Source: Chitinophaga pinensis (GTDB lineage: Bacteria; Bacteroidota; Bacteroidia; Flavobacteriales_D; Crocinitomicaceae). Taken from it: 64,000 nucleotides of DNA. This document shows, piece by piece, positions 1-64,000 of the stretch. Position 1 is the stretch's first letter. Each line of letters begins with the position of its first letter. A program made the position numbers and the translations under genes. Location of the stretch: the NCBI GenBank assembly GCA_945863605.1, contig CAMAZP010000010.1, forward strand, positions 1 to 64,000, read 5' to 3'. The notes beneath the pieces are model-generated. The model saw nothing but the letters and a program-made list of their open reading frames with translations, searched no databases and was not told the origin of the DNA.

Positions 1-398
1 CCCGTATTCGTTGACATGAAATAGACATTCATGTTTGTTGTCCAATTCATTCCGGTTGCCAAAGTCAATGAGCCATATATGTTTAAATTGTTTACTGATG
101 AACTCGATGAAAAATTTGGAGTATTAGCAGTAACACTCCACGTCATATTGTTACAATTCGCATTGGCAATATTGAGCGTTACCGTTTGACTTGTGGCTGT
201 AAAGGATGAATTATTAAAAAATACATTGTCATTCACACCCGGCACACCAGCACCTCCAGCACCACCAGATGACAAGGACCATTTATTAATATCGCTCCAG
301 TTACCTGCACCACCAACCCAGTAGTAGTCGATTGCAAACGCTGATTGAGAAACTAAAAGTAAAAAAAATAAGACTGAAGTAATTCTTGTAGAAATCAT
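1..398 (-). CDS. Secreted surface protein, N-terminal part only
   Basis: Partial gene read on the minus strand from an ATG at 396-398; it runs off the left edge without a stop (about 132 residues seen). The first ~22 residues form a signal peptide (hydrophobic FFLLLVSQSAFA), followed by a YYWVGGAGNWSD segment and a SSGGAGGAGVPG/NDNVFF stretch. That N-terminal pattern is common in large beta-helical or Ig-like secreted proteins of Bacteroidota that carry T9SS sorting domains; the C-terminus that would show this is outside the window. It is transcribed divergently from the adhesin at 977. Function is not known beyond probable surface or extracellular location. Confidence 0.75.
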   Translation of the reverse strand, partial: MISTRITSVLFFLLLVSQSAFAIDYYWVGGAGNWSDINKWSLSSGGAGGAGVPGVNDNVFFNNSSFTATSQTVTLNIANANCNNMTWSVTANTPNFSSSSSVNNLNIYGSLTLATGMNWTTNMNVYFMSTNT

Positions 399-976
399 GA
401 TGAAATTTTAGATTTACAAAAGTCACAAGCTAAAATTAGCTGAATATTAAGGGTATGTTAAAGCTATAGAAATAAGGGATTTCCCTTTAATCATCTGCCG
501 CTATCGATTAATCATAAAATGAAAAATTTAGTACAATTGAAATAGCTATTTAAAGGTCTGTTTGTTTTAAGTATGGTTATTTTTTTTTAAATAATATTGA
601 CAACCTAATTAGATTGTAAAATTTGGAAGACAGACAAATAGTTTTATGAGAAATTTATTGCTAATGACTAAATCAAAAAGTTTAGAACGCGAATATCAAG
701 ATGAACAGGGGATTTGAACAACTATTTTACAAACTACAGCACAAGATAGAAACTTGGTTTAAAAACAAAAGAAATTAGTAATTTTTAAAAACAAGTTTAT
801 TTAGACAAGAAAACAATATCAAAATCAAAGGAAAAAGCAATCAAATCAATAATTTATAGTTACTTAAAAATTAAAACATTATTAATTTTTTTAAAATAAT
901 AAGAAAGTGTGCTTAAAATTGTGGTTTTTTTTTAATTTTTGCAAATTATAATTAAAAGCACCTTATTTTTGCAAAT
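399..976. other. AT-rich divergent intergenic region
   Basis: A 578-base gap between two divergent surface-protein genes. Very AT-rich with stop codons in all frames and no convincing gene. The only recognisable signal is the promoter box directly before the ATG at 977; a similar but one-base-longer TTTTTGCAAATT sequence lies at 936-947. Long leader or regulatory RNA cannot be excluded. Confidence 0.6.
964..971 (+). promoter_or_regulatory. -7 promoter box TATTTTTG, nearly leaderless
   Basis: Exact match to the Bacteroidetes -7 consensus TAnnTTTG, ending only 5 bases before the ATG at 977. With a start site 5-8 bases downstream of the box, the transcript would begin at or within the start codon. 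A TTTTG at 937-941 is a weak -33 candidate (spacing a little long). Confidence 0.5.
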
Positions 977-3811
977 ATGAAATATATAGTATTTTTATTA
1001 GTATCATCTTTGTCATTATCAATATATGGGCAACAATGTTGTTGTGTCAATTCGAATTTCAATTTAAATAACTTTACCAACTGGCAAGGATATACAGGTA
1101 GCTATGCAAATCCCGCTTCAAGCACAGGTATTGTTGGAGGTAGACACACTATAATTACTGCACAAGGAGTAGATCCAAATTCTTGTGGGGGCCTTCAAAT
1201 GATACCACCAGGAAGTAATCGATCAGCTAGGTTGGGTAATTCAGGGACTGGAGCACAAGGTGAACGCCTAACATACACGATGAACGTAACCAATCTTAAC
1301 GCTTTGTTTGTATACAAATACGCTTGTGTTCTTCAAGATCCAGGTCACAGCCCTTCTGATCAACCAGTATTTCAAGTTCGATTGTTAAATGCAAATGGGC
1401 AACAAATAAACGGAAGTTGTGGTATTTATACTGTATATGCCGGTCAACCAGGACAGAATTTTCAAACTTGTGGAGGAGTTAAATGGTTACCTTGGACAAT
1501 TGTTGGAGTTGATTTATCACCATACATTGGGACTAACGTTACAATAGAATTCACAACAAAAGATTGTGATTTAGGTGGTCATTATGGTTATGCGTATGTT
1601 GTAGCTGAATGTTCGCCATTACAATTAGACTTAGATTATTGTTTCGGAGCAAGTCAAGTAACAATTGCTGGGCCCGCAGGATTTCAAAGTTATCAATGGA
1701 GTTCAGGACAAACTACGCAAAGTATTTCTGTTCCTGTTGCAACTGCTGCACCTCAATACACAGTTACAATGCAATCCTTTTCAAATCAAGGAAATTGCAG
1801 TGTTTCCTTAACCGCAGCACCAATTCCAACTTCAATTCAAAACGACTTCACCTATTCATCAGTTTGTCCGTGGGAACAGGCACAATTTTTTAGTACACCA
1901 ACAATATTTCCTGATTCCATAAACGGTGTCCCTTTAATTAATGGTGGTGCTAGCCAGTGGTTCTGGAATTTTGGTGATGGTACATTAGTGTCTGGATCAG
2001 ATGCAACTATCCACATGAATCCATTCCACACTTACCAACAAGCAGGAACATATACTGTCGAACATATTGTAATTACTCAAGCTGGATGTTCTGACACCAT
2101 ATCGCATTTGGTAACTGTTGCCCCACCTCCTGTAGTTGATTTTTCATTGGTTAATAATTGTGTAAATAATGTCATTTCTTTAACAAATTTAACACAAGAC
2201 CCAAATTTGCCTGCAGTAACGTATAATTGGAATTTTGGAGATAACTCTCAAACATCCAATTTATTTGAACCAATTCACACATATTCCACACCTGGTAATT
2301 ATTTTATTAGTTTAGCCGCTAGTAACGTCGGAGGATGTTCTGATACTATAACATTGCCAATTACAGTATATAGTTTACCAGTAATAAATGCTGGAAATGA
2401 TACCTCAATATGCCCCGGTTTTCCTATTACATTAAATGCGAGTGGTGCTGTAACTTTTCAATGGGAAAACTTAACTCCAAATGGAACTAGCTACATTCCT
2501 TCATCATCAGAATATATAACAGTTATTGGTACTGATGCAAACGGTTGCTCAAATTCTGATTCTTTATTAGTTAGTCTTTTCCCTGGTGGAGTTGTAGATG
2601 CAGGACCAGATGTTAGTGTCTGTTATGGCAATAGTGTTACCATACAAGCTAGTGGAAGTTCAAGCTATCAATGGAATAATAATATTATTGATGGTCAAAC
2701 TTTTTTACCAAATATAGGTATTGATACTAATATTGTTTTAGGTACAAATAACAATGGGTGTTTAGCCATTGACACTATGATTCTGACAGTATGGTCCACT
2801 CCTGGTATTACAGCAGGTCCTGATCAAATTATATGTGAAGGTGATTCAACATTTGTATCTGGAAATGGCGCCGTGACATATGTTTGGAATAATGGATCCA
2901 TAATTAATCAGGATTATTTCATTCCAGCTACAAATGGAAATTATACTTTAATGGGAACAGATTCTAATGGTTGTATTGGTTATGATACATTACAAATAAA
3001 TATTGAGCCAGCAGCATACCCTAATTTCTTTGCACCAATAACTTCCTCATGCCATCCATTTACTGCTAATTTAGTAAATACATCTACAGGTACACCAGCT
3101 GTTAGTGCTGTATGGACCTTTGGGGATGGTAGTATTAGTAATTCATTAAATAATGCCACACACACATACGGGAACTCCGATTGTTTTGATATTTCACTAA
3201 CTCTAACTACTCAATTAGGGTGTGTTTGGGACACAATTATTTATCAATATTTATGTGATTATCCAAATCCTACTGCAGATTTTACTCCAAATCCAGTGAA
3301 TCTTACTAATGTTGATAACATGAGTGAAATGATTAATGATAGTGAAGGAGCAACAAATTACTATTGGGACTTTGGCCATGATAATTCAACTAGTAACGAG
3401 TTTAGTCCTCAACACTTTTTTCCGTCATACCCAAGTGGAACCTATGTTATTAACTTAATAGTTGAAACTGAATTTGGTTGTTTAGATAGTACAAGCAATA
3501 CTGTAACTTTAATTGAAAATCAAATATTCTATGTGCCAAATACATTTACTCCAGATGGTGATGAACATAATCAAGTTTGGTTACCAATCATAACATCTAA
3601 TTTTGATCCTTATAATTATAGTTGTATTGTTTACGATAGATGGGGAGGAATAATTTGGGAGAGTAAAGATCCATACTATGGATGGGATGGTTCTTTTGGA
3701 GATGATGGATGTGATGTGCAAAATGGAGTCTTTACGTGGGTTATTAGTATAAAAACACCACAAAAAGATGAAATTAAAAAATATACTGGATTTGTAACTT
3801 TACTAAGATAA
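977..3811 (+). CDS. PKD-repeat adhesin with T9SS type B sorting domain
   Basis: 944 residues. Signal peptide at 1-19 ending in IYGQ, then a Cys-rich start and an ~200-residue N-terminal domain. At least four PKD-like modules follow, recognisable by the WNFGDG / WNFGDN / WTFGDG / YWDFGH signatures and HTY turns (about residues 320-500 and 690-840), with intervening Ig-like DAGPD / NAGND segments. The last ~95 residues (from VPNTFTPDGDEHN, about 852) are the CHU_C-type gliding-motility/T9SS type B C-terminal domain, containing YDRWGG and GWDG motifs. Known of the family: exported through the inner membrane by Sec, through the outer membrane by the type IX system, and retained on or released from the surface. 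Same CTD type as the giant protein at 36464. Ligand unknown. Confidence 0.9.
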   Translation: MKYIVFLLVSSLSLSIYGQQCCCVNSNFNLNNFTNWQGYTGSYANPASSTGIVGGRHTIITAQGVDPNSCGGLQMIPPGSNRSARLGNSGTGAQGERLTYTMNVTNLNALFVYKYACVLQDPGHSPSDQPVFQVRLLNANGQQINGSCGIYTVYAGQPGQNFQTCGGVKWLPWTIVGVDLSPYIGTNVTIEFTTKDCDLGGHYGYAYVVAECSPLQLDLDYCFGASQVTIAGPAGFQSYQWSSGQTTQSISVPVATAAPQYTVTMQSFSNQGNCSVSLTAAPIPTSIQNDFTYSSVCPWEQAQFFSTPTIFPDSINGVPLINGGASQWFWNFGDGTLVSGSDATIHMNPFHTYQQAGTYTVEHIVITQAGCSDTISHLVTVAPPPVVDFSLVNNCVNNVISLTNLTQDPNLPAVTYNWNFGDNSQTSNLFEPIHTYSTPGNYFISLAASNVGGCSDTITLPITVYSLPVINAGNDTSICPGFPITLNASGAVTFQWENLTPNGTSYIPSSSEYITVIGTDANGCSNSDSLLVSLFPGGVVDAGPDVSVCYGNSVTIQASGSSSYQWNNNIIDGQTFLPNIGIDTNIVLGTNNNGCLAIDTMILTVWSTPGITAGPDQIICEGDSTFVSGNGAVTYVWNNGSIINQDYFIPATNGNYTLMGTDSNGCIGYDTLQINIEPAAYPNFFAPITSSCHPFTANLVNTSTGTPAVSAVWTFGDGSISNSLNNATHTYGNSDCFDISLTLTTQLGCVWDTIIYQYLCDYPNPTADFTPNPVNLTNVDNMSEMINDSEGATNYYWDFGHDNSTSNEFSPQHFFPSYPSGTYVINLIVETEFGCLDSTSNTVTLIENQIFYVPNTFTPDGDEHNQVWLPIITSNFDPYNYSCIVYDRWGGIIWESKDPYYGWDGSFGDDGCDVQNGVFTWVISIKTPQKDEIKKYTGFVTLLR

Positions 3812-4137
3812 TTTTAGTACTTCTATCATCCGATTTTAATTTTTATTTATCATGGCTGTTGAGTAAAATCGATCGACAAATAATAAAAATTAAATGTATT
3901 AAACACAGTATTCAGTGTTGATGCATTATTACAAAATAAGTAGCTACAATTGCGTGGTTTCTTTAGAGTTTACAAGCAAAATTATTTGATTATCAAAGTG
4001 TTATTTCATTTTATAAGCTAAAGTAATATTTAGAATTTGACTTTAAGTTATATTAAAATAAGAGTTTTAAATTGCAAATGTAATTCTAATTTATATCTTA
4101 CTTAATTCAAAATATTTTTGCTTAAAGACAAAAAAAA
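3812..4137. other. Convergent intergenic region, nothing recognised
   Basis: 326 bases between two convergent genes. AT-rich, no open frame of note and no clear hairpin with a T-tract for either strand; transcription termination here is not visible from sequence. Confidence 0.5.
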
Positions 4138-6432
4138 TTAAATTTTGAAATCTCTATATTTTAATAATTCGTTTCCAATTCTCACTTTACTTTTTTCAAT
4201 TGATAAGTTAAGTTGATCGATTAATTTTTTGGCTTTCTCTTGACTGAGGTATTTGCTAGCGTTGATGTTCAATTCCAATTTTAATTGATTCATAACAGCT
4301 ACACTTCTAAAAGCACTTAAGGCATCGTTTCTAGTAATTTTACCACTTGAAATTAAATCTTGAACTTTATTGTGATTTTTTACAATTAGATTAGAAACAA
4401 CCGGATCAGTGTAGGATTCAATTCGAAAATAAATCAAACGATCGACTTTAATAAATAGGTTTGTTTTACGTAAACTAGCAAATGTGCTATCAGCACGAGC
4501 AACTTTCATTTCTTCATTCGTATTACCTGGATACTTCGGTAATTCAATTGCTTCTAAATCTTTAATTAAAGTACTATTTTGCCATTTTCCAATACCATTT
4601 CCATTTATTTCAAAAATAAAAGTAAGTTGACTATTATCAATTTGTCTGAAAAACTTTTTGAGTAAAGAACTATCTTTTTCAAGGAAAATAGACCTGCTTA
4701 AGGAATATGCGTCTGATTCAAATAAATCTCTAAATTCAATTTTTATATCTGCATCATAGAAAGGTTCAATATCCACTTTACTAACATGCATCATCACTTC
4801 ATCAGCATTTTCACCAACTAAATCCTCTGGAATTGCAATCAAACGAATGTCAAAACTTTCTTTTTTGTCTGACACTGGAAAAATAAATTCTTGCGTCTTT
4901 ATATCAAAAGTTGTAGAATCATCAAAAATGTAAAGTCCATCAACTTCGGTGAAATTAACCCATTTCAAACCCATTTGACGTTTGTAATTATCTAAAATTG
5001 CTTTTTTTTCTTGCCATTCTTTGAGAACAGGTGCTCGTTCATCTATTAAAGAATTTAATTCAGTTTCAATTGCTTCATATTCTAAATAAAGGTCAACAAG
5101 TTCGGTTTGTCTTCTCTGACGTGCCTTGCGCTTTGATTTCGTATTAGGTGTTTGATTAATTGGCCCTCCGTAACTATTTTTTTTCTTAAATTTTCGATCT
5201 TTTCGCGTTAAATGATTGGGAGTTCGATAATTTTGCTTAGTATGTTCTCCGTATTCAGCTTCTTTTTCTTGAATCAAAATATAAACTTCTTCGAGAGATT
5301 TTTGAAGCATGCTGACTTGCTCATTATAGCCATTTTTACCTTTTAAGCTATTTTCGAGTTCCTTAAACGTATTAGTGTGTAGATCATTGATAACTTTTTG
5401 GAAAGTCGCTCCCTTTGAAAAAGTAGAATCTGGAGAAAGGAAACGCGTTTTTTCAGAGCCAAAAAGATGGTATGTAAAACCATTTTTTTCAACCACAATA
5501 GTTGTTTGTTTAGTGGTATTATAACCCCAAACATCAAAGTGAAGATTAGTCTGTTTTCCATTCCCACACGTTTCCATTGTTCTGCTAATCATTCGATATG
5601 GAACAACTTCCTTATTTTCAACTTTTACATCATAAGGAAAAAGTCCAATTGCTTTGGGAAGTCCTTTATTCCAATTACCATCGTCATCGCGTTCACGTTC
5701 AGCTAAAATTCCTGCAGTGTAACTTCCATCACCCGCTGCGAGTAAGTAATTTTCGAATTCATTTGATTTACCTCCTAGATTACGAAAAATTTGCAAAGTA
5801 TATTTTTCAATCGTTTCATTTATTGCTTTATTCTGTGCCTCTAAAATTTGAACTTGTTCTTCTGCTGAAATAAATCCTAATTGCCCTAATAGTACACAAC
5901 GATCGTAAAGCGATAGATTGCTATTAAAGATTGGACTTCTTTTGGGATCAAAAATCGCTTCGTAGTTTTTTGAGCGCTCTATTTGCTTCGAAAGATTCTC
6001 AGAAAAAATACGTAAATAATTATCAAAAATCTCTTGATTGATTTCGTTTTTGACTGTTTGAATAGAATTTAAAGTTTTATTAAGCATCCAAACAGCTGTT
6101 TTGTTTGAAAGTTCCAAAATTAAACCTTTGGGTGCTTTTGCAATTTCAGCGCTACGAATAACTAATAATTCGGGTTCATTAATGATGATTGTTTCTAGCG
6201 AATCGTAATTTATTTGCCCATCTTTCAATGGAATTTTAGGACCAAAATATTCAAATGCATATCCGAAGTTTTGTTCTAAAATTGGACTTTTGCGAACTAC
6301 GTGAAACAAATATGATTTAACTTCAGCAGACAAACCATTATTTATTTGCGCTTTGGAGATAAAGGAATTAAAAAAAATAAATGCAGATAAAATAAATCTT
6401 GGTGAAAAGCTAACAAAGTGGATTTTGTCCAT
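4138..6432 (-). CDS. Large secreted protein of unknown function
   Basis: The open frame reaches ATG 6513, but the ATG at 6432 begins a good signal peptide (MDKIHF..., hydrophobic LSAFIFFNSFIS, cleavage near KAQ), so I start there: 764 residues. Not recognised as any family. Visible features: a GDGSYTAGILAERERDD segment, a strongly basic stretch around the middle (RKDRKFKKK and KSKRKARQRRQ) followed by a probable coiled coil (LEYEAIETELNSLIDERAP), and a YFRIESYTDP region near the C-terminus with further helical, charged sequence. No T9SS sorting domain at the end, so periplasmic or outer-membrane-associated location is likely. It stands alone, convergent with the adhesin and divergent from pepA. 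Confidence 0.75.
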   Translation of the reverse strand: MDKIHFVSFSPRFILSAFIFFNSFISKAQINNGLSAEVKSYLFHVVRKSPILEQNFGYAFEYFGPKIPLKDGQINYDSLETIIINEPELLVIRSAEIAKAPKGLILELSNKTAVWMLNKTLNSIQTVKNEINQEIFDNYLRIFSENLSKQIERSKNYEAIFDPKRSPIFNSNLSLYDRCVLLGQLGFISAEEQVQILEAQNKAINETIEKYTLQIFRNLGGKSNEFENYLLAAGDGSYTAGILAERERDDDGNWNKGLPKAIGLFPYDVKVENKEVVPYRMISRTMETCGNGKQTNLHFDVWGYNTTKQTTIVVEKNGFTYHLFGSEKTRFLSPDSTFSKGATFQKVINDLHTNTFKELENSLKGKNGYNEQVSMLQKSLEEVYILIQEKEAEYGEHTKQNYRTPNHLTRKDRKFKKKNSYGGPINQTPNTKSKRKARQRRQTELVDLYLEYEAIETELNSLIDERAPVLKEWQEKKAILDNYKRQMGLKWVNFTEVDGLYIFDDSTTFDIKTQEFIFPVSDKKESFDIRLIAIPEDLVGENADEVMMHVSKVDIEPFYDADIKIEFRDLFESDAYSLSRSIFLEKDSSLLKKFFRQIDNSQLTFIFEINGNGIGKWQNSTLIKDLEAIELPKYPGNTNEEMKVARADSTFASLRKTNLFIKVDRLIYFRIESYTDPVVSNLIVKNHNKVQDLISSGKITRNDALSAFRSVAVMNQLKLELNINASKYLSQEKAKKLIDQLNLSIEKSKVRIGNELLKYRDFKI

Positions 6433-6646
6433 ATAACCCTTCAACGTACCAAAATTTTCACTTGATTTTATCATTCTCTCAAAAATAACTAAAGAATTGA
6501 GTGAATGTTTCATTTATTTCAAAAATTAAGTCACGAATTATCAAAACTTGAAAAAAGTTTTATCAAACATAAACTATTAATTATTTTGAGTAATTCCTTC
6601 AAATTACATTCACGAAAGGCTCTTGCTTTAGCTAAGGCTTATTTCC

Positions 6647-6654
6647 TATATTTG
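6647..6654 (+). promoter_or_regulatory. pepA promoter, -7 box TATATTTG
   Basis: Perfect TAnnTTTG with a TTG at 6623-6625 about 21 bases upstream as -33 element. Its position shows that the ATG at 6691, not the far upstream ATG at 6505, is the pepA start (leader of about 30 bases). Confidence 0.65.
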
Positions 6655-6690
6655 TACATTCTTTTACTGACTTTTAAAATCCGCGATACT

Positions 6691-8091
6691 ATGATTAAAA
6701 TTAAACAAAATAACTCCGCGATTGAAGGCGCTGCTCTTGTCTTTATTATCGGTAAATCAACGAAGAAAAAACAAGAATTTGTTGGACTTTCAACAGATAG
6801 TATCAAAACATTTCAAGATGATACTGAAAAGAAATTTGACTTTTTTAAACTTCCAACTGGATTTGTGTTTTTGGTGGACGAAAATCAAAACGCAGAAGAT
6901 TTAAGAATCGCAGGTTCCAAAATTTTCGATTATATCAATAAAGAGAACGAATCCGTTCATATTCAAGGGGCTTCAAAAGCTTCGTTGGCAGTTGCAGAAG
7001 GAATTGCTTTGAGTAGCTATGAGTTTAAACAACATTTTAGTAAACCTACTTTTCATAAATTAACCGCTATTTCAGTTACTGATGAGGTGAGTGAAGCTAA
7101 AATTTCAGAGTTAAACAATACCATAAAAGCTGTTTTTTGGGCTAGAACTTCTGTAAATACTCCTGTTTCACATTTGAATGCTGAGCAATTAGCTAATCAA
7201 ATTGTAGAACTTGGTAACGAAGCAGGATTTCAAGTACAAGTATTGGAAAAAACGCAAATTGAATCACTTAGAATGGGTGGTTTATTAGCAGTTAACAAAG
7301 GTTCTATCGATCCACCAACATTTACAATTGCAGAATACAAACCAAAAAAACCAGTAAATAAGAACCCGATTGTTCTAGTAGGGAAAGGGGTGGTTTACGA
7401 TACAGGTGGATTGAGCTTAAAGCCAACACCTGGGTCAATGGACACGATGAAAAGTGATATGGCTGGAGCTGCCGCTGTAGTTGGAGCTTTGTATTTGGCG
7501 GCTTTACAGAAATTAAATGTTCATATTATTGTGCTTGTTCCTGCGACTGATAATCGTCCGGGAGGAAATGCTTACACGCCAGGTGATGTAATTACAATGT
7601 TTGACGGAACAACGGTTGAGGTTCTAAATACGGATGCTGAAGGTCGAATGATATTGGCAGATGCTTTGGCTTATTCTAAAAAATACAATCCGGAAATTGT
7701 GATTGATGCCGCAACGCTTACAGGTGCTGCTGTTCGATCGATTGGAACAGAGGCAAGTATCATTATGGGAAATGCCAAAGACAAGTATTTTGAAACCTTA
7801 GAAGAGGCAGGAAAAGAAGTGCATGAGCGCGTTGTTCGTTTTCCTTTCTGGGATGATTACGGCAAACACATGCAATCAAAAATCGCTGATTTGAAAAATA
7901 TAGGAAGTGCAAATGCAGGAATGATCTCTGCTGGTAAATTCTTAGAACATTTTGCGAAATCACCTTACATTCACATGGATGTTGCTGGTCCAACTTGGCT
8001 AGATGCTAAAGAAGATTACAAAGGACAAGGTGGAACGGGAGCAGGTGTACGCTTGCTTTATCAATTTTTAAAAACTCATTATAGCAAATAA
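6691..8091 (+). CDS. pepA: Leucyl aminopeptidase (M17 family)
   Basis: 466 residues from ATG 6691; the longer frame from 6505 adds a low-complexity N-terminus that precedes the promoter and is not expected in the family. Cytosolic dinuclear-metal aminopeptidase that removes N-terminal residues from peptides. The C-terminal catalytic domain is complete: GKGVVYDTGGLSLKP (substrate/metal-binding Lys and Asp), MKSDMAGAAAV, and the hallmark NTDAEGRMILADAL with catalytic Arg and metal-binding Asp/Glu. The N-terminal domain is the variable M17 type. pdxA follows 3 bases downstream, so the two are probably co-transcribed. Confidence 0.93.
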   Translation: MIKIKQNNSAIEGAALVFIIGKSTKKKQEFVGLSTDSIKTFQDDTEKKFDFFKLPTGFVFLVDENQNAEDLRIAGSKIFDYINKENESVHIQGASKASLAVAEGIALSSYEFKQHFSKPTFHKLTAISVTDEVSEAKISELNNTIKAVFWARTSVNTPVSHLNAEQLANQIVELGNEAGFQVQVLEKTQIESLRMGGLLAVNKGSIDPPTFTIAEYKPKKPVNKNPIVLVGKGVVYDTGGLSLKPTPGSMDTMKSDMAGAAAVVGALYLAALQKLNVHIIVLVPATDNRPGGNAYTPGDVITMFDGTTVEVLNTDAEGRMILADALAYSKKYNPEIVIDAATLTGAAVRSIGTEASIIMGNAKDKYFETLEEAGKEVHERVVRFPFWDDYGKHMQSKIADLKNIGSANAGMISAGKFLEHFAKSPYIHMDVAGPTWLDAKEDYKGQGGTGAGVRLLYQFLKTHYSK

Positions 8092-8094
8092 TTA

Positions 8095-9177
8095 ATGGAA
8101 AAAGAAATTCTTTCATCTGAAAACATAAAGGTTGGAATTACGCTTGGTGACATCAATGGCATTGGTCCTGAGATTATCATTAAGGCATTGAAAGACAATC
8201 GTATACTAAGTGATATTACACCTGTAATTTATGGTTCTTCTAAAATTATATCATTTTATAAAAAACTATATCAAATTCACGAATTGAGTTATCAAAATTG
8301 CCGAACTGGTGCTGAAATTCAAAATAATAAAATTAATATTGTAAATTGTTGGAACGAGGAAGTGGATGTTCAGCCAGGCGTTTCTAATGTCACAGGTGGG
8401 AAATATGCATTACAATCACTTGAAGCCGCAACAGCAGATTTAGCTGATGGGAAAATAGATGTTTTGGTAACTGCACCATTTTCTAAAGATGCAATGAAAA
8501 GTGCAGGTTTTGATTTTCCTGGTCATACTGAATACCTTGCAAAATATTCCAATGTTGATGAAGCATTGATGATTCTTGCTTCGCCGTTTTTACGTGTCGC
8601 TTTGGTTACAACGCATATTCCAATCAATGAAGTGAGTAAAGCGTTGACGAAAGAGGCTATTTTAAGTAAAATTAAAGTATTTGAAAATAGTTTGAAGCGC
8701 GATTTTAATTTGGTTCGTCCTAAAATTGCTGTTTTTGGATTGAATCCACACGCTGGAGAAAATGGAAAAATCGGTACGGAAGAAAAAGAACAAATTATTC
8801 CAGCTATAAACGCTGCGAAAAGTGAAGGAATCTTAGCATACGGTCCATTTGCCGCAGATGGATTCTTTGGTTCAAATGCTAAAAATCAATTTGATGGAGT
8901 GTTAGCTATGTACCACGATCAAGGATTGACAGCATTCAAAGCACTTTCATTTGAAGATGGCGTTAATTTTTCTGCAGGTTTACCAATCGTTAGAACTTCT
9001 CCTGACCACGGCACTGCTTTTGACATTGCGGGTAAAGATTTGGCATCTGAAGCATCTTTTAGAAGTGCAATTTATATGGCGATAGATATTTATAGAAACA
9101 GAAAATTTGTAAAACAAATAACTGAAAACCCACTACAAATCAAAACAGAAATTGTGAGAGAAAGAAGAGAGTTTTAA
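8095..9177 (+). CDS. pdxA: 4-hydroxythreonine-4-phosphate dehydrogenase
   Basis: 360 residues, slightly longer than the usual ~330. Catalyses NAD-dependent oxidation/decarboxylation of 4-phosphohydroxy-L-threonine in the DXP-dependent pyridoxal 5'-phosphate pathway; cytosolic. Motifs seen: GITLGDINGIGPEI at the N-terminus, TAPFSKDAM, FPGHTEYLA (metal-binding His), GLNPHAGENG, MYHDQGL (second His) and SPDHGTAFDIAGK (third His). Starts 3 bases after the pepA stop, hence likely in one transcript; mgtE follows after 38 bases. Confidence 0.95.
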   Translation: MEKEILSSENIKVGITLGDINGIGPEIIIKALKDNRILSDITPVIYGSSKIISFYKKLYQIHELSYQNCRTGAEIQNNKINIVNCWNEEVDVQPGVSNVTGGKYALQSLEAATADLADGKIDVLVTAPFSKDAMKSAGFDFPGHTEYLAKYSNVDEALMILASPFLRVALVTTHIPINEVSKALTKEAILSKIKVFENSLKRDFNLVRPKIAVFGLNPHAGENGKIGTEEKEQIIPAINAAKSEGILAYGPFAADGFFGSNAKNQFDGVLAMYHDQGLTAFKALSFEDGVNFSAGLPIVRTSPDHGTAFDIAGKDLASEASFRSAIYMAIDIYRNRKFVKQITENPLQIKTEIVRERREF

Positions 9178-9215
9178 GTTGTAAGTAATTGTAATTAAAA
9201 CATTTAAATAAAAAA

Positions 9216-10568
9216 ATGCGTTTTGAGCTAACCAAAGATTTCCTTGAAGTTCTTCGTTTGAAAATAGCGGAGCAGGATCTTCAATGGATTCGAGAAAACG
9301 TATTGGAATTGCATTACGCTGAGATTGCTGAAATTCTCGATAGATTAAATAACGAAGAAGCGAAATTGGTTTATTTCCTTGTAGATGAAGATTTACAAGC
9401 AGATATTTTGATGGAATTGGAAGAAGAAGTGCGCGATCGCTTTTTGGCTTCACTTTCCACAAAAGAATTTGCAGACCAGTTAGAAAATCTAGATTCGGAT
9501 GATGCTGCCGACATTTTAGGGGATTTACCAAATGAGAAAATTCAAGAGGTCATTTCCCAAATGGAAGATGATGAAGCAGCGGAAGACATCGTGGATTTAT
9601 TGAATTACGATGAAGATACTGCTGGTGGTTTGATGCAGAAAGAATTTTTTCAAGCACAAGTGGATTGGCCTGTCAATTATGCCTTAGAAGAATTACGCAA
9701 ACAAGCGGAAGACGTTGAAAAAGTGTACAACATTTTCGTTGTTGATGAAACAGATCATTTATTGGGAGTTTTGTCTTTAAAACGAATATTGTTTGCGAGT
9801 GCAAATACAAAAATAGGGGATTTATACCAAGCAAAAAACATCATTTCAGTAAAAACAAGTGACTCAGTAGAAATCGTATCAGACGTCATGGAGAAATATG
9901 ATTTAGTTTCTGTGCCTGTTGTGGATTATCAAAATAAGTTGGTCGGTAGAATTACATTAGATGACGTAGTTGACTTTATCAAAGAAGAAGCAGATAAAGA
10001 TTTCCAGTTGGCGACAGGTATCACGGAGCCGATGGAATCCAACGCAAGTATTTGGCGCATCTCAAAGGCACGTTTACCTTGGCTGATTATAGGAATGTTT
10101 GGTGGTGTTTTGGGAGCAAATGTAATTTCTCGCTTTGAAGGAAGTATTACACAAATTCCAGCGCTTGCCTTTTTTATTCCATTGATTACAGCGATGGGAG
10201 GAAACGTAGGTGTACAATCCTCAGCTATTGTCGTGCAATCATTGGCGAGAGGAGATAAGCACTTAGGAAAGTTTCTTCCAAAAATTTTAAAGGAAGCATC
10301 TGTTGGCGTATTGAATGGTTTGCTGTTAGCGAGTATGATTTTTGGAATTGCTTGTGTTTTTGCAACCGTTCAACTTGGTTTTGTGGTGAGTTTATCATTA
10401 TTTACAGTTATTATTTTCGCCGCTGTTCTTGGAACGATAATTCCTCTATTATTGAATAAATATAAAATTGACCCTGCTTTAGCAACAGGTCCTTTCATCA
10501 CTACTTTGAATGACGTAATTGGATTATTTATCTATTTTACAATTGGAATGCTTCTTTTAAAGGTTTAG
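9216..10568 (+). CDS. mgtE: Magnesium transporter MgtE
   Basis: 450 residues, full family length. N-terminal helical MgtE_N domain (about 1-125, repeated acidic helices such as LDSDDAADILGDLP), a tandem CBS domain pair (about 130-250, MQKEF...VSVPVVDY), a plug helix, then five transmembrane helices (about 285-450) with the family signature PLITAMGGNVGVQSSAIVVQSLARG and ATGPFITTLNDVIGL lining the ion path. Known role: Mg2+ channel in the inner membrane gated by Mg2+ binding to the cytosolic domains. Likely the last gene of the pepA-pdxA-mgtE run, followed by a tRNA with its own promoter. Confidence 0.95.
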   Translation: MRFELTKDFLEVLRLKIAEQDLQWIRENVLELHYAEIAEILDRLNNEEAKLVYFLVDEDLQADILMELEEEVRDRFLASLSTKEFADQLENLDSDDAADILGDLPNEKIQEVISQMEDDEAAEDIVDLLNYDEDTAGGLMQKEFFQAQVDWPVNYALEELRKQAEDVEKVYNIFVVDETDHLLGVLSLKRILFASANTKIGDLYQAKNIISVKTSDSVEIVSDVMEKYDLVSVPVVDYQNKLVGRITLDDVVDFIKEEADKDFQLATGITEPMESNASIWRISKARLPWLIIGMFGGVLGANVISRFEGSITQIPALAFFIPLITAMGGNVGVQSSAIVVQSLARGDKHLGKFLPKILKEASVGVLNGLLLASMIFGIACVFATVQLGFVVSLSLFTVIIFAAVLGTIIPLLLNKYKIDPALATGPFITTLNDVIGLFIYFTIGMLLLKV

Positions 10569-10581
10569 TGAAGAAAAATAG

Positions 10582-10589
10582 TATTTTTG
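10582..10589 (+). promoter_or_regulatory. -7 box TATTTTTG before tRNA-Ser
   Basis: Perfect TAnnTTTG, 44 bases before the mature tRNA 5' end; no clear -33 TTG because the region overlaps the end of mgtE. Confidence 0.45.
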
Positions 10590-10633
10590 CAACCCGAAAA
10601 TTAATTAAGAATTAAGAATTTTCGTTTAGTATT

Positions 10634-10721
10634 GGAGAGATGTCCGAGTGGTTTAAGGAGCACGCCTGGAAAGTGTGTATAGGTCTAAAGCTTATCGAGG
10701 GTTCGAATCCCTCTCTCTCCG
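10634..10721 (+). tRNA. tRNA-Ser (anticodon GGA)
   Basis: 88 nt class II tRNA. Acceptor GGAGAGA (10634-10640) pairs with TCTCTCC (10714-10720), discriminator G at 10721. Anticodon stem CACGC/GTGTG flanks the loop CTGGAAA with GGA at 10668-10670, reading UCC/UCU. A long variable arm and the GGTTCGAATCC T-arm are present. CCA is not encoded. Confidence 0.97.
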
Positions 10722-10732
10722 CAAAATAAAGA

Positions 10733-10764
10733 AAAGTCAGGCGTTTACGCTTTGGCTTTTTTTT
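10733..10764 (+). terminator. Rho-independent terminator of tRNA-Ser
   Basis: Stem AAAGTCAGGCG / CGCTTTGGCTTT with TTTA loop (G-U pairs and one bulge) followed by eight Ts, 11 bases after the tRNA. Confidence 0.75.
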
Positions 10765-10939
10765 ATGTTCAATAAATGACATTTTTCATGCTGATTTATT
10801 GAGCAAGAAAAAAGACAAAAAGACTTTAGTCGATGACTTTTCGAAATTTTAGCAACCCTCTTCAGGGATCATAAGATACTCCCTATCTCCGCAACTCCCC
10901 TACTTAAAAAATGAAACAACCTTATTCTCTCGAAAAAAA

Positions 10940-11797
10940 CTATCTCTTCACTCTTAACAAATTCCCATAATACATGAATTTATCAGTATTTGTTTCCATA
11001 TACAATTCGGTGATTTGTTTTTCACGACCCTCGAAATAGATATCAGAAAGTTCAGTAATAAAGTTCACATCGACCATTGGAGAATAGGTATTCATAATTA
11101 AGAAACCATCTTTGTCTAGAACGTTTGAAGCCGCTCCCATCAATTCATCGATTTTATCTTCTAATTTCCATTTTTCTCCCTTTGCACCAATTCCCCAAGC
11201 AGGAGGATCCATTACAATTCCTTGGAATTTATTACCACGCTTTTCTTCTCGCTGCACAAATTTTAAGGCATCTTCGTGTACCCAGCGAATGTTCAATAAA
11301 CGACTTTCATCCATATTTTGGTTCGCCCAAGTCATCACCGATTTTGCTGAATCAACGTGAAAGGTGTCGGCACCAATATTTCGAGCCACACAAGAGGCAG
11401 CACCTGTGTACGCAAAAAGGTTTAAAAAACGGTCTTCTGATTTTAAATGCTGGTCGATGAAATCCCAATTGGATTGTTGTTCAGGAAACAAACCAATGTG
11501 TTTGAATTTGGTTAATTCTAAAACAAATTTCAAGCGTTTGTAGGTAATCACCCATTTGCGAGGTGAATCTTTTTTTAGGTTTTTCCATTTACCAGTTTGT
11601 CCTTTCGCATCTTCCACAAATTCCCAATGTGCCAATTCACGCCACTCAGGAAACGGTTTACCGCTATGGAAATAAGCTTGCAATTCTGGGCGAATCGTAA
11701 TGATTTTTCCCCAACGCTCCAACTTTTTACCTCCTCCGGCATCTAGTAATTCATAATCGTCCCAAGATTTGGAATAGATACGCGGATTTTCTGACAT
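10940..11797 (-). CDS. Class I SAM-dependent methyltransferase (RlmI-like)
   Basis: 285 residues. Matches the COG1092 family of rRNA cytosine-C5 methyltransferases: SAM-binding motif I FLNLFAYTGAASCVA (about 137-151), acidic motif II VDSAKSVMTWA, and the catalytic/target-base motif IV VMDPPAWG (about 202-209). Shorter than E. coli RlmI (396 residues) because it lacks the N-terminal PUA domain; the first ~90 residues are a different beta-rich segment, as is usual in Bacteroidota members. Substrate is therefore inferred only as RNA. It lies 31 bases downstream of the TPR gene and is probably in the same transcript. Confidence 0.85.
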   Translation of the reverse strand: MSENPRIYSKSWDDYELLDAGGGKKLERWGKIITIRPELQAYFHSGKPFPEWRELAHWEFVEDAKGQTGKWKNLKKDSPRKWVITYKRLKFVLELTKFKHIGLFPEQQSNWDFIDQHLKSEDRFLNLFAYTGAASCVARNIGADTFHVDSAKSVMTWANQNMDESRLLNIRWVHEDALKFVQREEKRGNKFQGIVMDPPAWGIGAKGEKWKLEDKIDELMGAASNVLDKDGFLIMNTYSPMVDVNFITELSDIYFEGREKQITELYMETNTDKFMYYGNLLRVKR

Positions 11798-11828
11798 AAT
11801 AATTGAGTGTTAAATCTTTTTTTTTTGA

Positions 11829-12410
11829 TTAACGCATTTTTGGCGTTTTCTTTCTTCCTCCCATCATTTGAGCCATACGCATTTGATTTTTAGAGGGAGC
11901 TGCTTGCAGTTGCGCTTGCATTTGTTTTATTTGGTCACGCATCATACCATTTTTGTCCAATTTCTTTGCTTCTGCCAACAAAGAAACAGCTTCAGGACGT
12001 CGACCCGTTTGTGCACAAATTCCTGCTAAGTGCATTCTTGCTACTGCATTATCTTCTGCTTGGCGTAAACCTAGATCTATAGCTTTTCGTAGCATTTGTT
12101 CACTTTTCGCAAAACCCATTTCCTGTGCACCCATTACTGCTTTTAAAAATAAAACATAAGCATGCTGACGACGTGGTAGAAATTGTGGAGCTGTAATTCG
12201 GTCGATGTATTTTTTTGCTTTGTCTGTATTTCCAACGCGCATTTGGTTCAATGCCAAAATCATGTTTTCATTTCTGAAAAACGATAAAATAATAATTGCT
12301 GTTACCAACAAGAAAGAAATTCCCCAACCCCAATGTCCTGTTGCGAATAACCAAACATTAAATCCTAAAGAAAGCGCTGCGATAGCGATACGAATGATGA
12401 AACCTGTCAT
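11829..12410 (-). CDS. TPR-containing small membrane protein
   Basis: 193 residues. Two closely spaced transmembrane helices at about 5-45 (IIRIAIAALSLGFNVWLFA and WGISFLLVTAIIILSFF), then TPR-like helical repeats (about 50-155; ALNQMRVGNTDKAKKYIDR, ARMHLAGICAQTGRRPEAV) and a basic, Met/Gln-rich tail ending KKTPKMR. No enzymatic motif. Upstream of and probably co-transcribed with the RNA methyltransferase; function unknown. Confidence 0.75.
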   Translation of the reverse strand: MTGFIIRIAIAALSLGFNVWLFATGHWGWGISFLLVTAIIILSFFRNENMILALNQMRVGNTDKAKKYIDRITAPQFLPRRQHAYVLFLKAVMGAQEMGFAKSEQMLRKAIDLGLRQAEDNAVARMHLAGICAQTGRRPEAVSLLAEAKKLDKNGMMRDQIKQMQAQLQAAPSKNQMRMAQMMGGRKKTPKMR

Positions 12411-12449
12411 TTTTTAATTTTTTATATTCTTAATTTTTGTCGAAGTGAG

Positions 12450-12463
12450 TTCGCCGCGGCGAA
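12450..12463. repeat. GC-rich 14-bp palindrome
   Basis: TTCGCCGCGGCGAA, a perfect palindrome in otherwise AT-rich intergenic DNA. The same CGCCGCGGCG core recurs at 60860-60873 inside a coding region. Confidence 0.7.
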
Positions 12464-12466
12464 TTA

Positions 12467-12543
12467 TTTCCCCCTTTGAAGGGGGTTAGGGGGATGATTT
12501 ACCGTCACCTCCCTCAATCCCTCCTCAAGGAGGGAAGAAATCA
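12467..12543. repeat. Head-to-head pair of GC-rich hairpin repeats
   Basis: Two imperfect copies of one element in inverted orientation: copy 1 at 12467-12500 contains CCCCCTTTGAAGGGGG (12470-12485) then TTAGGGGGATGA; copy 2, on the other strand at 12505-12543, contains CCCTCCTCAAGGAGGG (12519-12534) and GAGGGAGGTGA. Each has its own short hairpin and the pair can fold into a longer one. Similar TCCCCCTTTGAAGGGGGTTA sequences are, from memory, widespread dispersed intergenic repeats in flavobacterial genomes. A 14-base imperfect direct repeat (CATTCTTAATTCTA / CATTCTCAATTCTG) follows near 12614-12642. Confidence 0.7.
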
Positions 12544-12650
12544 CCACTCTCAATTCAATATTTTTCATTTATATTTTTAGAATTAATAATGTGAGATTTA
12601 GAATTATGGTGATTCATTCTTAATTCTACATTCTCAATTCTGCATTTAAT

Positions 12651-13082
12651 TTAAATCGTTGCAATACACTTTAACTCAATCGCAATTGGAGTTGGTAGTG
12701 AATTGATTTCTACTGTTGTTCTGCAAGGCAAATTATCTTTAAAATACGCTGCATAAATGCGATTATAGGTATGGAAATCACGTTTCATATTCACCAAGAA
12801 AACGGTCACATCGACCAACTGATCCCAACTAGAACCAGACTCTTCCAAAATAATGCGAACATTGTCAAAAACACTTCTGCATTGTGCTTCAAAATCAAAT
12901 TGAATGAAGTTTCCATTTTTATCTAATTCCAATCCTGGAACAGCAGAATCGGTTGCATCAGAACCCGCTGTACGTGGACCAACACCAGACAAAAACAATA
13001 AATTACCTACTTTTCGAGCGTGAGGATATAAACCTACCGGCTTTGGGGCTTTATTAGTTGAAATACGTTCTTGATTTGACAT
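12651..13082 (-). CDS. RidA-family protein (enamine/imine deaminase-like)
   Basis: 143 residues from ATG 13082 (MSNQERIS); the frame continues upstream to 13124 but the promoter box at 13097-13104 excludes that start. RidA/YjgF/UK114 fold: N-terminal APKPVGLYPHARKVGNLLFLSGVGP and C-terminal LPCRTTVEINSLPTP with the conserved substrate-binding Arg and Glu. RidA proteins hydrolyse reactive enamine intermediates from PLP enzymes; several relatives act in aromatic degradation (2-aminomuconate deaminase). The insert with TAGSDATDSAVPGLELDKNG resembles that latter subgroup. Cytosolic, probably a trimer. Confidence 0.88.
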   Translation of the reverse strand: MSNQERISTNKAPKPVGLYPHARKVGNLLFLSGVGPRTAGSDATDSAVPGLELDKNGNFIQFDFEAQCRSVFDNVRIILEESGSSWDQLVDVTVFLVNMKRDFHTYNRIYAAYFKDNLPCRTTVEINSLPTPIAIELKCIATI

Positions 13083-13096
13083 CGCAAAAATTTGTG

Positions 13097-13104
13097 CAAA
13101 TATA
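13097..13104 (-). promoter_or_regulatory. -7 box TATATTTG for the RidA gene
   Basis: Perfect TAnnTTTG on the minus strand, 14 bases before ATG 13082, giving a leader of under 10 bases and fixing the start codon. Confidence 0.6.
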
Positions 13105-13215
13105 ATAGAACTAAAGGAAATCATCTAATGTGAGTTTAAGTAAAAAAAATACAGAAATATAATTGACTTGTCCAAAACAAATAATTTAAAACATATTTAT
13201 AAAAAGAGGAGTTAA

Positions 13216-13244
13216 TATTTGAATGATGATAAAAGATTCAAATA
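13216..13244. repeat. 9-bp perfect inverted repeat in divergent promoter region
   Basis: TATTTGAAT (13216-13224) and ATTCAAATA (13236-13244) separated by 11 bases, between the divergent RidA and methyltransferase genes and ~25 bases upstream of a TATTTTCG box (13267-13274). Could be an operator; no T-tract, so not a terminator. Confidence 0.4.
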
Positions 13245-13370
13245 CTATTTTATGAAAAAGAATAACTATTTTCGCAATAATACATTTTTGAAAAATTGAA
13301 TTAAAACAATTACCTGAATTTCAAAAGAATAGAATTAAGTTAACTCATAAAAAACAGCAAGTCTGTAGTA

Positions 13371-14312
13371 ATGTATATGAAGAAATGGAAACAGAAAGCA
13401 ATCGTTCAGAAATTAATTTCCTATTTACCTTTTGCGCAAAAAATCAATTACTTCTTTCAAAAACATGTTACAAAAGGTGAAAAATTAGATGATGAGTATT
13501 TCTATGATCGACTTGGTCATGCAAAGGAACATATTAACTGCTACCAAAAATACACTGGAAATTCTTATCCACTTTCTTCTTTAGAAATAGGCACAGGTTG
13601 GTATCCTATTGTACCGATAAGTTTGTTTTTAATTGGCTCTGAGTGTATTTACTCAGTTGACATTTCTATGCTAACTTCAAAAGAAAGAATAGCAACTACA
13701 TTAAAAAAGTTTTCTGAATGTCATAGAATTGGGAAATTGAATCAATATATTAATTTCAAGCCTGAAAGATTTGAAGTTATAAATTCAATACTAGCTAACA
13801 TTGAAAAACTAGATTTGAAACAAATTTTGAATCAACTAAATATTACATACATTATCGAAGATGCTAGAAATCTTTCTTTGCTTGATAACTCAATAGATTT
13901 AGTAAATTCAAATAACACTTTCGAGCATATTTATCCTGAAATTTTAATTCCAATTCTCAAAGAATTTAAAAGAGTCGTTAAAAAAAAGGATGGTGTAATG
14001 TCGCATTTCATCGATATGTCAGATCATTTTGCACACTTTGACAAAACTATAAATATCTATAATTTTTTGCAATTTACAGATAAGCAATGGAAATGGATTG
14101 ACAACTCGATTCAGCCTCAAAGTAGAATTAGAATTTACGACTACACAAAAATATATAACGATTTAGAAATTCCAATTTCAGATTTAACTTACAGAAAAGG
14201 AAATATTGAAGAATTAAAAACAATTAAACTTTCACCCTCGTTTGCAAGTAAACCTGTGGAAGAAATTGCAATTAGTCACTGCCATTATATCTCCAATATG
14301 ACTAAAATTTAG
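13371..14312 (+). CDS. SAM-dependent methyltransferase of an envelope/glycan cluster
   Basis: 313 residues; ATG 13377 (MKKWKQK) is an equally good start. Rossmann methyltransferase: SAM-binding motif I SSLEIGTGWYPIVP (about 70-83), VDISML (motif II), then LVNSNNTFEHIYPE (about 180), the post-motif typical of Methyltransf_11/23 proteins. N- and C-terminal extensions are not recognised. Followed by a GT2 glycosyltransferase and a DUF2079 membrane protein on the same strand with 19 and negative spacing, so a role in modifying a glycan or lipid-linked sugar is inferred from context. A TATTTTCG box at 13267-13274 would give a ~90-base leader. Confidence 0.75.
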   Translation: MYMKKWKQKAIVQKLISYLPFAQKINYFFQKHVTKGEKLDDEYFYDRLGHAKEHINCYQKYTGNSYPLSSLEIGTGWYPIVPISLFLIGSECIYSVDISMLTSKERIATTLKKFSECHRIGKLNQYINFKPERFEVINSILANIEKLDLKQILNQLNITYIIEDARNLSLLDNSIDLVNSNNTFEHIYPEILIPILKEFKRVVKKKDGVMSHFIDMSDHFAHFDKTINIYNFLQFTDKQWKWIDNSIQPQSRIRIYDYTKIYNDLEIPISDLTYRKGNIEELKTIKLSPSFASKPVEEIAISHCHYISNMTKI

Positions 14313-14314
14313 TT

Positions 14315-14322
14315 TATTTTCG
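14315..14322 (+). promoter_or_regulatory. Variant -7 box TATTTTCG
   Basis: One mismatch to TAnnTTTG (TTCG for TTTG), 9 bases before ATG 14332. The same TAnnTTCG variant precedes other starts in this window (46439, 50941, 60753). Confidence 0.35.
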
Positions 14323-14331
14323 CACTTGAAT

Positions 14332-15261
14332 ATGAATGAATTAAAAATTTCAATTGTTATACCGACCTTTAACGAAGAGGGCAACGTTGAAATTCTATAC
14401 CAAAAAATCACTGAAGCATTTGAACAAATAATGCATTCGAATTTCGAAGTTATTTATGTAAATGATGGTAGTTCAGATCGATCATTGGAAAAAATAAAAT
14501 CTTTAAGTCAAACTGATTCTAGAGTTAGATTCATCAGTTTTAGTCGAAATTTCGGTCATCAAAATGCATTGAAAGCAGGTTTAGATAACGCTCAAGGTGA
14601 TGCGGTAATTAGTATGGATGCTGATTTACAACACCCGCCAGCATTAATTCCTGAAATGATTCGTTTATGGAAAGAAGGAAATGAAGTAGTATATTCCATT
14701 CGAAAAGATGGAAAAGAATTGTCTTTCTTTAAAAAGATGACTTCTAAATTGTTTTATAAAATAGTCAACTATCTTTCGGATACAAAGTTAGAGGAAGGAA
14801 CAGCAGATTTTCGTTTATTAGATAGAAAAGTGGTCAATGCTTTAAGAAATTACAATGAAAGTAATTTGTTTTTTAGAGGCATCATTCCAACACTTGGTTT
14901 TAAGCAAATTGGTATTCCATATCAACCACAGGAACGTTTTTCAGGCACAACTAAGTACTCTTTTTCTAAAATGTTAAAATTTGCTTTGACAGGAATCACC
15001 TCTTCAAGCGCAAAACCATTGTATTTTTCGATTTATTTAGGATTGTTTTTTGCTTTTCTTGCCTTTTTATATGGCATCTATGCAATTTACATATCTATTT
15101 TTACAAATGACGCTGTATTAGGTTGGACTTCATTAATCGCTTCTATTTTATTTATTGGTGGTTTACAATTAATTATGATGGGAATTGTTGGAGTTTACTT
15201 AGGGAAATTATTTACACAAAGTAAAAATCGTCCGAATTATATAATTGATGAAAAAAACTAG
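14332..15261 (+). CDS. GT2 family glycosyltransferase (DPM1/ArnC/GtrB-like)
   Basis: 309 residues from ATG 14332; an in-frame TTG six bases earlier is less likely. GT-A fold catalytic domain with ISIVIPTFNEEGNVE, VNDGSSDRS, and the metal-binding DADLQHPP (about residues 95-103), then FRLLDRKVV and the GTTKYSFSKM segment, and two C-terminal transmembrane helices (about 230-295). This architecture is that of undecaprenyl- or dolichyl-phosphate sugar transferases that make a lipid-linked sugar donor at the inner membrane. The following DUF2079 protein overlaps its end, suggesting the two act together. Confidence 0.9.
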   Translation: MNELKISIVIPTFNEEGNVEILYQKITEAFEQIMHSNFEVIYVNDGSSDRSLEKIKSLSQTDSRVRFISFSRNFGHQNALKAGLDNAQGDAVISMDADLQHPPALIPEMIRLWKEGNEVVYSIRKDGKELSFFKKMTSKLFYKIVNYLSDTKLEEGTADFRLLDRKVVNALRNYNESNLFFRGIIPTLGFKQIGIPYQPQERFSGTTKYSFSKMLKFALTGITSSSAKPLYFSIYLGLFFAFLAFLYGIYAIYISIFTNDAVLGWTSLIASILFIGGLQLIMMGIVGVYLGKLFTQSKNRPNYIIDEKN

Positions 15262-16729
15262 GATGAAAAGCAAAACACCTAATTTTCCATTATCACTCAT
15301 TTTCATTCTTTTCGCACTTATTTTCGCGTCCATTTCTTTTGTCAATCATTATAACTTTCGAACTTTTGGTTGGGATTTAGGAATCAATCAAAATGCAATT
15401 TACGATTATGCGCATTTTAGATGGAATGATTGTATGATTATGCAACCGCAATTCACCAATGTGTTATCCGATCATTTTTCGTTGTATCCACTTTTAGTTT
15501 CTCCATTTTATTGGATTTTCGGCGAGTGGACAATGCTCATTTTTCAGTTTTTAATGATTCTTTTTGGCGGTTTTGGAATTTATAAATACGTTTTAAATCT
15601 TACCAAAAACACTACCATTTCAACTTTGGCAGTCGCTCATTTTTTCTCTTTCTATGGAATTTATTCTGCACTAAGCTTTGATTATCACGATAATGTGGTT
15701 GCAACGATGTTTGTTCCTTGGTTCTTACTTTATTTTGAACAAAGAAACTGGAGAAAAGCAATTTTATTCTTCGTTTTAATCATCATTGCAAAAGAAAATA
15801 TGGCTTTGTGGGCTGTATTCATTGGATTTAGTGTTTCCTTTAAAGCATTACTTCAAAAAGATAAAAAAGCAGCTCTTAAAGGTTTGTTTTTTGCACTGGC
15901 GGCAGGAATTTATTTTATTCTCGTTCTAAAAGTGATTATTCCAAGTTTGGCAACGCCAGGCAGGGATTATTTGCACAACTCCTTTAATGCTTTAGGTGGA
16001 AATTTTGGAGAAGTAATTGTCAATATCATTAAACACCCATTCAAAACGATTGAATTGCTTTTTATGAATCATTCTGGAGACCCTATGTATGACGGAATCA
16101 AAGTGGAAACTTATTTAGCGCTTGCATTGGCGGGAGGTTTTTTAATGGTTTTGGCTCCAGAATACCTCCTAATGATTGTGCCAATTTTAGGTCAAAAAAT
16201 GTTTAACGATTTACCGATTCGTTGGGGAATAAGTGTTCACTATTCGATTGAATTTGCACCCATTATCGTAATTGCTGTATATACAATTATTCACCGGTTA
16301 AAGAAATATAAAGTGGCTGTTGCTAGTGTGTTTTTGGCGTCAACATTCATTAGTAGTGCTAGTTTTCTAGACCATCGTACTTCGGAATATTACAATCAAG
16401 CAAATAGTAAATTTTATAAAAAAGCACATTGGAAACGAGATTTTGATGTTGCCGAAGTAAATAGATTGCTAAAGACTATTCCAGCAGATGCAAGAGTGAG
16501 TGCACAATCTTGTTTGGCACCGCATTTAGCTTTTAGAGATTACATTTTTCACTATCCATTTATTGGAAATGCGAACTATATAGCACTTCTACCAGCTGAA
16601 GAAAATAAATATCCCTACGATGCTGAAACTTACCAAAAGGCAATTGATGATTTTATTGCTTCCGGAAAATGGGTGGTTTTTGCTAAAAATGAAGCTGTAT
16701 TGATTTTGAGAAATGTAAAAAAATATTAA
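15248..16729 (+). CDS. DUF2079 polytopic membrane protein
   Basis: 493 residues from ATG 15248 (overlapping the GT2 gene by 14 bases); ATG 15263, one base after that gene's stop, is an alternative start. About ten transmembrane helices; the N-terminal TFGWDLGINQNAIYDYAHF and VLSDHFSLYPLLVSPFYW are DUF2079 signatures. The DUF2079 family is distantly related in topology to GT-C glycosyltransferases that use polyprenyl-phosphate sugars, with an acidic residue pair (here WDLG...D) in the first external loop. Inference from the preceding lipid-sugar synthase: it may use that donor to glycosylate a lipid or protein. Substrate unknown. Confidence 0.82.
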   Translation: MKKTRMKSKTPNFPLSLIFILFALIFASISFVNHYNFRTFGWDLGINQNAIYDYAHFRWNDCMIMQPQFTNVLSDHFSLYPLLVSPFYWIFGEWTMLIFQFLMILFGGFGIYKYVLNLTKNTTISTLAVAHFFSFYGIYSALSFDYHDNVVATMFVPWFLLYFEQRNWRKAILFFVLIIIAKENMALWAVFIGFSVSFKALLQKDKKAALKGLFFALAAGIYFILVLKVIIPSLATPGRDYLHNSFNALGGNFGEVIVNIIKHPFKTIELLFMNHSGDPMYDGIKVETYLALALAGGFLMVLAPEYLLMIVPILGQKMFNDLPIRWGISVHYSIEFAPIIVIAVYTIIHRLKKYKVAVASVFLASTFISSASFLDHRTSEYYNQANSKFYKKAHWKRDFDVAEVNRLLKTIPADARVSAQSCLAPHLAFRDYIFHYPFIGNANYIALLPAEENKYPYDAETYQKAIDDFIASGKWVVFAKNEAVLILRNVKKY

Positions 16730-16815
16730 TTAAATTATATTGTACAGACCTTTAAAACTTGTCTAATTTATGGGAATTCAATTGTTTACCCTTTAAATAG
16801 ACCCTAAAAGATAAA

Positions 16816-18192
16816 TTACTTTTCTTCTGATTTTGCAACAATTGCAGCAACGGTTGAATCGCTAGTAATATTTACTACTGTTCGACACATATCTAGAATT
16901 CTGTCAATTGGATAAATTATTATAATCCACATTGGATTGAGTCCAACAGAAGTAAGTACAAACATTAACATAATCAATCCGGCACTCGGCACAGCAGCTG
17001 CACCAATTGAAGCTAAAGTGGTTGTTGCAACTATTCCCAATTGTTGAGCAAAAGATAAATCTACATCGTGGTATTGTGCCAAGAAAATTACGGCAACCGC
17101 TTGATAAAGTGAAGTACCGTCCATATTTACAGTTGCACCAATCGGCAAAACAAAATCAGAAACTTTTTTTGGAACTTTCAATCCATCTTCAACACATTTT
17201 ATAGTTACAGGCAAAGTCGCAGCACTTGAACTAGTAGAAAAAGCTAGAAATTGTGCGGGACTTAGTTGCTGAAAGAAAGTTCGATAAGAAATTGGAACTC
17301 TGAAAAGGATTAATAACAATGGATAAAAACCAAATAATAAAATTGCTAAGCCACTTACAACAACCAACGCATAAAAACTCAAGCTTTTAAACATTTCAAA
17401 AATTTCTTGTGGTGAGTCTGCAATTTTAGCCAAAACACCCGCCATTAAACAAAAAACGAAAAACGGAGCTCCCAACATCACAATGTTTACCATTTTGACA
17501 AAAACTTCATTCATTCCGTCGAAAAAATGAGCAACCGTACTCACTTTTTCTTTTGGTAATAAGGAAAGTGAAATTCCAAAAAACAAAGCAAAGAAAATAA
17601 CCTGCAGCATTAAACGGCTATCTGTTAGAGATAAAACTAAATTTTCCGGAACGATATCAATCAATGGCTGTAGAGGTCCTGGTTCAGTGGCACTTGCTTG
17701 TGCTTTTTTAGCTTCCAAATTTTGATATTCTGCTGTTCCTTGCTCTAGTTTTAACTCTGCTAACACTTCTGCTTTCATAGTTGAATCGGCATCTTTAAGT
17801 GCGTTTTTACCATCTTTAACTTCTATCCCTTGGCTTTGCGCCCAAACTTCATAGCGTAAACGGTTTTTCTTTGAATCAGCATTTTTTCCAGGTACAAGTA
17901 GATTTACTAAAACTAAACCTAAGCAAACAGAAATGACTGTTGTTACTAAGTATAATCCAAAAGTTTTTGCACCAATTCTTCCTAATTGAGTTAAATCTCC
18001 CAAACTAGCAACACCACTAACAATTGAGAATAAAACTAAAGGAATCGCAATGAACTTCAAGCAGTTAATAAAAATTTTACCAAATGGATCTATCCAATCA
18101 ATTGTAAATTCATTGAATCCTAAATAGCCAGACAATAAAGCCCAAATAATCCCTAAACCCATTCCAATTAATATTTTCCAATGTAAAGCCAT
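16816..18192 (-). CDS. Dicarboxylate/amino acid:cation symporter (SDF/DAACS)
   Basis: 458 residues. Core transporter motifs are intact: the Ser-rich hairpin FSTSSSAATLPVT (HP1), NMDGTSLYQ (TM7, Na+ binding) and the C-terminal SAGLIMLMFVL / IDRILDMCRTVVNITSD region (HP2-TM8) with the conserved Arg/Asp that set substrate specificity. Imports aspartate, glutamate or C4-dicarboxylates with Na+ or H+ as a trimer in the inner membrane. Odd: between TM3 and TM4 (about residues 103-172) there is a long hydrophilic, Lys/Glu/Ala-rich insert, roughly 45 residues more than typical GltP. Divergent from the carboxyltransferase gene, each with its own promoter. Confidence 0.92.
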   Translation of the reverse strand: MALHWKILIGMGLGIIWALLSGYLGFNEFTIDWIDPFGKIFINCLKFIAIPLVLFSIVSGVASLGDLTQLGRIGAKTFGLYLVTTVISVCLGLVLVNLLVPGKNADSKKNRLRYEVWAQSQGIEVKDGKNALKDADSTMKAEVLAELKLEQGTAEYQNLEAKKAQASATEPGPLQPLIDIVPENLVLSLTDSRLMLQVIFFALFFGISLSLLPKEKVSTVAHFFDGMNEVFVKMVNIVMLGAPFFVFCLMAGVLAKIADSPQEIFEMFKSLSFYALVVVSGLAILLFGFYPLLLILFRVPISYRTFFQQLSPAQFLAFSTSSSAATLPVTIKCVEDGLKVPKKVSDFVLPIGATVNMDGTSLYQAVAVIFLAQYHDVDLSFAQQLGIVATTTLASIGAAAVPSAGLIMLMFVLTSVGLNPMWIIIIYPIDRILDMCRTVVNITSDSTVAAIVAKSEEK

Positions 18193-18218
18193 TATTTCTA
18201 TTATATAAAATTGTTAAA

Positions 18219-18226
18219 CAAATGTA
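18219..18226 (-). promoter_or_regulatory. -7 box TACATTTG for the symporter
   Basis: Perfect TAnnTTTG on the minus strand, 26 bases before ATG 18192. Confidence 0.55.
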
Positions 18227-18270
18227 ACATTTCAACCCGAATTTTAAGCTTTTAACCAAGTTCCTTTTAC

Positions 18271-18278
18271 TATATTTG
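18271..18278 (+). promoter_or_regulatory. -7 box TATATTTG for the carboxyltransferase
   Basis: Perfect TAnnTTTG, 16 bases before ATG 18295. Confidence 0.6.
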
Positions 18279-18294
18279 AATTCTAAATTAAAAA

Positions 18295-19938
18295 ATGGCA
18301 ATTTCTCCCAAAGAATTAGAGTTCAATTTCAACGATGACCAAATGCGTTTAAAAATTAGTGCATTGGAACAGCAACTTTCAAAAATATATGAAGGTGGCG
18401 GAAAAAAACGAATTGAAAAATTGCACGCAAGTGGTAAACTTACTGCCCGTGAACGCATTGACTTGTTGCTAGACCCAAATACAGAACGCGTTGAAATTGG
18501 CGCATTGGCTGGTTATGGAATGTACAAAGAACACGGAGGTTGCCCTTCAGGTGGTGTTGTAGTTGTTATTGGTTACATCAAAGGAAAACAATGTATCGTT
18601 GTTGCAAATGATGCTACAGTGAAGGCTGGCGCTTGGTTTCCGATTACTGGTAAGAAAAATTTAAGAGCGCAAGAAATTGCTATGGAAAATAAATTGCCAA
18701 TTATTTACTTAGTGGATTCTGCGGGTGTTTATTTACCAATGCAAGAAGAAATTTTTCCAGATAAAGAAAATTTTGGTCGAATTTTCAGAAACAATGCACA
18801 AATGAGTGCTATGGGAATTGTTCAAATTGCAGCGGTGATGGGAAGTTGTGTGGCAGGTGGGGCTTATTTACCAATCATGTCCGATGAATCATTGATTGTA
18901 AATGGTACCGGAACAATTTTCTTAGCTGGATCTTATTTAGTTAAATCAGCTATAGGAGAAAGTATTGACAACGAAACCTTGGGAGGCGCAACAACTCAAA
19001 CTGAAATTTCTGGAATTTGCGACTACAAAGTTGAAAACGATCAAGAATGTTTGAAAACGATTCGCGACTTAATTGGAAGAGTTGGACAAAAAGAAAATGC
19101 TGGATTTGACAGAATAAAAGCAGAAGCACCTCAAGTGGACATCAAAAATGTGTACGGAATAATGCCCGCTGACCGTTCAAAACCATACAATACTAAAGAA
19201 ATTTTGAAATGTTTAGTTGACAATTCAGAATATACAGAATACAAACCAACTTACGGTAAATCAATCATTACAGCTTATGCTCGTGTGGATGGTTGGAGCG
19301 TTGGAATTGTGGTAAATAACCGTGAAATCGTAAAAAATGCAAAAGGTGAAATGCAATTCGGAGGTGTAATTTATTCTGATTCAGCAGATAAAGCAGCACG
19401 TTTCATTATGAATTGCAACCAAAAAAATATTCCATTGATTTTCTTACACGATGTTTCTGGCTTTATGGTCGGTTCTAAAAGCGAGCAAGGTGGAATTATC
19501 AAAGACGGTGCAAAAATGGTGAATGCGATGGCAAATTCAGTAGTTCCGAAATTCTCAATCGTTATGGGTAATTCATACGGCGCTGGAAATTATGCAATGT
19601 GTGGAAAAGCTTATGACCCTCGTTTGATTGTTGGATGGCCAACTGCTGAAATCGCTGTGATGAGTGGTGCTGCAGCTGCAAAAACATTATTACAAATTGA
19701 AGTAGCGACTTTAAAAGGAAAAGGCGAAGAAATCACTCCTGAGCGCGAAAAAGAATTGTACGACCACATCAAAAACCGATACGACGAACAAATTTCCCCT
19801 TATTACGCTGCAAGTCGCTTATGGATTGATGCAATCATTGACCCAGCTGAAACACGTAAAATTATTTCTATGGGTATCGAAATGGCAAACCATGCTCCGA
19901 TAGAAAAAAGATATAATGTTGGTGTAATTCAAACGTAA
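18295..19938 (+). CDS. Acyl-CoA carboxylase carboxyltransferase (beta) subunit, methylcrotonyl-type
   Basis: 547 residues, two crotonase-like domains. Features that favour methylcrotonoyl-CoA over propionyl-CoA carboxylase: length near 540, VDSAGVYLPMQEEIFPD, VMGSCVAGGAYLPIMSDES, and FLHDVSGFMVGS in the C-terminal half, plus NSYGAGNYAMCGKAYDP. It transfers CO2 from biotin on the partner alpha subunit to an acyl-CoA; in leucine catabolism this gives 3-methylglutaconyl-CoA. No alpha subunit is adjacent; accC/accB at 34 kb belong to the fatty-acid operon, so the partner is presumably elsewhere. An ALDH-like pseudoenzyme follows after 46 bases. Confidence 0.9.
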   Translation: MAISPKELEFNFNDDQMRLKISALEQQLSKIYEGGGKKRIEKLHASGKLTARERIDLLLDPNTERVEIGALAGYGMYKEHGGCPSGGVVVVIGYIKGKQCIVVANDATVKAGAWFPITGKKNLRAQEIAMENKLPIIYLVDSAGVYLPMQEEIFPDKENFGRIFRNNAQMSAMGIVQIAAVMGSCVAGGAYLPIMSDESLIVNGTGTIFLAGSYLVKSAIGESIDNETLGGATTQTEISGICDYKVENDQECLKTIRDLIGRVGQKENAGFDRIKAEAPQVDIKNVYGIMPADRSKPYNTKEILKCLVDNSEYTEYKPTYGKSIITAYARVDGWSVGIVVNNREIVKNAKGEMQFGGVIYSDSADKAARFIMNCNQKNIPLIFLHDVSGFMVGSKSEQGGIIKDGAKMVNAMANSVVPKFSIVMGNSYGAGNYAMCGKAYDPRLIVGWPTAEIAVMSGAAAAKTLLQIEVATLKGKGEEITPEREKELYDHIKNRYDEQISPYYAASRLWIDAIIDPAETRKIISMGIEMANHAPIEKRYNVGVIQT

Positions 19939-19984
19939 GAAATAAAAGTTGAGTGACAGAATTAAAATCGTAATTTAAAACAAT

Positions 19985-20866
19985 ATGACAAGATTGGAAG
20001 TATTAAAAACCTACAAAATATACATCGGTGGACAATTTCCTAGAACGGAGTCGGGAAGATATTATACACCTTTAGATCCTAAAGGAAAAGCAATAGCGAG
20101 TATCTGTTTATCGTCGAAGAAAGATGTTCGCAATGCGGTAGTAGCTGCTCGAAAAGCTGCTGGATCTTGGGCTGAACGTTCCGCTTTCAACCGTGGACAA
20201 ATTTTATATCGCATCGCTGAAATGTTAGAGGGAAGACACGCTCAATTTGTGGAGGAATTGGTGAAACAAGGGCTCTCAAATGCAAATGCAACAAAAGAAG
20301 TGAATCTAAGCATCGATCGAATCGTTTACTATGCTGGCTGGTGTGACAAATACAACGCAATTTTGAGTTCAGTGAATCCTGTTGCATCATCACATTTTAA
20401 CTTTTCAAGTTGTGAACCGATGGGTGTTGTGGGAATAATTGCTGAGCAATCAACAAGTTTGTTAGGTTTGGTTTCAATGGTTCTACCCGCAATTTGTGGA
20501 GGAAATACAGTAGTTGTACTAGCAGCCGAAAATTTACCCTTATGCGCAGTAACTTTTGCTGAAGTATTGAATTCTTCTGATTTACCTGGAGGTGTGGTGA
20601 ATATTTTAACTGGTTCACCCTTAGAAATGGCACCGACTTTAGCAAGCCACAAAGACGTAAATGCATTGCTGGTTTCGCATTTGGAAGACAATTTCAAAAA
20701 AGAACTTTCAATTTTAGCCGTAGATAACTTGAAGCGAAAATTCGACTACTCTACTGATTGGAACTTAGAAAAATCACAAGCTTTACATTATATTGCTGAC
20801 TTACAAGAAATTAAAACCACTTGGCATCCGATTGAAAATGTAGGTGGAGCTACGAGTTCGTATTGA
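19985..20866 (+). CDS. Aldehyde-dehydrogenase pseudoenzyme (NAD-domain only)
   Basis: 293 residues. Clear ALDH N-terminal half: KIYIGGQFPRTESGRYY, NPA-like DPKGKAIASI, the helix block to residue ~120, and GVVGIIAEQSTSLLG / CGGNTVVVLAAENLPL / LPGGVVNILTG. It stops shortly after the Rossmann part, so the catalytic Cys and general-base Glu domains are absent. Further, the PWN oxyanion motif is EQS (154-156) and the cofactor-binding Lys of the usual KPAE is Leu (179). The reading frame is intact and codon use looks like its neighbours, so it looks like a retained protein rather than decay. Probably co-transcribed with the upstream carboxyltransferase. A structural or regulatory partner role is inference. 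Confidence 0.85.
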   Translation: MTRLEVLKTYKIYIGGQFPRTESGRYYTPLDPKGKAIASICLSSKKDVRNAVVAARKAAGSWAERSAFNRGQILYRIAEMLEGRHAQFVEELVKQGLSNANATKEVNLSIDRIVYYAGWCDKYNAILSSVNPVASSHFNFSSCEPMGVVGIIAEQSTSLLGLVSMVLPAICGGNTVVVLAAENLPLCAVTFAEVLNSSDLPGGVVNILTGSPLEMAPTLASHKDVNALLVSHLEDNFKKELSILAVDNLKRKFDYSTDWNLEKSQALHYIADLQEIKTTWHPIENVGGATSSY

Positions 20867-21021
20867 TTTTGACTAAACTATTTTTGTTTTATTGAAAATT
20901 ATAAGGATTTTCAAATTGAAATTTTACCACCTATACATTTTATAAAGCTATTCACATTTATTGTGAATTCGTTCTAAATTAATATGTCGAATTTTACAAA
21001 ATCAAATAATGACATTTTAAT

Positions 21022-23379
21022 ATGCGTCTCAAAGCTATTCTAAAAAATTCAAATCGAGTTTTATTCTTCATCCTTAGTCTCTTATTTGTTTCCAATTCTG
21101 TAAGTGCCCAAACAACAAAATTTACAGTAAGCGGAACCATTAAAGATAGTTCTTCTGGTGAAACATTATTAAGTACTGCTGTTCGTGTGAAAGAACTAAG
21201 CAACGTTGGTGTTTATTCCAATGAATACGGTTTCTATTCTTTGACCATTCCTGAAGGAAATTATACACTTGTTGTCAACTCATTTGGCTTTGCGAAAAAA
21301 GAAATTCCTATTCAGTTGACGAAGAACCTAATTGTGAATATTGACTTATCGAAACCTAAACAAGATAAAGTTCAAGAGCTGCAAGAAGTGAAGGTGACTG
21401 GAACAAAAGAGAATAAAAATGTATCGGGCGCTGAAACGGGAATGGTTAAAATGGACGTAAAAGCTTTGGAGAAAATTCCTGTATTTGCAGGTGAAAAAGA
21501 CATAATAAAAACTTTCACTTTAACTCCCGGATTTAAAACTGCTGGTGAAGGGAACGCTGGTTTTTTTGTTCGCGGGGGAGCTGCAGACCAAAATTTAATT
21601 TTGTTAGATGAAGCGACTGTTTATAATGCTTCTCATTTGCTGGGCTTCTTTTCAACATTCAATTCAGATGCGTTAAAAGAAGTAACACTTTACAAAGGTG
21701 GTATGCCCTCACAATATGGAGGTAGAGCTTCCTCTGTTTTAGATGTGAAAATGTTAGATGGTAACGATAAGAAATATCATGTTGGTGGAGGTATTGGTAT
21801 TATTTCTTCACGCTTAAGTATAGAAGGACCAATCGTGAAAAACAAAGGTTCATTTATTATCAGTGGTAGAAGGACGTATGCCGATGTTTTTTTGAAATTG
21901 ACGGATGAATTCAAAGACAATCGCTTGTATTTTTATGATTTAAACCTGAAAGCAAATTACAAAATCAATGATAAAAATCGCGTTTTTCTGTCTGGATATT
22001 TTGGTCAAGATAACCTTGGTTTAGGAGATTTATTTGGAATCAACTGGGGAAATGCAACAGGAACTATTCGTTGGAACTCGGTTATTAATCCAAAGTTGTT
22101 CTCAAACACCTCACTTATTTTTAGCAACTACAATTACAAAATTGCGATAAATTCTGGTTCTTTGTCCGTTGATATTCGATCAAAAATTCAAGATTACAAC
22201 GTAAAACAAGATTTCACTTACATATTTAACCCTAAAAATAAATTGAAATTTGGAGTGAATGCTATTCATCACACAATTACTCCAGGACAAATAGAATCAG
22301 ATAATGCAAGCTTTGTCTTTGAAAAATTGCAAGATCGTTTTGCTTGGGAAAATGCAGCTTATGTTTCCCATGAGTGGAATCCTTCAGAACGTTTAAGTTT
22401 TATTTATGGCTTTCGTGCAACAAACTTCACTTTAATAGGCGCTGGAGATTTTTATTCCTTTGATTCAGAAGGAGTTGTTTCTCAAACTAACACTTTTGAA
22501 AAAGGAGAAATCGTTCAAAATTATTTTAATTTAGAGCCTCGTTTTACATCCTCTTTTATGTTGGATAGTACAAGTTCGTTAAAACTAGGTTACGCTCGAA
22601 ACGTTCAAAATCTACACTTAATTAGTAATTCTACATCTTCTACTCCAACTGATTTATGGATACCAAGTAGTATGAATGTAAAACCAGAAATCTCCGATCA
22701 AATATCTTTGGGCTACTTTAGAAATTTCTTCGATAATCGCTACGAATTAAGTGTTGAAACTTATTACAAAGACATGCAAAATCAAGTGGATTACAAAGAT
22801 GGAGCAAGTACGATTGCAAATGATTTGATTGAAGGAGAATTATTGTACGGAAAAGGTCGCGCTTATGGTGTGGAATTGTTTTTCAAAAAGAAATACGGCC
22901 GTTTCAATGGATGGGTTAGTTACACACTTTCACGAACGGAGAAGCAAATTGATGGGATCAATAACAGTAAATGGTATGCGGCACGTCAAGACCGAACACA
23001 CGATGTTTCCTTAGTTGGAATTTACGATATTAATGATAAACTTTCGGTTTCAGCAACTTGGGTTTTCTATACAGGTAGCGCAGTAACTTTTCCTTCAGGT
23101 AAATACTACATCGACGGAGTTATCCAATGGCTTTACACAGAAAGAAATGGTTATCGAATGCCGAATTATCACCGTTTAGATTTAAGTGTGACTTATTTCA
23201 ACAAGAAGACAGACAAATTTGAAAGTAGCTGGAATTTTGGTGTATACAACGCTTATGGTCGTGAAAATGCGTGGACAATCGACTTCCGAGAAAGCGAAAC
23301 AGATCCAACCAAAACAGAAGCAGTTCAAATTGCACTTTTCAAAATAGTTCCTTCAATTACTTATAATTTTAAATTTTAA
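21022..23379 (+). CDS. TonB-dependent outer membrane receptor
   Basis: 785 residues. Signal peptide 1-29 ending SVSAQ, then a carboxypeptidase-D regulatory-like domain (about 32-118, FTVSGTIKDSSSGETLLSTAV and YGFYSLTIPEGNYTL), a plug domain (about 130-240; VRGGAADQNLILLDEATVY, GGRASSVLDVKMLDG) and a 22-strand-type barrel ending in aromatic PSITYNFKF. Energised by TonB-ExbBD to import a ligand across the outer membrane. Two bases separate it from the DUF4249 lipoprotein, a conserved Bacteroidota pairing analogous to SusC/SusD but with an Ig-like rather than SusD-type partner. Ligand unknown. Confidence 0.92.
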   Translation: MRLKAILKNSNRVLFFILSLLFVSNSVSAQTTKFTVSGTIKDSSSGETLLSTAVRVKELSNVGVYSNEYGFYSLTIPEGNYTLVVNSFGFAKKEIPIQLTKNLIVNIDLSKPKQDKVQELQEVKVTGTKENKNVSGAETGMVKMDVKALEKIPVFAGEKDIIKTFTLTPGFKTAGEGNAGFFVRGGAADQNLILLDEATVYNASHLLGFFSTFNSDALKEVTLYKGGMPSQYGGRASSVLDVKMLDGNDKKYHVGGGIGIISSRLSIEGPIVKNKGSFIISGRRTYADVFLKLTDEFKDNRLYFYDLNLKANYKINDKNRVFLSGYFGQDNLGLGDLFGINWGNATGTIRWNSVINPKLFSNTSLIFSNYNYKIAINSGSLSVDIRSKIQDYNVKQDFTYIFNPKNKLKFGVNAIHHTITPGQIESDNASFVFEKLQDRFAWENAAYVSHEWNPSERLSFIYGFRATNFTLIGAGDFYSFDSEGVVSQTNTFEKGEIVQNYFNLEPRFTSSFMLDSTSSLKLGYARNVQNLHLISNSTSSTPTDLWIPSSMNVKPEISDQISLGYFRNFFDNRYELSVETYYKDMQNQVDYKDGASTIANDLIEGELLYGKGRAYGVELFFKKKYGRFNGWVSYTLSRTEKQIDGINNSKWYAARQDRTHDVSLVGIYDINDKLSVSATWVFYTGSAVTFPSGKYYIDGVIQWLYTERNGYRMPNYHRLDLSVTYFNKKTDKFESSWNFGVYNAYGRENAWTIDFRESETDPTKTEAVQIALFKIVPSITYNFKF

Positions 23380-23381
23380 TC

Positions 23382-24179
23382 ATGAGAAATAGTAGTTATA
23401 TCTTCAGTCTTCTTTTTGCAAGTTTAAGTTTATTCAGTTGTGAAAAAGTAATTGATATTGAGTTTAATGACAGCGAAGCTTTACTTGTAATTGAAGGAGA
23501 GTTAACAGACGATCCATCAAATTCACAAACGATTACAATTTCAAAAACAACTGATTTTCAAACTACAAATGATCAATTATTTGTTTCTGGAGCTGTTGTT
23601 TTAATTACAGATGATGCTGGAAATTCAGTTTATTTATCAGAAACAACTCCCGGAAAATATCAAACCTCAACTTTAGCTGGAGTTCCAGGAAGAACGTATA
23701 ATTTATCTGTAACTTATGATGGAAAATCGTATACTTCAACGTGTAAAATGCCCGTAAAAACAACTTTAGATAGTTTAAGTATTTCAAAAACACCTGGTTT
23801 TGGTGGAGGAATGATTCGATCTGTAGTTCCTCATTTTCAAGATCCTGCTGGAAAGGGTAATTTCTATCGTTTGAGAATGTATATCAATGAAGAATTTATT
23901 GAATCATTTATTTATGACGATGAATTTTTAGATGGAAACTACAACTCGCAAGGTTTACAATCATTTAATCAAGCAATCAAGCAATTTGACACAGTAGCTG
24001 TTCAACTGATGAATGTAGATGAAAAAGTACATTATTACTTTGAAACGCTAGCAGCAAATAGTGGTGGTCCTGGTGGCGGTGTTGCTTCTCCAGCAAATCC
24101 AAAATCAAATATTGTGGGAGGAGCTCTGGGTTACTTTAGCGCACATACTTCTCAATATCAGACGATTATTGCTGATTAA
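23382..24179 (+). CDS. DUF4249 lipoprotein, partner of the TonB receptor
   Basis: 265 residues. Lipoprotein signal with lipobox SLFSC (Cys ~20), then EKVIDIEFND and a beta-sandwich region (LLVIEGELTDDPSNSQTITISKT, residues ~35-125) typical of DUF4249, and an extended C-terminal part ending near ALGYFSAHTSQ. Probably surface- or outer-membrane-anchored and acting as ligand-binding lid for the receptor encoded immediately upstream; that role is inferred from pairing. Its TAA overlaps the stop codon of the convergent thioredoxin-like gene (shared bases 24176-24179). Confidence 0.88.
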   Translation: MRNSSYIFSLLFASLSLFSCEKVIDIEFNDSEALLVIEGELTDDPSNSQTITISKTTDFQTTNDQLFVSGAVVLITDDAGNSVYLSETTPGKYQTSTLAGVPGRTYNLSVTYDGKSYTSTCKMPVKTTLDSLSISKTPGFGGGMIRSVVPHFQDPAGKGNFYRLRMYINEEFIESFIYDDEFLDGNYNSQGLQSFNQAIKQFDTVAVQLMNVDEKVHYYFETLAANSGGPGGGVASPANPKSNIVGGALGYFSAHTSQYQTIIAD

Positions 24180-24772
24180 AACCCTTGTCTAACTTCGTCC
24201 ATTGCGATTACTCCAAAAGAATCATTATTCCACGCTTTGCTTGCTTTCTTTTGATCTGATAAAACGAACGTTGGGTAACTTCCTTTTGCAATTATGGATA
24301 ATTCTTGTGAATCTCTTCCTTTTAACCTAACCTTAGCTGATTTCCCCAATAGTTTTTGATACTTCTTTTTATCATTTATATCAGTACTTAACACCCAATA
24401 TTCAATTTTCATTGATGGACTTTTCTTTTTCAAAAGTTTACTAGTTTCGATAGATTGAATACAATACGGACAATTTGCTAGTGCGATAACTGTCAACTGT
24501 TTGTCTTTAGGGAAATCGATTTTAGATTCAACTGCATAGGAATTATTAGAAAAGTCACCAACATAAATGGGATGAATTGCAAAATAAATCAAAAATGGAG
24601 CAACGAATAACACTAAAACAATGAGCACTCTAGCAACTTTTCCAATTCTACTATTTTTTGTTCTTTTAAAAAACACAAAAGCCAAAACTAGACCAAGAAC
24701 AATAAACAAAAAGTAAGCTACAATTTTGCTTAAAGTAAAAGATAAACCTATGGTTAATAAAATTTTTTCCAT
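24176..24772 (-). CDS. Membrane-anchored thioredoxin/glutaredoxin-like protein
   Basis: 198 residues. Two transmembrane helices at about 18-36 and 48-68, then a short non-cytoplasmic or cytoplasmic linker and a thioredoxin fold starting at KQLTVIALANCPYCIQSIE: the CPYC dithiol motif (about residues 99-102) is of glutaredoxin type. The cis-Pro region is KGSYPTFVL. Likely a membrane-tethered thiol-disulfide oxidoreductase; whether it faces the cytoplasm or periplasm cannot be decided here. Its stop overlaps that of the convergent DUF4249 gene. Confidence 0.8.
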   Translation of the reverse strand: MEKILLTIGLSFTLSKIVAYFLFIVLGLVLAFVFFKRTKNSRIGKVARVLIVLVLFVAPFLIYFAIHPIYVGDFSNNSYAVESKIDFPKDKQLTVIALANCPYCIQSIETSKLLKKKSPSMKIEYWVLSTDINDKKKYQKLLGKSAKVRLKGRDSQELSIIAKGSYPTFVLSDQKKASKAWNNDSFGVIAMDEVRQGF

Positions 24773-24780
24773 ATAGTGTA

Positions 24781-24816
24781 AAAATAAAAAATGGCCAGCT
24801 TATTAAGCTGACCATT
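24781..24816 (-). terminator. Terminator of the small lipoprotein gene
   Basis: Minus-strand stem AATGGTCAGCTT / AAGCTGGCCATT (one mismatch, loop AAT) at 24790-24816 followed on that strand by TTTTTATTTT (24790-24781). Confidence 0.75.
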
Positions 24817-24836
24817 TAACTAAAACTTACTTAAAA

Positions 24837-25070
24837 CTAGTCTTTAATAGTACAAGAAACAGAAGTAGTTACACCACCAATAGTTTGGCTACTGCTTCCA
24901 TTTTCACATGATTCTTTAACATCACTTTTCTTTCCGTTAATTGTAGTTGATACAGACTGTAAAACCTGACCTCCTATTGTAGAAGTACATTCACATGTGT
25001 AATCTTTCTTACATGAAGAAAGAGAAACTAAAGCTACAGTTACAGCAGCGATTGATAATAATTTTTTCAT
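24837..25070 (-). CDS. Small Cys-containing lipoprotein
   Basis: 77 residues. Lipoprotein signal with lipobox LSSC (Cys ~20) followed by KKDYTCECTS; four further Cys in the mature part (CEC, ESCENG, VSCTIKD) could form two disulfides. Ser/Thr-rich otherwise, no known domain. Has its own complete promoter (25093-25124) and terminator (24781-24816), so it is a monocistronic unit. Such short KKDYxCxC lipoproteins are common in flavobacteria and of unknown function. Confidence 0.82.
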   Translation of the reverse strand: MKKLLSIAAVTVALVSLSSCKKDYTCECTSTIGGQVLQSVSTTINGKKSDVKESCENGSSSQTIGGVTTSVSCTIKD

Positions 25071-25092
25071 TTTATAAATATTAAATTTTTGA

Positions 25093-25124
25093 CAAAAATA
25101 GTCAAAGAATTAATAGAAATCAAA
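25093..25124 (-). promoter_or_regulatory. Complete promoter: TTTG-N20-TATTTTTG
   Basis: On the minus strand, -33 TTTG (25124-25121), 20-base spacer, -7 TATTTTTG (25100-25093), 22 bases before ATG 25070. It is the cleanest full match to the Bacteroidetes sigma-70-type consensus in the window. Confidence 0.75.
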
Positions 25125-25209
25125 GGATTTTTTAGAAACTCTATTTTTAATAATATAATAACATTTAATAAAATTTGATTTACATAAAAATATAAATTAC
25201 TTTTATTAA

Positions 25210-26595
25210 ATGGCTGAAAAGCAAATCTTCTCGCTACATCAAGTTGTAAAATCCATAAAAAAAACCTTGGAGGAACGCTATGCGCAAACCTATTGGGTCA
25301 AAGCTGAAATGCACAAATTAAATCGTTATCCAAGTGGACATGCTTTTCCAGAATTAGTACAAAAAGAGGAGGATAAAATTTTAGCGCAGATCACAGGCAC
25401 CATTTGGAAACAAAATCTGGATCGCATTAATTCACAATTCATAAATGTAGTAAAAGAACCTTTAAAAGAGGGAACAACCTTGTTACTGTTAGTAAAAATA
25501 ACGTTCAGTGAGACTTTTGGTTTGAGTTTACAAATCCTAGACATCGACCCTTCATTTTCCTTAGGAGAATTGCAACGACAACGTGAAGAGACACTAAAAC
25601 GTTTACTTAAAGAGGGATTATTGAATTTGAATCAAAATCTTGAATTTCCTTTATTGCCGAAACGAATAGCCATTATTTCTGCTGATTCTAGCAAGGGATT
25701 ATCCGATTTCATGCAAGTTTTAGAAGAGAACGAAAATGGTTATTCATTTGTTACTCATTTATTTTCTGCTTATCTACAAGGAGATATTGCGGTTCAAAGT
25801 ATTATGAATGCGCTTGAAAAAATAAAAAAAGTTAAATCTTATTTTGATGTGGTTGTAATTGTTAGAGGTGGTGGCGCAGAAGTGGGTATGACGTGCTATA
25901 ATCATTATGATTTGTGTAAAGCAATTGCGGAGTTTCCTTTGCCGATACTAACAGGAATTGGTCATTCTACAAATTTGAATGTGGCTGAAATGATTGCACA
26001 TAGAAATGAAATCACTCCTTCCAAACTTGCTGCGTTTTTGATTCAGACTTTTCGTGAATTTGACCATGAAGTTAAGGAGGCACAACGATTGATCGTAGAC
26101 TATTCAAAGAAAGTTTTGGTGCAAGTGAACCAAAGTTTTGACTCACAATTAAGATTATTTAAGCAAGTTGCTAGCTCCTACACAAAACGTGTTCGACAAG
26201 AAATCGATAGTGAACAACAGCAACTTACTCGATCTACAAAAGTTTATCTCAAGCACCACAAAGATCAGCTTAATTATTTCCAGAATGAGTTTGGACATGC
26301 AGCCAAGAGGTGTATAACTCTAAATCACAATCAACTTTCTCAACTTACCATTTTATTAAAACCAAGCGTAAATAGCATATTTGAAAAGAGTTCAAAAGAC
26401 ATCGTTCAACTTGAAAAAACAGTTCGTATTTTAAGTCCCGAAAACGTTCTGAAACGTGGATACAGTTTGACTTTATTCAAAGGAAAAACCATTTCTTCGA
26501 ACAATTTACCTTCTGATAATGATGAAATAGAAACTTTCACATCCGAAAGTACTTTGAAATCAAAAATTATTATTGTCGAAAAAAGAAATTCATAA
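25210..26595 (+). CDS. xseA: Exodeoxyribonuclease VII large subunit
   Basis: 461 residues. N-terminal OB-fold (about 1-110), then the Exonuc_VII_L catalytic domain with PKRIAIISADSSKGLSDF, VVIVRGGGAEVGM and PILTGIGHSTNLNVAEMIAH, and a long C-terminal coiled coil (about 290-420) ending LKRGYSLTLFKGK. Degrades single-stranded DNA in both directions with XseB. The usual small-subunit gene xseB (about 60-80 residues) is not found in the following gap; convergent with the MORN-repeat gene. Confidence 0.92.
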   Translation: MAEKQIFSLHQVVKSIKKTLEERYAQTYWVKAEMHKLNRYPSGHAFPELVQKEEDKILAQITGTIWKQNLDRINSQFINVVKEPLKEGTTLLLLVKITFSETFGLSLQILDIDPSFSLGELQRQREETLKRLLKEGLLNLNQNLEFPLLPKRIAIISADSSKGLSDFMQVLEENENGYSFVTHLFSAYLQGDIAVQSIMNALEKIKKVKSYFDVVVIVRGGGAEVGMTCYNHYDLCKAIAEFPLPILTGIGHSTNLNVAEMIAHRNEITPSKLAAFLIQTFREFDHEVKEAQRLIVDYSKKVLVQVNQSFDSQLRLFKQVASSYTKRVRQEIDSEQQQLTRSTKVYLKHHKDQLNYFQNEFGHAAKRCITLNHNQLSQLTILLKPSVNSIFEKSSKDIVQLEKTVRILSPENVLKRGYSLTLFKGKTISSNNLPSDNDEIETFTSESTLKSKIIIVEKRNS

Positions 26596-26691
26596 TTTAT
26601 TCGAGCAACATATTATTGAGTATTAATTCCTTGTGATATTTTGAGTAATTTAAAAATAAGTTAGACTCTAAATTTTTAATTTTTACCTTAT

Positions 26692-27537
26692 CTATAACTG
26701 CCCATCTGAGTGGTACTTACCCATTTTAAAAACACGCACTTTTAACAAAATTCCATCTTTGCTATAATCAAAGACTTTTCCATCCCATAATTGTCCGCTT
26801 TTAAATTCTCCATCCATCCAAATCTCATCGCTTTCATTATAAATTTTATTGTAACCATTTGGGACAAATTTTAAACCTTTTGTTCTTGGATTCTTTACAA
26901 TTGGTGGATAGATTACAGTGTTTGTTGTTTCTACTTTGGGCACAGGATTTTCTGCCATTTTGTAAGTTTTGGTTTCAGATGGTTTACCTTGTGCATTGAA
27001 TGTTTGTACTTCTTTGAGTGAACCGTTTTCATAGTATCGTTTTAATTCACCCATTATTATTCCATTTTTAGCAGTGTACTCTAGTTCAATGTTTCCGTTT
27101 TCATAAAAATATTTTATTGAACCTGATTCCATTCCAATATTATTGTAAGAACCGCTGTAAGCTATTTTACCATTATTATGATAACGAGTTAATTCTCCTT
27201 TGAAATGCTCTTTACCAAAAGCTCCTGATTCTTTAACTTTTCCTGTTTTAAAAAAACGTTTATATTCTCCCTCGGGACGATTATTGATGTAATTACCTTT
27301 TAAAAGAGGGGTTTTACCGTCTGAATGATACTTTGTCCAAACCCCCTCCTTTCGACCTTTATTGAAATAGCCTTCCTCTGCTTTTCCGTTGGGTGAAACA
27401 CCTGAATTTGGCTTGTCTTTCCCTGTAAAAACCCATTTACCCGTTCGTTTTCCATCTTTATCTTTTTTATTTTGAGCAATTGATAAAAAAGGAGTTAAGA
27501 AAAACAGGAAATAAACAATTAGTTTAAATCTCATCAT
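26692..27537 (-). CDS. Secreted MORN-repeat protein
   Basis: 281 residues (a second ATG at 27534 is equally good). Signal peptide to about residue 22 (FLSIAQ), followed by a series of MORN_2-type repeats at about 30-180: GKRTGKWVFTG, GYFNKGRKEGVW, YINNRPEGEYKRFF, GSYNNIGMESGSIKYFYENG. Related proteins are often labelled YwqK-family antitoxins, but no toxin lies next to it, so only the fold is supported. Periplasmic or outer-membrane associated; function unknown. The repeats describe a beta-meander. Confidence 0.82.
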   Translation of the reverse strand: MMRFKLIVYFLFFLTPFLSIAQNKKDKDGKRTGKWVFTGKDKPNSGVSPNGKAEEGYFNKGRKEGVWTKYHSDGKTPLLKGNYINNRPEGEYKRFFKTGKVKESGAFGKEHFKGELTRYHNNGKIAYSGSYNNIGMESGSIKYFYENGNIELEYTAKNGIIMGELKRYYENGSLKEVQTFNAQGKPSETKTYKMAENPVPKVETTNTVIYPPIVKNPRTKGLKFVPNGYNKIYNESDEIWMDGEFKSGQLWDGKVFDYSKDGILLKVRVFKMGKYHSDGQL

Positions 27538-27681
27538 ATTTTAGAATTAATGTAAAATTAGAGAAACAAAGGTTTGGAAAAAAGAAAAGGGGTTAAAAAC
27601 TTATTGAGAATTCGTTTTTGTACCAGTATTCTTAACTAAAACTTAAAATTATTAGTTGAGCCTTTATTAAATTTTTACCAT

Positions 27682-27899
27682 TCTTTTTGCTTGATCAAAA
27701 AGAACCAAAAAATCAAGGCTCTGAATTTCTTTTTGTTCGCAAATTATTGTTATCCAAATATTTACAACTCGTTGCGAACAATTTTAACTCCTTTCTGAAA
27801 CTGAAATTTTTTAAAAATGTTCTTACAGAAATTTTAAAAATTAACAGTTTCAGTTCAGTAATTAAAACCAAGAAATTCAAGGCCAAAGAGGTTCGCTAA
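27682..27899. repeat. Dispersed repeat / structured element with two nested stem-loops
   Basis: Begins with TTTTTGCTTGATCAAAAAG, a sequence I recognise from memory as a recurring intergenic repeat in Bacteroidota genomes. It contains two inverted repeats: GTTCGCAA (27735-27742) with TTGCGAAC (27772-27779), perfect 8-bp arms; and a 22-base pair of arms 27795-27816 / 27832-27853 (CTGAAACTG...CAGTTTCAG, 19 of 22 paired, 15-base loop). Could be a non-autonomous mobile element remnant or a structured RNA. Confidence 0.5.
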
Positions 27900-28080
27900 T
27901 AATTTCAAAATAGTTCTCACTTCGATTAAGAACTTAATATTTAAGTTTAATTTACTAAACATGTAGAGACGCGAATTTTAATTAAAACTTAAGAAAATTG
28001 AAAAAACAATTCGTTTTGTGAGGTTTAAAATCTGTGAATAAATACTTAAAATCAGCAAGCGAATTGTGGGAGATATACAC

Positions 28081-28088
28081 TAATTTTG
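28081..28088 (+). promoter_or_regulatory. -7 box TAATTTTG for the flavin reductase
   Basis: Perfect TAnnTTTG, 16 bases before ATG 28105. Confidence 0.55.
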
Positions 28089-28104
28089 AAATTCAATTTT
28101 AAGT

Positions 28105-28998
28105 ATGTTAAGTCTCCTTCCAAAAGAATTACCGATTCCAAAATTACATCAATATTTATTGGGTGCAATTGGTCCTAGGCCTATCGCTTTTGCTTCAACA
28201 GTAGATGCTAATGGAAACCCAAATTTAGCACCTTTTAGCTTTTTTAATGTTTTTAGTGCAAATCCACCAATTCTAATTTTTTCACCTGCTCGTTCAGGAA
28301 GAAATAATACCACGAAAGACACTTATAACAATGTGAAAAATCATCCAGAAGTGGTAATTAATGTTGTGAGTTACGATATTGTTCATCAGATGAGTTTAGC
28401 AAGTTCTCCATACGCTCCAGGTGTTAGTGAATTTGAAAAAGCAGGATTTACAGCTTTAAAATCGGATTTAGTGCAGCCAATGCGTGTAGCAGAATCACCC
28501 GTTCAATTTGAATGTAAAGTGATTGAAGTTAAAGAACTCGGCACAGAAGGTGGCGCAGGAAATTTAATCATTTGCGAAGTTGTAAAATTTCATATCAACG
28601 AAGCTATTTTAGATGAAAATGGAATGATTGACCAACATAAAATTGATTTAGTTTCTCGAATGGGTGGTAATTGGTATTGCAGATCTGATCAACAATCTAT
28701 GTTTGAAATCCAAAAACCAATAACTACTTGTGGAATTGGATTTGATGCCTTACCAAAAGATATTCTTCAAAGTACTATTCTTACTGGAAATGACCTTGGA
28801 CATCTGGCTGGAATTGAAAATTTACCAGATGAAACAGCAGTAAATGAATATAAACTTTTGGAATTAAGTGATTTATTTCTATCTTTAGAAGATGATGCGA
28901 AAGCTTTAGAGCAAGCATTGCATTTACGTGCACAACAATTACTAAAAGAAAACAAATTACAGGAAGCTTGGTTGAGTCTGCTTTCTTTCAATAATTAA
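28105..28998 (+). CDS. Flavin reductase-like FMN-binding protein
   Basis: 297 residues. Split-barrel flavin reductase domain over about 1-200: LGAIGPRPIAFASTVDANGNPNLAPFSFFN and NPPILIFSPARSG are the FMN-contacting segments; RVAESPVQFECKVIEV and GEV-like LIICEVVKFH complete the barrel. A C-terminal helical extension (about 205-297) is not recognised but is shared by this Bacteroidota subfamily. Probably NAD(P)H:flavin oxidoreductase or an FMN-dependent oxidoreductase; substrate unknown. DUF3127 follows after 21 bases. Confidence 0.85.
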   Translation: MLSLLPKELPIPKLHQYLLGAIGPRPIAFASTVDANGNPNLAPFSFFNVFSANPPILIFSPARSGRNNTTKDTYNNVKNHPEVVINVVSYDIVHQMSLASSPYAPGVSEFEKAGFTALKSDLVQPMRVAESPVQFECKVIEVKELGTEGGAGNLIICEVVKFHINEAILDENGMIDQHKIDLVSRMGGNWYCRSDQQSMFEIQKPITTCGIGFDALPKDILQSTILTGNDLGHLAGIENLPDETAVNEYKLLELSDLFLSLEDDAKALEQALHLRAQQLLKENKLQEAWLSLLSFNN

Positions 28999-29019
28999 TA
29001 ACAACAAAAAACAACAACA

Positions 29020-29415
29020 ATGTTTAAATTAACTGGGACTGTTAAAGTCATCAACCCAACTCAAGTTATCAGCGAGAAATTTTCTAAAAGAGAATTCGTA
29101 ATTGAAACACAAGATCAATACCCACAACTTGTAATGTTTCAAGCAACACAAGACAAATGTTCACTTTTAGACAATGTACAACCAAGTAGCCAAGTAGAAG
29201 TTTCTTTCAATTTAAAAGGAAGAGAATGGACAAGTCCTGCTGGAGAGGTTAAATACTTCAATACTTTGGAAGCTTGGAGAATTGAAAAAGTTGGAGAAGG
29301 AAATGCAATGCCCGCTGGTGGTCCTTCTGCAATGTCTCTTGGTTCTGATCCAATTCCTGCTGCAACAACTTCAGCAGTAGCAAGCAACGAAGAAGAAGAC
29401 GATCTTCCATTTTAA
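29020..29415 (+). CDS. DUF3127 protein with SSB-like acidic tail
   Basis: 131 residues. DUF3127 (about 1-90): FKLTGTVKVINPTQVISEKF, KREFVIETQ, and VEVSFNLKGREW, a five-stranded OB-like pattern. A Gly/Pro/Ala-rich linker (about 95-122) leads to the C-terminus EEEDDLPF, closely matching the SSB tip (DDDIPF) that recruits DNA-repair and replication proteins. The family is confined largely to Bacteroidota. A role as single-stranded nucleic-acid binding protein is inferred from fold plus tail, not established. Ended by a strong terminator. Confidence 0.87.
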   Translation: MFKLTGTVKVINPTQVISEKFSKREFVIETQDQYPQLVMFQATQDKCSLLDNVQPSSQVEVSFNLKGREWTSPAGEVKYFNTLEAWRIEKVGEGNAMPAGGPSAMSLGSDPIPAATTSAVASNEEEDDLPF

Positions 29416-29434
29416 GCGATAAAATACATTTTTT

Positions 29435-29467
29435 AAAGCGAATTTTCAATCGAAAATTCGCTTTTTT
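29435..29467 (+). terminator. Strong rho-independent terminator
   Basis: Perfect 13-bp stem AAAGCGAATTTTC / GAAAATTCGCTTT with AATC loop, followed by T6, 19 bases after the DUF3127 stop. Confidence 0.92.
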
Positions 29468-29495
29468 ATTTTTTATCAAAGAAATTAAAATAGAA

Positions 29496-30026
29496 CTAAC
29501 AAAACTTTTTGCAAAATTCCCAAAGTACAATTCCTGCACATACACTCACATTTAAACTGTGTTTAGTGCCAAATTGGGGAATTTCTATTACAAAATCTGA
29601 GTTATCAACAAGTTCTTGAGTTACTCCGTTTACTTCATTTCCAAAAAATAATGCAAATTTTTCTTCTTTAAGGTGTTGTATATCTTGTAAAAAAATGGTT
29701 TGTTCAGTTTGTTCAATAGAACAAATTGTATAACCTTGAGATTTCAAATCTTTACTTAAATCAACTATGTTATTTTTATATTCCCACAAGACTGTTTCAG
29801 TTGCTCCCAAAGCAGTTTTATGTATATCTTTATGAGGTGGACAAGCAGTAATTCCACACAAATAGATTTTTTCAATATTAAATGCATCAGCTGTTCTAAA
29901 AAATGAACCAATGTTATTAAGCGACCGAATATCATCAAGAATAACGACAATTGGGTACTTTTTTTGTTGCTTGAATTCTAGTTCTGAAACTCGATCTAAT
30001 TCCCACAACTTTAGTTTTTTATTCAT
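29496..30026 (-). CDS. SpoU/TrmH-family RNA 2'-O-methyltransferase
   Basis: 176 residues from ATG 30026 (MNKKLKLWELDR); the longer frame starts with TTG at 30047. SPOUT knot motifs: motif 1 VVILDDIRSLNNIGSFFRTADAF (Asn and Arg for catalysis), motif 2 FALFFGNEVNGVTQEL, motif 3 IPQFGTKHSLNVSVCAGIVLWE. Methylates ribose 2'-OH in tRNA or rRNA; the lack of an N-terminal L30e-like substrate domain resembles TrmH more than RlmB. Target not determined. Convergent with DUF3127. Confidence 0.9.
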   Translation of the reverse strand: MNKKLKLWELDRVSELEFKQQKKYPIVVILDDIRSLNNIGSFFRTADAFNIEKIYLCGITACPPHKDIHKTALGATETVLWEYKNNIVDLSKDLKSQGYTICSIEQTEQTIFLQDIQHLKEEKFALFFGNEVNGVTQELVDNSDFVIEIPQFGTKHSLNVSVCAGIVLWEFCKKFC

Positions 30027-30171
30027 TAAATCATTTTGAGATAACAACGAAATTAAAATTTTATTCTCTAAACAATCCTACTATGTGGATTACTTTCTCT
30101 TGTGAAAATCAAACTTACTATAAATAGTAATTAGAACAAATCAAATTAATGTATGTTTCTTAGTTAATTGT

Positions 30172-30179
30172 TAATTTTG
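30172..30179 (+). promoter_or_regulatory. -7 box TAATTTTG for the ferredoxin reductase
   Basis: Perfect TAnnTTTG, 24 bases before ATG 30204. Confidence 0.55.
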
Positions 30180-30203
30180 CAAAGCTTATTACAACACTAA
30201 AAA

Positions 30204-31214
30204 ATGATAGAAACAGATATTATAATAATTGGTGCAGGTCCTGTAGGATTATTTACCGTTTTTGAAGCTGGACTTTTAAAGTTGAAATGCCATCTAATTG
30301 ATTCGCTTCCACAAGCAGGAGGACAATGTTCAGAAATTTATCCCAAAAAACCAATTTATGATATTCCAGGTTTTCCGTCTATTTTAGCTGGAGAATTGAT
30401 AGCTAATTTAATGGAACAAACAGCTCCATTCAAACCAGGTTTTACACTTGGAGAAGCAGCGTTATCAATTATTAAAACGGAAGATAATAAATTTATTGTT
30501 ACTACTGTAAAAGGAACTCAGCATATTGCACCAATTGTAATGATTGCTGGAGGTTTAGGTGTTTTTGAACCTAGAAAACCACCTATAGCTAACATTGAAG
30601 CATATGAAGATAAAGGAATTGAATACATAATCAAGGACCCTGAAATTTATCGCAATAAAAGGTGTGTGATAGCCGGGGGTGGAGATTCTGCTCTGGATTG
30701 GTCAATCTATTTAGCTGAACGAAAAATAGCAAAAGAAGTAATTCTCGTTCATAGAAGTAGTTCTTTCCGTGGTCACCTTGATTCTGTTCAAAAAGTAATT
30801 GATATGACTGAAAGTGGTGCTATTCGTTTAATTACAGAAGCAGAAGTTACAGGTATTGGTGGCGCTGATTCACTAGAGTTTGTTACTGTAACACATCAAA
30901 AAGATGGTGAAATTAAAGTCAATGCTGATCATTTTATTCCATTATTTGGTTTAAAACCAAGTTTAGGACCAATAGCTCAATGGGGCTTAGAGATTGAAAA
31001 AAATGCAATTAAAGTAAACACACTCGATTACTCCACAAACATTCCTGGAATTTATGCTATAGGGGATGTGAATACCTATGAAAATAAATTAAAACTAATT
31101 CTCTGTGGATTCCACGAAGGGACTTTGGCTGTTCAATCAGCATTTGCACACATCCACCCTGAAAAGAAAAATGTTTTAAAATACACAACTGTTAACGGTA
31201 TTCAAGGATTTTAG
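30204..31214 (+). CDS. Ferredoxin--NADP+ reductase, type 2 (TrxR-like)
   Basis: 336 residues. FAD-binding IIIIGAGPVGLFTVFEAG at the N-terminus, then GGQCSEIYPKKPIYDIPGFP, a signature of the YumC-type ferredoxin:NADP reductases, NADPH-binding VIAGGGDSALDWSIYLAE (about 153-170) and the C-terminal FAD motif GIYAIGDVNTYE. It lacks the CxxC redox pair of thioredoxin reductase, which supports the ferredoxin reductase call. Supplies reduced ferredoxin or recycles NADPH; soluble homodimer. Confidence 0.9.
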   Translation: MIETDIIIIGAGPVGLFTVFEAGLLKLKCHLIDSLPQAGGQCSEIYPKKPIYDIPGFPSILAGELIANLMEQTAPFKPGFTLGEAALSIIKTEDNKFIVTTVKGTQHIAPIVMIAGGLGVFEPRKPPIANIEAYEDKGIEYIIKDPEIYRNKRCVIAGGGDSALDWSIYLAERKIAKEVILVHRSSSFRGHLDSVQKVIDMTESGAIRLITEAEVTGIGGADSLEFVTVTHQKDGEIKVNADHFIPLFGLKPSLGPIAQWGLEIEKNAIKVNTLDYSTNIPGIYAIGDVNTYENKLKLILCGFHEGTLAVQSAFAHIHPEKKNVLKYTTVNGIQGF

Positions 31215-31415
31215 ATTAAGCTATTTTAAAATTATCCTTTTATCCTATTATTTTTATCAGGGATTATTCTAAACCAAAATTATGTGTGTCTTTTAAATAA
31301 CACCGAAATAATAATATTCGCATTCAAATTTGTTGTTTTATTTTAAAAAAAGAAAAAATAAAGTAGTAAATTAAAAATTAGCTTCAATCATTATTTTCAA
31401 TTGAAAAAAATTAAT

Positions 31416-31423
31416 TACATTTG
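31416..31423 (+). promoter_or_regulatory. -7 box TACATTTG for the DUF177-rpmF-plsX-fabH operon
   Basis: Perfect TAnnTTTG, 33 bases before the GTG start at 31457. Confidence 0.6.
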
Positions 31424-31456
31424 CCGTCCGTTTTTTAATCTTTTTTAGATTTAGCC

Positions 31457-31969
31457 GTGAAGAATCAGTTTGAAATACCGTTTGTAGGATTAAAGATTGG
31501 AATTCATAACTTTGAATTTAAAATAGATAAGTCGTTTTTTGAAGCAATGCCCTATTCAATCGTTAATGATGGCGATATTAAAGTTTGGATGGAGCTGGAG
31601 AAGAAAGAAACCATGTTGATAGCAGATTTTGAATTTTTCGGAACTGTAAAAATGGAATGTGCACGTTGTACAGAAGAAATGGATGTAGAAGTTGAAGGAG
31701 AATTAACAATTTATTTCACTTTTGGTAATGAAGATACTGAAGATGAAAATATTTTCGTTATTCCTCATGAAAGTTATCAGATTGATGTTAAGCAGTCTAT
31801 CTATGAGATGATAACAATGTCAATCCCTTTTCATCCTTCTCATGAGGAAGATGAGTGCGACGAGGAAATGGTAAAGTTGATTGAGAAATTTCAAAATCAA
31901 CCAAAAGAAGAAAATAAAAATGATGACGATATTGATCCACGTTGGTCAGTTTTAAAAAATTTAAATTAA
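31457..31969 (+). CDS. DUF177 (YceD-like) protein
   Basis: 170 residues with a GTG start (GTGAAGAATCAG); the family's N-terminus, which reads FEIPFVGLKIGIHNFEF, begins within five residues of it, so the GTG is credible and no ATG is close. Contains the CxxC-type MECARCTEEMDVEVEGEL core (about 70-88) and acidic second half (EEDECDEEMV). YceD proteins are linked to 23S rRNA processing in other bacteria and are encoded directly upstream of rpmF, as here (14 bases). Confidence 0.9.
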   Translation: MKNQFEIPFVGLKIGIHNFEFKIDKSFFEAMPYSIVNDGDIKVWMELEKKETMLIADFEFFGTVKMECARCTEEMDVEVEGELTIYFTFGNEDTEDENIFVIPHESYQIDVKQSIYEMITMSIPFHPSHEEDECDEEMVKLIEKFQNQPKEENKNDDDIDPRWSVLKNLN

Positions 31970-31983
31970 GTAATAATTGAATT

Positions 31984-32181
31984 ATGGCACATCCTAAACG
32001 TAAGATTTCGAAAACTAGACGTGATAAGCGCAGAACTCACAAAAATGCAATTGCTCATAACGTATCAACTTGCCCTACAACTGGTCAACCACATCTTTTT
32101 CACCATGCTCACTGGCATGAAGGAAAATTATACTACAAAGGCAGAGTAGTAGCAGAAAAAGAAGTTGTTGCTGAACAATAG
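31984..32181 (+). CDS. rpmF: 50S ribosomal protein L32
   Basis: 65 residues, full length. [20 protein letters not shown] basic N-terminus and [16 protein letters not shown]; only one Cys remains of the zinc-binding set seen in some L32 proteins. Between DUF177 and plsX, the widely conserved order linking ribosome assembly with lipid synthesis. Confidence 0.97.
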
Positions 32182-32199
32182 CTTTTTTCTCATTTTCGA

Positions 32200-33138
32200 A
32201 TGAAAATAGGCTTAGATATTTCAGGAGGCGATTTTGCTCCAAATGTTAATATTGACGGAGCTATTTTGGCCTACGCTGAATTGCCAAAAGACTCTCGCCT
32301 AGTTTTAATAGGTGATGAATCAATAATTAGAGAAGAACTGAAAAATCGTGGGTTTTCTCACGATTTTTTTGATATTATACACGCACCAGATGTAATTACA
32401 TTCCACGATCATCCAACACGGGCTATTCCTAAAAAACCGAACAGTTCTATTGCGATTGGGTTTGATATGCTTTCTAAAGGAGATTTGTCAGTTTTTGCAA
32501 GTACAGGAAACACAGGAGCAATGCTTGTAGGGTCAATGTATAAGCTTAATACCATACCAGGAATTATTCGTCCTTGTATAACATCAACATTACCAGCTAT
32601 TAATGGAGAAAAAACTATTCTTCTTGATGTAGGCTCAAACGCAGATTGTAAAGTTGATGTCCTATACCAATTTGCTGTTTTAGGCTCTGTATATGCTAAA
32701 TGTGTTCACGGTATCGAAAATCCAAGGATTGCATTATTAAATATTGGTGAAGAGGATTCAAAAGGGAATTTATTGACAATCGCTGCCTACAAAATGTTAT
32801 CTGAGTCAGATGAAATTAACTTTATTGGTAATATTGAAGGTAGAGATATTTTCACCGGTAAAGCTGATGTAATTGTCTGTGATGGTTTCACTGGCAATAT
32901 TGTGTTAAAAGAAGCAGAAGGTATTTATTCTTTGATGAATAAAAGGGGAATAAAAGACGAATATTTTGATCGATTTAATTATGAAAACTATGGTGGAACT
33001 CCAATACTAGGAGTGAAAGGTAATGTAATTATTGGTCATGGAATTTCAAATGAAATAGCAGTGAAAAATATGGTTTTACATGCTAATGAACTAGCATTGT
33101 CAGGATTGGCAATCAAAATAAACGAAGCATTTAATTAA
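32200..33138 (+). CDS. plsX: Phosphate acyltransferase PlsX
   Basis: 312 residues. Makes acyl-phosphate from acyl-ACP for the PlsY step of phospholipid synthesis; peripheral membrane protein. Motifs: IGLDISGGDFAPNVNIDGA at the start (the usual DxxGGD), ASTGNTGAMLVGSM, TLLDVGSNADCK-like ILLDVGSNADCK, LLNIGEEDSKGN and VCDGFTGNIVLKEAEG. fabH starts 4 bases after its stop. Confidence 0.96.
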   Translation: MKIGLDISGGDFAPNVNIDGAILAYAELPKDSRLVLIGDESIIREELKNRGFSHDFFDIIHAPDVITFHDHPTRAIPKKPNSSIAIGFDMLSKGDLSVFASTGNTGAMLVGSMYKLNTIPGIIRPCITSTLPAINGEKTILLDVGSNADCKVDVLYQFAVLGSVYAKCVHGIENPRIALLNIGEEDSKGNLLTIAAYKMLSESDEINFIGNIEGRDIFTGKADVIVCDGFTGNIVLKEAEGIYSLMNKRGIKDEYFDRFNYENYGGTPILGVKGNVIIGHGISNEIAVKNMVLHANELALSGLAIKINEAFN

Positions 33139-33142
33139 AAAT

Positions 33143-34132
33143 ATGAATAAAATAACTGCAGCAATAACAGGTGTACAAGGTTTTATTCCTGAGGACATTT
33201 TAAGTAACGATGATTTAGCGAAAATGGTCGATACAACAGATGAATGGATAACTTCACGGACAGGAATAAAAGAAAGAAGAATTATGAAAAATGGTGCTTC
33301 TTCTGATATGGCTGCAGAAGCTGTTAAACAATTACTAGCAAAGAAAAATATCGATCCTTTAGAAATTGAACTAGTTATTCTAGCTACTGTAACCCCTGAT
33401 TATCCTTTCCCAAGTACTGCTAATGTATTATGCGATAAAGTAGGTATGAAAAATGCATGGGGTTTTGACCTTAAAGCGGCATGCTCTGGTTTCATATACG
33501 CTCTATCAACTGGCTCTCAATTTATAGAAACGGGCAGACACAAAAAAGTATTAGTAATTGGTGTTGATAAAATGTCCTCGATTATAGACTACCAAGACCG
33601 TGCAACCTGTGTTATTTTTGGTGATGGTGCAGGTGTAGTATTACTTGAGCCAAGTAATGATGGAATGGGATTACAAGATTTTATATTGAGAAGTGATGGT
33701 TCAGGACGTGAGTATTTAGTGCAACCAGCCGGTGGTTGTGTTAATCCTCCATCAATTGAGACAATAGAAAAAAGAATGCACTATGTGAAACAAGAAGGAA
33801 AACAAGTATTTAAATTCGCTGTTACAAATATGGCAGAAGTATCTGCTGAGATAATGCAAAAAAATAATTTAACTAGTGAGGATGTTGATTGGCTTGTTCC
33901 TCACCAAGCAAATTTAAGGATTATAGACGCTACGGCTGAAAGAATGGGATTACCACGAGAGAAAGTAATGATTAACATTGAAAAATACGGAAATACAACT
34001 GCAGGAACTTTACCACTATGTTTGTGGGATTATGAAAAACAATTAAAAAAAGGAGATAATATAATTTTATCTGCTTTTGGGGGCGGATTCACCTGGGGAG
34101 CTGTTTACATTAAGTGGGCTTATAACTCATAA
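33143..34132 (+). CDS. fabH: 3-oxoacyl-ACP synthase III
   Basis: 329 residues. Initiates fatty-acid synthesis by condensing an acyl-CoA with malonyl-ACP. The Cys-His-Asn triad is complete: Cys114 in KAACSGFIYAL, His in WLVPHQANLRI and Asn in KYGNTTAGT. N-terminal DEWITSRTGIKERRI is the family signature. Follows plsX closely; an internal promoter for accB begins just after its stop. Confidence 0.96.
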   Translation: MNKITAAITGVQGFIPEDILSNDDLAKMVDTTDEWITSRTGIKERRIMKNGASSDMAAEAVKQLLAKKNIDPLEIELVILATVTPDYPFPSTANVLCDKVGMKNAWGFDLKAACSGFIYALSTGSQFIETGRHKKVLVIGVDKMSSIIDYQDRATCVIFGDGAGVVLLEPSNDGMGLQDFILRSDGSGREYLVQPAGGCVNPPSIETIEKRMHYVKQEGKQVFKFAVTNMAEVSAEIMQKNNLTSEDVDWLVPHQANLRIIDATAERMGLPREKVMINIEKYGNTTAGTLPLCLWDYEKQLKKGDNIILSAFGGGFTWGAVYIKWAYNS

Positions 34133-34138
34133 ATAAAT

Positions 34139-34146
34139 TATATTTG
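34139..34146 (+). promoter_or_regulatory. Internal -7 box TATATTTG before accB
   Basis: Perfect TAnnTTTG overlapping the fabH-accB gap, 21 bases before ATG 34168. It would let accB-accC be expressed apart from the upstream genes. Confidence 0.5.
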
Positions 34147-34167
34147 ACAAGAATTAAACAAAAGATT

Positions 34168-34647
34168 ATGAATTTAGAAGAAATAAAAGAATTAATCAAG
34201 CTTGTTTCAAAAACAGGAATTGGTAAAGTTAGAATCGAAAATGAAGAATTTAAGTTAGTAATTGAGGGTGGATCTAATAACGACGAGCCACTCATAGTTC
34301 AAGCTCCAACACAACCTTTTGTTGCAGCAGCACCTGTAATCACACCTACTACAGTAGTTGCAGACAAGATTACAAAAACTGAAGCAGTCGAAAATGATAA
34401 TTCAAAATTTGTTACTATCAAATCGCCAATGATTGGAACGTTCTACAGAACACCCGGTCCTGATAAAGAGTCATTTGTAAATGTAGGCTCTTCAATACAA
34501 GTTGGAAGTAAATTATGTATAATTGAGGCAATGAAAACTTTCAACGAAATCGAAGCAGAAATTTCTGGAAAAATCGTAAAAGTTCTAGTTGACAATGCAA
34601 CACCTGTTGATTACGACCAACCTTTATTTTTAGTTGACCCTGCTTAA
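34168..34647 (+). CDS. accB: Acetyl-CoA carboxylase biotin carboxyl carrier protein
   Basis: 159 residues from ATG 34168 (MNLEEIKELI); the TTG at 34144 falls inside the promoter box and is rejected. N-terminal helix for biotin-carboxylase contact, a Pro/Ala/Thr-rich linker, then the biotinyl domain (about 82-159): IKSPMIGTFYRTPGPD and IEAMKTFNEIEAE with the biotinylated Lys. The residue after the Lys is Thr rather than the usual Met/Leu (AMKM). accC follows after 35 bases. Confidence 0.95.
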   Translation: MNLEEIKELIKLVSKTGIGKVRIENEEFKLVIEGGSNNDEPLIVQAPTQPFVAAAPVITPTTVVADKITKTEAVENDNSKFVTIKSPMIGTFYRTPGPDKESFVNVGSSIQVGSKLCIIEAMKTFNEIEAEISGKIVKVLVDNATPVDYDQPLFLVDPA

Positions 34648-34682
34648 TTAAAGTATTAAGTTTATAATTTAACTCTTAGCTT

Positions 34683-36017
34683 ATGTTTAAGAAGATACTC
34701 ATTGCAAATCGTGGGGAAATAGCCCTTCGAGTAATTCGCACTTGTAAAGAAATGGGAATTAAAACAGTTGCTGTTTATTCCACTGCCGATAAAGATAGCT
34801 TACCTGTGCGTTTTGCAGATGAAGCTGTTTGCATTGGACCTCCGATAAGTTCAAAATCCTATTTGTCAATTCCGAATATTATTGCAGCTGCAGAAATTAC
34901 AAATTCAGATGCAATTCACCCAGGTTATGGTTTTTTGTCAGAAAACGAGAAATTTTCAAAAGTTTGTCAAGAACAGGGAATTAAATTTATTGGTGCTTTA
35001 CCTGAACAAATAGCTGGAATGGGAGATAAAGCTACTGCAAAGTCAACTATGATTAAAGCTGGTGTTCCATGTATCCCAGGTTCTAAAGGCCTAATAAAAG
35101 ATGTAACTGAAGCTAAAAAAATCGCTAAAGAAATCAAATATCCAGTTATACTAAAAGCTACTGCTGGTGGTGGAGGAAAAGGAATGCGTATAGTTTGGAA
35201 AGAAGAGGATATTCAAGCTGCCTGGGATTCAGCGCGGCAAGAAGCTAGCGCGGCATTTGGAAACGATGGAATATACATAGAGAAATACATCGAAGAACCA
35301 CGCCATATTGAAATTCAAATTGCAGGTGATCAATTTGGAAACGCTTGTCATCTATCAGAAAGAGACTGTTCGATACAAAGAAGACATCAAAAATTGGTAG
35401 AAGAAACTCCCTCACCTTTTATGACAGATGAATTAAGGAAAAAAATGGGTGAAGCAGCTATTAAAGCTGCAAAAGCAGTTAGATACGAAGGTGTTGGAAC
35501 AGTAGAATTTTTGGTAGATAAAAACCGTGATTTCTATTTCATGGAAATGAATACACGCATCCAAGTTGAACATACTATTACAGAAGAGGTTATCAATTTT
35601 GACTTAATTAAAGAACAAATAAAAATAGCAGCTGGACATAAAATTTCTGGAAAAAATTATTATCCCTTAATGCATGCAATTCAATGCAGAATTAACGCCG
35701 AAGACCCTTATATGGATTTCCGTCCTTGTCCAGGAAAAATTACTGATTATCACTGCCCAGGTGGACATGGAGTCAGAATTGATGCACATGTATATTCTGG
35801 TTATACTATACCTCCTAATTATGATTCAATGATTTCCAAATTAATTGTTGTTGCTCAAACAAGACAAGAAGCAATTTTAAAAATGAAAAGAGCACTGGAT
35901 GAATACATTATTGAAGGTGTAAAAACAACAATCCCATTCCATCAAAAATTAATGGAAAATGTAGATTTCAATAATGGAAACTTTACAACAAAATTCATGG
36001 AAACATTTGATTTTTAG
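34683..36017 (+). CDS. accC: Acetyl-CoA carboxylase biotin carboxylase subunit
   Basis: 444 residues, full length. ATP-grasp enzyme that carboxylates biotin on AccB. Motifs: [33 protein letters not shown], the ATP-binding loop [43 protein letters not shown] and [12 protein letters not shown]-type [19 protein letters not shown]. The carboxyltransferase genes accA/accD are not in the window. Confidence 0.97.
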
Positions 36018-36048
36018 CTATTAATTGTGGAAAAATAAAAATCTGAGT

Positions 36049-36471
36049 TTGAAAAAATCAATATTTATAATAAATTTTATTTTTTTTAGTTTTTCTGCCC
36101 TTTCACAACTTAGTGCAGAAGCTAAGATAAAAAATCATTTTGGAGTAGAATGGTATGATAGAGAAGTGTTAGAAAATAATCAGTGGATTGAAATACTTAA
36201 GGTCTATGTTACAGAGGGATTTAAACTTATTTCAATTCAACAAGGTAAATACAACGAACTAACACCAATCAATGAGGTTAAATTAAATTCTAAATCAAAT
36301 GAAGCAATTTCTATTCAACAATTTATTAATGAATATGAATCCGAAAACTTCAATCCTTTACATTATCAATTTATCCCAACTATTGAAACTCAAATAATCA
36401 AATTGGATGGAATTAATAAAGTGATATACATAGAATCAATTTCAAATTTATTAAACTCTGCCAATGAATAA
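36049..36471 (+). CDS. Small secreted protein of unknown function (TTG start)
   Basis: There is no ATG in frame. Of the possible starts, TTG 36049 gives a textbook signal peptide (MKKSIFII..., cleavage near SALSQ) of ~20 residues, against a longer product from TTG 36025. 140 residues, about 120 mature; contains HFGVEWYDREVLENNQWIEI and a TEGFKLISIQQGKYNELTP motif. No family recognised. Its last 8 bases overlap the start of the 1280-residue adhesin, so the two are translationally coupled and may be a secreted pair. Confidence 0.7.
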   Translation: MKKSIFIINFIFFSFSALSQLSAEAKIKNHFGVEWYDREVLENNQWIEILKVYVTEGFKLISIQQGKYNELTPINEVKLNSKSNEAISIQQFINEYESENFNPLHYQFIPTIETQIIKLDGINKVIYIESISNLLNSANE

Positions 36472-39400
36472 AATTGCTTGGCTTCTATTTTTATTGGTTT
36501 TTGTTTCACAAAATGGATGGTCTCAAAGTTATAATATGTCGAATGGAACCATTTCTACTTGCTCTGGAAATTTTTATGACAGTGGTGGAACAGGAAACTA
36601 TGGAAATAATCAAAATTTCACCTATACAATCTGTCCATCTACATCTGGTTCAAAAATAAGTGTTTCATTCTCTTCATTAAGTCTAGAAAATAATTTTGAT
36701 TTTCTTTATATTTACGATGGTAATAGCACAGCAGCACCTTTAATTGGTACGTATACAAATACGAATAATCCAGGTACTATTAATGCATCTGCAAATAACA
36801 CTAGTGGTTGTTTAACCTTTAGGTTTACATCTGATGGTTCTGTTGTAAGTACAGGTTGGGTTGGAATAATTTCATGTATTACACCATGTCAAACCATAAC
36901 TGCTAATTTTCTCTCATCTAATCCTGCTCCTCAAGCAGATGGAATTATTAGAGTTTGTCCGGGAACACCTGTGACTTTTACTGGTAGCGGTACTTTTTCT
37001 AATTCTGGAAATGGTAGTAACTATACTTGGAATTTTGGAAATGGTCAAGTTGCCTCCGGTTCAACTGCAACATATACATTTAACAATAGTGGAGCTTTCA
37101 CAGCAAATCTTGTAATAACTGATCCAAACGGGTGTATAAGTTTTAATTCTTTAAATCGTGTTATACAAGTTTCAACAACTCCATCAATATCTTCAACAGC
37201 ATCTCCAACAACAATTTGTCCCGGTCAAACAGCTAATTTAACAGCTAATGTTACAATGACCCCCTTTATTCAGAATTGTACTCCTCCCGTAAGTGGTACT
37301 ACTTTTTTACCTGACGGCTCGGGAGCTTCTTATAACACAGCAATTAATGTTAATTGCTTCAATAACTCTCAAATAATTCAATCGCCTTCAGATATTCAAA
37401 ATATTTGTCTCAATATGGAACATTCTTTTATTGGAGACTTACAAATAAGAATTATTTGTCCAAATGGTCAATCACAAATATTAAAAGCATATCCTGGTGG
37501 TGGAGGCACTTATTTAGGTTGTCCTTTAGATGACCCAGCTATTGGCCCTGGAACAGGAAGAAATTATTGTTTCACACCTACAGCAACTACACTTTTAATT
37601 AACGGTGGAACTTCAAATTGTGGAAACCCATCTGGACTATCAATAAATGCTGGTAATTATATGCCACAACAACCATTTTCAAATTTAATAGGTTGTCCAT
37701 TAAATGGCTCATGGACCATTCAAGTTACTGATAATTTAGCAATCGATAATGGTTATATTTTTAATTGGGACATAAATTTTAATGCTTCTCTAGCTCCTGC
37801 AGCTGGATCCTTCACACCTACAATTGTTTCACAGAGTTGGCAATCTAATCCAACATTAACAAGTACAGGACTAACAACTGCAACCGTTTCTCCAACAACA
37901 CCAGGGACTAATTGTTATACCTATTCTATCATTGACAACTTTGGATGTACATTCAATCAAATACAATGTGTAACTGTTTCAAATGGAACAAATCCCACAT
38001 TTACGCAACTTGGTCCATACTGCCAAGGTTCTGTTCCAAATAACCTTCCAACTACATCTTTAAATGGTGTTAATGGAAATTGGACGCCATCAATTATATC
38101 AACAACATCACCAGGAACTGCAACCTATACATTTACTCCTAACTCTGGACAATGTAGTACTCCTTATCAGATGACTGTGACAGTTAGCCCGGCTCCTACT
38201 GTTTCAATTAACCCAATTACTATCTGCTCTGGTGAAACAAACACATTGACGGCAACACCATCTACAGCTGGTGGTACTTACACGTGGTCTACCGGAGCTA
38301 CAACGGCTGCGATTACTGTAAATCCAACTACTACAACAACTTATTCCGTGAGTTACACATTGGGGGCTTGTACACCTGCTTCGGCAACAGCAACGGTGAC
38401 AGTTAGCCCGGCTCCTACTGTTTCAATTAACCCAATTACTATCTGCTCTGGTGAAACAAACACATTGACGGCAACACCATCTACCGCTGGTGGTACTTAC
38501 ACGTGGTCCACCGGAGCTACAACGGCTGCGATTACCGTAAATCCAACTACTACAACAACTTATTCCGTGAGTTACACATTGGGGGCTTGTACACCTGCTT
38601 CGGCAACAGCAACTGTGACAGTTAGCCCAGCTCCTACTGTTTCAATCAACCCAATTACTATCTGCTCTGGTAGTTCAGGAATTATTACAGCAACACCATC
38701 TACAGCTGGTGGTACTTACACGTGGTCTACCGGAGCTACAACGGCTGCGATTACTGTATATCCTACTTCAACAACAACTTATTCCGTGAGTTACACATTG
38801 GGAGCTTGTACACCTGCTTCGGCAACAGCAACGGTGACAGTTAGCCCTATACCAATTTTAACAGTTAATAATAGTACTATTTGTAATGGAGAAACAACAA
38901 TATTAACAGCTACTGCAAACCCAACAGGAGGAACTATCTTATGGAGTAACGCTCAAAACTCAAATAGTATTACTGTTTCTCCATCTATAAATACTTCCTA
39001 TAATGTTCTTTATACATTGAATGGTTGTAATGCAACTGCAGTATCAGTAGTTACAGTAAATCCAATACCTCAAGTTTCTTTAGCAAATGAAACAATTTGT
39101 GAGGGGGAAAATATAAATTTAACTGCTATTCCAAATATTCAAGGAGGAACATATAGTTGGTCTCAAAATAATTTAACTACAGCAACGATATCAGTGAGCC
39201 CAAATGTAACAACAAATTATTCAGTCATATATACACTTAACAATTGTTCTAGTCAACCAGTTTCTGCAAGTGTTTTTGTAAATCCAAATCCTAGTTTAAC
39301 AGTAAATAGCGGAACTATTTGTGCAGGCCAAAATTATACTATAAATGCTGTTCCATCAATTCCTGGTGGAACTTTTAATTGGATATCCACCGGTGAAACA

Positions 39401-40306
39401 ACTTCATCAATTATCGTATCACCGAACGTTACAACTTCATATATTGTCAATTATACAACTTTAGATGGATGTACAAGTTCAAATGCTATTAGTAATATAA
39501 CTATTATTGATAATCAAAATGTTTCGTTTGCTGCAAATATAATAGAAGGGTGTATACCACTTACTGTAACACTTTATAATACCACACAATCAGTAAATAA
39601 TCAAAGCAACTGCGTTTGGACAATCAATTCAAATCAACAATTAATTGGTTGTGATTCTGTCACATATACCTTTACTCAATCCGGTTGCTATGATATTTCA
39701 TTAAGTACAAACTCAAATGGTTGTATAAGCACAAATTTACAAACATCATTTATTTGTGTTTCTGATTTACCGGTTGCGAGTTTTATAACAAATCCACAAA
39801 CATTTACAGAAACAAATCAAAATATTGAATTTATTAATACGTCAGTTGGAGCTTTGACTTACGAATGGAGCTTTGGTGATGGTAATGTAAGTACAGTTGA
39901 AAATCCAAATCATTATTTTGAAGGTACACAGGGTGGATATACGACTACATTAACAGTTACCTCAGCGGATGGATGTTCAGATACTTATAATTTTCCTATC
40001 AATTATTTTGAACCAATTGTTTATTATATTCCAAACACATTTACGCCTGATGCTGACGAACATAATCAAACTTTTTTACCGATTTTTCCATCAAATATTG
40101 ACATTTATAATTATTCTTTTCAAATTTATAACAGATGGGGAGAAATTGTATTTGAAAGTAAAAATCACCTTGTAGGTTGGGATGGAACATATGGTCAAAA
40201 TGGAAGAAAAGTACAACAAGGCACATATATTTATAAAATTTCATTTGGAAGTAGATATGGTGCTGGTACCAATTCAATCACAGGAATAGTAAATCTACTC
40301 AAATAA
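36464..40306 (+). CDS. Giant CUB/PKD/Ig-repeat adhesin with T9SS type B sorting domain
   Basis: 1280 residues. Signal peptide 1-20 (NGWSQ); CUB-like domain about 25-140 (FDFLYIYDGNSTAAPLIG, GCLTFRFTSDG); PKD domain about 145-240 (YTWNFGNGQ); a proprotein-convertase P-like domain about 260-445 (ICLNMEHSFIGDLQIRIICP, GSWTIQVTDN); then six Ig-like repeats of ~73 residues with ICSGETNTLTATPS and YTWSTGATTAAITV, of which the first three (residues ~573-791) are nearly identical; a PKD domain near 1115-1175 (YEWSFGDGNVS); and the type B CTD (about 1186-1280; PNTFTPDADEHN, YNRWGE, GWDGTYG). Exported by T9SS and probably surface-displayed; likely mediates adhesion. The CTD resembles that of the protein at 977. 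Confidence 0.92.
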   Translation: MNKIAWLLFLLVFVSQNGWSQSYNMSNGTISTCSGNFYDSGGTGNYGNNQNFTYTICPSTSGSKISVSFSSLSLENNFDFLYIYDGNSTAAPLIGTYTNTNNPGTINASANNTSGCLTFRFTSDGSVVSTGWVGIISCITPCQTITANFLSSNPAPQADGIIRVCPGTPVTFTGSGTFSNSGNGSNYTWNFGNGQVASGSTATYTFNNSGAFTANLVITDPNGCISFNSLNRVIQVSTTPSISSTASPTTICPGQTANLTANVTMTPFIQNCTPPVSGTTFLPDGSGASYNTAINVNCFNNSQIIQSPSDIQNICLNMEHSFIGDLQIRIICPNGQSQILKAYPGGGGTYLGCPLDDPAIGPGTGRNYCFTPTATTLLINGGTSNCGNPSGLSINAGNYMPQQPFSNLIGCPLNGSWTIQVTDNLAIDNGYIFNWDINFNASLAPAAGSFTPTIVSQSWQSNPTLTSTGLTTATVSPTTPGTNCYTYSIIDNFGCTFNQIQCVTVSNGTNPTFTQLGPYCQGSVPNNLPTTSLNGVNGNWTPSIISTTSPGTATYTFTPNSGQCSTPYQMTVTVSPAPTVSINPITICSGETNTLTATPSTAGGTYTWSTGATTAAITVNPTTTTTYSVSYTLGACTPASATATVTVSPAPTVSINPITICSGETNTLTATPSTAGGTYTWSTGATTAAITVNPTTTTTYSVSYTLGACTPASATATVTVSPAPTVSINPITICSGSSGIITATPSTAGGTYTWSTGATTAAITVYPTSTTTYSVSYTLGACTPASATATVTVSPIPILTVNNSTICNGETTILTATANPTGGTILWSNAQNSNSITVSPSINTSYNVLYTLNGCNATAVSVVTVNPIPQVSLANETICEGENINLTAIPNIQGGTYSWSQNNLTTATISVSPNVTTNYSVIYTLNNCSSQPVSASVFVNPNPSLTVNSGTICAGQNYTINAVPSIPGGTFNWISTGETTSSIIVSPNVTTSYIVNYTTLDGCTSSNAISNITIIDNQNVSFAANIIEGCIPLTVTLYNTTQSVNNQSNCVWTINSNQQLIGCDSVTYTFTQSGCYDISLSTNSNGCISTNLQTSFICVSDLPVASFITNPQTFTETNQNIEFINTSVGALTYEWSFGDGNVSTVENPNHYFEGTQGGYTTTLTVTSADGCSDTYNFPINYFEPIVYYIPNTFTPDADEHNQTFLPIFPSNIDIYNYSFQIYNRWGEIVFESKNHLVGWDGTYGQNGRKVQQGTYIYKISFGSRYGAGTNSITGIVNLLK
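38181..38837 (+). repeat. Three in-frame tandem 219-bp repeats
   Basis: Units start with CAGTTAGCCC at 38181, 38400 and 38619, and the next copy of that motif is at 38838: period exactly 219 bases (73 codons). Units 1 and 2 differ by only a few bases; unit 3 differs mainly in a short central patch (SGSSGIITA) and near VYPTS. Degenerate units continue downstream. Confidence 0.95.
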
Positions 40307-40366
40307 TAAATTATATCTTCTGAGTGAACATATTTGACATATTACATGTTAAATTAATAAAATCCT

Positions 40367-40957
40367 ATGAATAAATTCTTGTGGATATCATTCGCCATTA
40401 TTCTTGTTGCAGGAATCGGCTTGTTAGTTCTCTCATTTACTACTAAAAATATCGAAACTCCAAATTATAAAGTCATCAAAACTTATGATGAAGTCGAAGT
40501 GCGATTGTATCCCAAAATGGTGGTTGCAAAAACAAATTTGGCTGATAAATCATTTGAAAATCAAGGAAGTAATGGGTTTAGAACGATTGCGAGTTATATT
40601 TTTGGAGGAAATGAAAAAAATGAAAAAATTGCAATGACAGCTCCGGTAATAATGGATATGGGTGATAGTGCTTCGATGTATTTTGTGATGCCAAAAACAT
40701 ATGAAAAAGCTGAACTACCAACTCCAAATTCAAAAGAAGTACATATAGAGGAAATCGCTGAAAAAACATTGGCTGTTGTGACTTATGGTGGGTTTTCTTC
40801 TGATGAAAAGATTGGAAAACATACTAAATTATTGGAAAAAATTCTTCGAAAGAATAAAATACAAACAAAAGGAGCATTCTTATATATGGGATACAATGCC
40901 CCATGGGATATTATTAATCGTAAAAATGAAGTGGCAATTGAAGTTGTAATTCAGTAA
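40367..40957 (+). CDS. SOUL-family heme-binding protein
   Basis: 196 residues. One N-terminal transmembrane helix or uncleaved signal (about 4-25), then the SOUL/HBP fold: NYKVIKTYDEVEVRLYPKMV, FRTIASYIFGGNEKNEKIAMTAPV (the hallmark KIAMTAPV), MYFVMPKTYE, and YNAPWDIINRKNEVAIEV at the end. Family members bind heme or tetrapyrroles; bacterial roles are not well defined. Single gene, envelope-anchored by inference. Confidence 0.9.
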   Translation: MNKFLWISFAIILVAGIGLLVLSFTTKNIETPNYKVIKTYDEVEVRLYPKMVVAKTNLADKSFENQGSNGFRTIASYIFGGNEKNEKIAMTAPVIMDMGDSASMYFVMPKTYEKAELPTPNSKEVHIEEIAEKTLAVVTYGGFSSDEKIGKHTKLLEKILRKNKIQTKGAFLYMGYNAPWDIINRKNEVAIEVVIQ

Positions 40958-41085
40958 AATATCAATCAATTGAATTATTCATTAGCACAATATAATTTTA
41001 TGAATACGAATTAATTTACATGTTATATTCATTTTGATGTTGATTAATACTTCATTGTAGTATGTTTAACACTTCGCTTTTTAGT

Positions 41086-41093
41086 AATTTTGA
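41086..41093 (+). promoter_or_regulatory. -7 box TAATTTTG for the dut operon
   Basis: Perfect TAnnTTTG, 18 bases before ATG 41112; likely drives the five-gene run to 46405. Confidence 0.55.
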
Positions 41094-41111
41094 TACATAT
41101 TAAATGTAAAT

Positions 41112-41546
41112 ATGCACGTAAAAATTACCAATAAATCAAAACACCCACTTCCTCAATATGAAACTATTGGTGCTTCTGGAATGGATGTTCGCGCAAATAT
41201 TTCAGAATCAATAAATATCGAACCTCTTGGTAGAGCTTTGATTAAAACCGGTTTATTTCTTGAAATGGAAATCGGTTTGGAATGTCAAGTGCGACCAAGA
41301 AGTGGAATGGCACTCAAAAAAGGGATAAGTGTTTTGAATACTCCAGGAACAATTGATGCGGATTACAGAGGTGAAATTGGTGTAATTTTGGTGAATTTAT
41401 CCAAAGAAACAGTAACAATTGAAGATGGGGAACGTATTGCACAACTTATTTTTTGTAAAGTAGAAAAAATTAATTTTTTGGAAGTAGAAATACTTAATGA
41501 AACAAAAAGAGGTGAGGGTGGTTTTGGAAGTACAGGAATTATATAA
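41112..41546 (+). CDS. dut: dUTP diphosphatase
   Basis: 144 residues, trimeric all-beta dUTPase. All five motifs are present: [47 protein letters not shown] and the C-terminal [10 protein letters not shown] arm that closes over the active site. Converts dUTP to dUMP, preventing uracil incorporation. First gene of a conserved Bacteroidota set with the nucleotidyltransferase, TPR, DUF4292 and EnvC genes. Confidence 0.97.
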
Positions 41547-41575
41547 CTAAAAAAAACAAATTAAACTTAAATAAA

Positions 41576-42586
41576 ATGAATGTAATCATACCAATGGCTG
41601 GACGCGGAAGCAGATTACGACCACATACATTAACAGGTCCCAAACCACTTGTTCCAGTGGGAGGAAAACCAATCGTTCATCGATTAGTAGAGGATATTGC
41701 TGCTGTTTGTGCTGAAAAAATTGAAAAAATTGCTTTTGTAGTGGGTGATTTTGGTGCTGAAGTAGAAAAAGAATTATTAGAAGTGGCTGCTAGTCTTGGT
41801 GCTGTTGGTTCGATTCATTATCAAAATCAACCGCTGGGTACTGGTCACGCTGTATTGTGTGCAGCTGAAATGTTAGATGGACCTGTTGTTGTGGCTTTTG
41901 CAGATACATTGTTTAAAGCTGATTTCAAAATTTCGAAAGAAGACGAGGGAATATTGTGGGTAAAACAAATTGAAGACCCAAGTGCTTTTGGGGTAATCAA
42001 AATGAATGATAATAATGAAATTATTGACTTTGTTGAAAAACCAAAAGATTTTGTTTCCGACTTAGCGATGATTGGAATTTACTACTTCAAAGATGGTGCA
42101 AGATTACATAAAGAATTGAACTATTTAGTTGATAATAATGTTTTGAAAAGTGGTGAATATCAATTACCTGACGCATTGAGAAGAATGACAGAATCGGGTT
42201 ATGTTTTCAAACCGGGAGAAGTTAGCGAATGGTTGGATTGTGGGAACAAAGAAGTAACCGTTTATACCAACCAACGTGTTTTAGATTATGATTTAGCAAA
42301 AGGAATTGAAATGATTCATTCATCTGCATTAATCGTAAACAGTACAATTATTCCACCGTGTTATATTGGAGAGGATACAGTGATTAAAAATTCTGTTATT
42401 GGGCCGCACGTATCAATCGGAAAAGGTACGCACATAGAATCAAGTGTAATTAAAAATACAAATATTCAATTAGATAGTCATATTGAAAATGCAGTAATTA
42501 GTAATTCAATGATTGGCTCGAAAGTTGTTTACAAAGCCGCACCTCAAGATTTGAGTATTGGTGACTTTAGTACATTAAATGCATAA
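41576..42586 (+). CDS. Sugar-phosphate nucleotidyltransferase
   Basis: 336 residues. N-terminal NTP_transferase domain with the signature MAGRGSRLRPHTLTGPKPLVPV, FADTLF (metal-binding Asp), EKPKDFVSDLAMIGIYYF; the C-terminal ~90 residues form a left-handed beta-helix of hexapeptide repeats (YIGEDTVIKNSVIGPHVSIG). Forms NDP-sugars such as dTDP-glucose or GDP-mannose; exact sugar not predictable here. Its end overlaps the start of the TPR gene by 8 bases. Confidence 0.9.
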   Translation: MNVIIPMAGRGSRLRPHTLTGPKPLVPVGGKPIVHRLVEDIAAVCAEKIEKIAFVVGDFGAEVEKELLEVAASLGAVGSIHYQNQPLGTGHAVLCAAEMLDGPVVVAFADTLFKADFKISKEDEGILWVKQIEDPSAFGVIKMNDNNEIIDFVEKPKDFVSDLAMIGIYYFKDGARLHKELNYLVDNNVLKSGEYQLPDALRRMTESGYVFKPGEVSEWLDCGNKEVTVYTNQRVLDYDLAKGIEMIHSSALIVNSTIIPPCYIGEDTVIKNSVIGPHVSIGKGTHIESSVIKNTNIQLDSHIENAVISNSMIGSKVVYKAAPQDLSIGDFSTLNA

Positions 42587-44273
42587 AAAATTATTTTTCT
42601 TTGTCTGCTTAATCGCGCTGACCGCTTGTAATTCTTCAAAAGAGAGTTTGAAAAGTGTTCATTCACCTGAATATATCAAAGCATTTCACGAAGGGGTACG
42701 ATTGAAAATTAATGGAGAAACTGACGCAGCAATTGATAAATTCAAATTTTGCGCAGTTCAAGACCCAAATGACGATGGGGTGCAATTTGGTTTAGCACAA
42801 TTGTACTTGATGAAAGACGATGTTGCAAATGCTTATGTTCACACTAAAAAAGCGGTTGAATTAGATCCTGAAAATATCCATTATCAGACGGAGCTTGCAT
42901 TTATGTATGAAGAATTAAAACAATATGAATCGGCAGCTTTAGCTTTTGAGAAATTATCCAAAAAATATGTTCAAAACCTTGATTTTTACTTGGGTGCAGC
43001 TGAAAATTGGGCTAAAGCAAAAAAAATAAGTAAAGCAATTGAAACAATCAATATAATGGAGAAATATTCAGGAGCATCTCCAGAAAGAGCAATTCAAAAA
43101 TTCAGACTATACTCAATAATAGATGATAAAAAAAATGCTTTGCAAACACTTTTAGATGCAAACAAAATATTTCCCGAAAATGCTAATATCATTGCCAATC
43201 TAGTAGATCTTTACATGCAACAAAAAATGTATACGGAAGGTATGCAATTTTTAAATTCTTTGGTAGAAATAGATTCTACCAATGGCTTAGCACTAATGAT
43301 GTTGGGTGAAATGCAAACTCAAAAAGGAGAAATAACAAAAGGAATAGTAAATCTAAAAAAAGCGATCAAATCAGATGGATTAAATTTAGATCAAAGAATG
43401 TCAATTTTGATTTCTATCGTTCAAAATTTCCCTAAAGATCCAGATTTGAAAGAATTGGTTGATTATATGATTTTTAAGTATCCTAAAAGTGCTAAATCAC
43501 ATGCCATTAGAGGCGATTATTATTTTAAAAATGATCAATTAGAAACAGCAATTCAATCGTATAAAAATGCAGTTGAAAGCGACCCAAACCTTTATGAAAT
43601 TTGGAATCAGATTTTACTATTAGAATACCAAAACAAATTTTGGGATATTCTATTGACTGACAGCGAAAATTGCTTATCACTATACCCACTTCAACCTTTA
43701 CCTTATTTTACTTCTGGTATTGCTTTAATTCAAAATAGAAATTATAGCCTTGCGGAAGAGCGTTTGAATGAAGCTTTGAATTTGATTTTGAGCGACCTAA
43801 CACTTGAAGCTGAAGTGCTTGGGCAATTAGGGGAAGCAAATTTTGCGATGGGAAAAATTGAAGAAGGAAAATCGTATTACAAAAAAGCACTTGAAAAACA
43901 ACCGAAAAGTCTATTCCTTAAAAATAATTATGCTTACCGACTTTTATTACAAACTAATGAAATCGACAAAGCAGCAGCATTGATTACAGAAGTACTAGCT
44001 GAAAAACCTTATGACAATTGGTTTTTAACAACAAAAGCATATTTATTATTCCGACAGGCTAAGTATTCAGAGGCTTTAAGTATCTATCTAGAATCAGACA
44101 AAGTATTATCAAGCGACAAAATTATCCTCGATCAATTAGGAGACTGTTACTATTTTTTGAAAGACAATGACAAAGCAGTTGACTATTGGAATAAAGCTAA
44201 AAAAGCAGGTTCAAGCAATCAATCTTTGGATAAAAAAATTCAATCTAAAACTTATTATGAACCGAAATTTTAG
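42579..44273 (+). CDS. TPR-repeat lipoprotein
   Basis: 564 residues. Lipoprotein signal with lipobox LTAC (Cys ~17), then a long array of tetratricopeptide repeats covering nearly the whole protein (e.g. AAIDKFKFCAVQDPNDDGVQ, AYVHTKKAVELDPENIHYQ, AIQSYKNAVESDPNLYEIW, GKSYYKKALEKQPKSLFLK). No catalytic domain. Membrane-anchored scaffold or assembly factor by inference; conserved next to DUF4292 and EnvC in this phylum, suggesting a job in cell-envelope biogenesis. Overlaps both neighbours. Confidence 0.88.
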   Translation: MHKKLFFFVCLIALTACNSSKESLKSVHSPEYIKAFHEGVRLKINGETDAAIDKFKFCAVQDPNDDGVQFGLAQLYLMKDDVANAYVHTKKAVELDPENIHYQTELAFMYEELKQYESAALAFEKLSKKYVQNLDFYLGAAENWAKAKKISKAIETINIMEKYSGASPERAIQKFRLYSIIDDKKNALQTLLDANKIFPENANIIANLVDLYMQQKMYTEGMQFLNSLVEIDSTNGLALMMLGEMQTQKGEITKGIVNLKKAIKSDGLNLDQRMSILISIVQNFPKDPDLKELVDYMIFKYPKSAKSHAIRGDYYFKNDQLETAIQSYKNAVESDPNLYEIWNQILLLEYQNKFWDILLTDSENCLSLYPLQPLPYFTSGIALIQNRNYSLAEERLNEALNLILSDLTLEAEVLGQLGEANFAMGKIEEGKSYYKKALEKQPKSLFLKNNYAYRLLLQTNEIDKAAALITEVLAEKPYDNWFLTTKAYLLFRQAKYSEALSIYLESDKVLSSDKIILDQLGDCYYFLKDNDKAVDYWNKAKKAGSSNQSLDKKIQSKTYYEPKF

Positions 44274-45072
44274 TTTCCTTTCACTTCTACTTCTATCGAG
44301 TTTGTTGTTTTCTTGCGCACTAAAAATGACAGAAGAGATTGTTGTTGCAGAGAAATTGCATAAACGTAAAGAGAAAGAATTAGTGGCCGTTTTGGACAGC
44401 TTAGCTATGGTAAAACCTAAAACATTTTACTCCAAATTGAGCGTAGATTTCAAAGATACATCAACGAATATTTCTTTTAAAACCTCATTAAAAATTGTAA
44501 CAGATAGCGCTGTGAACGCTATAATCACCTACGCAAAGATTCCAATTGTTACGGCGATGATTACTACTGACTCAATAATTGTAGTAAATAAAAGAGATAA
44601 GTGTTTTGAACGTGAAACACTTTCATACATCAAAGACAAATTTGGTATTGATTTTACCTACCAAAATATTGAAGAATTATTTTTAGGCAGACCATTAGAT
44701 TATAATGTTAACCAAAAATATTTTGTTATTCATGATCCTTATAATTATAGTATTTCTTCACACAAAAAACGTGAGCGTAAACGATTAGATCGTAAACCGA
44801 AAGAAGATATAGTTATCAATTATATTTTAACAAATGACGCAAAAGATCTAAAAAAAACAAGAATAACAAGTCCAAGTGATTCTACTGAGATTGAAGTTAA
44901 TTATAACTCTCGTAAATTGATAAGTAATTTAAACGTACCATATGAAGTAGTTATTAAAATAGTAACTCCTCGCAACATTATGTATATAAAACTTGAATAC
45001 GAAAAAATTGAAATTGATGAAACACAAGAATTATTAATAATTATTCCAGAAAAATATGAAAAATGTAATTAA
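44257..45072 (+). CDS. DUF4292 lipoprotein
   Basis: 271 residues from ATG 44257, overlapping the TPR gene by 17 bases; the longer frame from 44167 would lack the lipoprotein signal. Lipobox LFSC (Cys ~21), then DUF4292, a beta-rich half-barrel (FYSKLSVDFKDTSTNISFKTS, ITYAKIPIVTAMITTDSIIVVNKRDK), reminiscent of LolA/LolB-like lipid-binding folds. Likely outer-membrane or periplasmic-face lipoprotein in envelope biogenesis; a LolB-like role is speculative. EnvC overlaps its end by 17 bases. Confidence 0.87.
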   Translation: MNRNFSFLSLLLLSSLLFSCALKMTEEIVVAEKLHKRKEKELVAVLDSLAMVKPKTFYSKLSVDFKDTSTNISFKTSLKIVTDSAVNAIITYAKIPIVTAMITTDSIIVVNKRDKCFERETLSYIKDKFGIDFTYQNIEELFLGRPLDYNVNQKYFVIHDPYNYSISSHKKRERKRLDRKPKEDIVINYILTNDAKDLKKTRITSPSDSTEIEVNYNSRKLISNLNVPYEVVIKIVTPRNIMYIKLEYEKIEIDETQELLIIIPEKYEKCN

Positions 45073-46405
45073 TTTCTTTTTTGTATTATTTAGTTCTTCT
45101 CTTATTTTTTCACAAGGAACGAGTACACAATTAAAACGAGAACAACAAAAATTAGAAAAGAAAATATCAAACACAAAAAATTTATTAAAAAAGGTTAAAT
45201 CTAACACTGAGGCCTCACTAAATGAACTTCGATTGATTGATAATCAAATCAAAAGTCGTGAAGCTTTAGTGCGCATTTTTGATAATCAAGTACGTGTTGC
45301 TGAAATCAAAATAATTGAAAAAAAACAAGATATTTATCGATTGAATAAACGTTTGGAAAATTTAAAAAATCAATATAAATCAATGATTATTTATGCTTAC
45401 AAACGAAGAAATAATTACGGGAAAATAATGTTTATTTTATCTTCAAACAACTACAATGAAGCTTTAAAACGTAATAGTTATTTAAAAAAAACTGCAACTA
45501 TTCAATTAAAACAAAGAGCCTTGATTAAGTACCACCAACAATTAATTGACAAAGAAATAAAAAATATAGACCAAGAAAAAGAATTAAAAATCTTGGCGAT
45601 GGAAGAAAAGAAAAAAGAAAGAGAGCAAATTGAAAAAGATAAAGTAGCAAAAGAAGTTTCATATGGAAAATTCAAAAAAGAAGAACAAAAATTGTATAAT
45701 CAATTACAGTCTGACGAACTTAAAAAACAAGAATTAAAGCGTAAAATTGATGCTGCTATTAAAAATGAAATAACAGCAGAAACTGAACGTCAACGTAAAG
45801 AAGAAGAAAGAAGACGTAAGACTGCAGAGGAAAAGAAACGTAAAGCAAATGAAACGAAAAAATCTGGTGATAAAACAAAACCGAATAACCCAACAGTAAA
45901 AGAAATAGATCCATTTGTGAATGATGTTCCTGAAAAAAAACCAGAATATGTGTACAAAGAGTCTCCCGAAGGAACAGCAATTGGAAAGAGCTTTGAAAGT
46001 AATAAAGGTCGTATGTCTTGGCCAGTTGGAAACGGAAGTATAACAGAGCGGTATGGTGTAAATGCTCATCCAACTTTGAAAGGTGTTACTACAAACAACA
46101 ACGGAATTGATATTACTTGTTCTAAAGGCTCAACGGTTAGAGCGGTTTTTGAAGGAGAAGTAACAAGTGTTTTTAGTATTACTGGTGCTGGAAAAGTAGT
46201 CATTATCAAACACGGTTCCTATCGTACCGTTTACAGTAATCTTCAAGAAACATATGTGAAAACAGGAACACAAGTATCAACAAAACAGTCAATTGGTGTG
46301 TTACAAGAAGCAGATGGGAATATTTCAATTTGTCACTTTGAAGTCCATTCAGTTGCAGGTGGTTTAACTAAAAGTTTAAATCCATCACTTTGGATTGGTA
46401 GATGA
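45056..46405 (+). CDS. EnvC-family murein hydrolase activator (degenerate LytM)
   Basis: 449 residues. Signal peptide 1-20 (SLIFSQG), a long coiled coil (about 22-260) very rich in Lys/Glu/Gln, a Lys/Thr-rich linker, and a C-terminal LytM/M23 domain (about 318-449). The zinc-binding His of active M23 enzymes is Asn (N349 in NNNGID; Asp352 is kept) and the HxH motif reads I425-C-H427, so only part of the metal site remains. This matches EnvC-type proteins that do not cut peptidoglycan but activate amidases at the division site. Last gene of the dut operon. Confidence 0.9.
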   Translation: MKNVINFFFVLFSSSLIFSQGTSTQLKREQQKLEKKISNTKNLLKKVKSNTEASLNELRLIDNQIKSREALVRIFDNQVRVAEIKIIEKKQDIYRLNKRLENLKNQYKSMIIYAYKRRNNYGKIMFILSSNNYNEALKRNSYLKKTATIQLKQRALIKYHQQLIDKEIKNIDQEKELKILAMEEKKKEREQIEKDKVAKEVSYGKFKKEEQKLYNQLQSDELKKQELKRKIDAAIKNEITAETERQRKEEERRRKTAEEKKRKANETKKSGDKTKPNNPTVKEIDPFVNDVPEKKPEYVYKESPEGTAIGKSFESNKGRMSWPVGNGSITERYGVNAHPTLKGVTTNNNGIDITCSKGSTVRAVFEGEVTSVFSITGAGKVVIIKHGSYRTVYSNLQETYVKTGTQVSTKQSIGVLQEADGNISICHFEVHSVAGGLTKSLNPSLWIGR

Positions 46406-46438
46406 TTTCTTCTAACATCATTTTTAATAAAACAACGA

Positions 46439-46446
46439 TACTTTCG
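46439..46446 (+). promoter_or_regulatory. Variant -7 box TACTTTCG before ribE
   Basis: One mismatch to TAnnTTTG, 22 bases before ATG 46469. Confidence 0.35.
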
Positions 46447-46468
46447 CAGAATCAAAAAACAAAACGAT

Positions 46469-47050
46469 ATGTTTACAGGAATTATTGAAGAAATTGGAAC
46501 AGTAACTAACATTGTTCGTGAAGCAGGAAATATTCATTTTACAATTCAAGCGCAAATGACCTCTGAATTGAAGATAGATCAAAGTGTTGCTCACAACGGT
46601 TGTTGCTTAACAGTTGTTAATATAGATGGACAGAATTATACTGTGACTGCTATTCAAGAAACATTAGATAAAACAAATTTGAACTATTGGGAAAAAGGAA
46701 CCAAGGTAAATTTGGAAAGATGCTTAGCTTTTAATGGTCGTTTGGACGGTCACATTGTTCAAGGTCATGTTGATACAATAGCTACTTGCACAAATATTGA
46801 AAATCAAAATGGAAGTTGGAAGTATACGTTTAAATACAATGACGACCAATTAACCGTTGAAAAAGGCTCAGTAACAATTAATGGAACTAGCTTAACTGTT
46901 GTTGATTCAAAAGAAAATTCATTCGCTGTTTGTATTATTCCATTTACCTATCAACAAACCAATTTTCATGAATTGAAAATGGGCGATATCGTAAATATCG
47001 AGTTCGATATTATTGGTAAATATGTAGCAAAATGGATGAGTAAGAATTAA
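46469..47050 (+). CDS. ribE: Riboflavin synthase alpha subunit
   Basis: 193 residues, two tandem lumazine-binding domains. Starts with the hallmark MFTGIIEEIGTV; VAHNGCCLTVV and GRLDGHIVQGHVDT mark domain 1 and the domain junction; GSVTINGTSLTVVD is domain 2. Dismutates two 6,7-dimethyl-8-ribityllumazine molecules to riboflavin. No FMN riboswitch is visible in the 63 bases upstream. Ends at a shared terminator. Confidence 0.96.
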   Translation: MFTGIIEEIGTVTNIVREAGNIHFTIQAQMTSELKIDQSVAHNGCCLTVVNIDGQNYTVTAIQETLDKTNLNYWEKGTKVNLERCLAFNGRLDGHIVQGHVDTIATCTNIENQNGSWKYTFKYNDDQLTVEKGSVTINGTSLTVVDSKENSFAVCIIPFTYQQTNFHELKMGDIVNIEFDIIGKYVAKWMSKN

Positions 47051-47077
47051 TTATTTTCATTCTGGTATGAAAAAATT

Positions 47078-47110
47078 AAAATCCTATCAAAAAGTTTTGA
47101 TAGGATTTTT
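47078..47110. terminator. Bidirectional terminator between ribE and the ALDH gene
   Basis: Inverted repeat AATCCTATCAAAA / TTTTGATAGGATT, bounded by A-rich sequence on the left and T5 on the right, so it can end transcription on both strands of these convergent genes. Confidence 0.88.
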
Positions 47111-47120
47111 CTAAAAATAA

Positions 47121-48674
47121 CTACAAATCAAATTTTATTCCTTGCGCTAATGGCAAACTATCTGAATAATTGATTGTGTTTGTTTGACGACGCATGTAAA
47201 CTTTCCACGCATCAGAGCCAGATTCACGACCACCACCAGTTTCTTTTTCACCACCAAAAGCTCCACCAATTTCAGCACCTGAAGTACCGATATTAACGTT
47301 AGCAATTCCACAATCGGAACCAGCTTGTGATAAAAACGCTTCTGATTCCTTCAAATCATTCGTCATAATCGCTGAAGACAATCCTTGTGGAACGCCGTTT
47401 TGTAAAGTAATCGCATTTTGAACACTACCAGAATATTTAATCAAATACAAAATTGGTGCGAATGTTTCGTGTTGTACAATTGCATAGTGATTTTCTGCTT
47501 CAATGATACAAGGTTTTACATAACAACCTGATTCGTAACCAGCACCTTCTAAAACACCACCTTCAACCAATACATTTCCACCTTCTTTTTTCGCAGCTTC
47601 GATTGCATTCAAATAATTGGTAACCGCATCTTTGTCAATCAACGGTCCAACGTGATTCGCTAAATCTAGTGGGTTTCCAATGCTTAATTGTTTATATGCA
47701 TTTGTGATTGCGTCTCTTACTTTATCGTAAATCGTTTCGTGGATAATCAATCTTCTTGTTGAAGTACATCTTTGACCAGCAGTTCCAACGGCACCAAATA
47801 CAGCTCCTGGAACAACCATTTTCAAATCAGCCGAAGGAGCAATAATGATGGCATTGTTTCCTCCTAACTCCAATAAAGAGCGACCTAAACGAGCGCCAAC
47901 TGTTGCTCCAACTGATTTACCCATTCTTGTTGAGCCAGTTGCAGAAATTAACGGAACACGAACATCCTCTGCCATTAATTTTCCAATTTCAGCACCGCCA
48001 ATAACAAGACCAGAAACACCTTCAGGAACTCCATTTGCATCAAAAACTTCTTTTGTTATTTGTTGACAAGCGATTGCCGTAATTGGTGTTTTTTCAGATG
48101 GTTTCCAAACGCAGACGTCACCACAAACCCAAGCAAGTGCAGTATTCCAATTCCAAACAGCAACTGGGAAATTAAATGCAGAAATAATTCCAACAATGCC
48201 AAGTGGGTGATATTGTTCGTACATTCTATGTCCTGGACGTTCTGAATGCATTGTTAATCCATATAATTGTCTTGAAAGTCCAACTGCGAAATCACAAATG
48301 TCAATCATTTCCTGTACCTCACCCAAACCTTCTTGAAGTGATTTACCCATTTCATAAGATACTAGTTTTCCGAGAGGCTCTTTGTAAAAACGAATTTTTT
48401 CAGCCAATTGACGCACAATTTCACCTCTTTTAGGAGCAGGAATCATTCTCCATTCTAAAAATGCTTCTTGTGCTTTTAAAATTACAGCTTCGTAATCAGC
48501 TTCAGTAGCTGCGTTTACAGAGGCAATTAACTTTCCATCTACAGGGGAAATAGAATCAATTTGTTCTCCTCTAGTTTTGAACCATTTACCTCCAGTGGAA
48601 GCACCGTTATTCATTTCTTCAATACCTAATTGACTTAGGATTTCTTGAATTTCTGTTGTTGTTGTTTCTATCAT
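47121..48674 (-). CDS. Aldehyde dehydrogenase, ALDH7/AmaB type
   Basis: 517 residues from ATG 48674 (MIETTTTEI); the frame extends to 48758 but the promoter at 48692-48720 rules this out. Complete ALDH: oxyanion/NAD motif AFNFPVAVWNWNTA, KPSEKTP, ATGSTRMG, ELGGNNAIIIAPSADL (general-base Glu) and catalytic GTAGQRCTSTRRLI. The ELGGNNA and GQRCTSTRR forms are those of ALDH7 (alpha-aminoadipic semialdehyde/piperideine-6-carboxylate dehydrogenase), so lysine or pipecolate catabolism is likely. The gene is monocistronic. Contrast with the inactive ALDH at 19985. Confidence 0.93.
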   Translation of the reverse strand: MIETTTTEIQEILSQLGIEEMNNGASTGGKWFKTRGEQIDSISPVDGKLIASVNAATEADYEAVILKAQEAFLEWRMIPAPKRGEIVRQLAEKIRFYKEPLGKLVSYEMGKSLQEGLGEVQEMIDICDFAVGLSRQLYGLTMHSERPGHRMYEQYHPLGIVGIISAFNFPVAVWNWNTALAWVCGDVCVWKPSEKTPITAIACQQITKEVFDANGVPEGVSGLVIGGAEIGKLMAEDVRVPLISATGSTRMGKSVGATVGARLGRSLLELGGNNAIIIAPSADLKMVVPGAVFGAVGTAGQRCTSTRRLIIHETIYDKVRDAITNAYKQLSIGNPLDLANHVGPLIDKDAVTNYLNAIEAAKKEGGNVLVEGGVLEGAGYESGCYVKPCIIEAENHYAIVQHETFAPILYLIKYSGSVQNAITLQNGVPQGLSSAIMTNDLKESEAFLSQAGSDCGIANVNIGTSGAEIGGAFGGEKETGGGRESGSDAWKVYMRRQTNTINYSDSLPLAQGIKFDL

Positions 48675-48691
48675 TGTTTTGAATTGATGAA

Positions 48692-48720
48692 CAAAGTTAA
48701 TTCTATTTCTATTTATGCAA
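48692..48720 (-). promoter_or_regulatory. Promoter TTG-N18-TAACTTTG for the ALDH7 gene
   Basis: Minus strand: -33 TTG at 48720-48718, 18-base spacer, -7 TAACTTTG at 48699-48692, 17 bases before ATG 48674. Confidence 0.68.
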
Positions 48721-48819
48721 GTTGAAAGTTTGAAAAATGCAACATAGGTATCACACAATCTTTGATTTATCGTATTAAATATAGTTTGTATTTATAAATA
48801 AAAATAAACTTGATGAATC

Positions 48820-49719
48820 TCAAATTGAATTTATTGTTGAATGGTTTTTTTGATAGTGTTTAATAATCCCATTCAAGACAACTACCAAAATAATGACAAT
48901 TGAACCAATGTAAAAATTCATATTCAATAATTTGTGTTCGTTGAGTATTACAATTGCCAATAAGATGGTATAAACTGGCTCTAAATTAATACTCAAAGAA
49001 GCTGTAAAAGCACCTAAACGTTTTACAATTTCAATCATTACAAGAAAAGCAAACGAGGTACAAACAATCCCCAAAAATAATAACCAAGCTAAGTCAGAAC
49101 CGGTCATTTTAAATAATTCGAGATCTAATTTACCTTGCCAAGCTAAAAAGATTGTGACAAAAATAAATCCTATTATCATTTCATAAAATGTCATTTGTGA
49201 CGATGGTACCTCCTCAGATAATTTGGCATTGAAAACAGAAAATAATGCAGCGCATAGGGCCGATGCTAAACCAAAATACATTGCAGTTCGTTCCGTTGCA
49301 TTGAAATCACCTGAAATGAAATAGATTCCAAAAATAACAATTGCACCCATTGCAAACTCAACCCATGAAAACTTTCGCTTCATCACAATTGGTTCAATCC
49401 AAGTTACGTGTAAAGTTGTAGTTGACAGACATAAAACACCCAAAGAAGCAGTTGAAAGTTGAATCGAATAATAAAATGTTAACCAATGCGAGGCAACAAA
49501 AAAACCAACTATAACAATCTTCCATAGATACTTTAATTCAATATTAAAGGAGCGCTTGGTCAAAATAAAAAATAACCCAAGAAAGAGCGGAGCAATAATT
49601 ACTCTGTACCAAACAATTACAATTGCATCTAAATGAATTAATTTTCCTAAAATTCCAGTAAAACCCCAAATGAAGATGATGAGGTGCATCAATATATGGA
49701 ACTTATATTTTTGAAACAA
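48820..49719 (-). CDS. DMT-superfamily transporter (EamA)
   Basis: 299 residues. Ten transmembrane helices in two EamA repeats (about 5-135 and 150-290). Start: TTG 49719 gives MFQKYKFHILMHLIIFIWGFTG, matching the basic N-terminus plus HLIIFIWGFTGILGKLI usual for this group; the first ATG (49689) would cut the N-terminus to MHLIIF. It is 6 bases downstream of the DUF2911 gene, so a coupled TTG start is plausible. Exports or imports small metabolites (amino acids, purines, drugs in relatives); substrate unknown. Confidence 0.85.
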   Translation of the reverse strand: MFQKYKFHILMHLIIFIWGFTGILGKLIHLDAIVIVWYRVIIAPLFLGLFFILTKRSFNIELKYLWKIVIVGFFVASHWLTFYYSIQLSTASLGVLCLSTTTLHVTWIEPIVMKRKFSWVEFAMGAIVIFGIYFISGDFNATERTAMYFGLASALCAALFSVFNAKLSEEVPSSQMTFYEMIIGFIFVTIFLAWQGKLDLELFKMTGSDLAWLLFLGIVCTSFAFLVMIEIVKRLGAFTASLSINLEPVYTILLAIVILNEHKLLNMNFYIGSIVIILVVVLNGIIKHYQKNHSTINSI

Positions 49720-49725
49720 AACGGT

Positions 49726-50568
49726 TTATTTTTTCTTACTCCAGTCCTCGATAGAAGCTTTATTCATTTTAACGTAGTTTTGATCTCCGTCTTTTTCTGC
49801 TGCTGCAATTGAGAAATTTGCTGTTTCAATTGCTCCTTTGTAATCTCCAGTTGCAGCTTGAATTTGTGCTTTCAAACGCGACATCCAATAAGCTTCTGGA
49901 CGTAATTCAACTGCTTTTGTTGACCAAGCTAACGCTTGTTTCAAGTCTGTTTTCTCTGTGAAATAGTAATTTGCAGCTTGGTGATAATCATTTGCCATTG
50001 GACCATCCATTGTTTTTTTGATGCTCGCCATTACCTTATCTCTCGTATTTAAAGTAAAAGGAAGATTAACACGTGTTTTGTCCCAAGAAATTTGAATTAT
50101 AGCACTACTATTTTGAATATTATCAATGTTTATTGTCAAATTTTCAACCGCATCTGCTAAAGTTACAACAGGAGCAGATGTTCTCAAAGCTACTTTCTTT
50201 TCGTCCCAAGTTTCAGGTAAACCCCAATTGGTAGTTTCTTTGTAGAAAACGATTTCCCAATTATCTTTTGTGGGTTTTACATAAATTGCATAAGAACCTG
50301 ATTTTAAGGTGTCTTTACCAAAAATCAAAGCTTGACTTGTCGTTAAATTCGTTGTTTCATTCGCACCAAAACGCCACATTTCACCAAAAGGAACCACATC
50401 TCCAAATACAACTCGTTCTCTTTTCGCAGGTCGATTGTAAGAAATGGAAAGGTCAGCTAAACCTACACGTTGTTCGATTTTTCCTGCTGGACTTGCCTTA
50501 GGAACAGTAATTTGTGCATTCAACGAAACTGTCAATAATGCAAAAGATGCTATCAATAATTTTTTCAT
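49726..50568 (-). CDS. DUF2911 secreted protein with TPR-like C-terminus
   Basis: 280 residues from ATG 50568 (MKKLLIASFALL), a clean signal peptide cleaved near LNAQ; the frame extends upstream to 50673 past the promoter. DUF2911 (about 20-170): SPAGKIEQRVGLADLSISYNRPA, PFGEMWRFGANETT and GSYAIYVKPTKDNW. C-terminal ~100 residues are helical, TPR-like (ALAWSTKAVELRPEAYWM, GDYKGAIETANFSIAAAEKDG). Periplasmic by prediction, function unknown. Upstream of and probably co-transcribed with the DMT transporter. Confidence 0.9.
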   Translation of the reverse strand: MKKLLIASFALLTVSLNAQITVPKASPAGKIEQRVGLADLSISYNRPAKRERVVFGDVVPFGEMWRFGANETTNLTTSQALIFGKDTLKSGSYAIYVKPTKDNWEIVFYKETTNWGLPETWDEKKVALRTSAPVVTLADAVENLTINIDNIQNSSAIIQISWDKTRVNLPFTLNTRDKVMASIKKTMDGPMANDYHQAANYYFTEKTDLKQALAWSTKAVELRPEAYWMSRLKAQIQAATGDYKGAIETANFSIAAAEKDGDQNYVKMNKASIEDWSKKK

Positions 50569-50586
50569 ATTTAATTTTTTAGTTTC

Positions 50587-50594
50587 CAAATTTA
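50587..50594 (-). promoter_or_regulatory. -7 box TAAATTTG for the DUF2911 gene
   Basis: Perfect TAnnTTTG on the minus strand, 18 bases before ATG 50568; fixes that start. Confidence 0.58.
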
Positions 50595-50871
50595 CAATTT
50601 TAACAAGGAGTATGAAAGATTGTTTTGAAACAAATAAGCGAAATAGTAAATAATTGAAGACATTGTCGAACAACCTTTATAAAATTGTAGAGAATCTCTT
50701 AAATCAACTAGAGAAAAAGAAAATTGATTGTTCAATTTGAATTAACAGGTACAAAATGGCTAGAATTTAGATAATTCATTCATATACCATAAGGAAATCG
50801 CTCTTATTTTTAAATTTATTTACGTATTTAACTTATTGTAAATAAATAATTTAATGATAATTTAAAATATT

Positions 50872-50937
50872 TTACTCAATACATTGAGTTAAATTACTCA
50901 ATTAAATGAGTAAAATTACTTATTGTGTTGAGTAATT
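50872..50937 (+). promoter_or_regulatory. Operator array: three palindromes at exact 22-bp spacing
   Basis: Three tandem 22-bp units beginning TTACTCA/TTACTTA at 50872, 50894 and 50916. Each holds a 16-bp palindrome: ACTCAATACATTGAGT (50874-50889, perfect 7-bp arms), ACTCAATTAAATGAGT (50896-50911, 14 of 16) and ACTTATTGTGTTGAGT (50918-50933, weaker). 22 bases is two helical turns, so dimers would bind on one face. The array ends 33 bases before the ATPase ATG and abuts a TAATTTCG -7-like box (50941-50948). The rest of the 397-base gap (50569-50965) is AT-rich with no gene. Confidence 0.75.
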
Positions 50938-50965
50938 TATTAATTTCGCACTATAAAGTTCAATT

Positions 50966-52153
50966 ATGATCCGAAGAAATCAGTTAGAAATAGTAAAATC
51001 AAGGATGAATGAGACGAGAAAATTCATTCAAGTTTTGATGGGCCCTCATCAAGTTGGTAAAACAACAATGATGAAACAACTAACGGAAGAAGTACTAATT
51101 GATACTATTTCTGTTTCTGCTGATGGGGTAATCAATTCGAATTGGTTATGGATTCAACAAATTTGGGAAAATGCACGCATTCAATTAAAAAACTCAACAA
51201 AAAATGAATTAATTCTAATAATTGATGAAATTCAAAAATTGGATAATTGGAGTGAAATCGTTAAAGAACAATGGGATTTTGACACCAAAGAAAATAACAA
51301 CATCAAAGTAATTTTACTTGGCTCTTCGCGCTTGATGATTCAGAAAGGTCTTACTGAATCGCTTGCAGGAAGATTTGAAGTAACGTATGTTGGACATTGG
51401 TCTTTTACAGAAATGGAAGAAGCTTTTGGTTGGAGTGTAAATCAATACATTTATTACGGAGCGTACCCAGGAGCAGCAAGTTTAATTCACGAAGAAGAAC
51501 GATGGAAAAATTATATTAAAGATTCCTTAATAGAAACGAGTATTTCAAAGGATATTTTGATGTTGACGCGCGTTGATAAACCAGCAGTTTTGAAACGTTT
51601 GTTTGAATTAGGTTGTCTGTATTCAGGTCAAATTCTAGCCTACACAAAACTTTTAGGCGAGTTGCAAGATGCAGGTAACACAACTACTTTATCTCATTAT
51701 TTAACCTTGCTTTCAGATTCAGGCTTGTTAGGTGCAACTGAAAAATATGCAGGAAATGTCATTCGAAAACGTGCTTCGAAACCAAAATTTCAAGTTTTTA
51801 ATAGTGCTTTACTAACTGCGCAGGATGATTTAACATATGAAAAAGCACTATCGCATTCTAAGATTTGGGGGAGATTAGCAGAGTCTGCAATTGGCGCACA
51901 TCTCATAAACAACGCTATTACTAATAATTACACTGTGTATTATTGGCGCGAAAAAAATGACGAAGTTGACTTTATACTCGAGCGAAAAAATACCTTAATA
52001 GCGCTTGAAGTGAAAACTGGAAGACGAGCTGAAAATAACGGAATGCGCGTCTTTGCACAAACGTTTAAGCCGAAAAAAGTTTTGCTAATAGGAACAGGTG
52101 GAATTGGAATTGAAACTTTTCTAAGAATGAATCCTGGAGTTTTATTTAATTGA
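50966..52153 (+). CDS. AAA_14/DUF4143 ATPase with nuclease-like C-terminus
   Basis: 395 residues. Walker A GPHQVGKT (26-33), Walker B ELILIIDEIQKL (D87-E88), sensor-like KVILLGSSRLMI, and YYGAYPGAASLI at the DUF4143 junction. The C-terminal domain contains REKNDEVDFILERKNTLIALEVKTG: D335 and E348-x-K350 fit a PD-(D/E)xK-type fold (E308 may contribute). DUF4143 proteins are common, poorly understood NTPases, some of archaeal ATPase type. Single gene with its own operator array; neighbours on both sides are on the opposite strand. No DNA-binding regulator is encoded next to it. Confidence 0.88.
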   Translation: MIRRNQLEIVKSRMNETRKFIQVLMGPHQVGKTTMMKQLTEEVLIDTISVSADGVINSNWLWIQQIWENARIQLKNSTKNELILIIDEIQKLDNWSEIVKEQWDFDTKENNNIKVILLGSSRLMIQKGLTESLAGRFEVTYVGHWSFTEMEEAFGWSVNQYIYYGAYPGAASLIHEEERWKNYIKDSLIETSISKDILMLTRVDKPAVLKRLFELGCLYSGQILAYTKLLGELQDAGNTTTLSHYLTLLSDSGLLGATEKYAGNVIRKRASKPKFQVFNSALLTAQDDLTYEKALSHSKIWGRLAESAIGAHLINNAITNNYTVYYWREKNDEVDFILERKNTLIALEVKTGRRAENNGMRVFAQTFKPKKVLLIGTGGIGIETFLRMNPGVLFN

Positions 52154-52176
52154 ATGGTAATCGTTAAAAAAACAAA

Positions 52177-53562
52177 TTAAATCAACCTCGCCAAAGCAAA
52201 TTTCAAAGCGATTGCCGATTGTTGGTTTTTGGTTAGTAATTCAATGTATTTCAGCTGAGATTGAATGTAAGCCATTTCGCGAACATTAATCAAGAACAAC
52301 GAACTTTCTCCATTTTCAAACATACGTTTTTCAGCATCCAATAAGGTTCGATTATCTTCAACAGTTTGCTTGTAAATAATCAGCTGCTCACTCATATTTT
52401 CTAAATCAACTAAGGAACTTTGAATTTTAAAATTCAAGGATGCAAAAGTATTATCCAATTGATATTCTGCCGATTGAATTTTCAATTCTGCCAATTGTAA
52501 ATCACCGCGCTCTTTTCTCAAAAACAAAGGCATTTCAAAAGTCAATCCCCACTTGTAATTATTAATTGACAGTCCATCCAAAGGATTAAAATTGACTGGT
52601 TCATTCAAAAAGTTATATTGCAAGTTCAATTGTGGTTTTAATTGTTCTCTTTTGAGTCTTTTTTCAACTTCTAAAGTTTCTATTTTGAAATTAGCAATTT
52701 GCAAATACGGATGACTTTTAATAATTGAATCATTTACCAAAGTTTGATAATCAGCTGCATTTTGAATAACAATATCCGCTTTTGGAAGCGGAATTGTTAC
52801 TTCTTCCAATTCAAGTGGTTCGTCACTTTCTGTCCATAAAAAAGTGGAAAGTTTAAGTTTTGCATTTTGTAATTCTGCTTCAAATTGTTGCAACAAAACC
52901 GCTCTTGTTTGTACTTGAATTCTTGCTTCAATGCTATCAATTCCCGGTCGATCACCAAGGTCAACGGTTCTTTTGATTGCATCGAAACGTACTTCTGCTA
53001 AGGATAATGCTTCTTGCAAAATTAAACTTGAATGATAAGCTAAAAACCAATTCCAATAAGAATATCCAGATTCATAAAACAATTCGTTCAACTGTAATTT
53101 TTGTTCAGCAAGTGTACTTTTTTGAAAAATTCTAGCTTTGAATAATTCTGCTCTTCGTTGATCGATAAACATCCCTTGACCAAGGTTGACCGCCACACCT
53201 CCATACCACAATCCACTGTTTGGAGTTTTGTTTTGTAAGTCCAAATAAGTTCCACGGTTGTTTTCTATCCCTGATTTTAATTCCACACCATACCAAGTTG
53301 GCAACTTCAAACCAGAATTAATCATACTGTAGTACTGCGAACCTTTAAAATACTTTTGGTCCGTTTGATTATACACTTTTGGATCAAAACTACCTTTTGC
53401 TTTCAACAAATAGCTCTCCCCTACTTCAGGTTGTAAATTAGCTTGTTTTGCTAATGGATGATTGCGCAAAACCATCTCTTGAAATCCTTGCTCGGAAAAA
53501 ATCACCTGGCATGAAAACGAAAGACAAATACCTAAAAATAAAACACTTAATATTGATTTCAT
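52177..53562 (-). CDS. TolC-family outer membrane efflux protein
   Basis: 461 residues. Signal peptide ending near FSCQ, then the OEP fold: long helical hairpins with LLKAKGSFDPKVYNQTDQKYF and an ELKSGIENNRGTYL strand region, and repeated AELFKARIFQKSTLAEQKLQL heptads. Forms the outer-membrane channel for the HlyD/ABC proteins encoded immediately upstream; its ATG overlaps the HlyD stop (ATGA, 4 bases). Last gene of the tetR-abc-hlyD-tolC operon. Confidence 0.9.
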   Translation of the reverse strand: MKSILSVLFLGICLSFSCQVIFSEQGFQEMVLRNHPLAKQANLQPEVGESYLLKAKGSFDPKVYNQTDQKYFKGSQYYSMINSGLKLPTWYGVELKSGIENNRGTYLDLQNKTPNSGLWYGGVAVNLGQGMFIDQRRAELFKARIFQKSTLAEQKLQLNELFYESGYSYWNWFLAYHSSLILQEALSLAEVRFDAIKRTVDLGDRPGIDSIEARIQVQTRAVLLQQFEAELQNAKLKLSTFLWTESDEPLELEEVTIPLPKADIVIQNAADYQTLVNDSIIKSHPYLQIANFKIETLEVEKRLKREQLKPQLNLQYNFLNEPVNFNPLDGLSINNYKWGLTFEMPLFLRKERGDLQLAELKIQSAEYQLDNTFASLNFKIQSSLVDLENMSEQLIIYKQTVEDNRTLLDAEKRMFENGESSLFLINVREMAYIQSQLKYIELLTKNQQSAIALKFALARLI

Positions 53563-54908
53563 TTTTTATCCTTGTTAGCTTTAACATCAGACTTCTTGTA
53601 GAAATCCGGTGGGAAACCATTAATAATTCGCCAGAGTTCATACCAAACTGGAACATCTTTCAATAAAATCATAGAATTCGTACCTCCACCTACTCGCAGT
53701 GCTTTAGGCCATGAATAATCAGATGTATCTGGGGAAATTAAAACTCGAAACGTTCCATCTTCTTGTGCAAAATTATCAACAGCAAATACTTCTCCACCAT
53801 AGGTTCCGTGGCTTGTATTAGGCCAACCTGAGAAAACTATTGCAGGCCATCCGTCAAATTGAATTCTAACTTTTTGTCCTTTATGAATAAGTGGTAAATC
53901 CATTGGTAGTATATACATTTCTATTGCTAAATCATAGACTCTCGGCATAATTGTTAACACTTCTTCACCCTGCTTTACCGTTTCTCCAATTCCACTTTGA
54001 ATGACTTTGGTGACCACACCATCTTGAGGTGCAGTAATTACGTACATACCATTTCGTATCGAATAGTTAGCAGATTGAGTTTGGAGTTTAGTAACATCAA
54101 CCTCCGTTTCAAACATACTTGTCATTGCTGAAAATTTATCCGATTCAGCTTTTGAAATCTCGTCACGATATTTCGCTTCGATGGATGATAATTCAACTTT
54201 GGCATCAATTATATCGTTTCGTGATTGCAATAACTTTTGTTGTGCGCTTATCATACTGCCTTGTGCACGTTGCATTGAAACTTTGCGAATCTCTAAGTCT
54301 GTTTGCGATTTAAGGCCTTCTTTGGTTAACTTTTCGAAACGGTCAAACTGATCTTTTGCGATGTCATAATTATTTCTAGCAACTTGATAATCAATACTAT
54401 CGATTATTAATTTCAAACGCGTTTGCTTCAATTTAATTTGAGCTTGTTGTAATTTCAACTTTCCAGATTCAATCAATGCATCAATTCGATTATCCAGTGA
54501 AACAACTTTATCACCATATGTCTTCACAGATTGTTCTTTCACGCGAATTTGGTCTTTCGTTCGTTCTACTAATTGAGGATCGAAATACCCATCTTTCACC
54601 TCTGAAATGAAGAGCAAGGTATCTCCTTTTTTAACGATATCTCCATCTTTAACATACCACTTCTCAATTCTACCAGCGATGATTGTATTGATTGTTTGTG
54701 GGCGTTGCTCTGGACGAAGCGTAATTAGCTTGCCGTTTGAACGAACATTTTGCGTCCAAGGAATAAACATAAAGACAACTGCAAGAAAGAAAAACACATA
54801 AAAAACGCGAATAATTTTTTTTGATGATTTTTCTTTGATTACTGATTTCAAAGCCCAAAAATCTTCTCTAGGCAATTGATTTTTATTAGTTGGTGATAAA
54901 TTTAACAT
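53559..54908 (-). CDS. HlyD-family membrane fusion protein
   Basis: 449 residues. Short cytoplasmic N-terminus, one transmembrane helix (about 33-52), then a biotinyl-lipoyl half (NTIIAGRIEKWYVKDGDIVKKGDTLLF), a long alpha-helical hairpin (about 105-260), the second lipoyl half (APQDGVVTKVIQSGIGETVKQGEEVL) and a beta-barrel. Periplasmic adaptor connecting an inner-membrane exporter with TolC. Three bases after the ABC gene and 4-base overlap with tolC. Confidence 0.92.
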   Translation of the reverse strand: MLNLSPTNKNQLPREDFWALKSVIKEKSSKKIIRVFYVFFFLAVVFMFIPWTQNVRSNGKLITLRPEQRPQTINTIIAGRIEKWYVKDGDIVKKGDTLLFISEVKDGYFDPQLVERTKDQIRVKEQSVKTYGDKVVSLDNRIDALIESGKLKLQQAQIKLKQTRLKLIIDSIDYQVARNNYDIAKDQFDRFEKLTKEGLKSQTDLEIRKVSMQRAQGSMISAQQKLLQSRNDIIDAKVELSSIEAKYRDEISKAESDKFSAMTSMFETEVDVTKLQTQSANYSIRNGMYVITAPQDGVVTKVIQSGIGETVKQGEEVLTIMPRVYDLAIEMYILPMDLPLIHKGQKVRIQFDGWPAIVFSGWPNTSHGTYGGEVFAVDNFAQEDGTFRVLISPDTSDYSWPKALRVGGGTNSMILLKDVPVWYELWRIINGFPPDFYKKSDVKANKDKK

Positions 54909-54911
54909 CGA

Positions 54912-56603
54912 CTATTTTTTTGCTTTATAAGATTGATAAGTACCTTCAAAAATCACTTTCCCTTTTTCGATTTCAACAATTTTGTCAGCAAATTCCAGCA
55001 TTTGAATATCCTCAGATGAATATAAAACCGATACGTTTTGTTGGGTGGAAATTAACTCTTTAAGTTGATTTCTTTGTACATCATTTAATCCTTCTGATGG
55101 ATCTTCCAACAACACAAGTTTTGGATTACCGACAAAAGCTCTTAGCAATAGAATTTTTCTCACGATATCTTTTGGAACAAAATGAGCTTCTGGATTCAAA
55201 ACAGTATTGTATCCCTCCGAAAAATTATTAATTGCTTCCGATAGATTTAGGATTTTGGCTATTCTTTGGACCTCCTCAAAAGTTGCATATTTTCTTCCTA
55301 GCGTGATATTGTCCAATATAGTAGCATGAAACAAACGATCTTGAAAAAGTAAGTTACCAATTTCATTTCTTAGATTTTGAATGTTTAGATTTCCAATTGG
55401 TAATCCTTCAACTGAAATATTACCAGTGCTAACTGGATACATTCCTCCTATTAAACAAAATAGTGTATTGATACTTACTGTTGAATCTGAGATTATACAA
55501 ACACGTTGATTTGTGTTTACTTCGATTGTGATTTCCTTCAAAATTGGATTTCTGTACAAATCTGTGTGATAAGATACCTTATCAATAATTAGCTCAAATC
55601 CACCCTCTCTTTGTGGTATCTTAATTCCATCATAATTTTCTAATTCTATGTCAGTAACTTGACCAATCTTCTCAACAGCAGTCATTACGTCATATACTAC
55701 TTCCAGCGACATAATTAACTTTTCTACTGAGTTTAAAACCAATAATATGATAATTTCAGCAGCGATAAATTGACCAATATTCATATTTTGATTCAATACC
55801 AAAAACCCACCTATAATCAATAATGCTAAAGCAATAAGTACCTTGAATGCAATCAAAAATGTAAATTGTTGTACCAAAACTCTGAAATGTAAATTTCTTG
55901 CTGTCAAATAGCCATTTAAGTGCTCATCTGTTTTGGTTAGGGATAATTCGGGATTTCCAGCCATTTTAAAACTAAATCTGGCATGAGCAATTTCTTCCAG
56001 CCAATGAGCAATCTTGTACTTGTATTTTGATTCATTCAAGCTTGATTCAAAACCTTTCTTTGAAGTGATTTTCAATATTAATGCTAGTAAAAAAACCAAA
56101 GTCAATCCAAAAAATATGAAAAAACTGTTATAAAAAGAAAGAAGAACCAAACCAAATATAATTTGCAAACTTGCAGCTGTAAAATCAATCAATAATTTAG
56201 ACAAACCTTTCTGTATGGTTAGTGTATCAAAAAAGCGATTTGTTAATTCAGGTGCATATTTTTTTATCAATTCATCCATTTTAATTTTAGGGATACGATC
56301 TGCAAATTCAAATGCTGACTTAACGAAAATTCGTTGCTGTAAGTTTTCGGTGATACGCATTTGAGCGATTGTCAATACACCAGAGAATCCTATAGCTAAA
56401 ACGACTAAAAAAACCAACACAATCCAAGAAGTACTAACCTGACCTATCTGAATAAAATTTATAATTGCCTGAATACCAAGAGGTAATGCTAATGATAGAA
56501 TTCCACTTAGTACAGCAAAAATATAAACGTTACGGATTTCAATACTATCAGGTTTTAGTAAAAGCCAAAAACGATTTAAAGGTGAAATATTACTTTGCTC
56601 CAT
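54912..56603 (-). CDS. ABC exporter subunit with degenerate nucleotide-binding domain
   Basis: 563 residues, full exporter length. N-terminal ABC_membrane-like region with about six transmembrane helices (about 22-290), then a C-terminal domain aligned to an NBD (about 335-563). Motifs are lost: the Walker A position reads ISDSTVSINTL (371-381, no GK[ST]); the signature LSGGQ is FVPKD (475-479); Walker B/catalytic Glu reads VLLED (497-501), D-E inverted; the switch His of the H-loop is Ser (529/530). The Q-loop Gln (421) and QDRLFHATILDNITLG are kept. No peptidase domain. It cannot be an ordinary ATP-driven pump; may be a scaffold or need another ATPase. Overlaps tetR by 14 bases. Confidence 0.88.
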   Translation of the reverse strand: MEQSNISPLNRFWLLLKPDSIEIRNVYIFAVLSGILSLALPLGIQAIINFIQIGQVSTSWIVLVFLVVLAIGFSGVLTIAQMRITENLQQRIFVKSAFEFADRIPKIKMDELIKKYAPELTNRFFDTLTIQKGLSKLLIDFTAASLQIIFGLVLLSFYNSFFIFFGLTLVFLLALILKITSKKGFESSLNESKYKYKIAHWLEEIAHARFSFKMAGNPELSLTKTDEHLNGYLTARNLHFRVLVQQFTFLIAFKVLIALALLIIGGFLVLNQNMNIGQFIAAEIIILLVLNSVEKLIMSLEVVYDVMTAVEKIGQVTDIELENYDGIKIPQREGGFELIIDKVSYHTDLYRNPILKEITIEVNTNQRVCIISDSTVSINTLFCLIGGMYPVSTGNISVEGLPIGNLNIQNLRNEIGNLLFQDRLFHATILDNITLGRKYATFEEVQRIAKILNLSEAINNFSEGYNTVLNPEAHFVPKDIVRKILLLRAFVGNPKLVLLEDPSEGLNDVQRNQLKELISTQQNVSVLYSSEDIQMLEFADKIVEIEKGKVIFEGTYQSYKAKK

Positions 56604-57279
56604 CTATTTGTAGTGTTTTGTTTATAATGTCCAATGCAAAATGCTCAAAAGCATCCTCATTTGAAAAAGTATTTGTTAATCTAGGTAAATGATCTTTAAA
56701 AAAACGTTGATTATTACTACTTTCAATAATTGTAGAAATCAACATTGCTGGATATGGGTACTTAGGATTTATTTCTTCAATTAATTCGACTATTCGGGCA
56801 ACAATTGACTTATAAAGACTATAAACACCATCTTTATTTTCTTTATCTACAGTTTTTGTCCTGTAAACTTTAGCTGACTCATTGATAACAAGGCTCTTCA
56901 AACTTAACTCCCATTGAAAAACAAGTTCGTTTTCGGGGTTTGGTACTGAAGTAATCACGTGTAGCGATTTATAAAGTTTCCGAATTGGGTCCTCAATATT
57001 TGCCGTTTCTATAAGTAAACGATATTCAATCATTCCCCAATACCAATTTATTAAATATAGTAAAAACAAATGCTTGCATTCAAAATACCTGTAAATAGAC
57101 GCCTCTGTTGTTTCAATTCGGTTGGCTAACTTTTTGAAGGTAAAGTTTTCAAAACCAACTTCTTCCAACAATGTGATACCTTCATTTATAATCTTCATAC
57201 CAAGATTTGAACTTGTTGGGTTTTTTAAAAACAACAAATTATTGACTTTAATGCTAGCTGTTGAAAACAATTCCTTCAT
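56590..57279 (-). CDS. TetR/AcrR-family regulator of the export operon
   Basis: 229 residues. The N-terminal ~27 residues are unusual, then the HTH (about 28-75): IINEGITLLEEVGFENFTFKKLANRIETTEASIYRYFECK. The ligand domain is helical and unrecognised. Encoded first in the tetR-abc-hlyD-tolC operon with a promoter and palindrome directly upstream, so autoregulation is likely. Its 3' end overlaps the ABC start. Confidence 0.88.
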   Translation of the reverse strand: MKELFSTASIKVNNLLFLKNPTSSNLGMKIINEGITLLEEVGFENFTFKKLANRIETTEASIYRYFECKHLFLLYLINWYWGMIEYRLLIETANIEDPIRKLYKSLHVITSVPNPENELVFQWELSLKSLVINESAKVYRTKTVDKENKDGVYSLYKSIVARIVELIEEINPKYPYPAMLISTIIESSNNQRFFKDHLPRLTNTFSNEDAFEHFALDIINKTLQIDGAK

Positions 57280-57283
57280 ACCT

Positions 57284-57317
57284 CAAAAGTACTTAGTTAA
57301 ACAATAGTATTACTATT
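57284..57317 (-). promoter_or_regulatory. tetR promoter and probable TetR operator
   Basis: Minus-strand -7 box TACTTTTG (57291-57284) ends 5 bases before ATG 57279, implying a leaderless transcript. Just upstream lies the 15-bp palindrome AATAGTATTACTATT (57303-57317, 7-bp arms, single central base), overlapping the -33 zone, a typical site for a TetR dimer. It also lies upstream of the divergent small gene at 57409. Confidence 0.55.
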
Positions 57318-57408
57318 ACTTTAGTTAGTATAACATTTTTTATGATATTATTTATGCATTTAGAGAGTATCAATAAAAATATTTTATGAATTAAATAAAT
57401 AGTTTAAA

Positions 57409-57771
57409 ATGAGTAATTTTACGAATATGAATAAAAGAGGATTTTACTGGTCGATTTTTCTCACTAATATTATAGTTTTTCAATTAGTACTTACCTCAAT
57501 TTGCTTTGTTGATTTTCATACACAATTTTCTCATCATCAAAATGAAATTATTTTAAAAAAATTGGATTCAAATTCTCAGGTAATTGAGGAAACAGAGAGT
57601 TTATTTGTTATGATTGAAGAAACAGAAGAAGAAATAGAGTTAAATGAATATACCGTCTACGTTTCAAATATCTCACATTTCAGTTATAAATCATGGATTA
57701 GCATAAATGAAAATTTAGATTCGAAAAATTACTCCTTAACCCCATATTCCCCTCCAGAAAAAGTTAGTTAA
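57409..57771 (+). CDS. Small membrane protein upstream of SulP
   Basis: 120 residues; ATG 57427 (MNKRGFYW) is an alternative start. One transmembrane helix (about 14-33, FLTNIIVFQLVLTSICFV), then a Glu-rich soluble part (VIEETESLFVMIEETEEEIEL). No family recognised. It ends 30 bases before the SulP gene on the same strand, so it may be in one operon with the transporter and carbonic anhydrase. Confidence 0.6.
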   Translation: MSNFTNMNKRGFYWSIFLTNIIVFQLVLTSICFVDFHTQFSHHQNEIILKKLDSNSQVIEETESLFVMIEETEEEIELNEYTVYVSNISHFSYKSWISINENLDSKNYSLTPYSPPEKVS

Positions 57772-57801
57772 AGCATTTTTTAATCTTTAATAATTTTTTT
57801 T

Positions 57802-59352
57802 ATGGTTCATTTTAAAACATGGCAAAAGGATTTGCCAGCAGGTTTAGTTGTATTTTTGGTTGCCTTACCATTGTGTTTAGGAGTTGGTTTGGCATCTACA
57901 TCAGTCGAAGGAATAGACGGTTTACCCAATTTATTTTCAGGTTTAGTCGCTGGAATTGTTGGTGGAATTGTTGTTGGCTTTCTTAGTGGTTCAAGACTTG
58001 GAGTTTCTGGACCAGCTGCAGGACTTATCACAATAATTGTTGCAGCAATATCAACATTAGGAAGCTACGAAGCTTTTTTAGTGGCTGTAGTAATTTCTGG
58101 CATTTTTCAAGTAATTGCGGGTTTTCTGAAAGCAGGAATTATCGCTAATTACGTTCCATCTTCTGTAATTAAAGGAATGCTTGCAGCCATTGGTATCACT
58201 TTAATATTAAAAGAAATACCACATTTAGTTGGCTATGACAAAGATTTCTTTGGGGATGAATCGTTTTTCCAAAAGGATGGACACAATACTTTTTCAGAAA
58301 TTTATTATTCACTTCAAGCTTTGCATCCTGGTGCAATAATCATTGGTGTTGTTTCACTTTTAATTCTCATGCTATTCGATACAAAATGGTTGAAGAAAAA
58401 TAAAGTCCTATCTGTTATTCCAGGCGCTTTAATTGTTGTTGTAGTGTCTATTTTAATGAATAATCTGTTTGGAACAATTGATAAAAATCTAAAAGTTTCA
58501 AGCATTCATTTAGTTCAATTACCTGTTCCTAAATCTTTAACTGATTTTATTGGGTTTTTCTCGTTTCCAGATTTTTCAATGCTAAGTAATCCAAATGTTT
58601 ATATTGTTGCCATCACGATTGCTTTGGTTGGAAGTTTAGAAACTTTACTTTCAGTTGAAGCAACTGATAAATTAGATCCTCAAAAATTTTCAACGCCAAC
58701 TAATCAAGAATTAAAAGCACAAGGAGTTGGAAATATCGTAAGTGGGCTCTTAGGTGGATTACCGATAACTCAAGTAATTGTTCGAAGTTCTGCAAACATC
58801 AACTCAGGAGGACAATCCAAACTCTCAACTATTGTTCACGGATTTTTGATCTTAATCGCAATCGTTTTCATTCCGCAATTACTCAATATGATTCCTTTGG
58901 CGGCTTTAGCGGCGGTTTTGATTATGGTGGGTTATAAATTGGCTAAAGTTTCGCTTTTCACTTCTATGTATAAATTAGGTTGGGAACAGTTTATACCTTT
59001 TGCTATTACGATTATTGGAGTGCTTTTAACGGATTTACTGAAGGGAATTGCAATTGGTTTGGCAATATCTATTTTCTACATTCTAAAAAAGAACTACAAA
59101 AATAATTTCAAAAAAGAGATTGCTGAAAACGAAATCAAAGTAATACTTTCTGAAGAAGTGACCTTTTTAAACAAAGCTGGAATCATCGAGATTTTAGAAA
59201 CAATTCCCAAAAATTCCAAACTAATAATTGATGGTAGCAATTGTAAATCAATTGACTATGACGTAATTGAACTTCTAAGTGAATTTCAAGTTTATGGTTC
59301 AAAAAACAAAAACATACAATTACAGATGATAAATATTAACTTTAATAACTGA
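57802..59352 (+). CDS. SulP-family anion transporter (probable bicarbonate)
   Basis: 516 residues. About 12-14 transmembrane helices with the SulP start DLPAGLVVFLVALPLCLGVGLAS, GSRLGVSGPAAGL, and RSSANINSGGQSKLSTI; C-terminal part (about 440-516) is a short STAS domain (LIIDGSNCKSIDYDVIELL). SulP proteins move sulfate, bicarbonate or other anions. The carbonic anhydrase encoded 6 bases downstream makes Na+-dependent bicarbonate uptake the likely job. Start is an ATG well spaced from the previous gene. Confidence 0.92.
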   Translation: MVHFKTWQKDLPAGLVVFLVALPLCLGVGLASTSVEGIDGLPNLFSGLVAGIVGGIVVGFLSGSRLGVSGPAAGLITIIVAAISTLGSYEAFLVAVVISGIFQVIAGFLKAGIIANYVPSSVIKGMLAAIGITLILKEIPHLVGYDKDFFGDESFFQKDGHNTFSEIYYSLQALHPGAIIIGVVSLLILMLFDTKWLKKNKVLSVIPGALIVVVVSILMNNLFGTIDKNLKVSSIHLVQLPVPKSLTDFIGFFSFPDFSMLSNPNVYIVAITIALVGSLETLLSVEATDKLDPQKFSTPTNQELKAQGVGNIVSGLLGGLPITQVIVRSSANINSGGQSKLSTIVHGFLILIAIVFIPQLLNMIPLAALAAVLIMVGYKLAKVSLFTSMYKLGWEQFIPFAITIIGVLLTDLLKGIAIGLAISIFYILKKNYKNNFKKEIAENEIKVILSEEVTFLNKAGIIEILETIPKNSKLIIDGSNCKSIDYDVIELLSEFQVYGSKNKNIQLQMININFNN

Positions 59353-59358
59353 AAAAAT

Positions 59359-59994
59359 ATGGAAGCTTTTTATAATAAATTACTAGAAAACAATAAAGAA
59401 TGGGTGGCAAGTAAAATCAAGCAAGACCCTGACTATTTTAATCGCCTTGCAAATGGACAAAAACCTCCTGTTTTATGGATTGGCTGCTCTGATAGTCGAG
59501 TTCCTGCAAATGAAATAATTGGGGCAGAACCAGGTGAAGTATTTGTTCACAGAAACATTGCAAATATGGTGGTACATTCAGATATGAATTTATTGTCAGT
59601 TCTAGATTACGCAGTGAATGTATTGCAAGTGAAACACATCATCGTTTGTGGTCATTATGGCTGTGGTGGGGTTCAAACTGCAATGACTAACAAACACGTT
59701 GGGATTATTGACAACTGGATTCGTCATATCAAAGACGTATATCGTTTTCACCAAAAAGAGCTGAATGAAATCGAAGATGAAAAAGCAAGATTCAATCGAT
59801 TTGTAGAATTAAACGTAGTTGAACAAGTACTAGATTTAGCGAAAACTTCTATCGTTCAGGGCGCTTGGGAAAGTGGTCAAGATTTACATGTTCACGGTTG
59901 GGTTTACGATGTAAAAGACGGTTTAATCAACGACTTAAAAATAACAATTAAAGACAACAAAAACCTTTCAGACGTTTATCAGTTGGATTTGTAG
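59359..59994 (+). CDS. Beta-class carbonic anhydrase
   Basis: 211 residues. Zinc ligands and catalytic dyad are intact: Cys43-x-Asp45-x-Arg47 in GCSDSRVPANEI, HRNIANM, His99 and Cys102 in VCGHYGCGG. Interconverts CO2 and HCO3-. Immediately follows the SulP transporter, together forming a known bicarbonate-uptake pairing. Confidence 0.95.
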   Translation: MEAFYNKLLENNKEWVASKIKQDPDYFNRLANGQKPPVLWIGCSDSRVPANEIIGAEPGEVFVHRNIANMVVHSDMNLLSVLDYAVNVLQVKHIIVCGHYGCGGVQTAMTNKHVGIIDNWIRHIKDVYRFHQKELNEIEDEKARFNRFVELNVVEQVLDLAKTSIVQGAWESGQDLHVHGWVYDVKDGLINDLKITIKDNKNLSDVYQLDL

Positions 59995-60016
59995 AAGTAA
60001 AAAGAATAAATCCTTC

Positions 60017-60024
60017 TACTTTTG
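60017..60024 (+). promoter_or_regulatory. -7 box TACTTTTG before the NAD(P)-binding gene
   Basis: Perfect TAnnTTTG, 17 bases before ATG 60042. Confidence 0.5.
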
Positions 60025-60041
60025 AATTCAAATTCAACGAA

Positions 60042-60695
60042 ATGTCAACTCAATCAAAAAAAGCAATCGTAATTGGCGCTAGTGGTCTAATCGGAAGCGA
60101 ATTAGTTCACTTATTGCTTAAAGATACTTCTTTTTCTAAGGTCACTGTTTTTGTTAGAAAAACATTACCCATTTCAAATGAAAAACTTAATCAGATTGTT
60201 TTGGATTTTAAGCAGCTCGAACAATACTATGCAGCGTTTGACGGATCTGTACTTTTTCTTTGCATCGGAACAACACGCAAAAAAACACCTAATCTGGATG
60301 ACTATCGTGCTATTGATTACGGAATAACGCTACGTGCTGCAAACTTGGCTAAAGCTTCAGGTGTTGAAAAAGTTCATTTAATTTCTGCCATTGGAGCTAG
60401 TTCAAATTCCACTATTTTCTACAACAAATTGAAAGGTGAAATTGAAGAAGATTTAATCAAAATTGGTTTTGCTTCCACTTATATTTACCAACCCTCTCTT
60501 TTAATTGGAATAAGAAAAGAATCACGACCTGCTGAATTATTTTTCCAGAAATTAATGCCATTTTTCGACCTATTAATGTTTGGAAGTCTTAAAAAATACC
60601 ACAGTGTTAGCAAACAAAAGTTAGCAAAAGCAATGTTAAATCATCATTTTAAAGCTAAAAAAGGAATTCATACATTGACTTTTAGTGATTTTTAA
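60042..60695 (+). CDS. NAD(P)-binding Rossmann protein (atypical SDR, HTATIP2-like)
   Basis: 217 residues. N-terminal glycine motif AIVIGASGLIGSELVHLLL, VLFLCIGTTRKKTPNLDDYRAIDYG, and VEKVHLISAIGASSNSTIFYNKLKGE with a YxxxK-like YNKLK. Resembles the atypical SDR group that includes CC3/TIP30 (HTATIP2) and bacterial ybjT-like proteins, rather than a sugar epimerase. Substrate unknown. Independent gene with its own promoter. Confidence 0.85.
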   Translation: MSTQSKKAIVIGASGLIGSELVHLLLKDTSFSKVTVFVRKTLPISNEKLNQIVLDFKQLEQYYAAFDGSVLFLCIGTTRKKTPNLDDYRAIDYGITLRAANLAKASGVEKVHLISAIGASSNSTIFYNKLKGEIEEDLIKIGFASTYIYQPSLLIGIRKESRPAELFFQKLMPFFDLLMFGSLKKYHSVSKQKLAKAMLNHHFKAKKGIHTLTFSDF

Positions 60696-60752
60696 TAAAA
60701 GTTTTCATAAAACAATTATTTCCCAATCAAACGTTATTTAACTCACAGCTTG

Positions 60753-60760
60753 TATCTTCG
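60753..60760 (+). promoter_or_regulatory. Variant -7 box TATCTTCG, nearly leaderless
   Basis: One mismatch to TAnnTTTG; ends 6 bases before ATG 60767. Confidence 0.35.
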
Positions 60761-60766
60761 TGTAGC

Positions 60767-63700
60767 ATGACGTTTGGATCTAAATTATTTTTTACTTTTT
60801 TACTCAGTCTTTTGCCTTTTCAATCATCGGCTCAGTTTTCAAGTAAACGACAATTTCAATCCGCCGCGGCGGACTTAAGCAAGAAATCTTTCCAAATCGA
60901 TACGCTTACAATTTATCCAAACTCATTCGTGGTCTTGGCAGGAAAAGATACGCTCTCTAAAAATGAGTACGATTTTAATTATTCAACCAACAGCTTTAAA
61001 CTAAACAAAAACAGAACGGATACACTGACATTTAGCTATCAAGTGCTTCCATTTGAATTTAATAAAACAATAAAAAAGCGCGACACAACTATCATTTACC
61101 AAGAAAATAAAGGTGACCGAGATAAATTTAAAATTGAAAATACGTATACGGTCAACGATATTTTTGGTGGTTCAGATCTAACGAAAAACGGAAGTATTTC
61201 CCGCGGCGTTTCTTTTGGTAACAATCAAGATTTGGGTGTAAACTCATCTTTAAACCTTGAATTAACAGGGAACATCGCACCTAATCTCAAAGTTATTGCT
61301 TCGGTTTCAGATGCTAATTTACCGATTCAACCAGACGGAAACACGAATAAACTACAGGAATTTGATCAAGTTTTTATTCAAGTTTACAACGATAATCTCA
61401 AAGTCGTTGCTGGGGATTTTTGGCTTTCGAAACCAACTGGCTATTTTCTGACTTATAAAAAACGAGCGCAAGGTTTAACCGGCGAATATTCGTGGCTGAC
61501 ACCTAAAGGAAATAAACTGCAAACTCAAATCAGTGGGGCACTTTCAAAAGGTAAATTCAACCGTCAAATCATTCAAGGAATTGAAGCCAATCAAGGACCT
61601 TATCGGTTGGTGGGAAGCGAAAATGAACCTTTTATTCTCATTCTTGCAGGAACAGAACGTGTTTACATCGATGGAAAATTGTTGGTTCGAGGTCAAGAAT
61701 TTGATTATGTAATTGATTATAATTCTTCTGAGTTGACGTTTACTTCCCGCAATCAAATCACAAAAGACACGCGTATTGTGGTTGAATTTCAATATTCAGA
61801 TCAAAACTATGCAAGGTCGTTAGTGCAAAATTCAACAACTTTTACAAGTAAAAAAGTCGATTTATGGTTCAATATTTACAGTGAGCAAGATGCCAAAAAT
61901 CAATCCTTACAACAAACCTTAAGCCCCTCACAAAAATTCTATCTCGGACAAATTGGCGACGATTTAAGTCAAGCACAAATTAATAGTATTGACTCTGTTG
62001 GTTTTATTGAAAATCAGATTTTGTATCGACTTACTGATTCGTTAGGCTATGATTCCGTTTTAGTTTATAGCGTTTTGCCAGCCGATGCAAAATACCGCGC
62101 GAGTTTTCAATTGGTGGGGCAAAATAATGGTGATTATATTCTTGATTCCTACAATGCACTTGGAAAAGTGTATAAATGGATTGCTCCAATAAATGGAATT
62201 TCTCAAGGAAATTATGCTCCTGCTCGATTAATCATTACGCCAAAACAAAAGCAAGTTATTAGCGCAGGTGGACTTTTTAAACTATCGAAATCGGTGAGTA
62301 TTGAAACAGAAAGTGCGCTCTCTAACAACGATGTAAACACTTTTTCTAAAATCCAAAAAGAAAACGATCAAGGCTTTGCACAAATGACGCGTGTACTGCA
62401 TAAATTAAATTTCGGGAAAGATTCCATTCCTAAGTGGCAACTCGAAAGCAAAGCAGAAATCGAATATTTAGGCATAAACTTTAGTCCTATTGAACAGTAT
62501 CGAAAAGTGGAATTTGATAGAGATTGGAACACTAGAAACAAAGGTTTTACTGGTCAGCAATTAAGTGCAAATGTGGGTACGACAATCAAAAACAAAGACT
62601 TTGGAAGGATAAATTTGGAGGGTCTACGTTATTCGATAAGTAATCAATATCAAGGAAATCGAATTGCAACAGAGGGAAATTGGAATCAAAAAGGATGGAA
62701 TTTAAAATGGGATGGAAGCGCCTTGAAATCGAATGAAAACACTTCTTTTTTAAACCAAAGCAATCAATTTATCCGACATCGAGCAAGCATTTCAAAAGAT
62801 TTTAAATTGTTCAAAATTGGTTTTATTGACGACCACGAATACAATCTTTTTAGAGGAACGAATACGACAATTCAAACCACAAGTTATCAATTTTACGATC
62901 AACAATTTTTCATTTCAAGAGGCGACTCAAGCGGGAATTCTTATAAAATTTTCTACCGCGAACGCTACGATCAAAAAGCAGATTCAGTTGATTTAGTGAG
63001 TGTTGCAAAAGCGACAACTGCCGGTGGAGAAATTAATTTATTGTCGCTGAAAAATCAAAAACTAACCATTTTAACTGCTTATCGTTCCTTGAAAATCAAA
63101 GACTCTCTCCTACTCCAACAATCTCCTGAAAATTCTTTAGTTGGACGTTTTGACTACGAAGCACGCTGGTGGAAATCAGCTTTGACCTTAACTACCTTTT
63201 ACGAAGTTGGTTCTGGTTTAGAACAGAAAAGGACTTTTCAATATCTAAAAGTGAACGATGGTCAAGGAATTTATACTTGGGTAGATTATAACAGCGACGG
63301 AATCAAGGACTTGAATGAATTTGAAATCGCACAATTCGTCGATCAAGCGAGCTATATTCGCATTTTTACACCTAGCAACGAATACGTAAAAACCTATTCC
63401 AATGAATTTAATCAAAGTGTTTTTTGGCGACCAGAAAAATTGTGGAGTGCTAAAAAAGGTGTTTTAAAAGTGCTTTCACTTTTCTCCAATCAAGCGCGTT
63501 TACGCATCAATCGAAAATTGAATGCCTTCGATATCAATACTGCTTTTAATCCTTTTGCGACTGATGTTGAAGACATTAGACTTGTAAGTGCTGGTTCAAC
63601 CGTTCGCAATACTTTGTTTTTCAATCGTACGTCGAGTGTGATTACTGCCGAATATACTTTTCAAGATTCGCGCACCAAAAATTTATTGGCAAGTGGGTTT

Positions 63701-64000
63701 GATTCCCGAAAAAACGCCTCTCACGATGTTTCCATTCGTTGGAATTTGACACCAAAATTTTCAATCGAAACGAAAGCTCAAAGTGGCGAAAAACTCTCTG
63801 CTGCCGATTACACAGTTGGTAGAAATTATGATTATCGTTTTCGATTTATTCAGCCGAGTTTGATTTATCAACCATCGACAAATTTTAGAATTGGTATTGA
63901 CAGTAGAATTGGCAATAAAGTGAATGCTGAAAATCTTGGTGGCGAAACGTGTTCTTTGTTAGAAGTTGGAAGCAACTTGAAATTCAACCAAACGGAAAAA
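60767..64000 (+). CDS. Very large SprA-related outer-membrane protein (incomplete)
   Basis: Open frame of 1078 codons from ATG 60767 to the window end without a stop. Signal peptide to about residue 22 (LLPFQSSAQ). Conserved blocks of a Bacteroidota outer-membrane family related to the N-terminus of gliding protein SprA: NGSISRGVSFGNNQDLGVN, SDANLPIQPDGNTNKLQEFD, GPYRLVGSENEPF, VYIDGKLLVRGQEFDYVIDY, VVEFQYSDQNYARSLVQ. Near residue 845 a YTWVDYNSDGIKDLNEFEI segment resembles an EF-hand Ca2+ loop. Remaining sequence is beta-rich, fitting a large barrel. True SprA is ~2400 residues, so this is either a shorter paralogue family or an incomplete copy; it is not proven to be the T9SS translocon. 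Confidence 0.85.
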   Translation, partial: MTFGSKLFFTFLLSLLPFQSSAQFSSKRQFQSAAADLSKKSFQIDTLTIYPNSFVVLAGKDTLSKNEYDFNYSTNSFKLNKNRTDTLTFSYQVLPFEFNKTIKKRDTTIIYQENKGDRDKFKIENTYTVNDIFGGSDLTKNGSISRGVSFGNNQDLGVNSSLNLELTGNIAPNLKVIASVSDANLPIQPDGNTNKLQEFDQVFIQVYNDNLKVVAGDFWLSKPTGYFLTYKKRAQGLTGEYSWLTPKGNKLQTQISGALSKGKFNRQIIQGIEANQGPYRLVGSENEPFILILAGTERVYIDGKLLVRGQEFDYVIDYNSSELTFTSRNQITKDTRIVVEFQYSDQNYARSLVQNSTTFTSKKVDLWFNIYSEQDAKNQSLQQTLSPSQKFYLGQIGDDLSQAQINSIDSVGFIENQILYRLTDSLGYDSVLVYSVLPADAKYRASFQLVGQNNGDYILDSYNALGKVYKWIAPINGISQGNYAPARLIITPKQKQVISAGGLFKLSKSVSIETESALSNNDVNTFSKIQKENDQGFAQMTRVLHKLNFGKDSIPKWQLESKAEIEYLGINFSPIEQYRKVEFDRDWNTRNKGFTGQQLSANVGTTIKNKDFGRINLEGLRYSISNQYQGNRIATEGNWNQKGWNLKWDGSALKSNENTSFLNQSNQFIRHRASISKDFKLFKIGFIDDHEYNLFRGTNTTIQTTSYQFYDQQFFISRGDSSGNSYKIFYRERYDQKADSVDLVSVAKATTAGGEINLLSLKNQKLTILTAYRSLKIKDSLLLQQSPENSLVGRFDYEARWWKSALTLTTFYEVGSGLEQKRTFQYLKVNDGQGIYTWVDYNSDGIKDLNEFEIAQFVDQASYIRIFTPSNEYVKTYSNEFNQSVFWRPEKLWSAKKGVLKVLSLFSNQARLRINRKLNAFDINTAFNPFATDVEDIRLVSAGSTVRNTLFFNRTSSVITAEYTFQDSRTKNLLASGFDSRKNASHDVSIRWNLTPKFSIETKAQSGEKLSAADYTVGRNYDYRFRFIQPSLIYQPSTNFRIGIDSRIGNKVNAENLGGETCSLLEVGSNLKFNQTEK
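60860..60873. repeat. GC-rich 14-bp palindrome inside a coding region
   Basis: TCCGCCGCGGCGGA, a perfect palindrome aligned to codon boundaries (Ser-Ala-Ala-Ala-Asp, residues 32-36), just after the signal peptide of the SprA-related gene. Shares CGCCGCGGCG with the intergenic palindrome at 12450-12463. Confidence 0.75.

Follow-up and report, generated by a model that had tools for sequence, protein, structure and literature searches.

An ABC-type tripartite exporter of Bacteroidota whose nucleotide-binding domain is eroded and, in one clade, absent

Organization of the operon

The window, by which we mean the whole 64,000-nucleotide stretch of DNA analysed, carries on the minus strand four genes that overlap or sit 3 nt apart. 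Their order and the extent of the operon (52177–57279) are as originally predicted.

56590–57279, minus strand: TetR-family regulator, first gene of the operon, overlapping the ABC gene by 14 nt
54912–56603, minus strand: ABC half-exporter, 563 aa, with a nucleotide-binding domain (NBD) that has no catalytic motifs
53559–54908, minus strand: HlyD-type membrane fusion protein, 449 aa
52177–53562, minus strand: TolC-type outer membrane factor, 461 aa
57290–57330: A+T-rich imperfect inverted repeat 5' of tetR, arms 75% complementary; a weak candidate operator
57802–59994, plus strand: SulP transporter and beta-carbonic anhydrase genes, divergent, outside the operon

Pfam models match the operon proteins as OEP (97.1 bits), HlyD_3 (52.6 bits), ABC_membrane (37.9 bits) and TetR_N (30.6 bits). 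ABC_tran scores 19.8 bits on the ABC protein, under the cut-off of 25, and no Pfam peptidase domain is found in it. The ABC, HlyD and TolC genes stand side by side, as a type I secretion system requires, and the gene set and the fold are shared with type I secretion (HlyB-HlyD-TolC) and with the PCAT/NHLM exporters. The best family models are TIGR03375 and TIGR01842. However, the catalytic motifs present in type I secretion are missing from the window ABC protein, and the scores stay far below the type I subfamily cut-offs (138.6 of 693.1 bits for the permease model TIGR03375, 92.2 of 208.65 for the HlyD model TIGR01843). The neighbourhoods of the relatives offer no candidate for a conserved substrate gene.

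The ABC protein had been described as the only ABC subunit, which holds for the operon, and no second half-exporter is present among the frames near it. Outside the operon the same genome has 13 other ABC matches, including five frames of half-exporter length (L002–L006), which match the window ABC protein with at most 73.4 bits and 25% identity.

The nucleotide-binding domain of the window protein

Motifs of the window protein were called by alignment to these five paralogues.

55629–56603, minus strand: transmembrane domain (TMD), residues 1–325, the conserved part of the family
54915–55601, minus strand: degenerate NBD, residues 335–563, fold retained in the model
55461–55496, minus strand: Walker A position, residues 370–381, IISDSTVSINTL
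55140–55187, minus strand: signature position, residues 473–488, AHFVPKDIVRKILLLR
55083–55124, minus strand: Walker B position, residues 494–507, PKLVLLEDPSEGLN
54996–55034, minus strand: H-loop position, residues 524–536, VSVLYSSEDIQML

At Walker A the protein has SDSTVSINT where the paralogues have GESGSGKST; the P-loop glycines are absent and the Lys column holds Ile. The signature reads VPKDI in place of LSGGQ, Walker B is Glu-Asp instead of Asp-Glu, the D-loop Asp is replaced by Asn and the H-loop His by Glu. Hence, none of Walker A GxxGxGK(S/T), LSGGQ, the Walker B Asp with the catalytic Glu, and the H-loop His is present, and the predicted loss of all four is borne out. The Q-loop, in turn, is not clearly intact, as had been claimed: the window Gln lies one residue off register, and Gln occupies that column in 33 of 177 NBD-bearing rows. 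One of the five paralogues, L003, also lacks S/T-G-G (LSVGQ), and L006 has Asp at the position of the catalytic Glu. Single motif changes are thus not rare in working exporters, and it is the sum of the losses that counts.

The claim of an intact fold agrees with the AlphaFold model, which shows a whole type IV exporter with a six-helix TMD and an ABC NBD fold (TM-score 0.92 over the query to 8voz_A). Structure matches to the model include TmrAB (6rai_B, Z 30.4), HlyB (8dck_B, Z 30.3) and PCAT1 (8voz_A, Z 29.9).

Motif loss and constraint across relatives

We collected 217 distinct rows, the window included, 177 with the NBD and 40 without it. Selection was by score and by purpose, first the nearest relatives and later NBD-less families, and class counts are therefore not prevalences. 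A match in the window's own family with a 361-residue frame (G123) was left out of the examined rows. Of ten plasmid records with a match, the five examined, from Persicobacter, Aureibacter, Riemerella and some sphingomonads, are NBD-bearing by length.

The NBD of this family is eroded piecewise. The signature is gone throughout (S/T-G-G in 0 of the 177 NBD-bearing rows), the Walker B Asp and the H-loop His are gone from most rows (retained in 28 and 12, respectively), and the Walker A Lys is gone in several lineages (present in 128, absent in 49). The H-loop His is found in four close relatives of the window and the Walker B Asp-Glu in four other close relatives; the Lys-keeping rows are mostly more distant. 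In a quick tree thinned to 65 rows, in which support is by SH-aLRT only, the outgroup branches are long and the backbone is partly open, the Lys is absent from 9 of 9 rows of the clade holding the window. About five changes at this position lie elsewhere in that tree, besides the NBD-less clade; one of them (L102) is Lys to Arg, and the Walker A of L249 is aligned with an insertion.

The same losses thus recur in Bacteroidota relatives, and the puzzle of a dead NBD beside retained HlyD and TolC partners is real and common to them. The original prediction had made simple decay of this one copy the alternative if close relatives kept the Lys and the signature. The absence of the signature everywhere and of the Lys in the window's clade speaks against such decay; the Lys itself is kept in most NBD-bearing rows, largely distant ones.

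That distribution also bears on a regulatory reading, in which the NBD would be a gate that responds to ATP but does not hydrolyse it, and the window clade would have lost even that. The Lys survives in these rows despite the other motif losses, so that ATP binding may still matter there. As an account of the family this reading is very unlikely, since the window has neither P-loop glycines nor Lys and one clade has no NBD at all.

Constraint is inverted relative to canonical exporters, the TMDs being more alike than the NBDs. Median identity of the window is 69 for the TMD and 36 for the NBD against the 48 Lys-less rows, and 56 and 23 against the 128 Lys-keeping rows; in none of 176 comparisons does the NBD exceed the TMD. 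Among the five same-genome paralogues, by contrast, the medians are 20 for the TMD and 44 for the NBD, with the NBD higher in 10 of 10 pairs. Against three near relatives, nonsynonymous differences per site are 0.037–0.056 in the TMD and 0.157–0.163 in the NBD. The four operon genes are under purifying selection against these relatives where computable; with pS of 0.44–0.80, the dN/dS ratios are rough. The window NBD is among the sequences so constrained, which indicates that it does something.

Repetition of the losses in orthologues, together with purifying selection, points to more than chance. Simple local decay of the window copy was therefore rejected, the nearest clade being without the Lys as well. 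A non-functional remnant in decay would explain the motif losses and why, in the window's own family, 53 of 150 genomes gave no match at E 1e-40. With selection acting and the operon retained across the phylum, we regard it as the least probable of the explanations considered here.

A clade without the nucleotide-binding domain

In the 40 NBD-less rows the frame is 334–424 residues long and consists of the TMD alone. They form one clade in the thinned tree (SH-aLRT 99, 7 rows after thinning). With a gene scored as NBD-less by a stop-to-stop frame of at most 424 residues, and counted by hand from lists, it occurs in 18 of 121 genomes in one family and in 32 of 101 in another; six such genes were seen among 392 genomes of the phylum. 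Assembly error as their source was rejected, as they are also found in the single-contig genomes G397, G578, G625, G727 and G744.

HlyD and TolC matches adjoin the NBD-less gene in 34 of the 34 long loci examined. Relatives that have no NBD and keep the rest of the pump suggest that the pump runs without ATP. The same observation fits a passive or assembly role, in which the TMD dimer would serve as anchor and gate for the HlyD-TolC conduit, or would itself be a gated channel, with no active transport and no need of an energy source. We consider this unlikely, though it is the strongest of the rival readings. The clade retains the six helices, the cytosolic extensions and the charges at 61% mean pairwise identity, which would be more than an anchor needs.

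Transport by an ABC TMD without its NBD has been reported for laboratory constructs. MsbA-MD and LmrA-MD are reported to transport on ion gradients; export by MsbA-MD is weaker than that by MsbA, and in one assay a current was recorded with LmrA but none with LmrA-MD (PMC4979069, PMC6155054). Those are deletions made in the laboratory, whereas the clade described here is a natural one with the NBD removed in the same way.

A natural parallel is SbmA/BacA (SLiPT). According to PMC13316013, its type IV TMD is believed to have arisen from an ABC transporter by loss of the NBD, SbmA imports peptides driven by protons via conserved glutamates, and coupling helices are lost in SbmA-like proteins. 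On that account the NBD-less relatives of the window differ, since they retain the coupling-helix region; moreover, SbmA/BacA is an inner-membrane importer without an NBD, and the window protein is of exporter type with an inactive one. The SbmA/BacA Pfam family gives no match at E 1 for the window protein or at 0.1 for three NBD-less proteins. No SbmA entry stands among the best 50 rows of each of two structure comparisons, which has no bearing on kinship. Among the literature matches listed (titles and abstract starts), none describes this family.

Conserved charges and coupling helices

Conserved charges of the TMD lie in two long helices.

56130–56255, minus strand: third long helix, TM3, residues 117–158, with N122 R123 F124 F125 D126, Q131 K132, K136 and D140
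55650–55778, minus strand: sixth long helix, TM6, residues 276–318, with E283, E294-K295, D305 and K312

Helix charges, among them K132, E283 and D305, hardly vary in any class: 217 of 217 rows have Lys at 132, 195 and 312 and an acid at 283, and 216 have an acid at 305. At columns 132, 195, 283 and 305 the charge type is not shared by a majority of the five paralogues; 312 is Arg in three of them. Of the TM3 and TM6 charges, only E283, E294 and K295 fall within computed hydrophobic stretches, the others lying in or near cytosolic helix parts. The conserved charges could be structural. In LmrA, E314 sits in TM6 (PMC6155054).

The coupling-helix region is present in the window protein, and altered but present in the NBD-less rows. 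There, residue 213 is basic in 39 of 40, residue 212 is Tyr in 28 and Phe in 4, and the aromatic-basic pair of coupling helix 2 is kept in 32. Loss of its SFK motif in this clade is consequently a weak argument against an ATPase in trans.

Search for a partner ATPase

The original prediction offered three ways out of the puzzle: an NBD acting in trans, a passive platform, or energy from elsewhere. Our results disfavour the first and leave the other two. Another ABC ATPase could act as a canonical half-exporter in a heterodimer, or the TMD-only form could be served by a separate NBD protein, and other ABC NBDs are numerous in each genome. Asymmetric heterodimeric exporters (TM287/288, TmrAB, TAP) combine a degenerate ATP site with one complete site, contributed with a partner subunit. 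The window protein shares their fold; however, neither a complete ATP site nor a partner subunit was found here. In an ATP site one NBD supplies the Walker motifs and its partner the signature, so that pairing the window NBD with a canonical NBD would spoil both sites.

The operon is not accompanied by a second ABC gene in its relatives. Another ABC ATPase frame occurs in 12 of 212 loci of at least 9 kb (1 of 24 NBD-less, 5 of 48 named loci among L100–L152, 5 of 36 own-type loci), and the co-occurring partner that had been proposed as a check did not appear, no half-exporter being shared among the relatives' loci. Seven neighbouring ABC ATPases were scanned: three are ABC-F-like, two have a NIL domain, one has an ABC-2 membrane domain, and one belongs to the NBD-less locus L153. 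This last, a stand-alone 286-aa ATPase encoded some 1.3 kb past tolC in the same orientation, favours an ATPase in trans, as do the cytosolic helix extensions and the aromatic-basic pair kept in the NBD-less clade. Against it, no NBD of this family was found elsewhere in 10 NBD-less genomes by a sister-NBD query (best match per genome): matches reached at most 111.4 bits, each in a frame of 583–633 residues. The query scored 503 bits in its own genome and 217 bits in another genome that carries the NBD. Coupling helix 2 is also less alike among the NBD-less rows (30% within-class identity) than among the deepest rows (41%), although for the TMD as a whole the corresponding values are 61% and 48%. 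An ATPase in trans is hence improbable, more so than a passive role.

Neighbouring SulP, carbonic anhydrase and DabA genes

SulP, carbonic anhydrase or DabA genes lie near 13 of 262 loci (by locus 13 near and 0 far, hand count). The nearness gives p 8e-5 by gene, with SulP-carbonic anhydrase pairs counted twice, and about 0.002 by locus, the near zone having been set after the genes were seen. In some relatives SulP and carbonic anhydrase genes stand directly upstream on the operon's strand, and in several lineages SulP, carbonic anhydrase or DabA genes share the operon.

Proposed mechanism

We suggest that the operon encodes a TetR-controlled tripartite exporter (TMD dimer, HlyD and TolC) that descends from an ABC transporter, has given up ATP hydrolysis and is most likely ion-coupled; we give this reading a probability of roughly 0.57. 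EmrA/EmrB/TolC likewise joins a HlyD-type adaptor and TolC to an ATP-independent inner membrane pump, except that EmrB is an MFS protein and the pump here is an ABC TMD.

Step 1: The TMD itself would move the substrate, coupled most likely to ions (protons) through the conserved charges of TM3 and TM6.

Step 2: The substrate would then be passed from the TMD to HlyD-TolC. The window NBD would stay as a structural or regulatory domain.

A fuller version, in which an ABC exporter became an ATP-independent, ion-coupled tripartite exporter, its ATPase silenced and then deleted in one clade, and its function tied to inorganic carbon or pH, is possible but considerably more tentative.

ABC exporters are defined by ATP hydrolysis. 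If our reading is true, the transmembrane domain of an ABC protein can form the centre of an exporter that spans the envelope and does not depend on such hydrolysis, and the family would add to SbmA another way in which primary transport turned into secondary transport. It offers a natural series that begins with motif loss and ends with the NBD gone altogether, the outer components of the pump staying in place, and the claim made for truncated LmrA and MsbA becomes testable in proteins already cut by evolution.

Window operon and its ABC protein

The four genes are located where the original prediction placed them, and their identities as TetR, ABC half-exporter, HlyD and TolC are borne out.

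52177–57279, minus strand: TetR-ABC-HlyD-TolC operon
54912–56603, minus strand: ABC half-exporter of 563 residues, with the transmembrane domain (TMD) at residues 1–325 and the nucleotide-binding domain (NBD) at 335–563
50966–52153: AAA_14/DUF4143 ATPase gene adjoining the operon; the operons of the close relatives L074 and L088 also have one nearby

Compared with the half-exporters of the same genome, the Walker A Lys, the signature, the Walker B Asp and Glu and the H-loop His are all replaced, as predicted, and so is the D-loop Asp. To call the Q-loop intact was too generous, because its Gln sits one residue out of register. The AlphaFold model (40-row alignment) has a mean pLDDT of 84.7, with most NBD blocks near 90, and structure comparison matches the whole of it to type IV exporters (TmrAB, Z 30.4; HlyB, Z 30.3; PCAT1, Z 29.9), which supports the claim of a kept fold. 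Judged by the model and by the motifs, respectively, the protein appears to have retained the fold and lost the chemistry.

The gene is the sole strong match to itself in its own genome, 13 other places reaching at most 73.4 bits, and the genome search revealed no second copy of the family. All five half-exporter-length paralogues (L002–L006) have the Walker A Lys and the H-loop His. The signature of L003 is LSVGQ; L006 has Asp-Asp at Walker B, the catalytic Glu being replaced by Asp, and resembles degenerate-site subunits in this.

Motif erosion in relatives

Matches to the window protein (E 1e-40) occur in 97 of 150 same-family genomes and in 99 of 392 genomes of the phylum sample. The named-genome scan gave 253 relatives, of which the best 80 were retained, many being Flavobacteriales by title. 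The protein family extends to Alphaproteobacteria, where two homologues on sphingomonad plasmids (L253, L257) have degenerate NBDs too. The alignment comprises 217 distinct rows including the window, 177 of them with an NBD. None of these 177 has S/T-G-G at the signature; the Walker A Lys is retained in 128, the Walker B Asp in 28, a Glu after the Asp position in 44 and the H-loop His in 12. In 100 rows Lys is the only one retained among five scored features, and it is missing throughout the window's clade. Six distant rows (L165, L167, L168, L170–L172; 26–33% identity) have Lys, Asp, Glu and His, with the signature absent. The pattern suggests that the signature was lost first, Walker B and the H-loop next and Walker A last. 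The order is not strict, since among Lys-less rows near the window four retain the His and four others the Asp-Glu (L015, L016, L017, L019 versus L026, L027, L028, L030); none of these has Asp, Glu and His together. The ABC frames of L159, L164 and L168 (737–780 residues) carry an N-terminal extension of about 180 residues ahead of the TMD, without a Pfam match in it.

Members without the NBD

In six of the phylum-sample genomes the frame is 334–360 residues long and ends just past TM6, with HlyD adjoining. In the two family searches, where a frame of 424 residues or less was taken as NBD-less, such frames were counted from their lengths in 18/121 and 32/101 genomes. HlyD and TolC matches are present at all 34 long NBD-less loci. 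The tree on TMD columns was built from 65 rows, of which 60 belong to the family; thinning left 7 NBD-less rows, and these form a single clade (SH-aLRT 99) nested within NBD-bearing rows. Six changes account for the labels Lys, no Lys and no NBD on this tree: one NBD loss and about five Lys changes, one of these to Arg. Genome G705 has three copies of the family, two without the NBD and one with it (L229, L230, L251). The predicted motif loss is confirmed and extends to relatives, including one clade devoid of the NBD.

Constraint on the two domains

In the five paralogues conservation is stronger in the NBD than in the TMD (44% versus 20% identity; NBD higher in 10/10 pairs). For the window protein identity is 36% in the NBD versus 69% in the TMD against 48 Lys-less rows, and 23% versus 56% against 128 Lys-keeping rows, with the NBD above the TMD in 0 of 176 comparisons. 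Pairs among Lys-keeping rows have the higher NBD in 7 of 1,500 sampled; in the eight deepest rows the contrast is weak (41% NBD versus 49% TMD; NBD higher in 8/28 pairs). By these identities the conserved half is reversed, the NBD in the paralogues and the TMD in the family. Between the window and three near relatives nonsynonymous differences per site are 0.037–0.056 in the TMD and 0.157–0.163 in the NBD, both being under purifying selection.

In rows with or without the NBD, near-invariant residues are found in TM3 (N122-D126, Q131-K132, K136, D140) and TM6 (E283, E294-K295, D305, K312). With acids counted together, not one of the five paralogues matches E86, K132, K136, K195, E283, E294, K295 or D305; one or two match D140, E191 and H239, and four match R123, D126 and R236. 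Only E283, E294 and K295 among these charges lie within computed hydrophobic stretches. Mean within-class identity of coupling helix 2 is highest for the deepest rows (41%), followed by the Lys-keeping (39%), Lys-less (36%) and NBD-less rows (30%); over the whole TMD the NBD-less rows are more alike (61% versus 48% in the deepest rows). The helix is altered rather than gone in NBD-less rows, as a basic residue at 213 persists in 39/40 and an aromatic-basic pair in 32/40.

Search for a second ATPase in trans

Each ATP site combines the Walker motifs of one NBD with the signature of its partner NBD; therefore, a homodimer would lack a complete site, and so would a heterodimer formed with a canonical partner. 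The surroundings of the operon show no conserved second ABC gene: a further ABC ATPase frame occurs in 12 of 212 loci of at least 9 kb, and the seven scanned are three ABC-F-like, two NIL-domain, one ABC-2 and one stand-alone ATPase. The last of these (L153:13007–13864, plus strand, 286 aa) follows tolC of an NBD-less operon at a distance of about 1.3 kb and in the same orientation; no such gene was seen in the other 23 NBD-less operons. The search for a sister NBD in 10 NBD-less genomes gave at best 111.4 bits, in exporter-length frames. With no complete ATP site, no conserved second ABC gene and no strong sister-NBD match in the 10 genomes searched, the TMD is likely the working part of the exporter.

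Inorganic carbon genes beside the operon

57802–59994, divergent from the operon: SulP and carbonic anhydrase genes, arranged likewise in L088

The same pair lies directly upstream on the operon strand in L191, L262, L165 and L299 (the anhydrase match of L299 is weak, 27%), and nearby elsewhere in L244, with SulP in L259 and L261 and the anhydrase in L235. DUF2309 genes, which we take to be DabA, are near the operon in L253, L287 and L301. Altogether, such genes stand next to or inside the operon in 13 of 262 distinct loci; the 48 long named loci (L100–L152) are all without one. Carbon-handling genes number 20 in 1,290 kb near the operon versus 0 in 774 kb further off. Since the near zone was set after the fact, we consider inorganic carbon handling a lead only to the operon function.

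Proposed mechanism

We suggest that the TMD likely moves the substrate independently of ATP. We judge ion coupling to be the best single mechanism that would power such transport; the main rival is a passive conduit in place of active transport. There are precedents for transport without an NBD. SbmA is a proton-driven transporter with a TMD proposed to descend from an ABC transporter through loss of the NBD (PMC13316013). Ion gradients are reported to drive transport by truncated MsbA and LmrA, LmrA requiring E314 in TM6 for it, and these truncations perform worse than the whole proteins (PMC4979069, PMC6155054). From its sequences, the family appears to be a tripartite exporter of ABC descent that has no working ATPase and, in one clade, no NBD at all.
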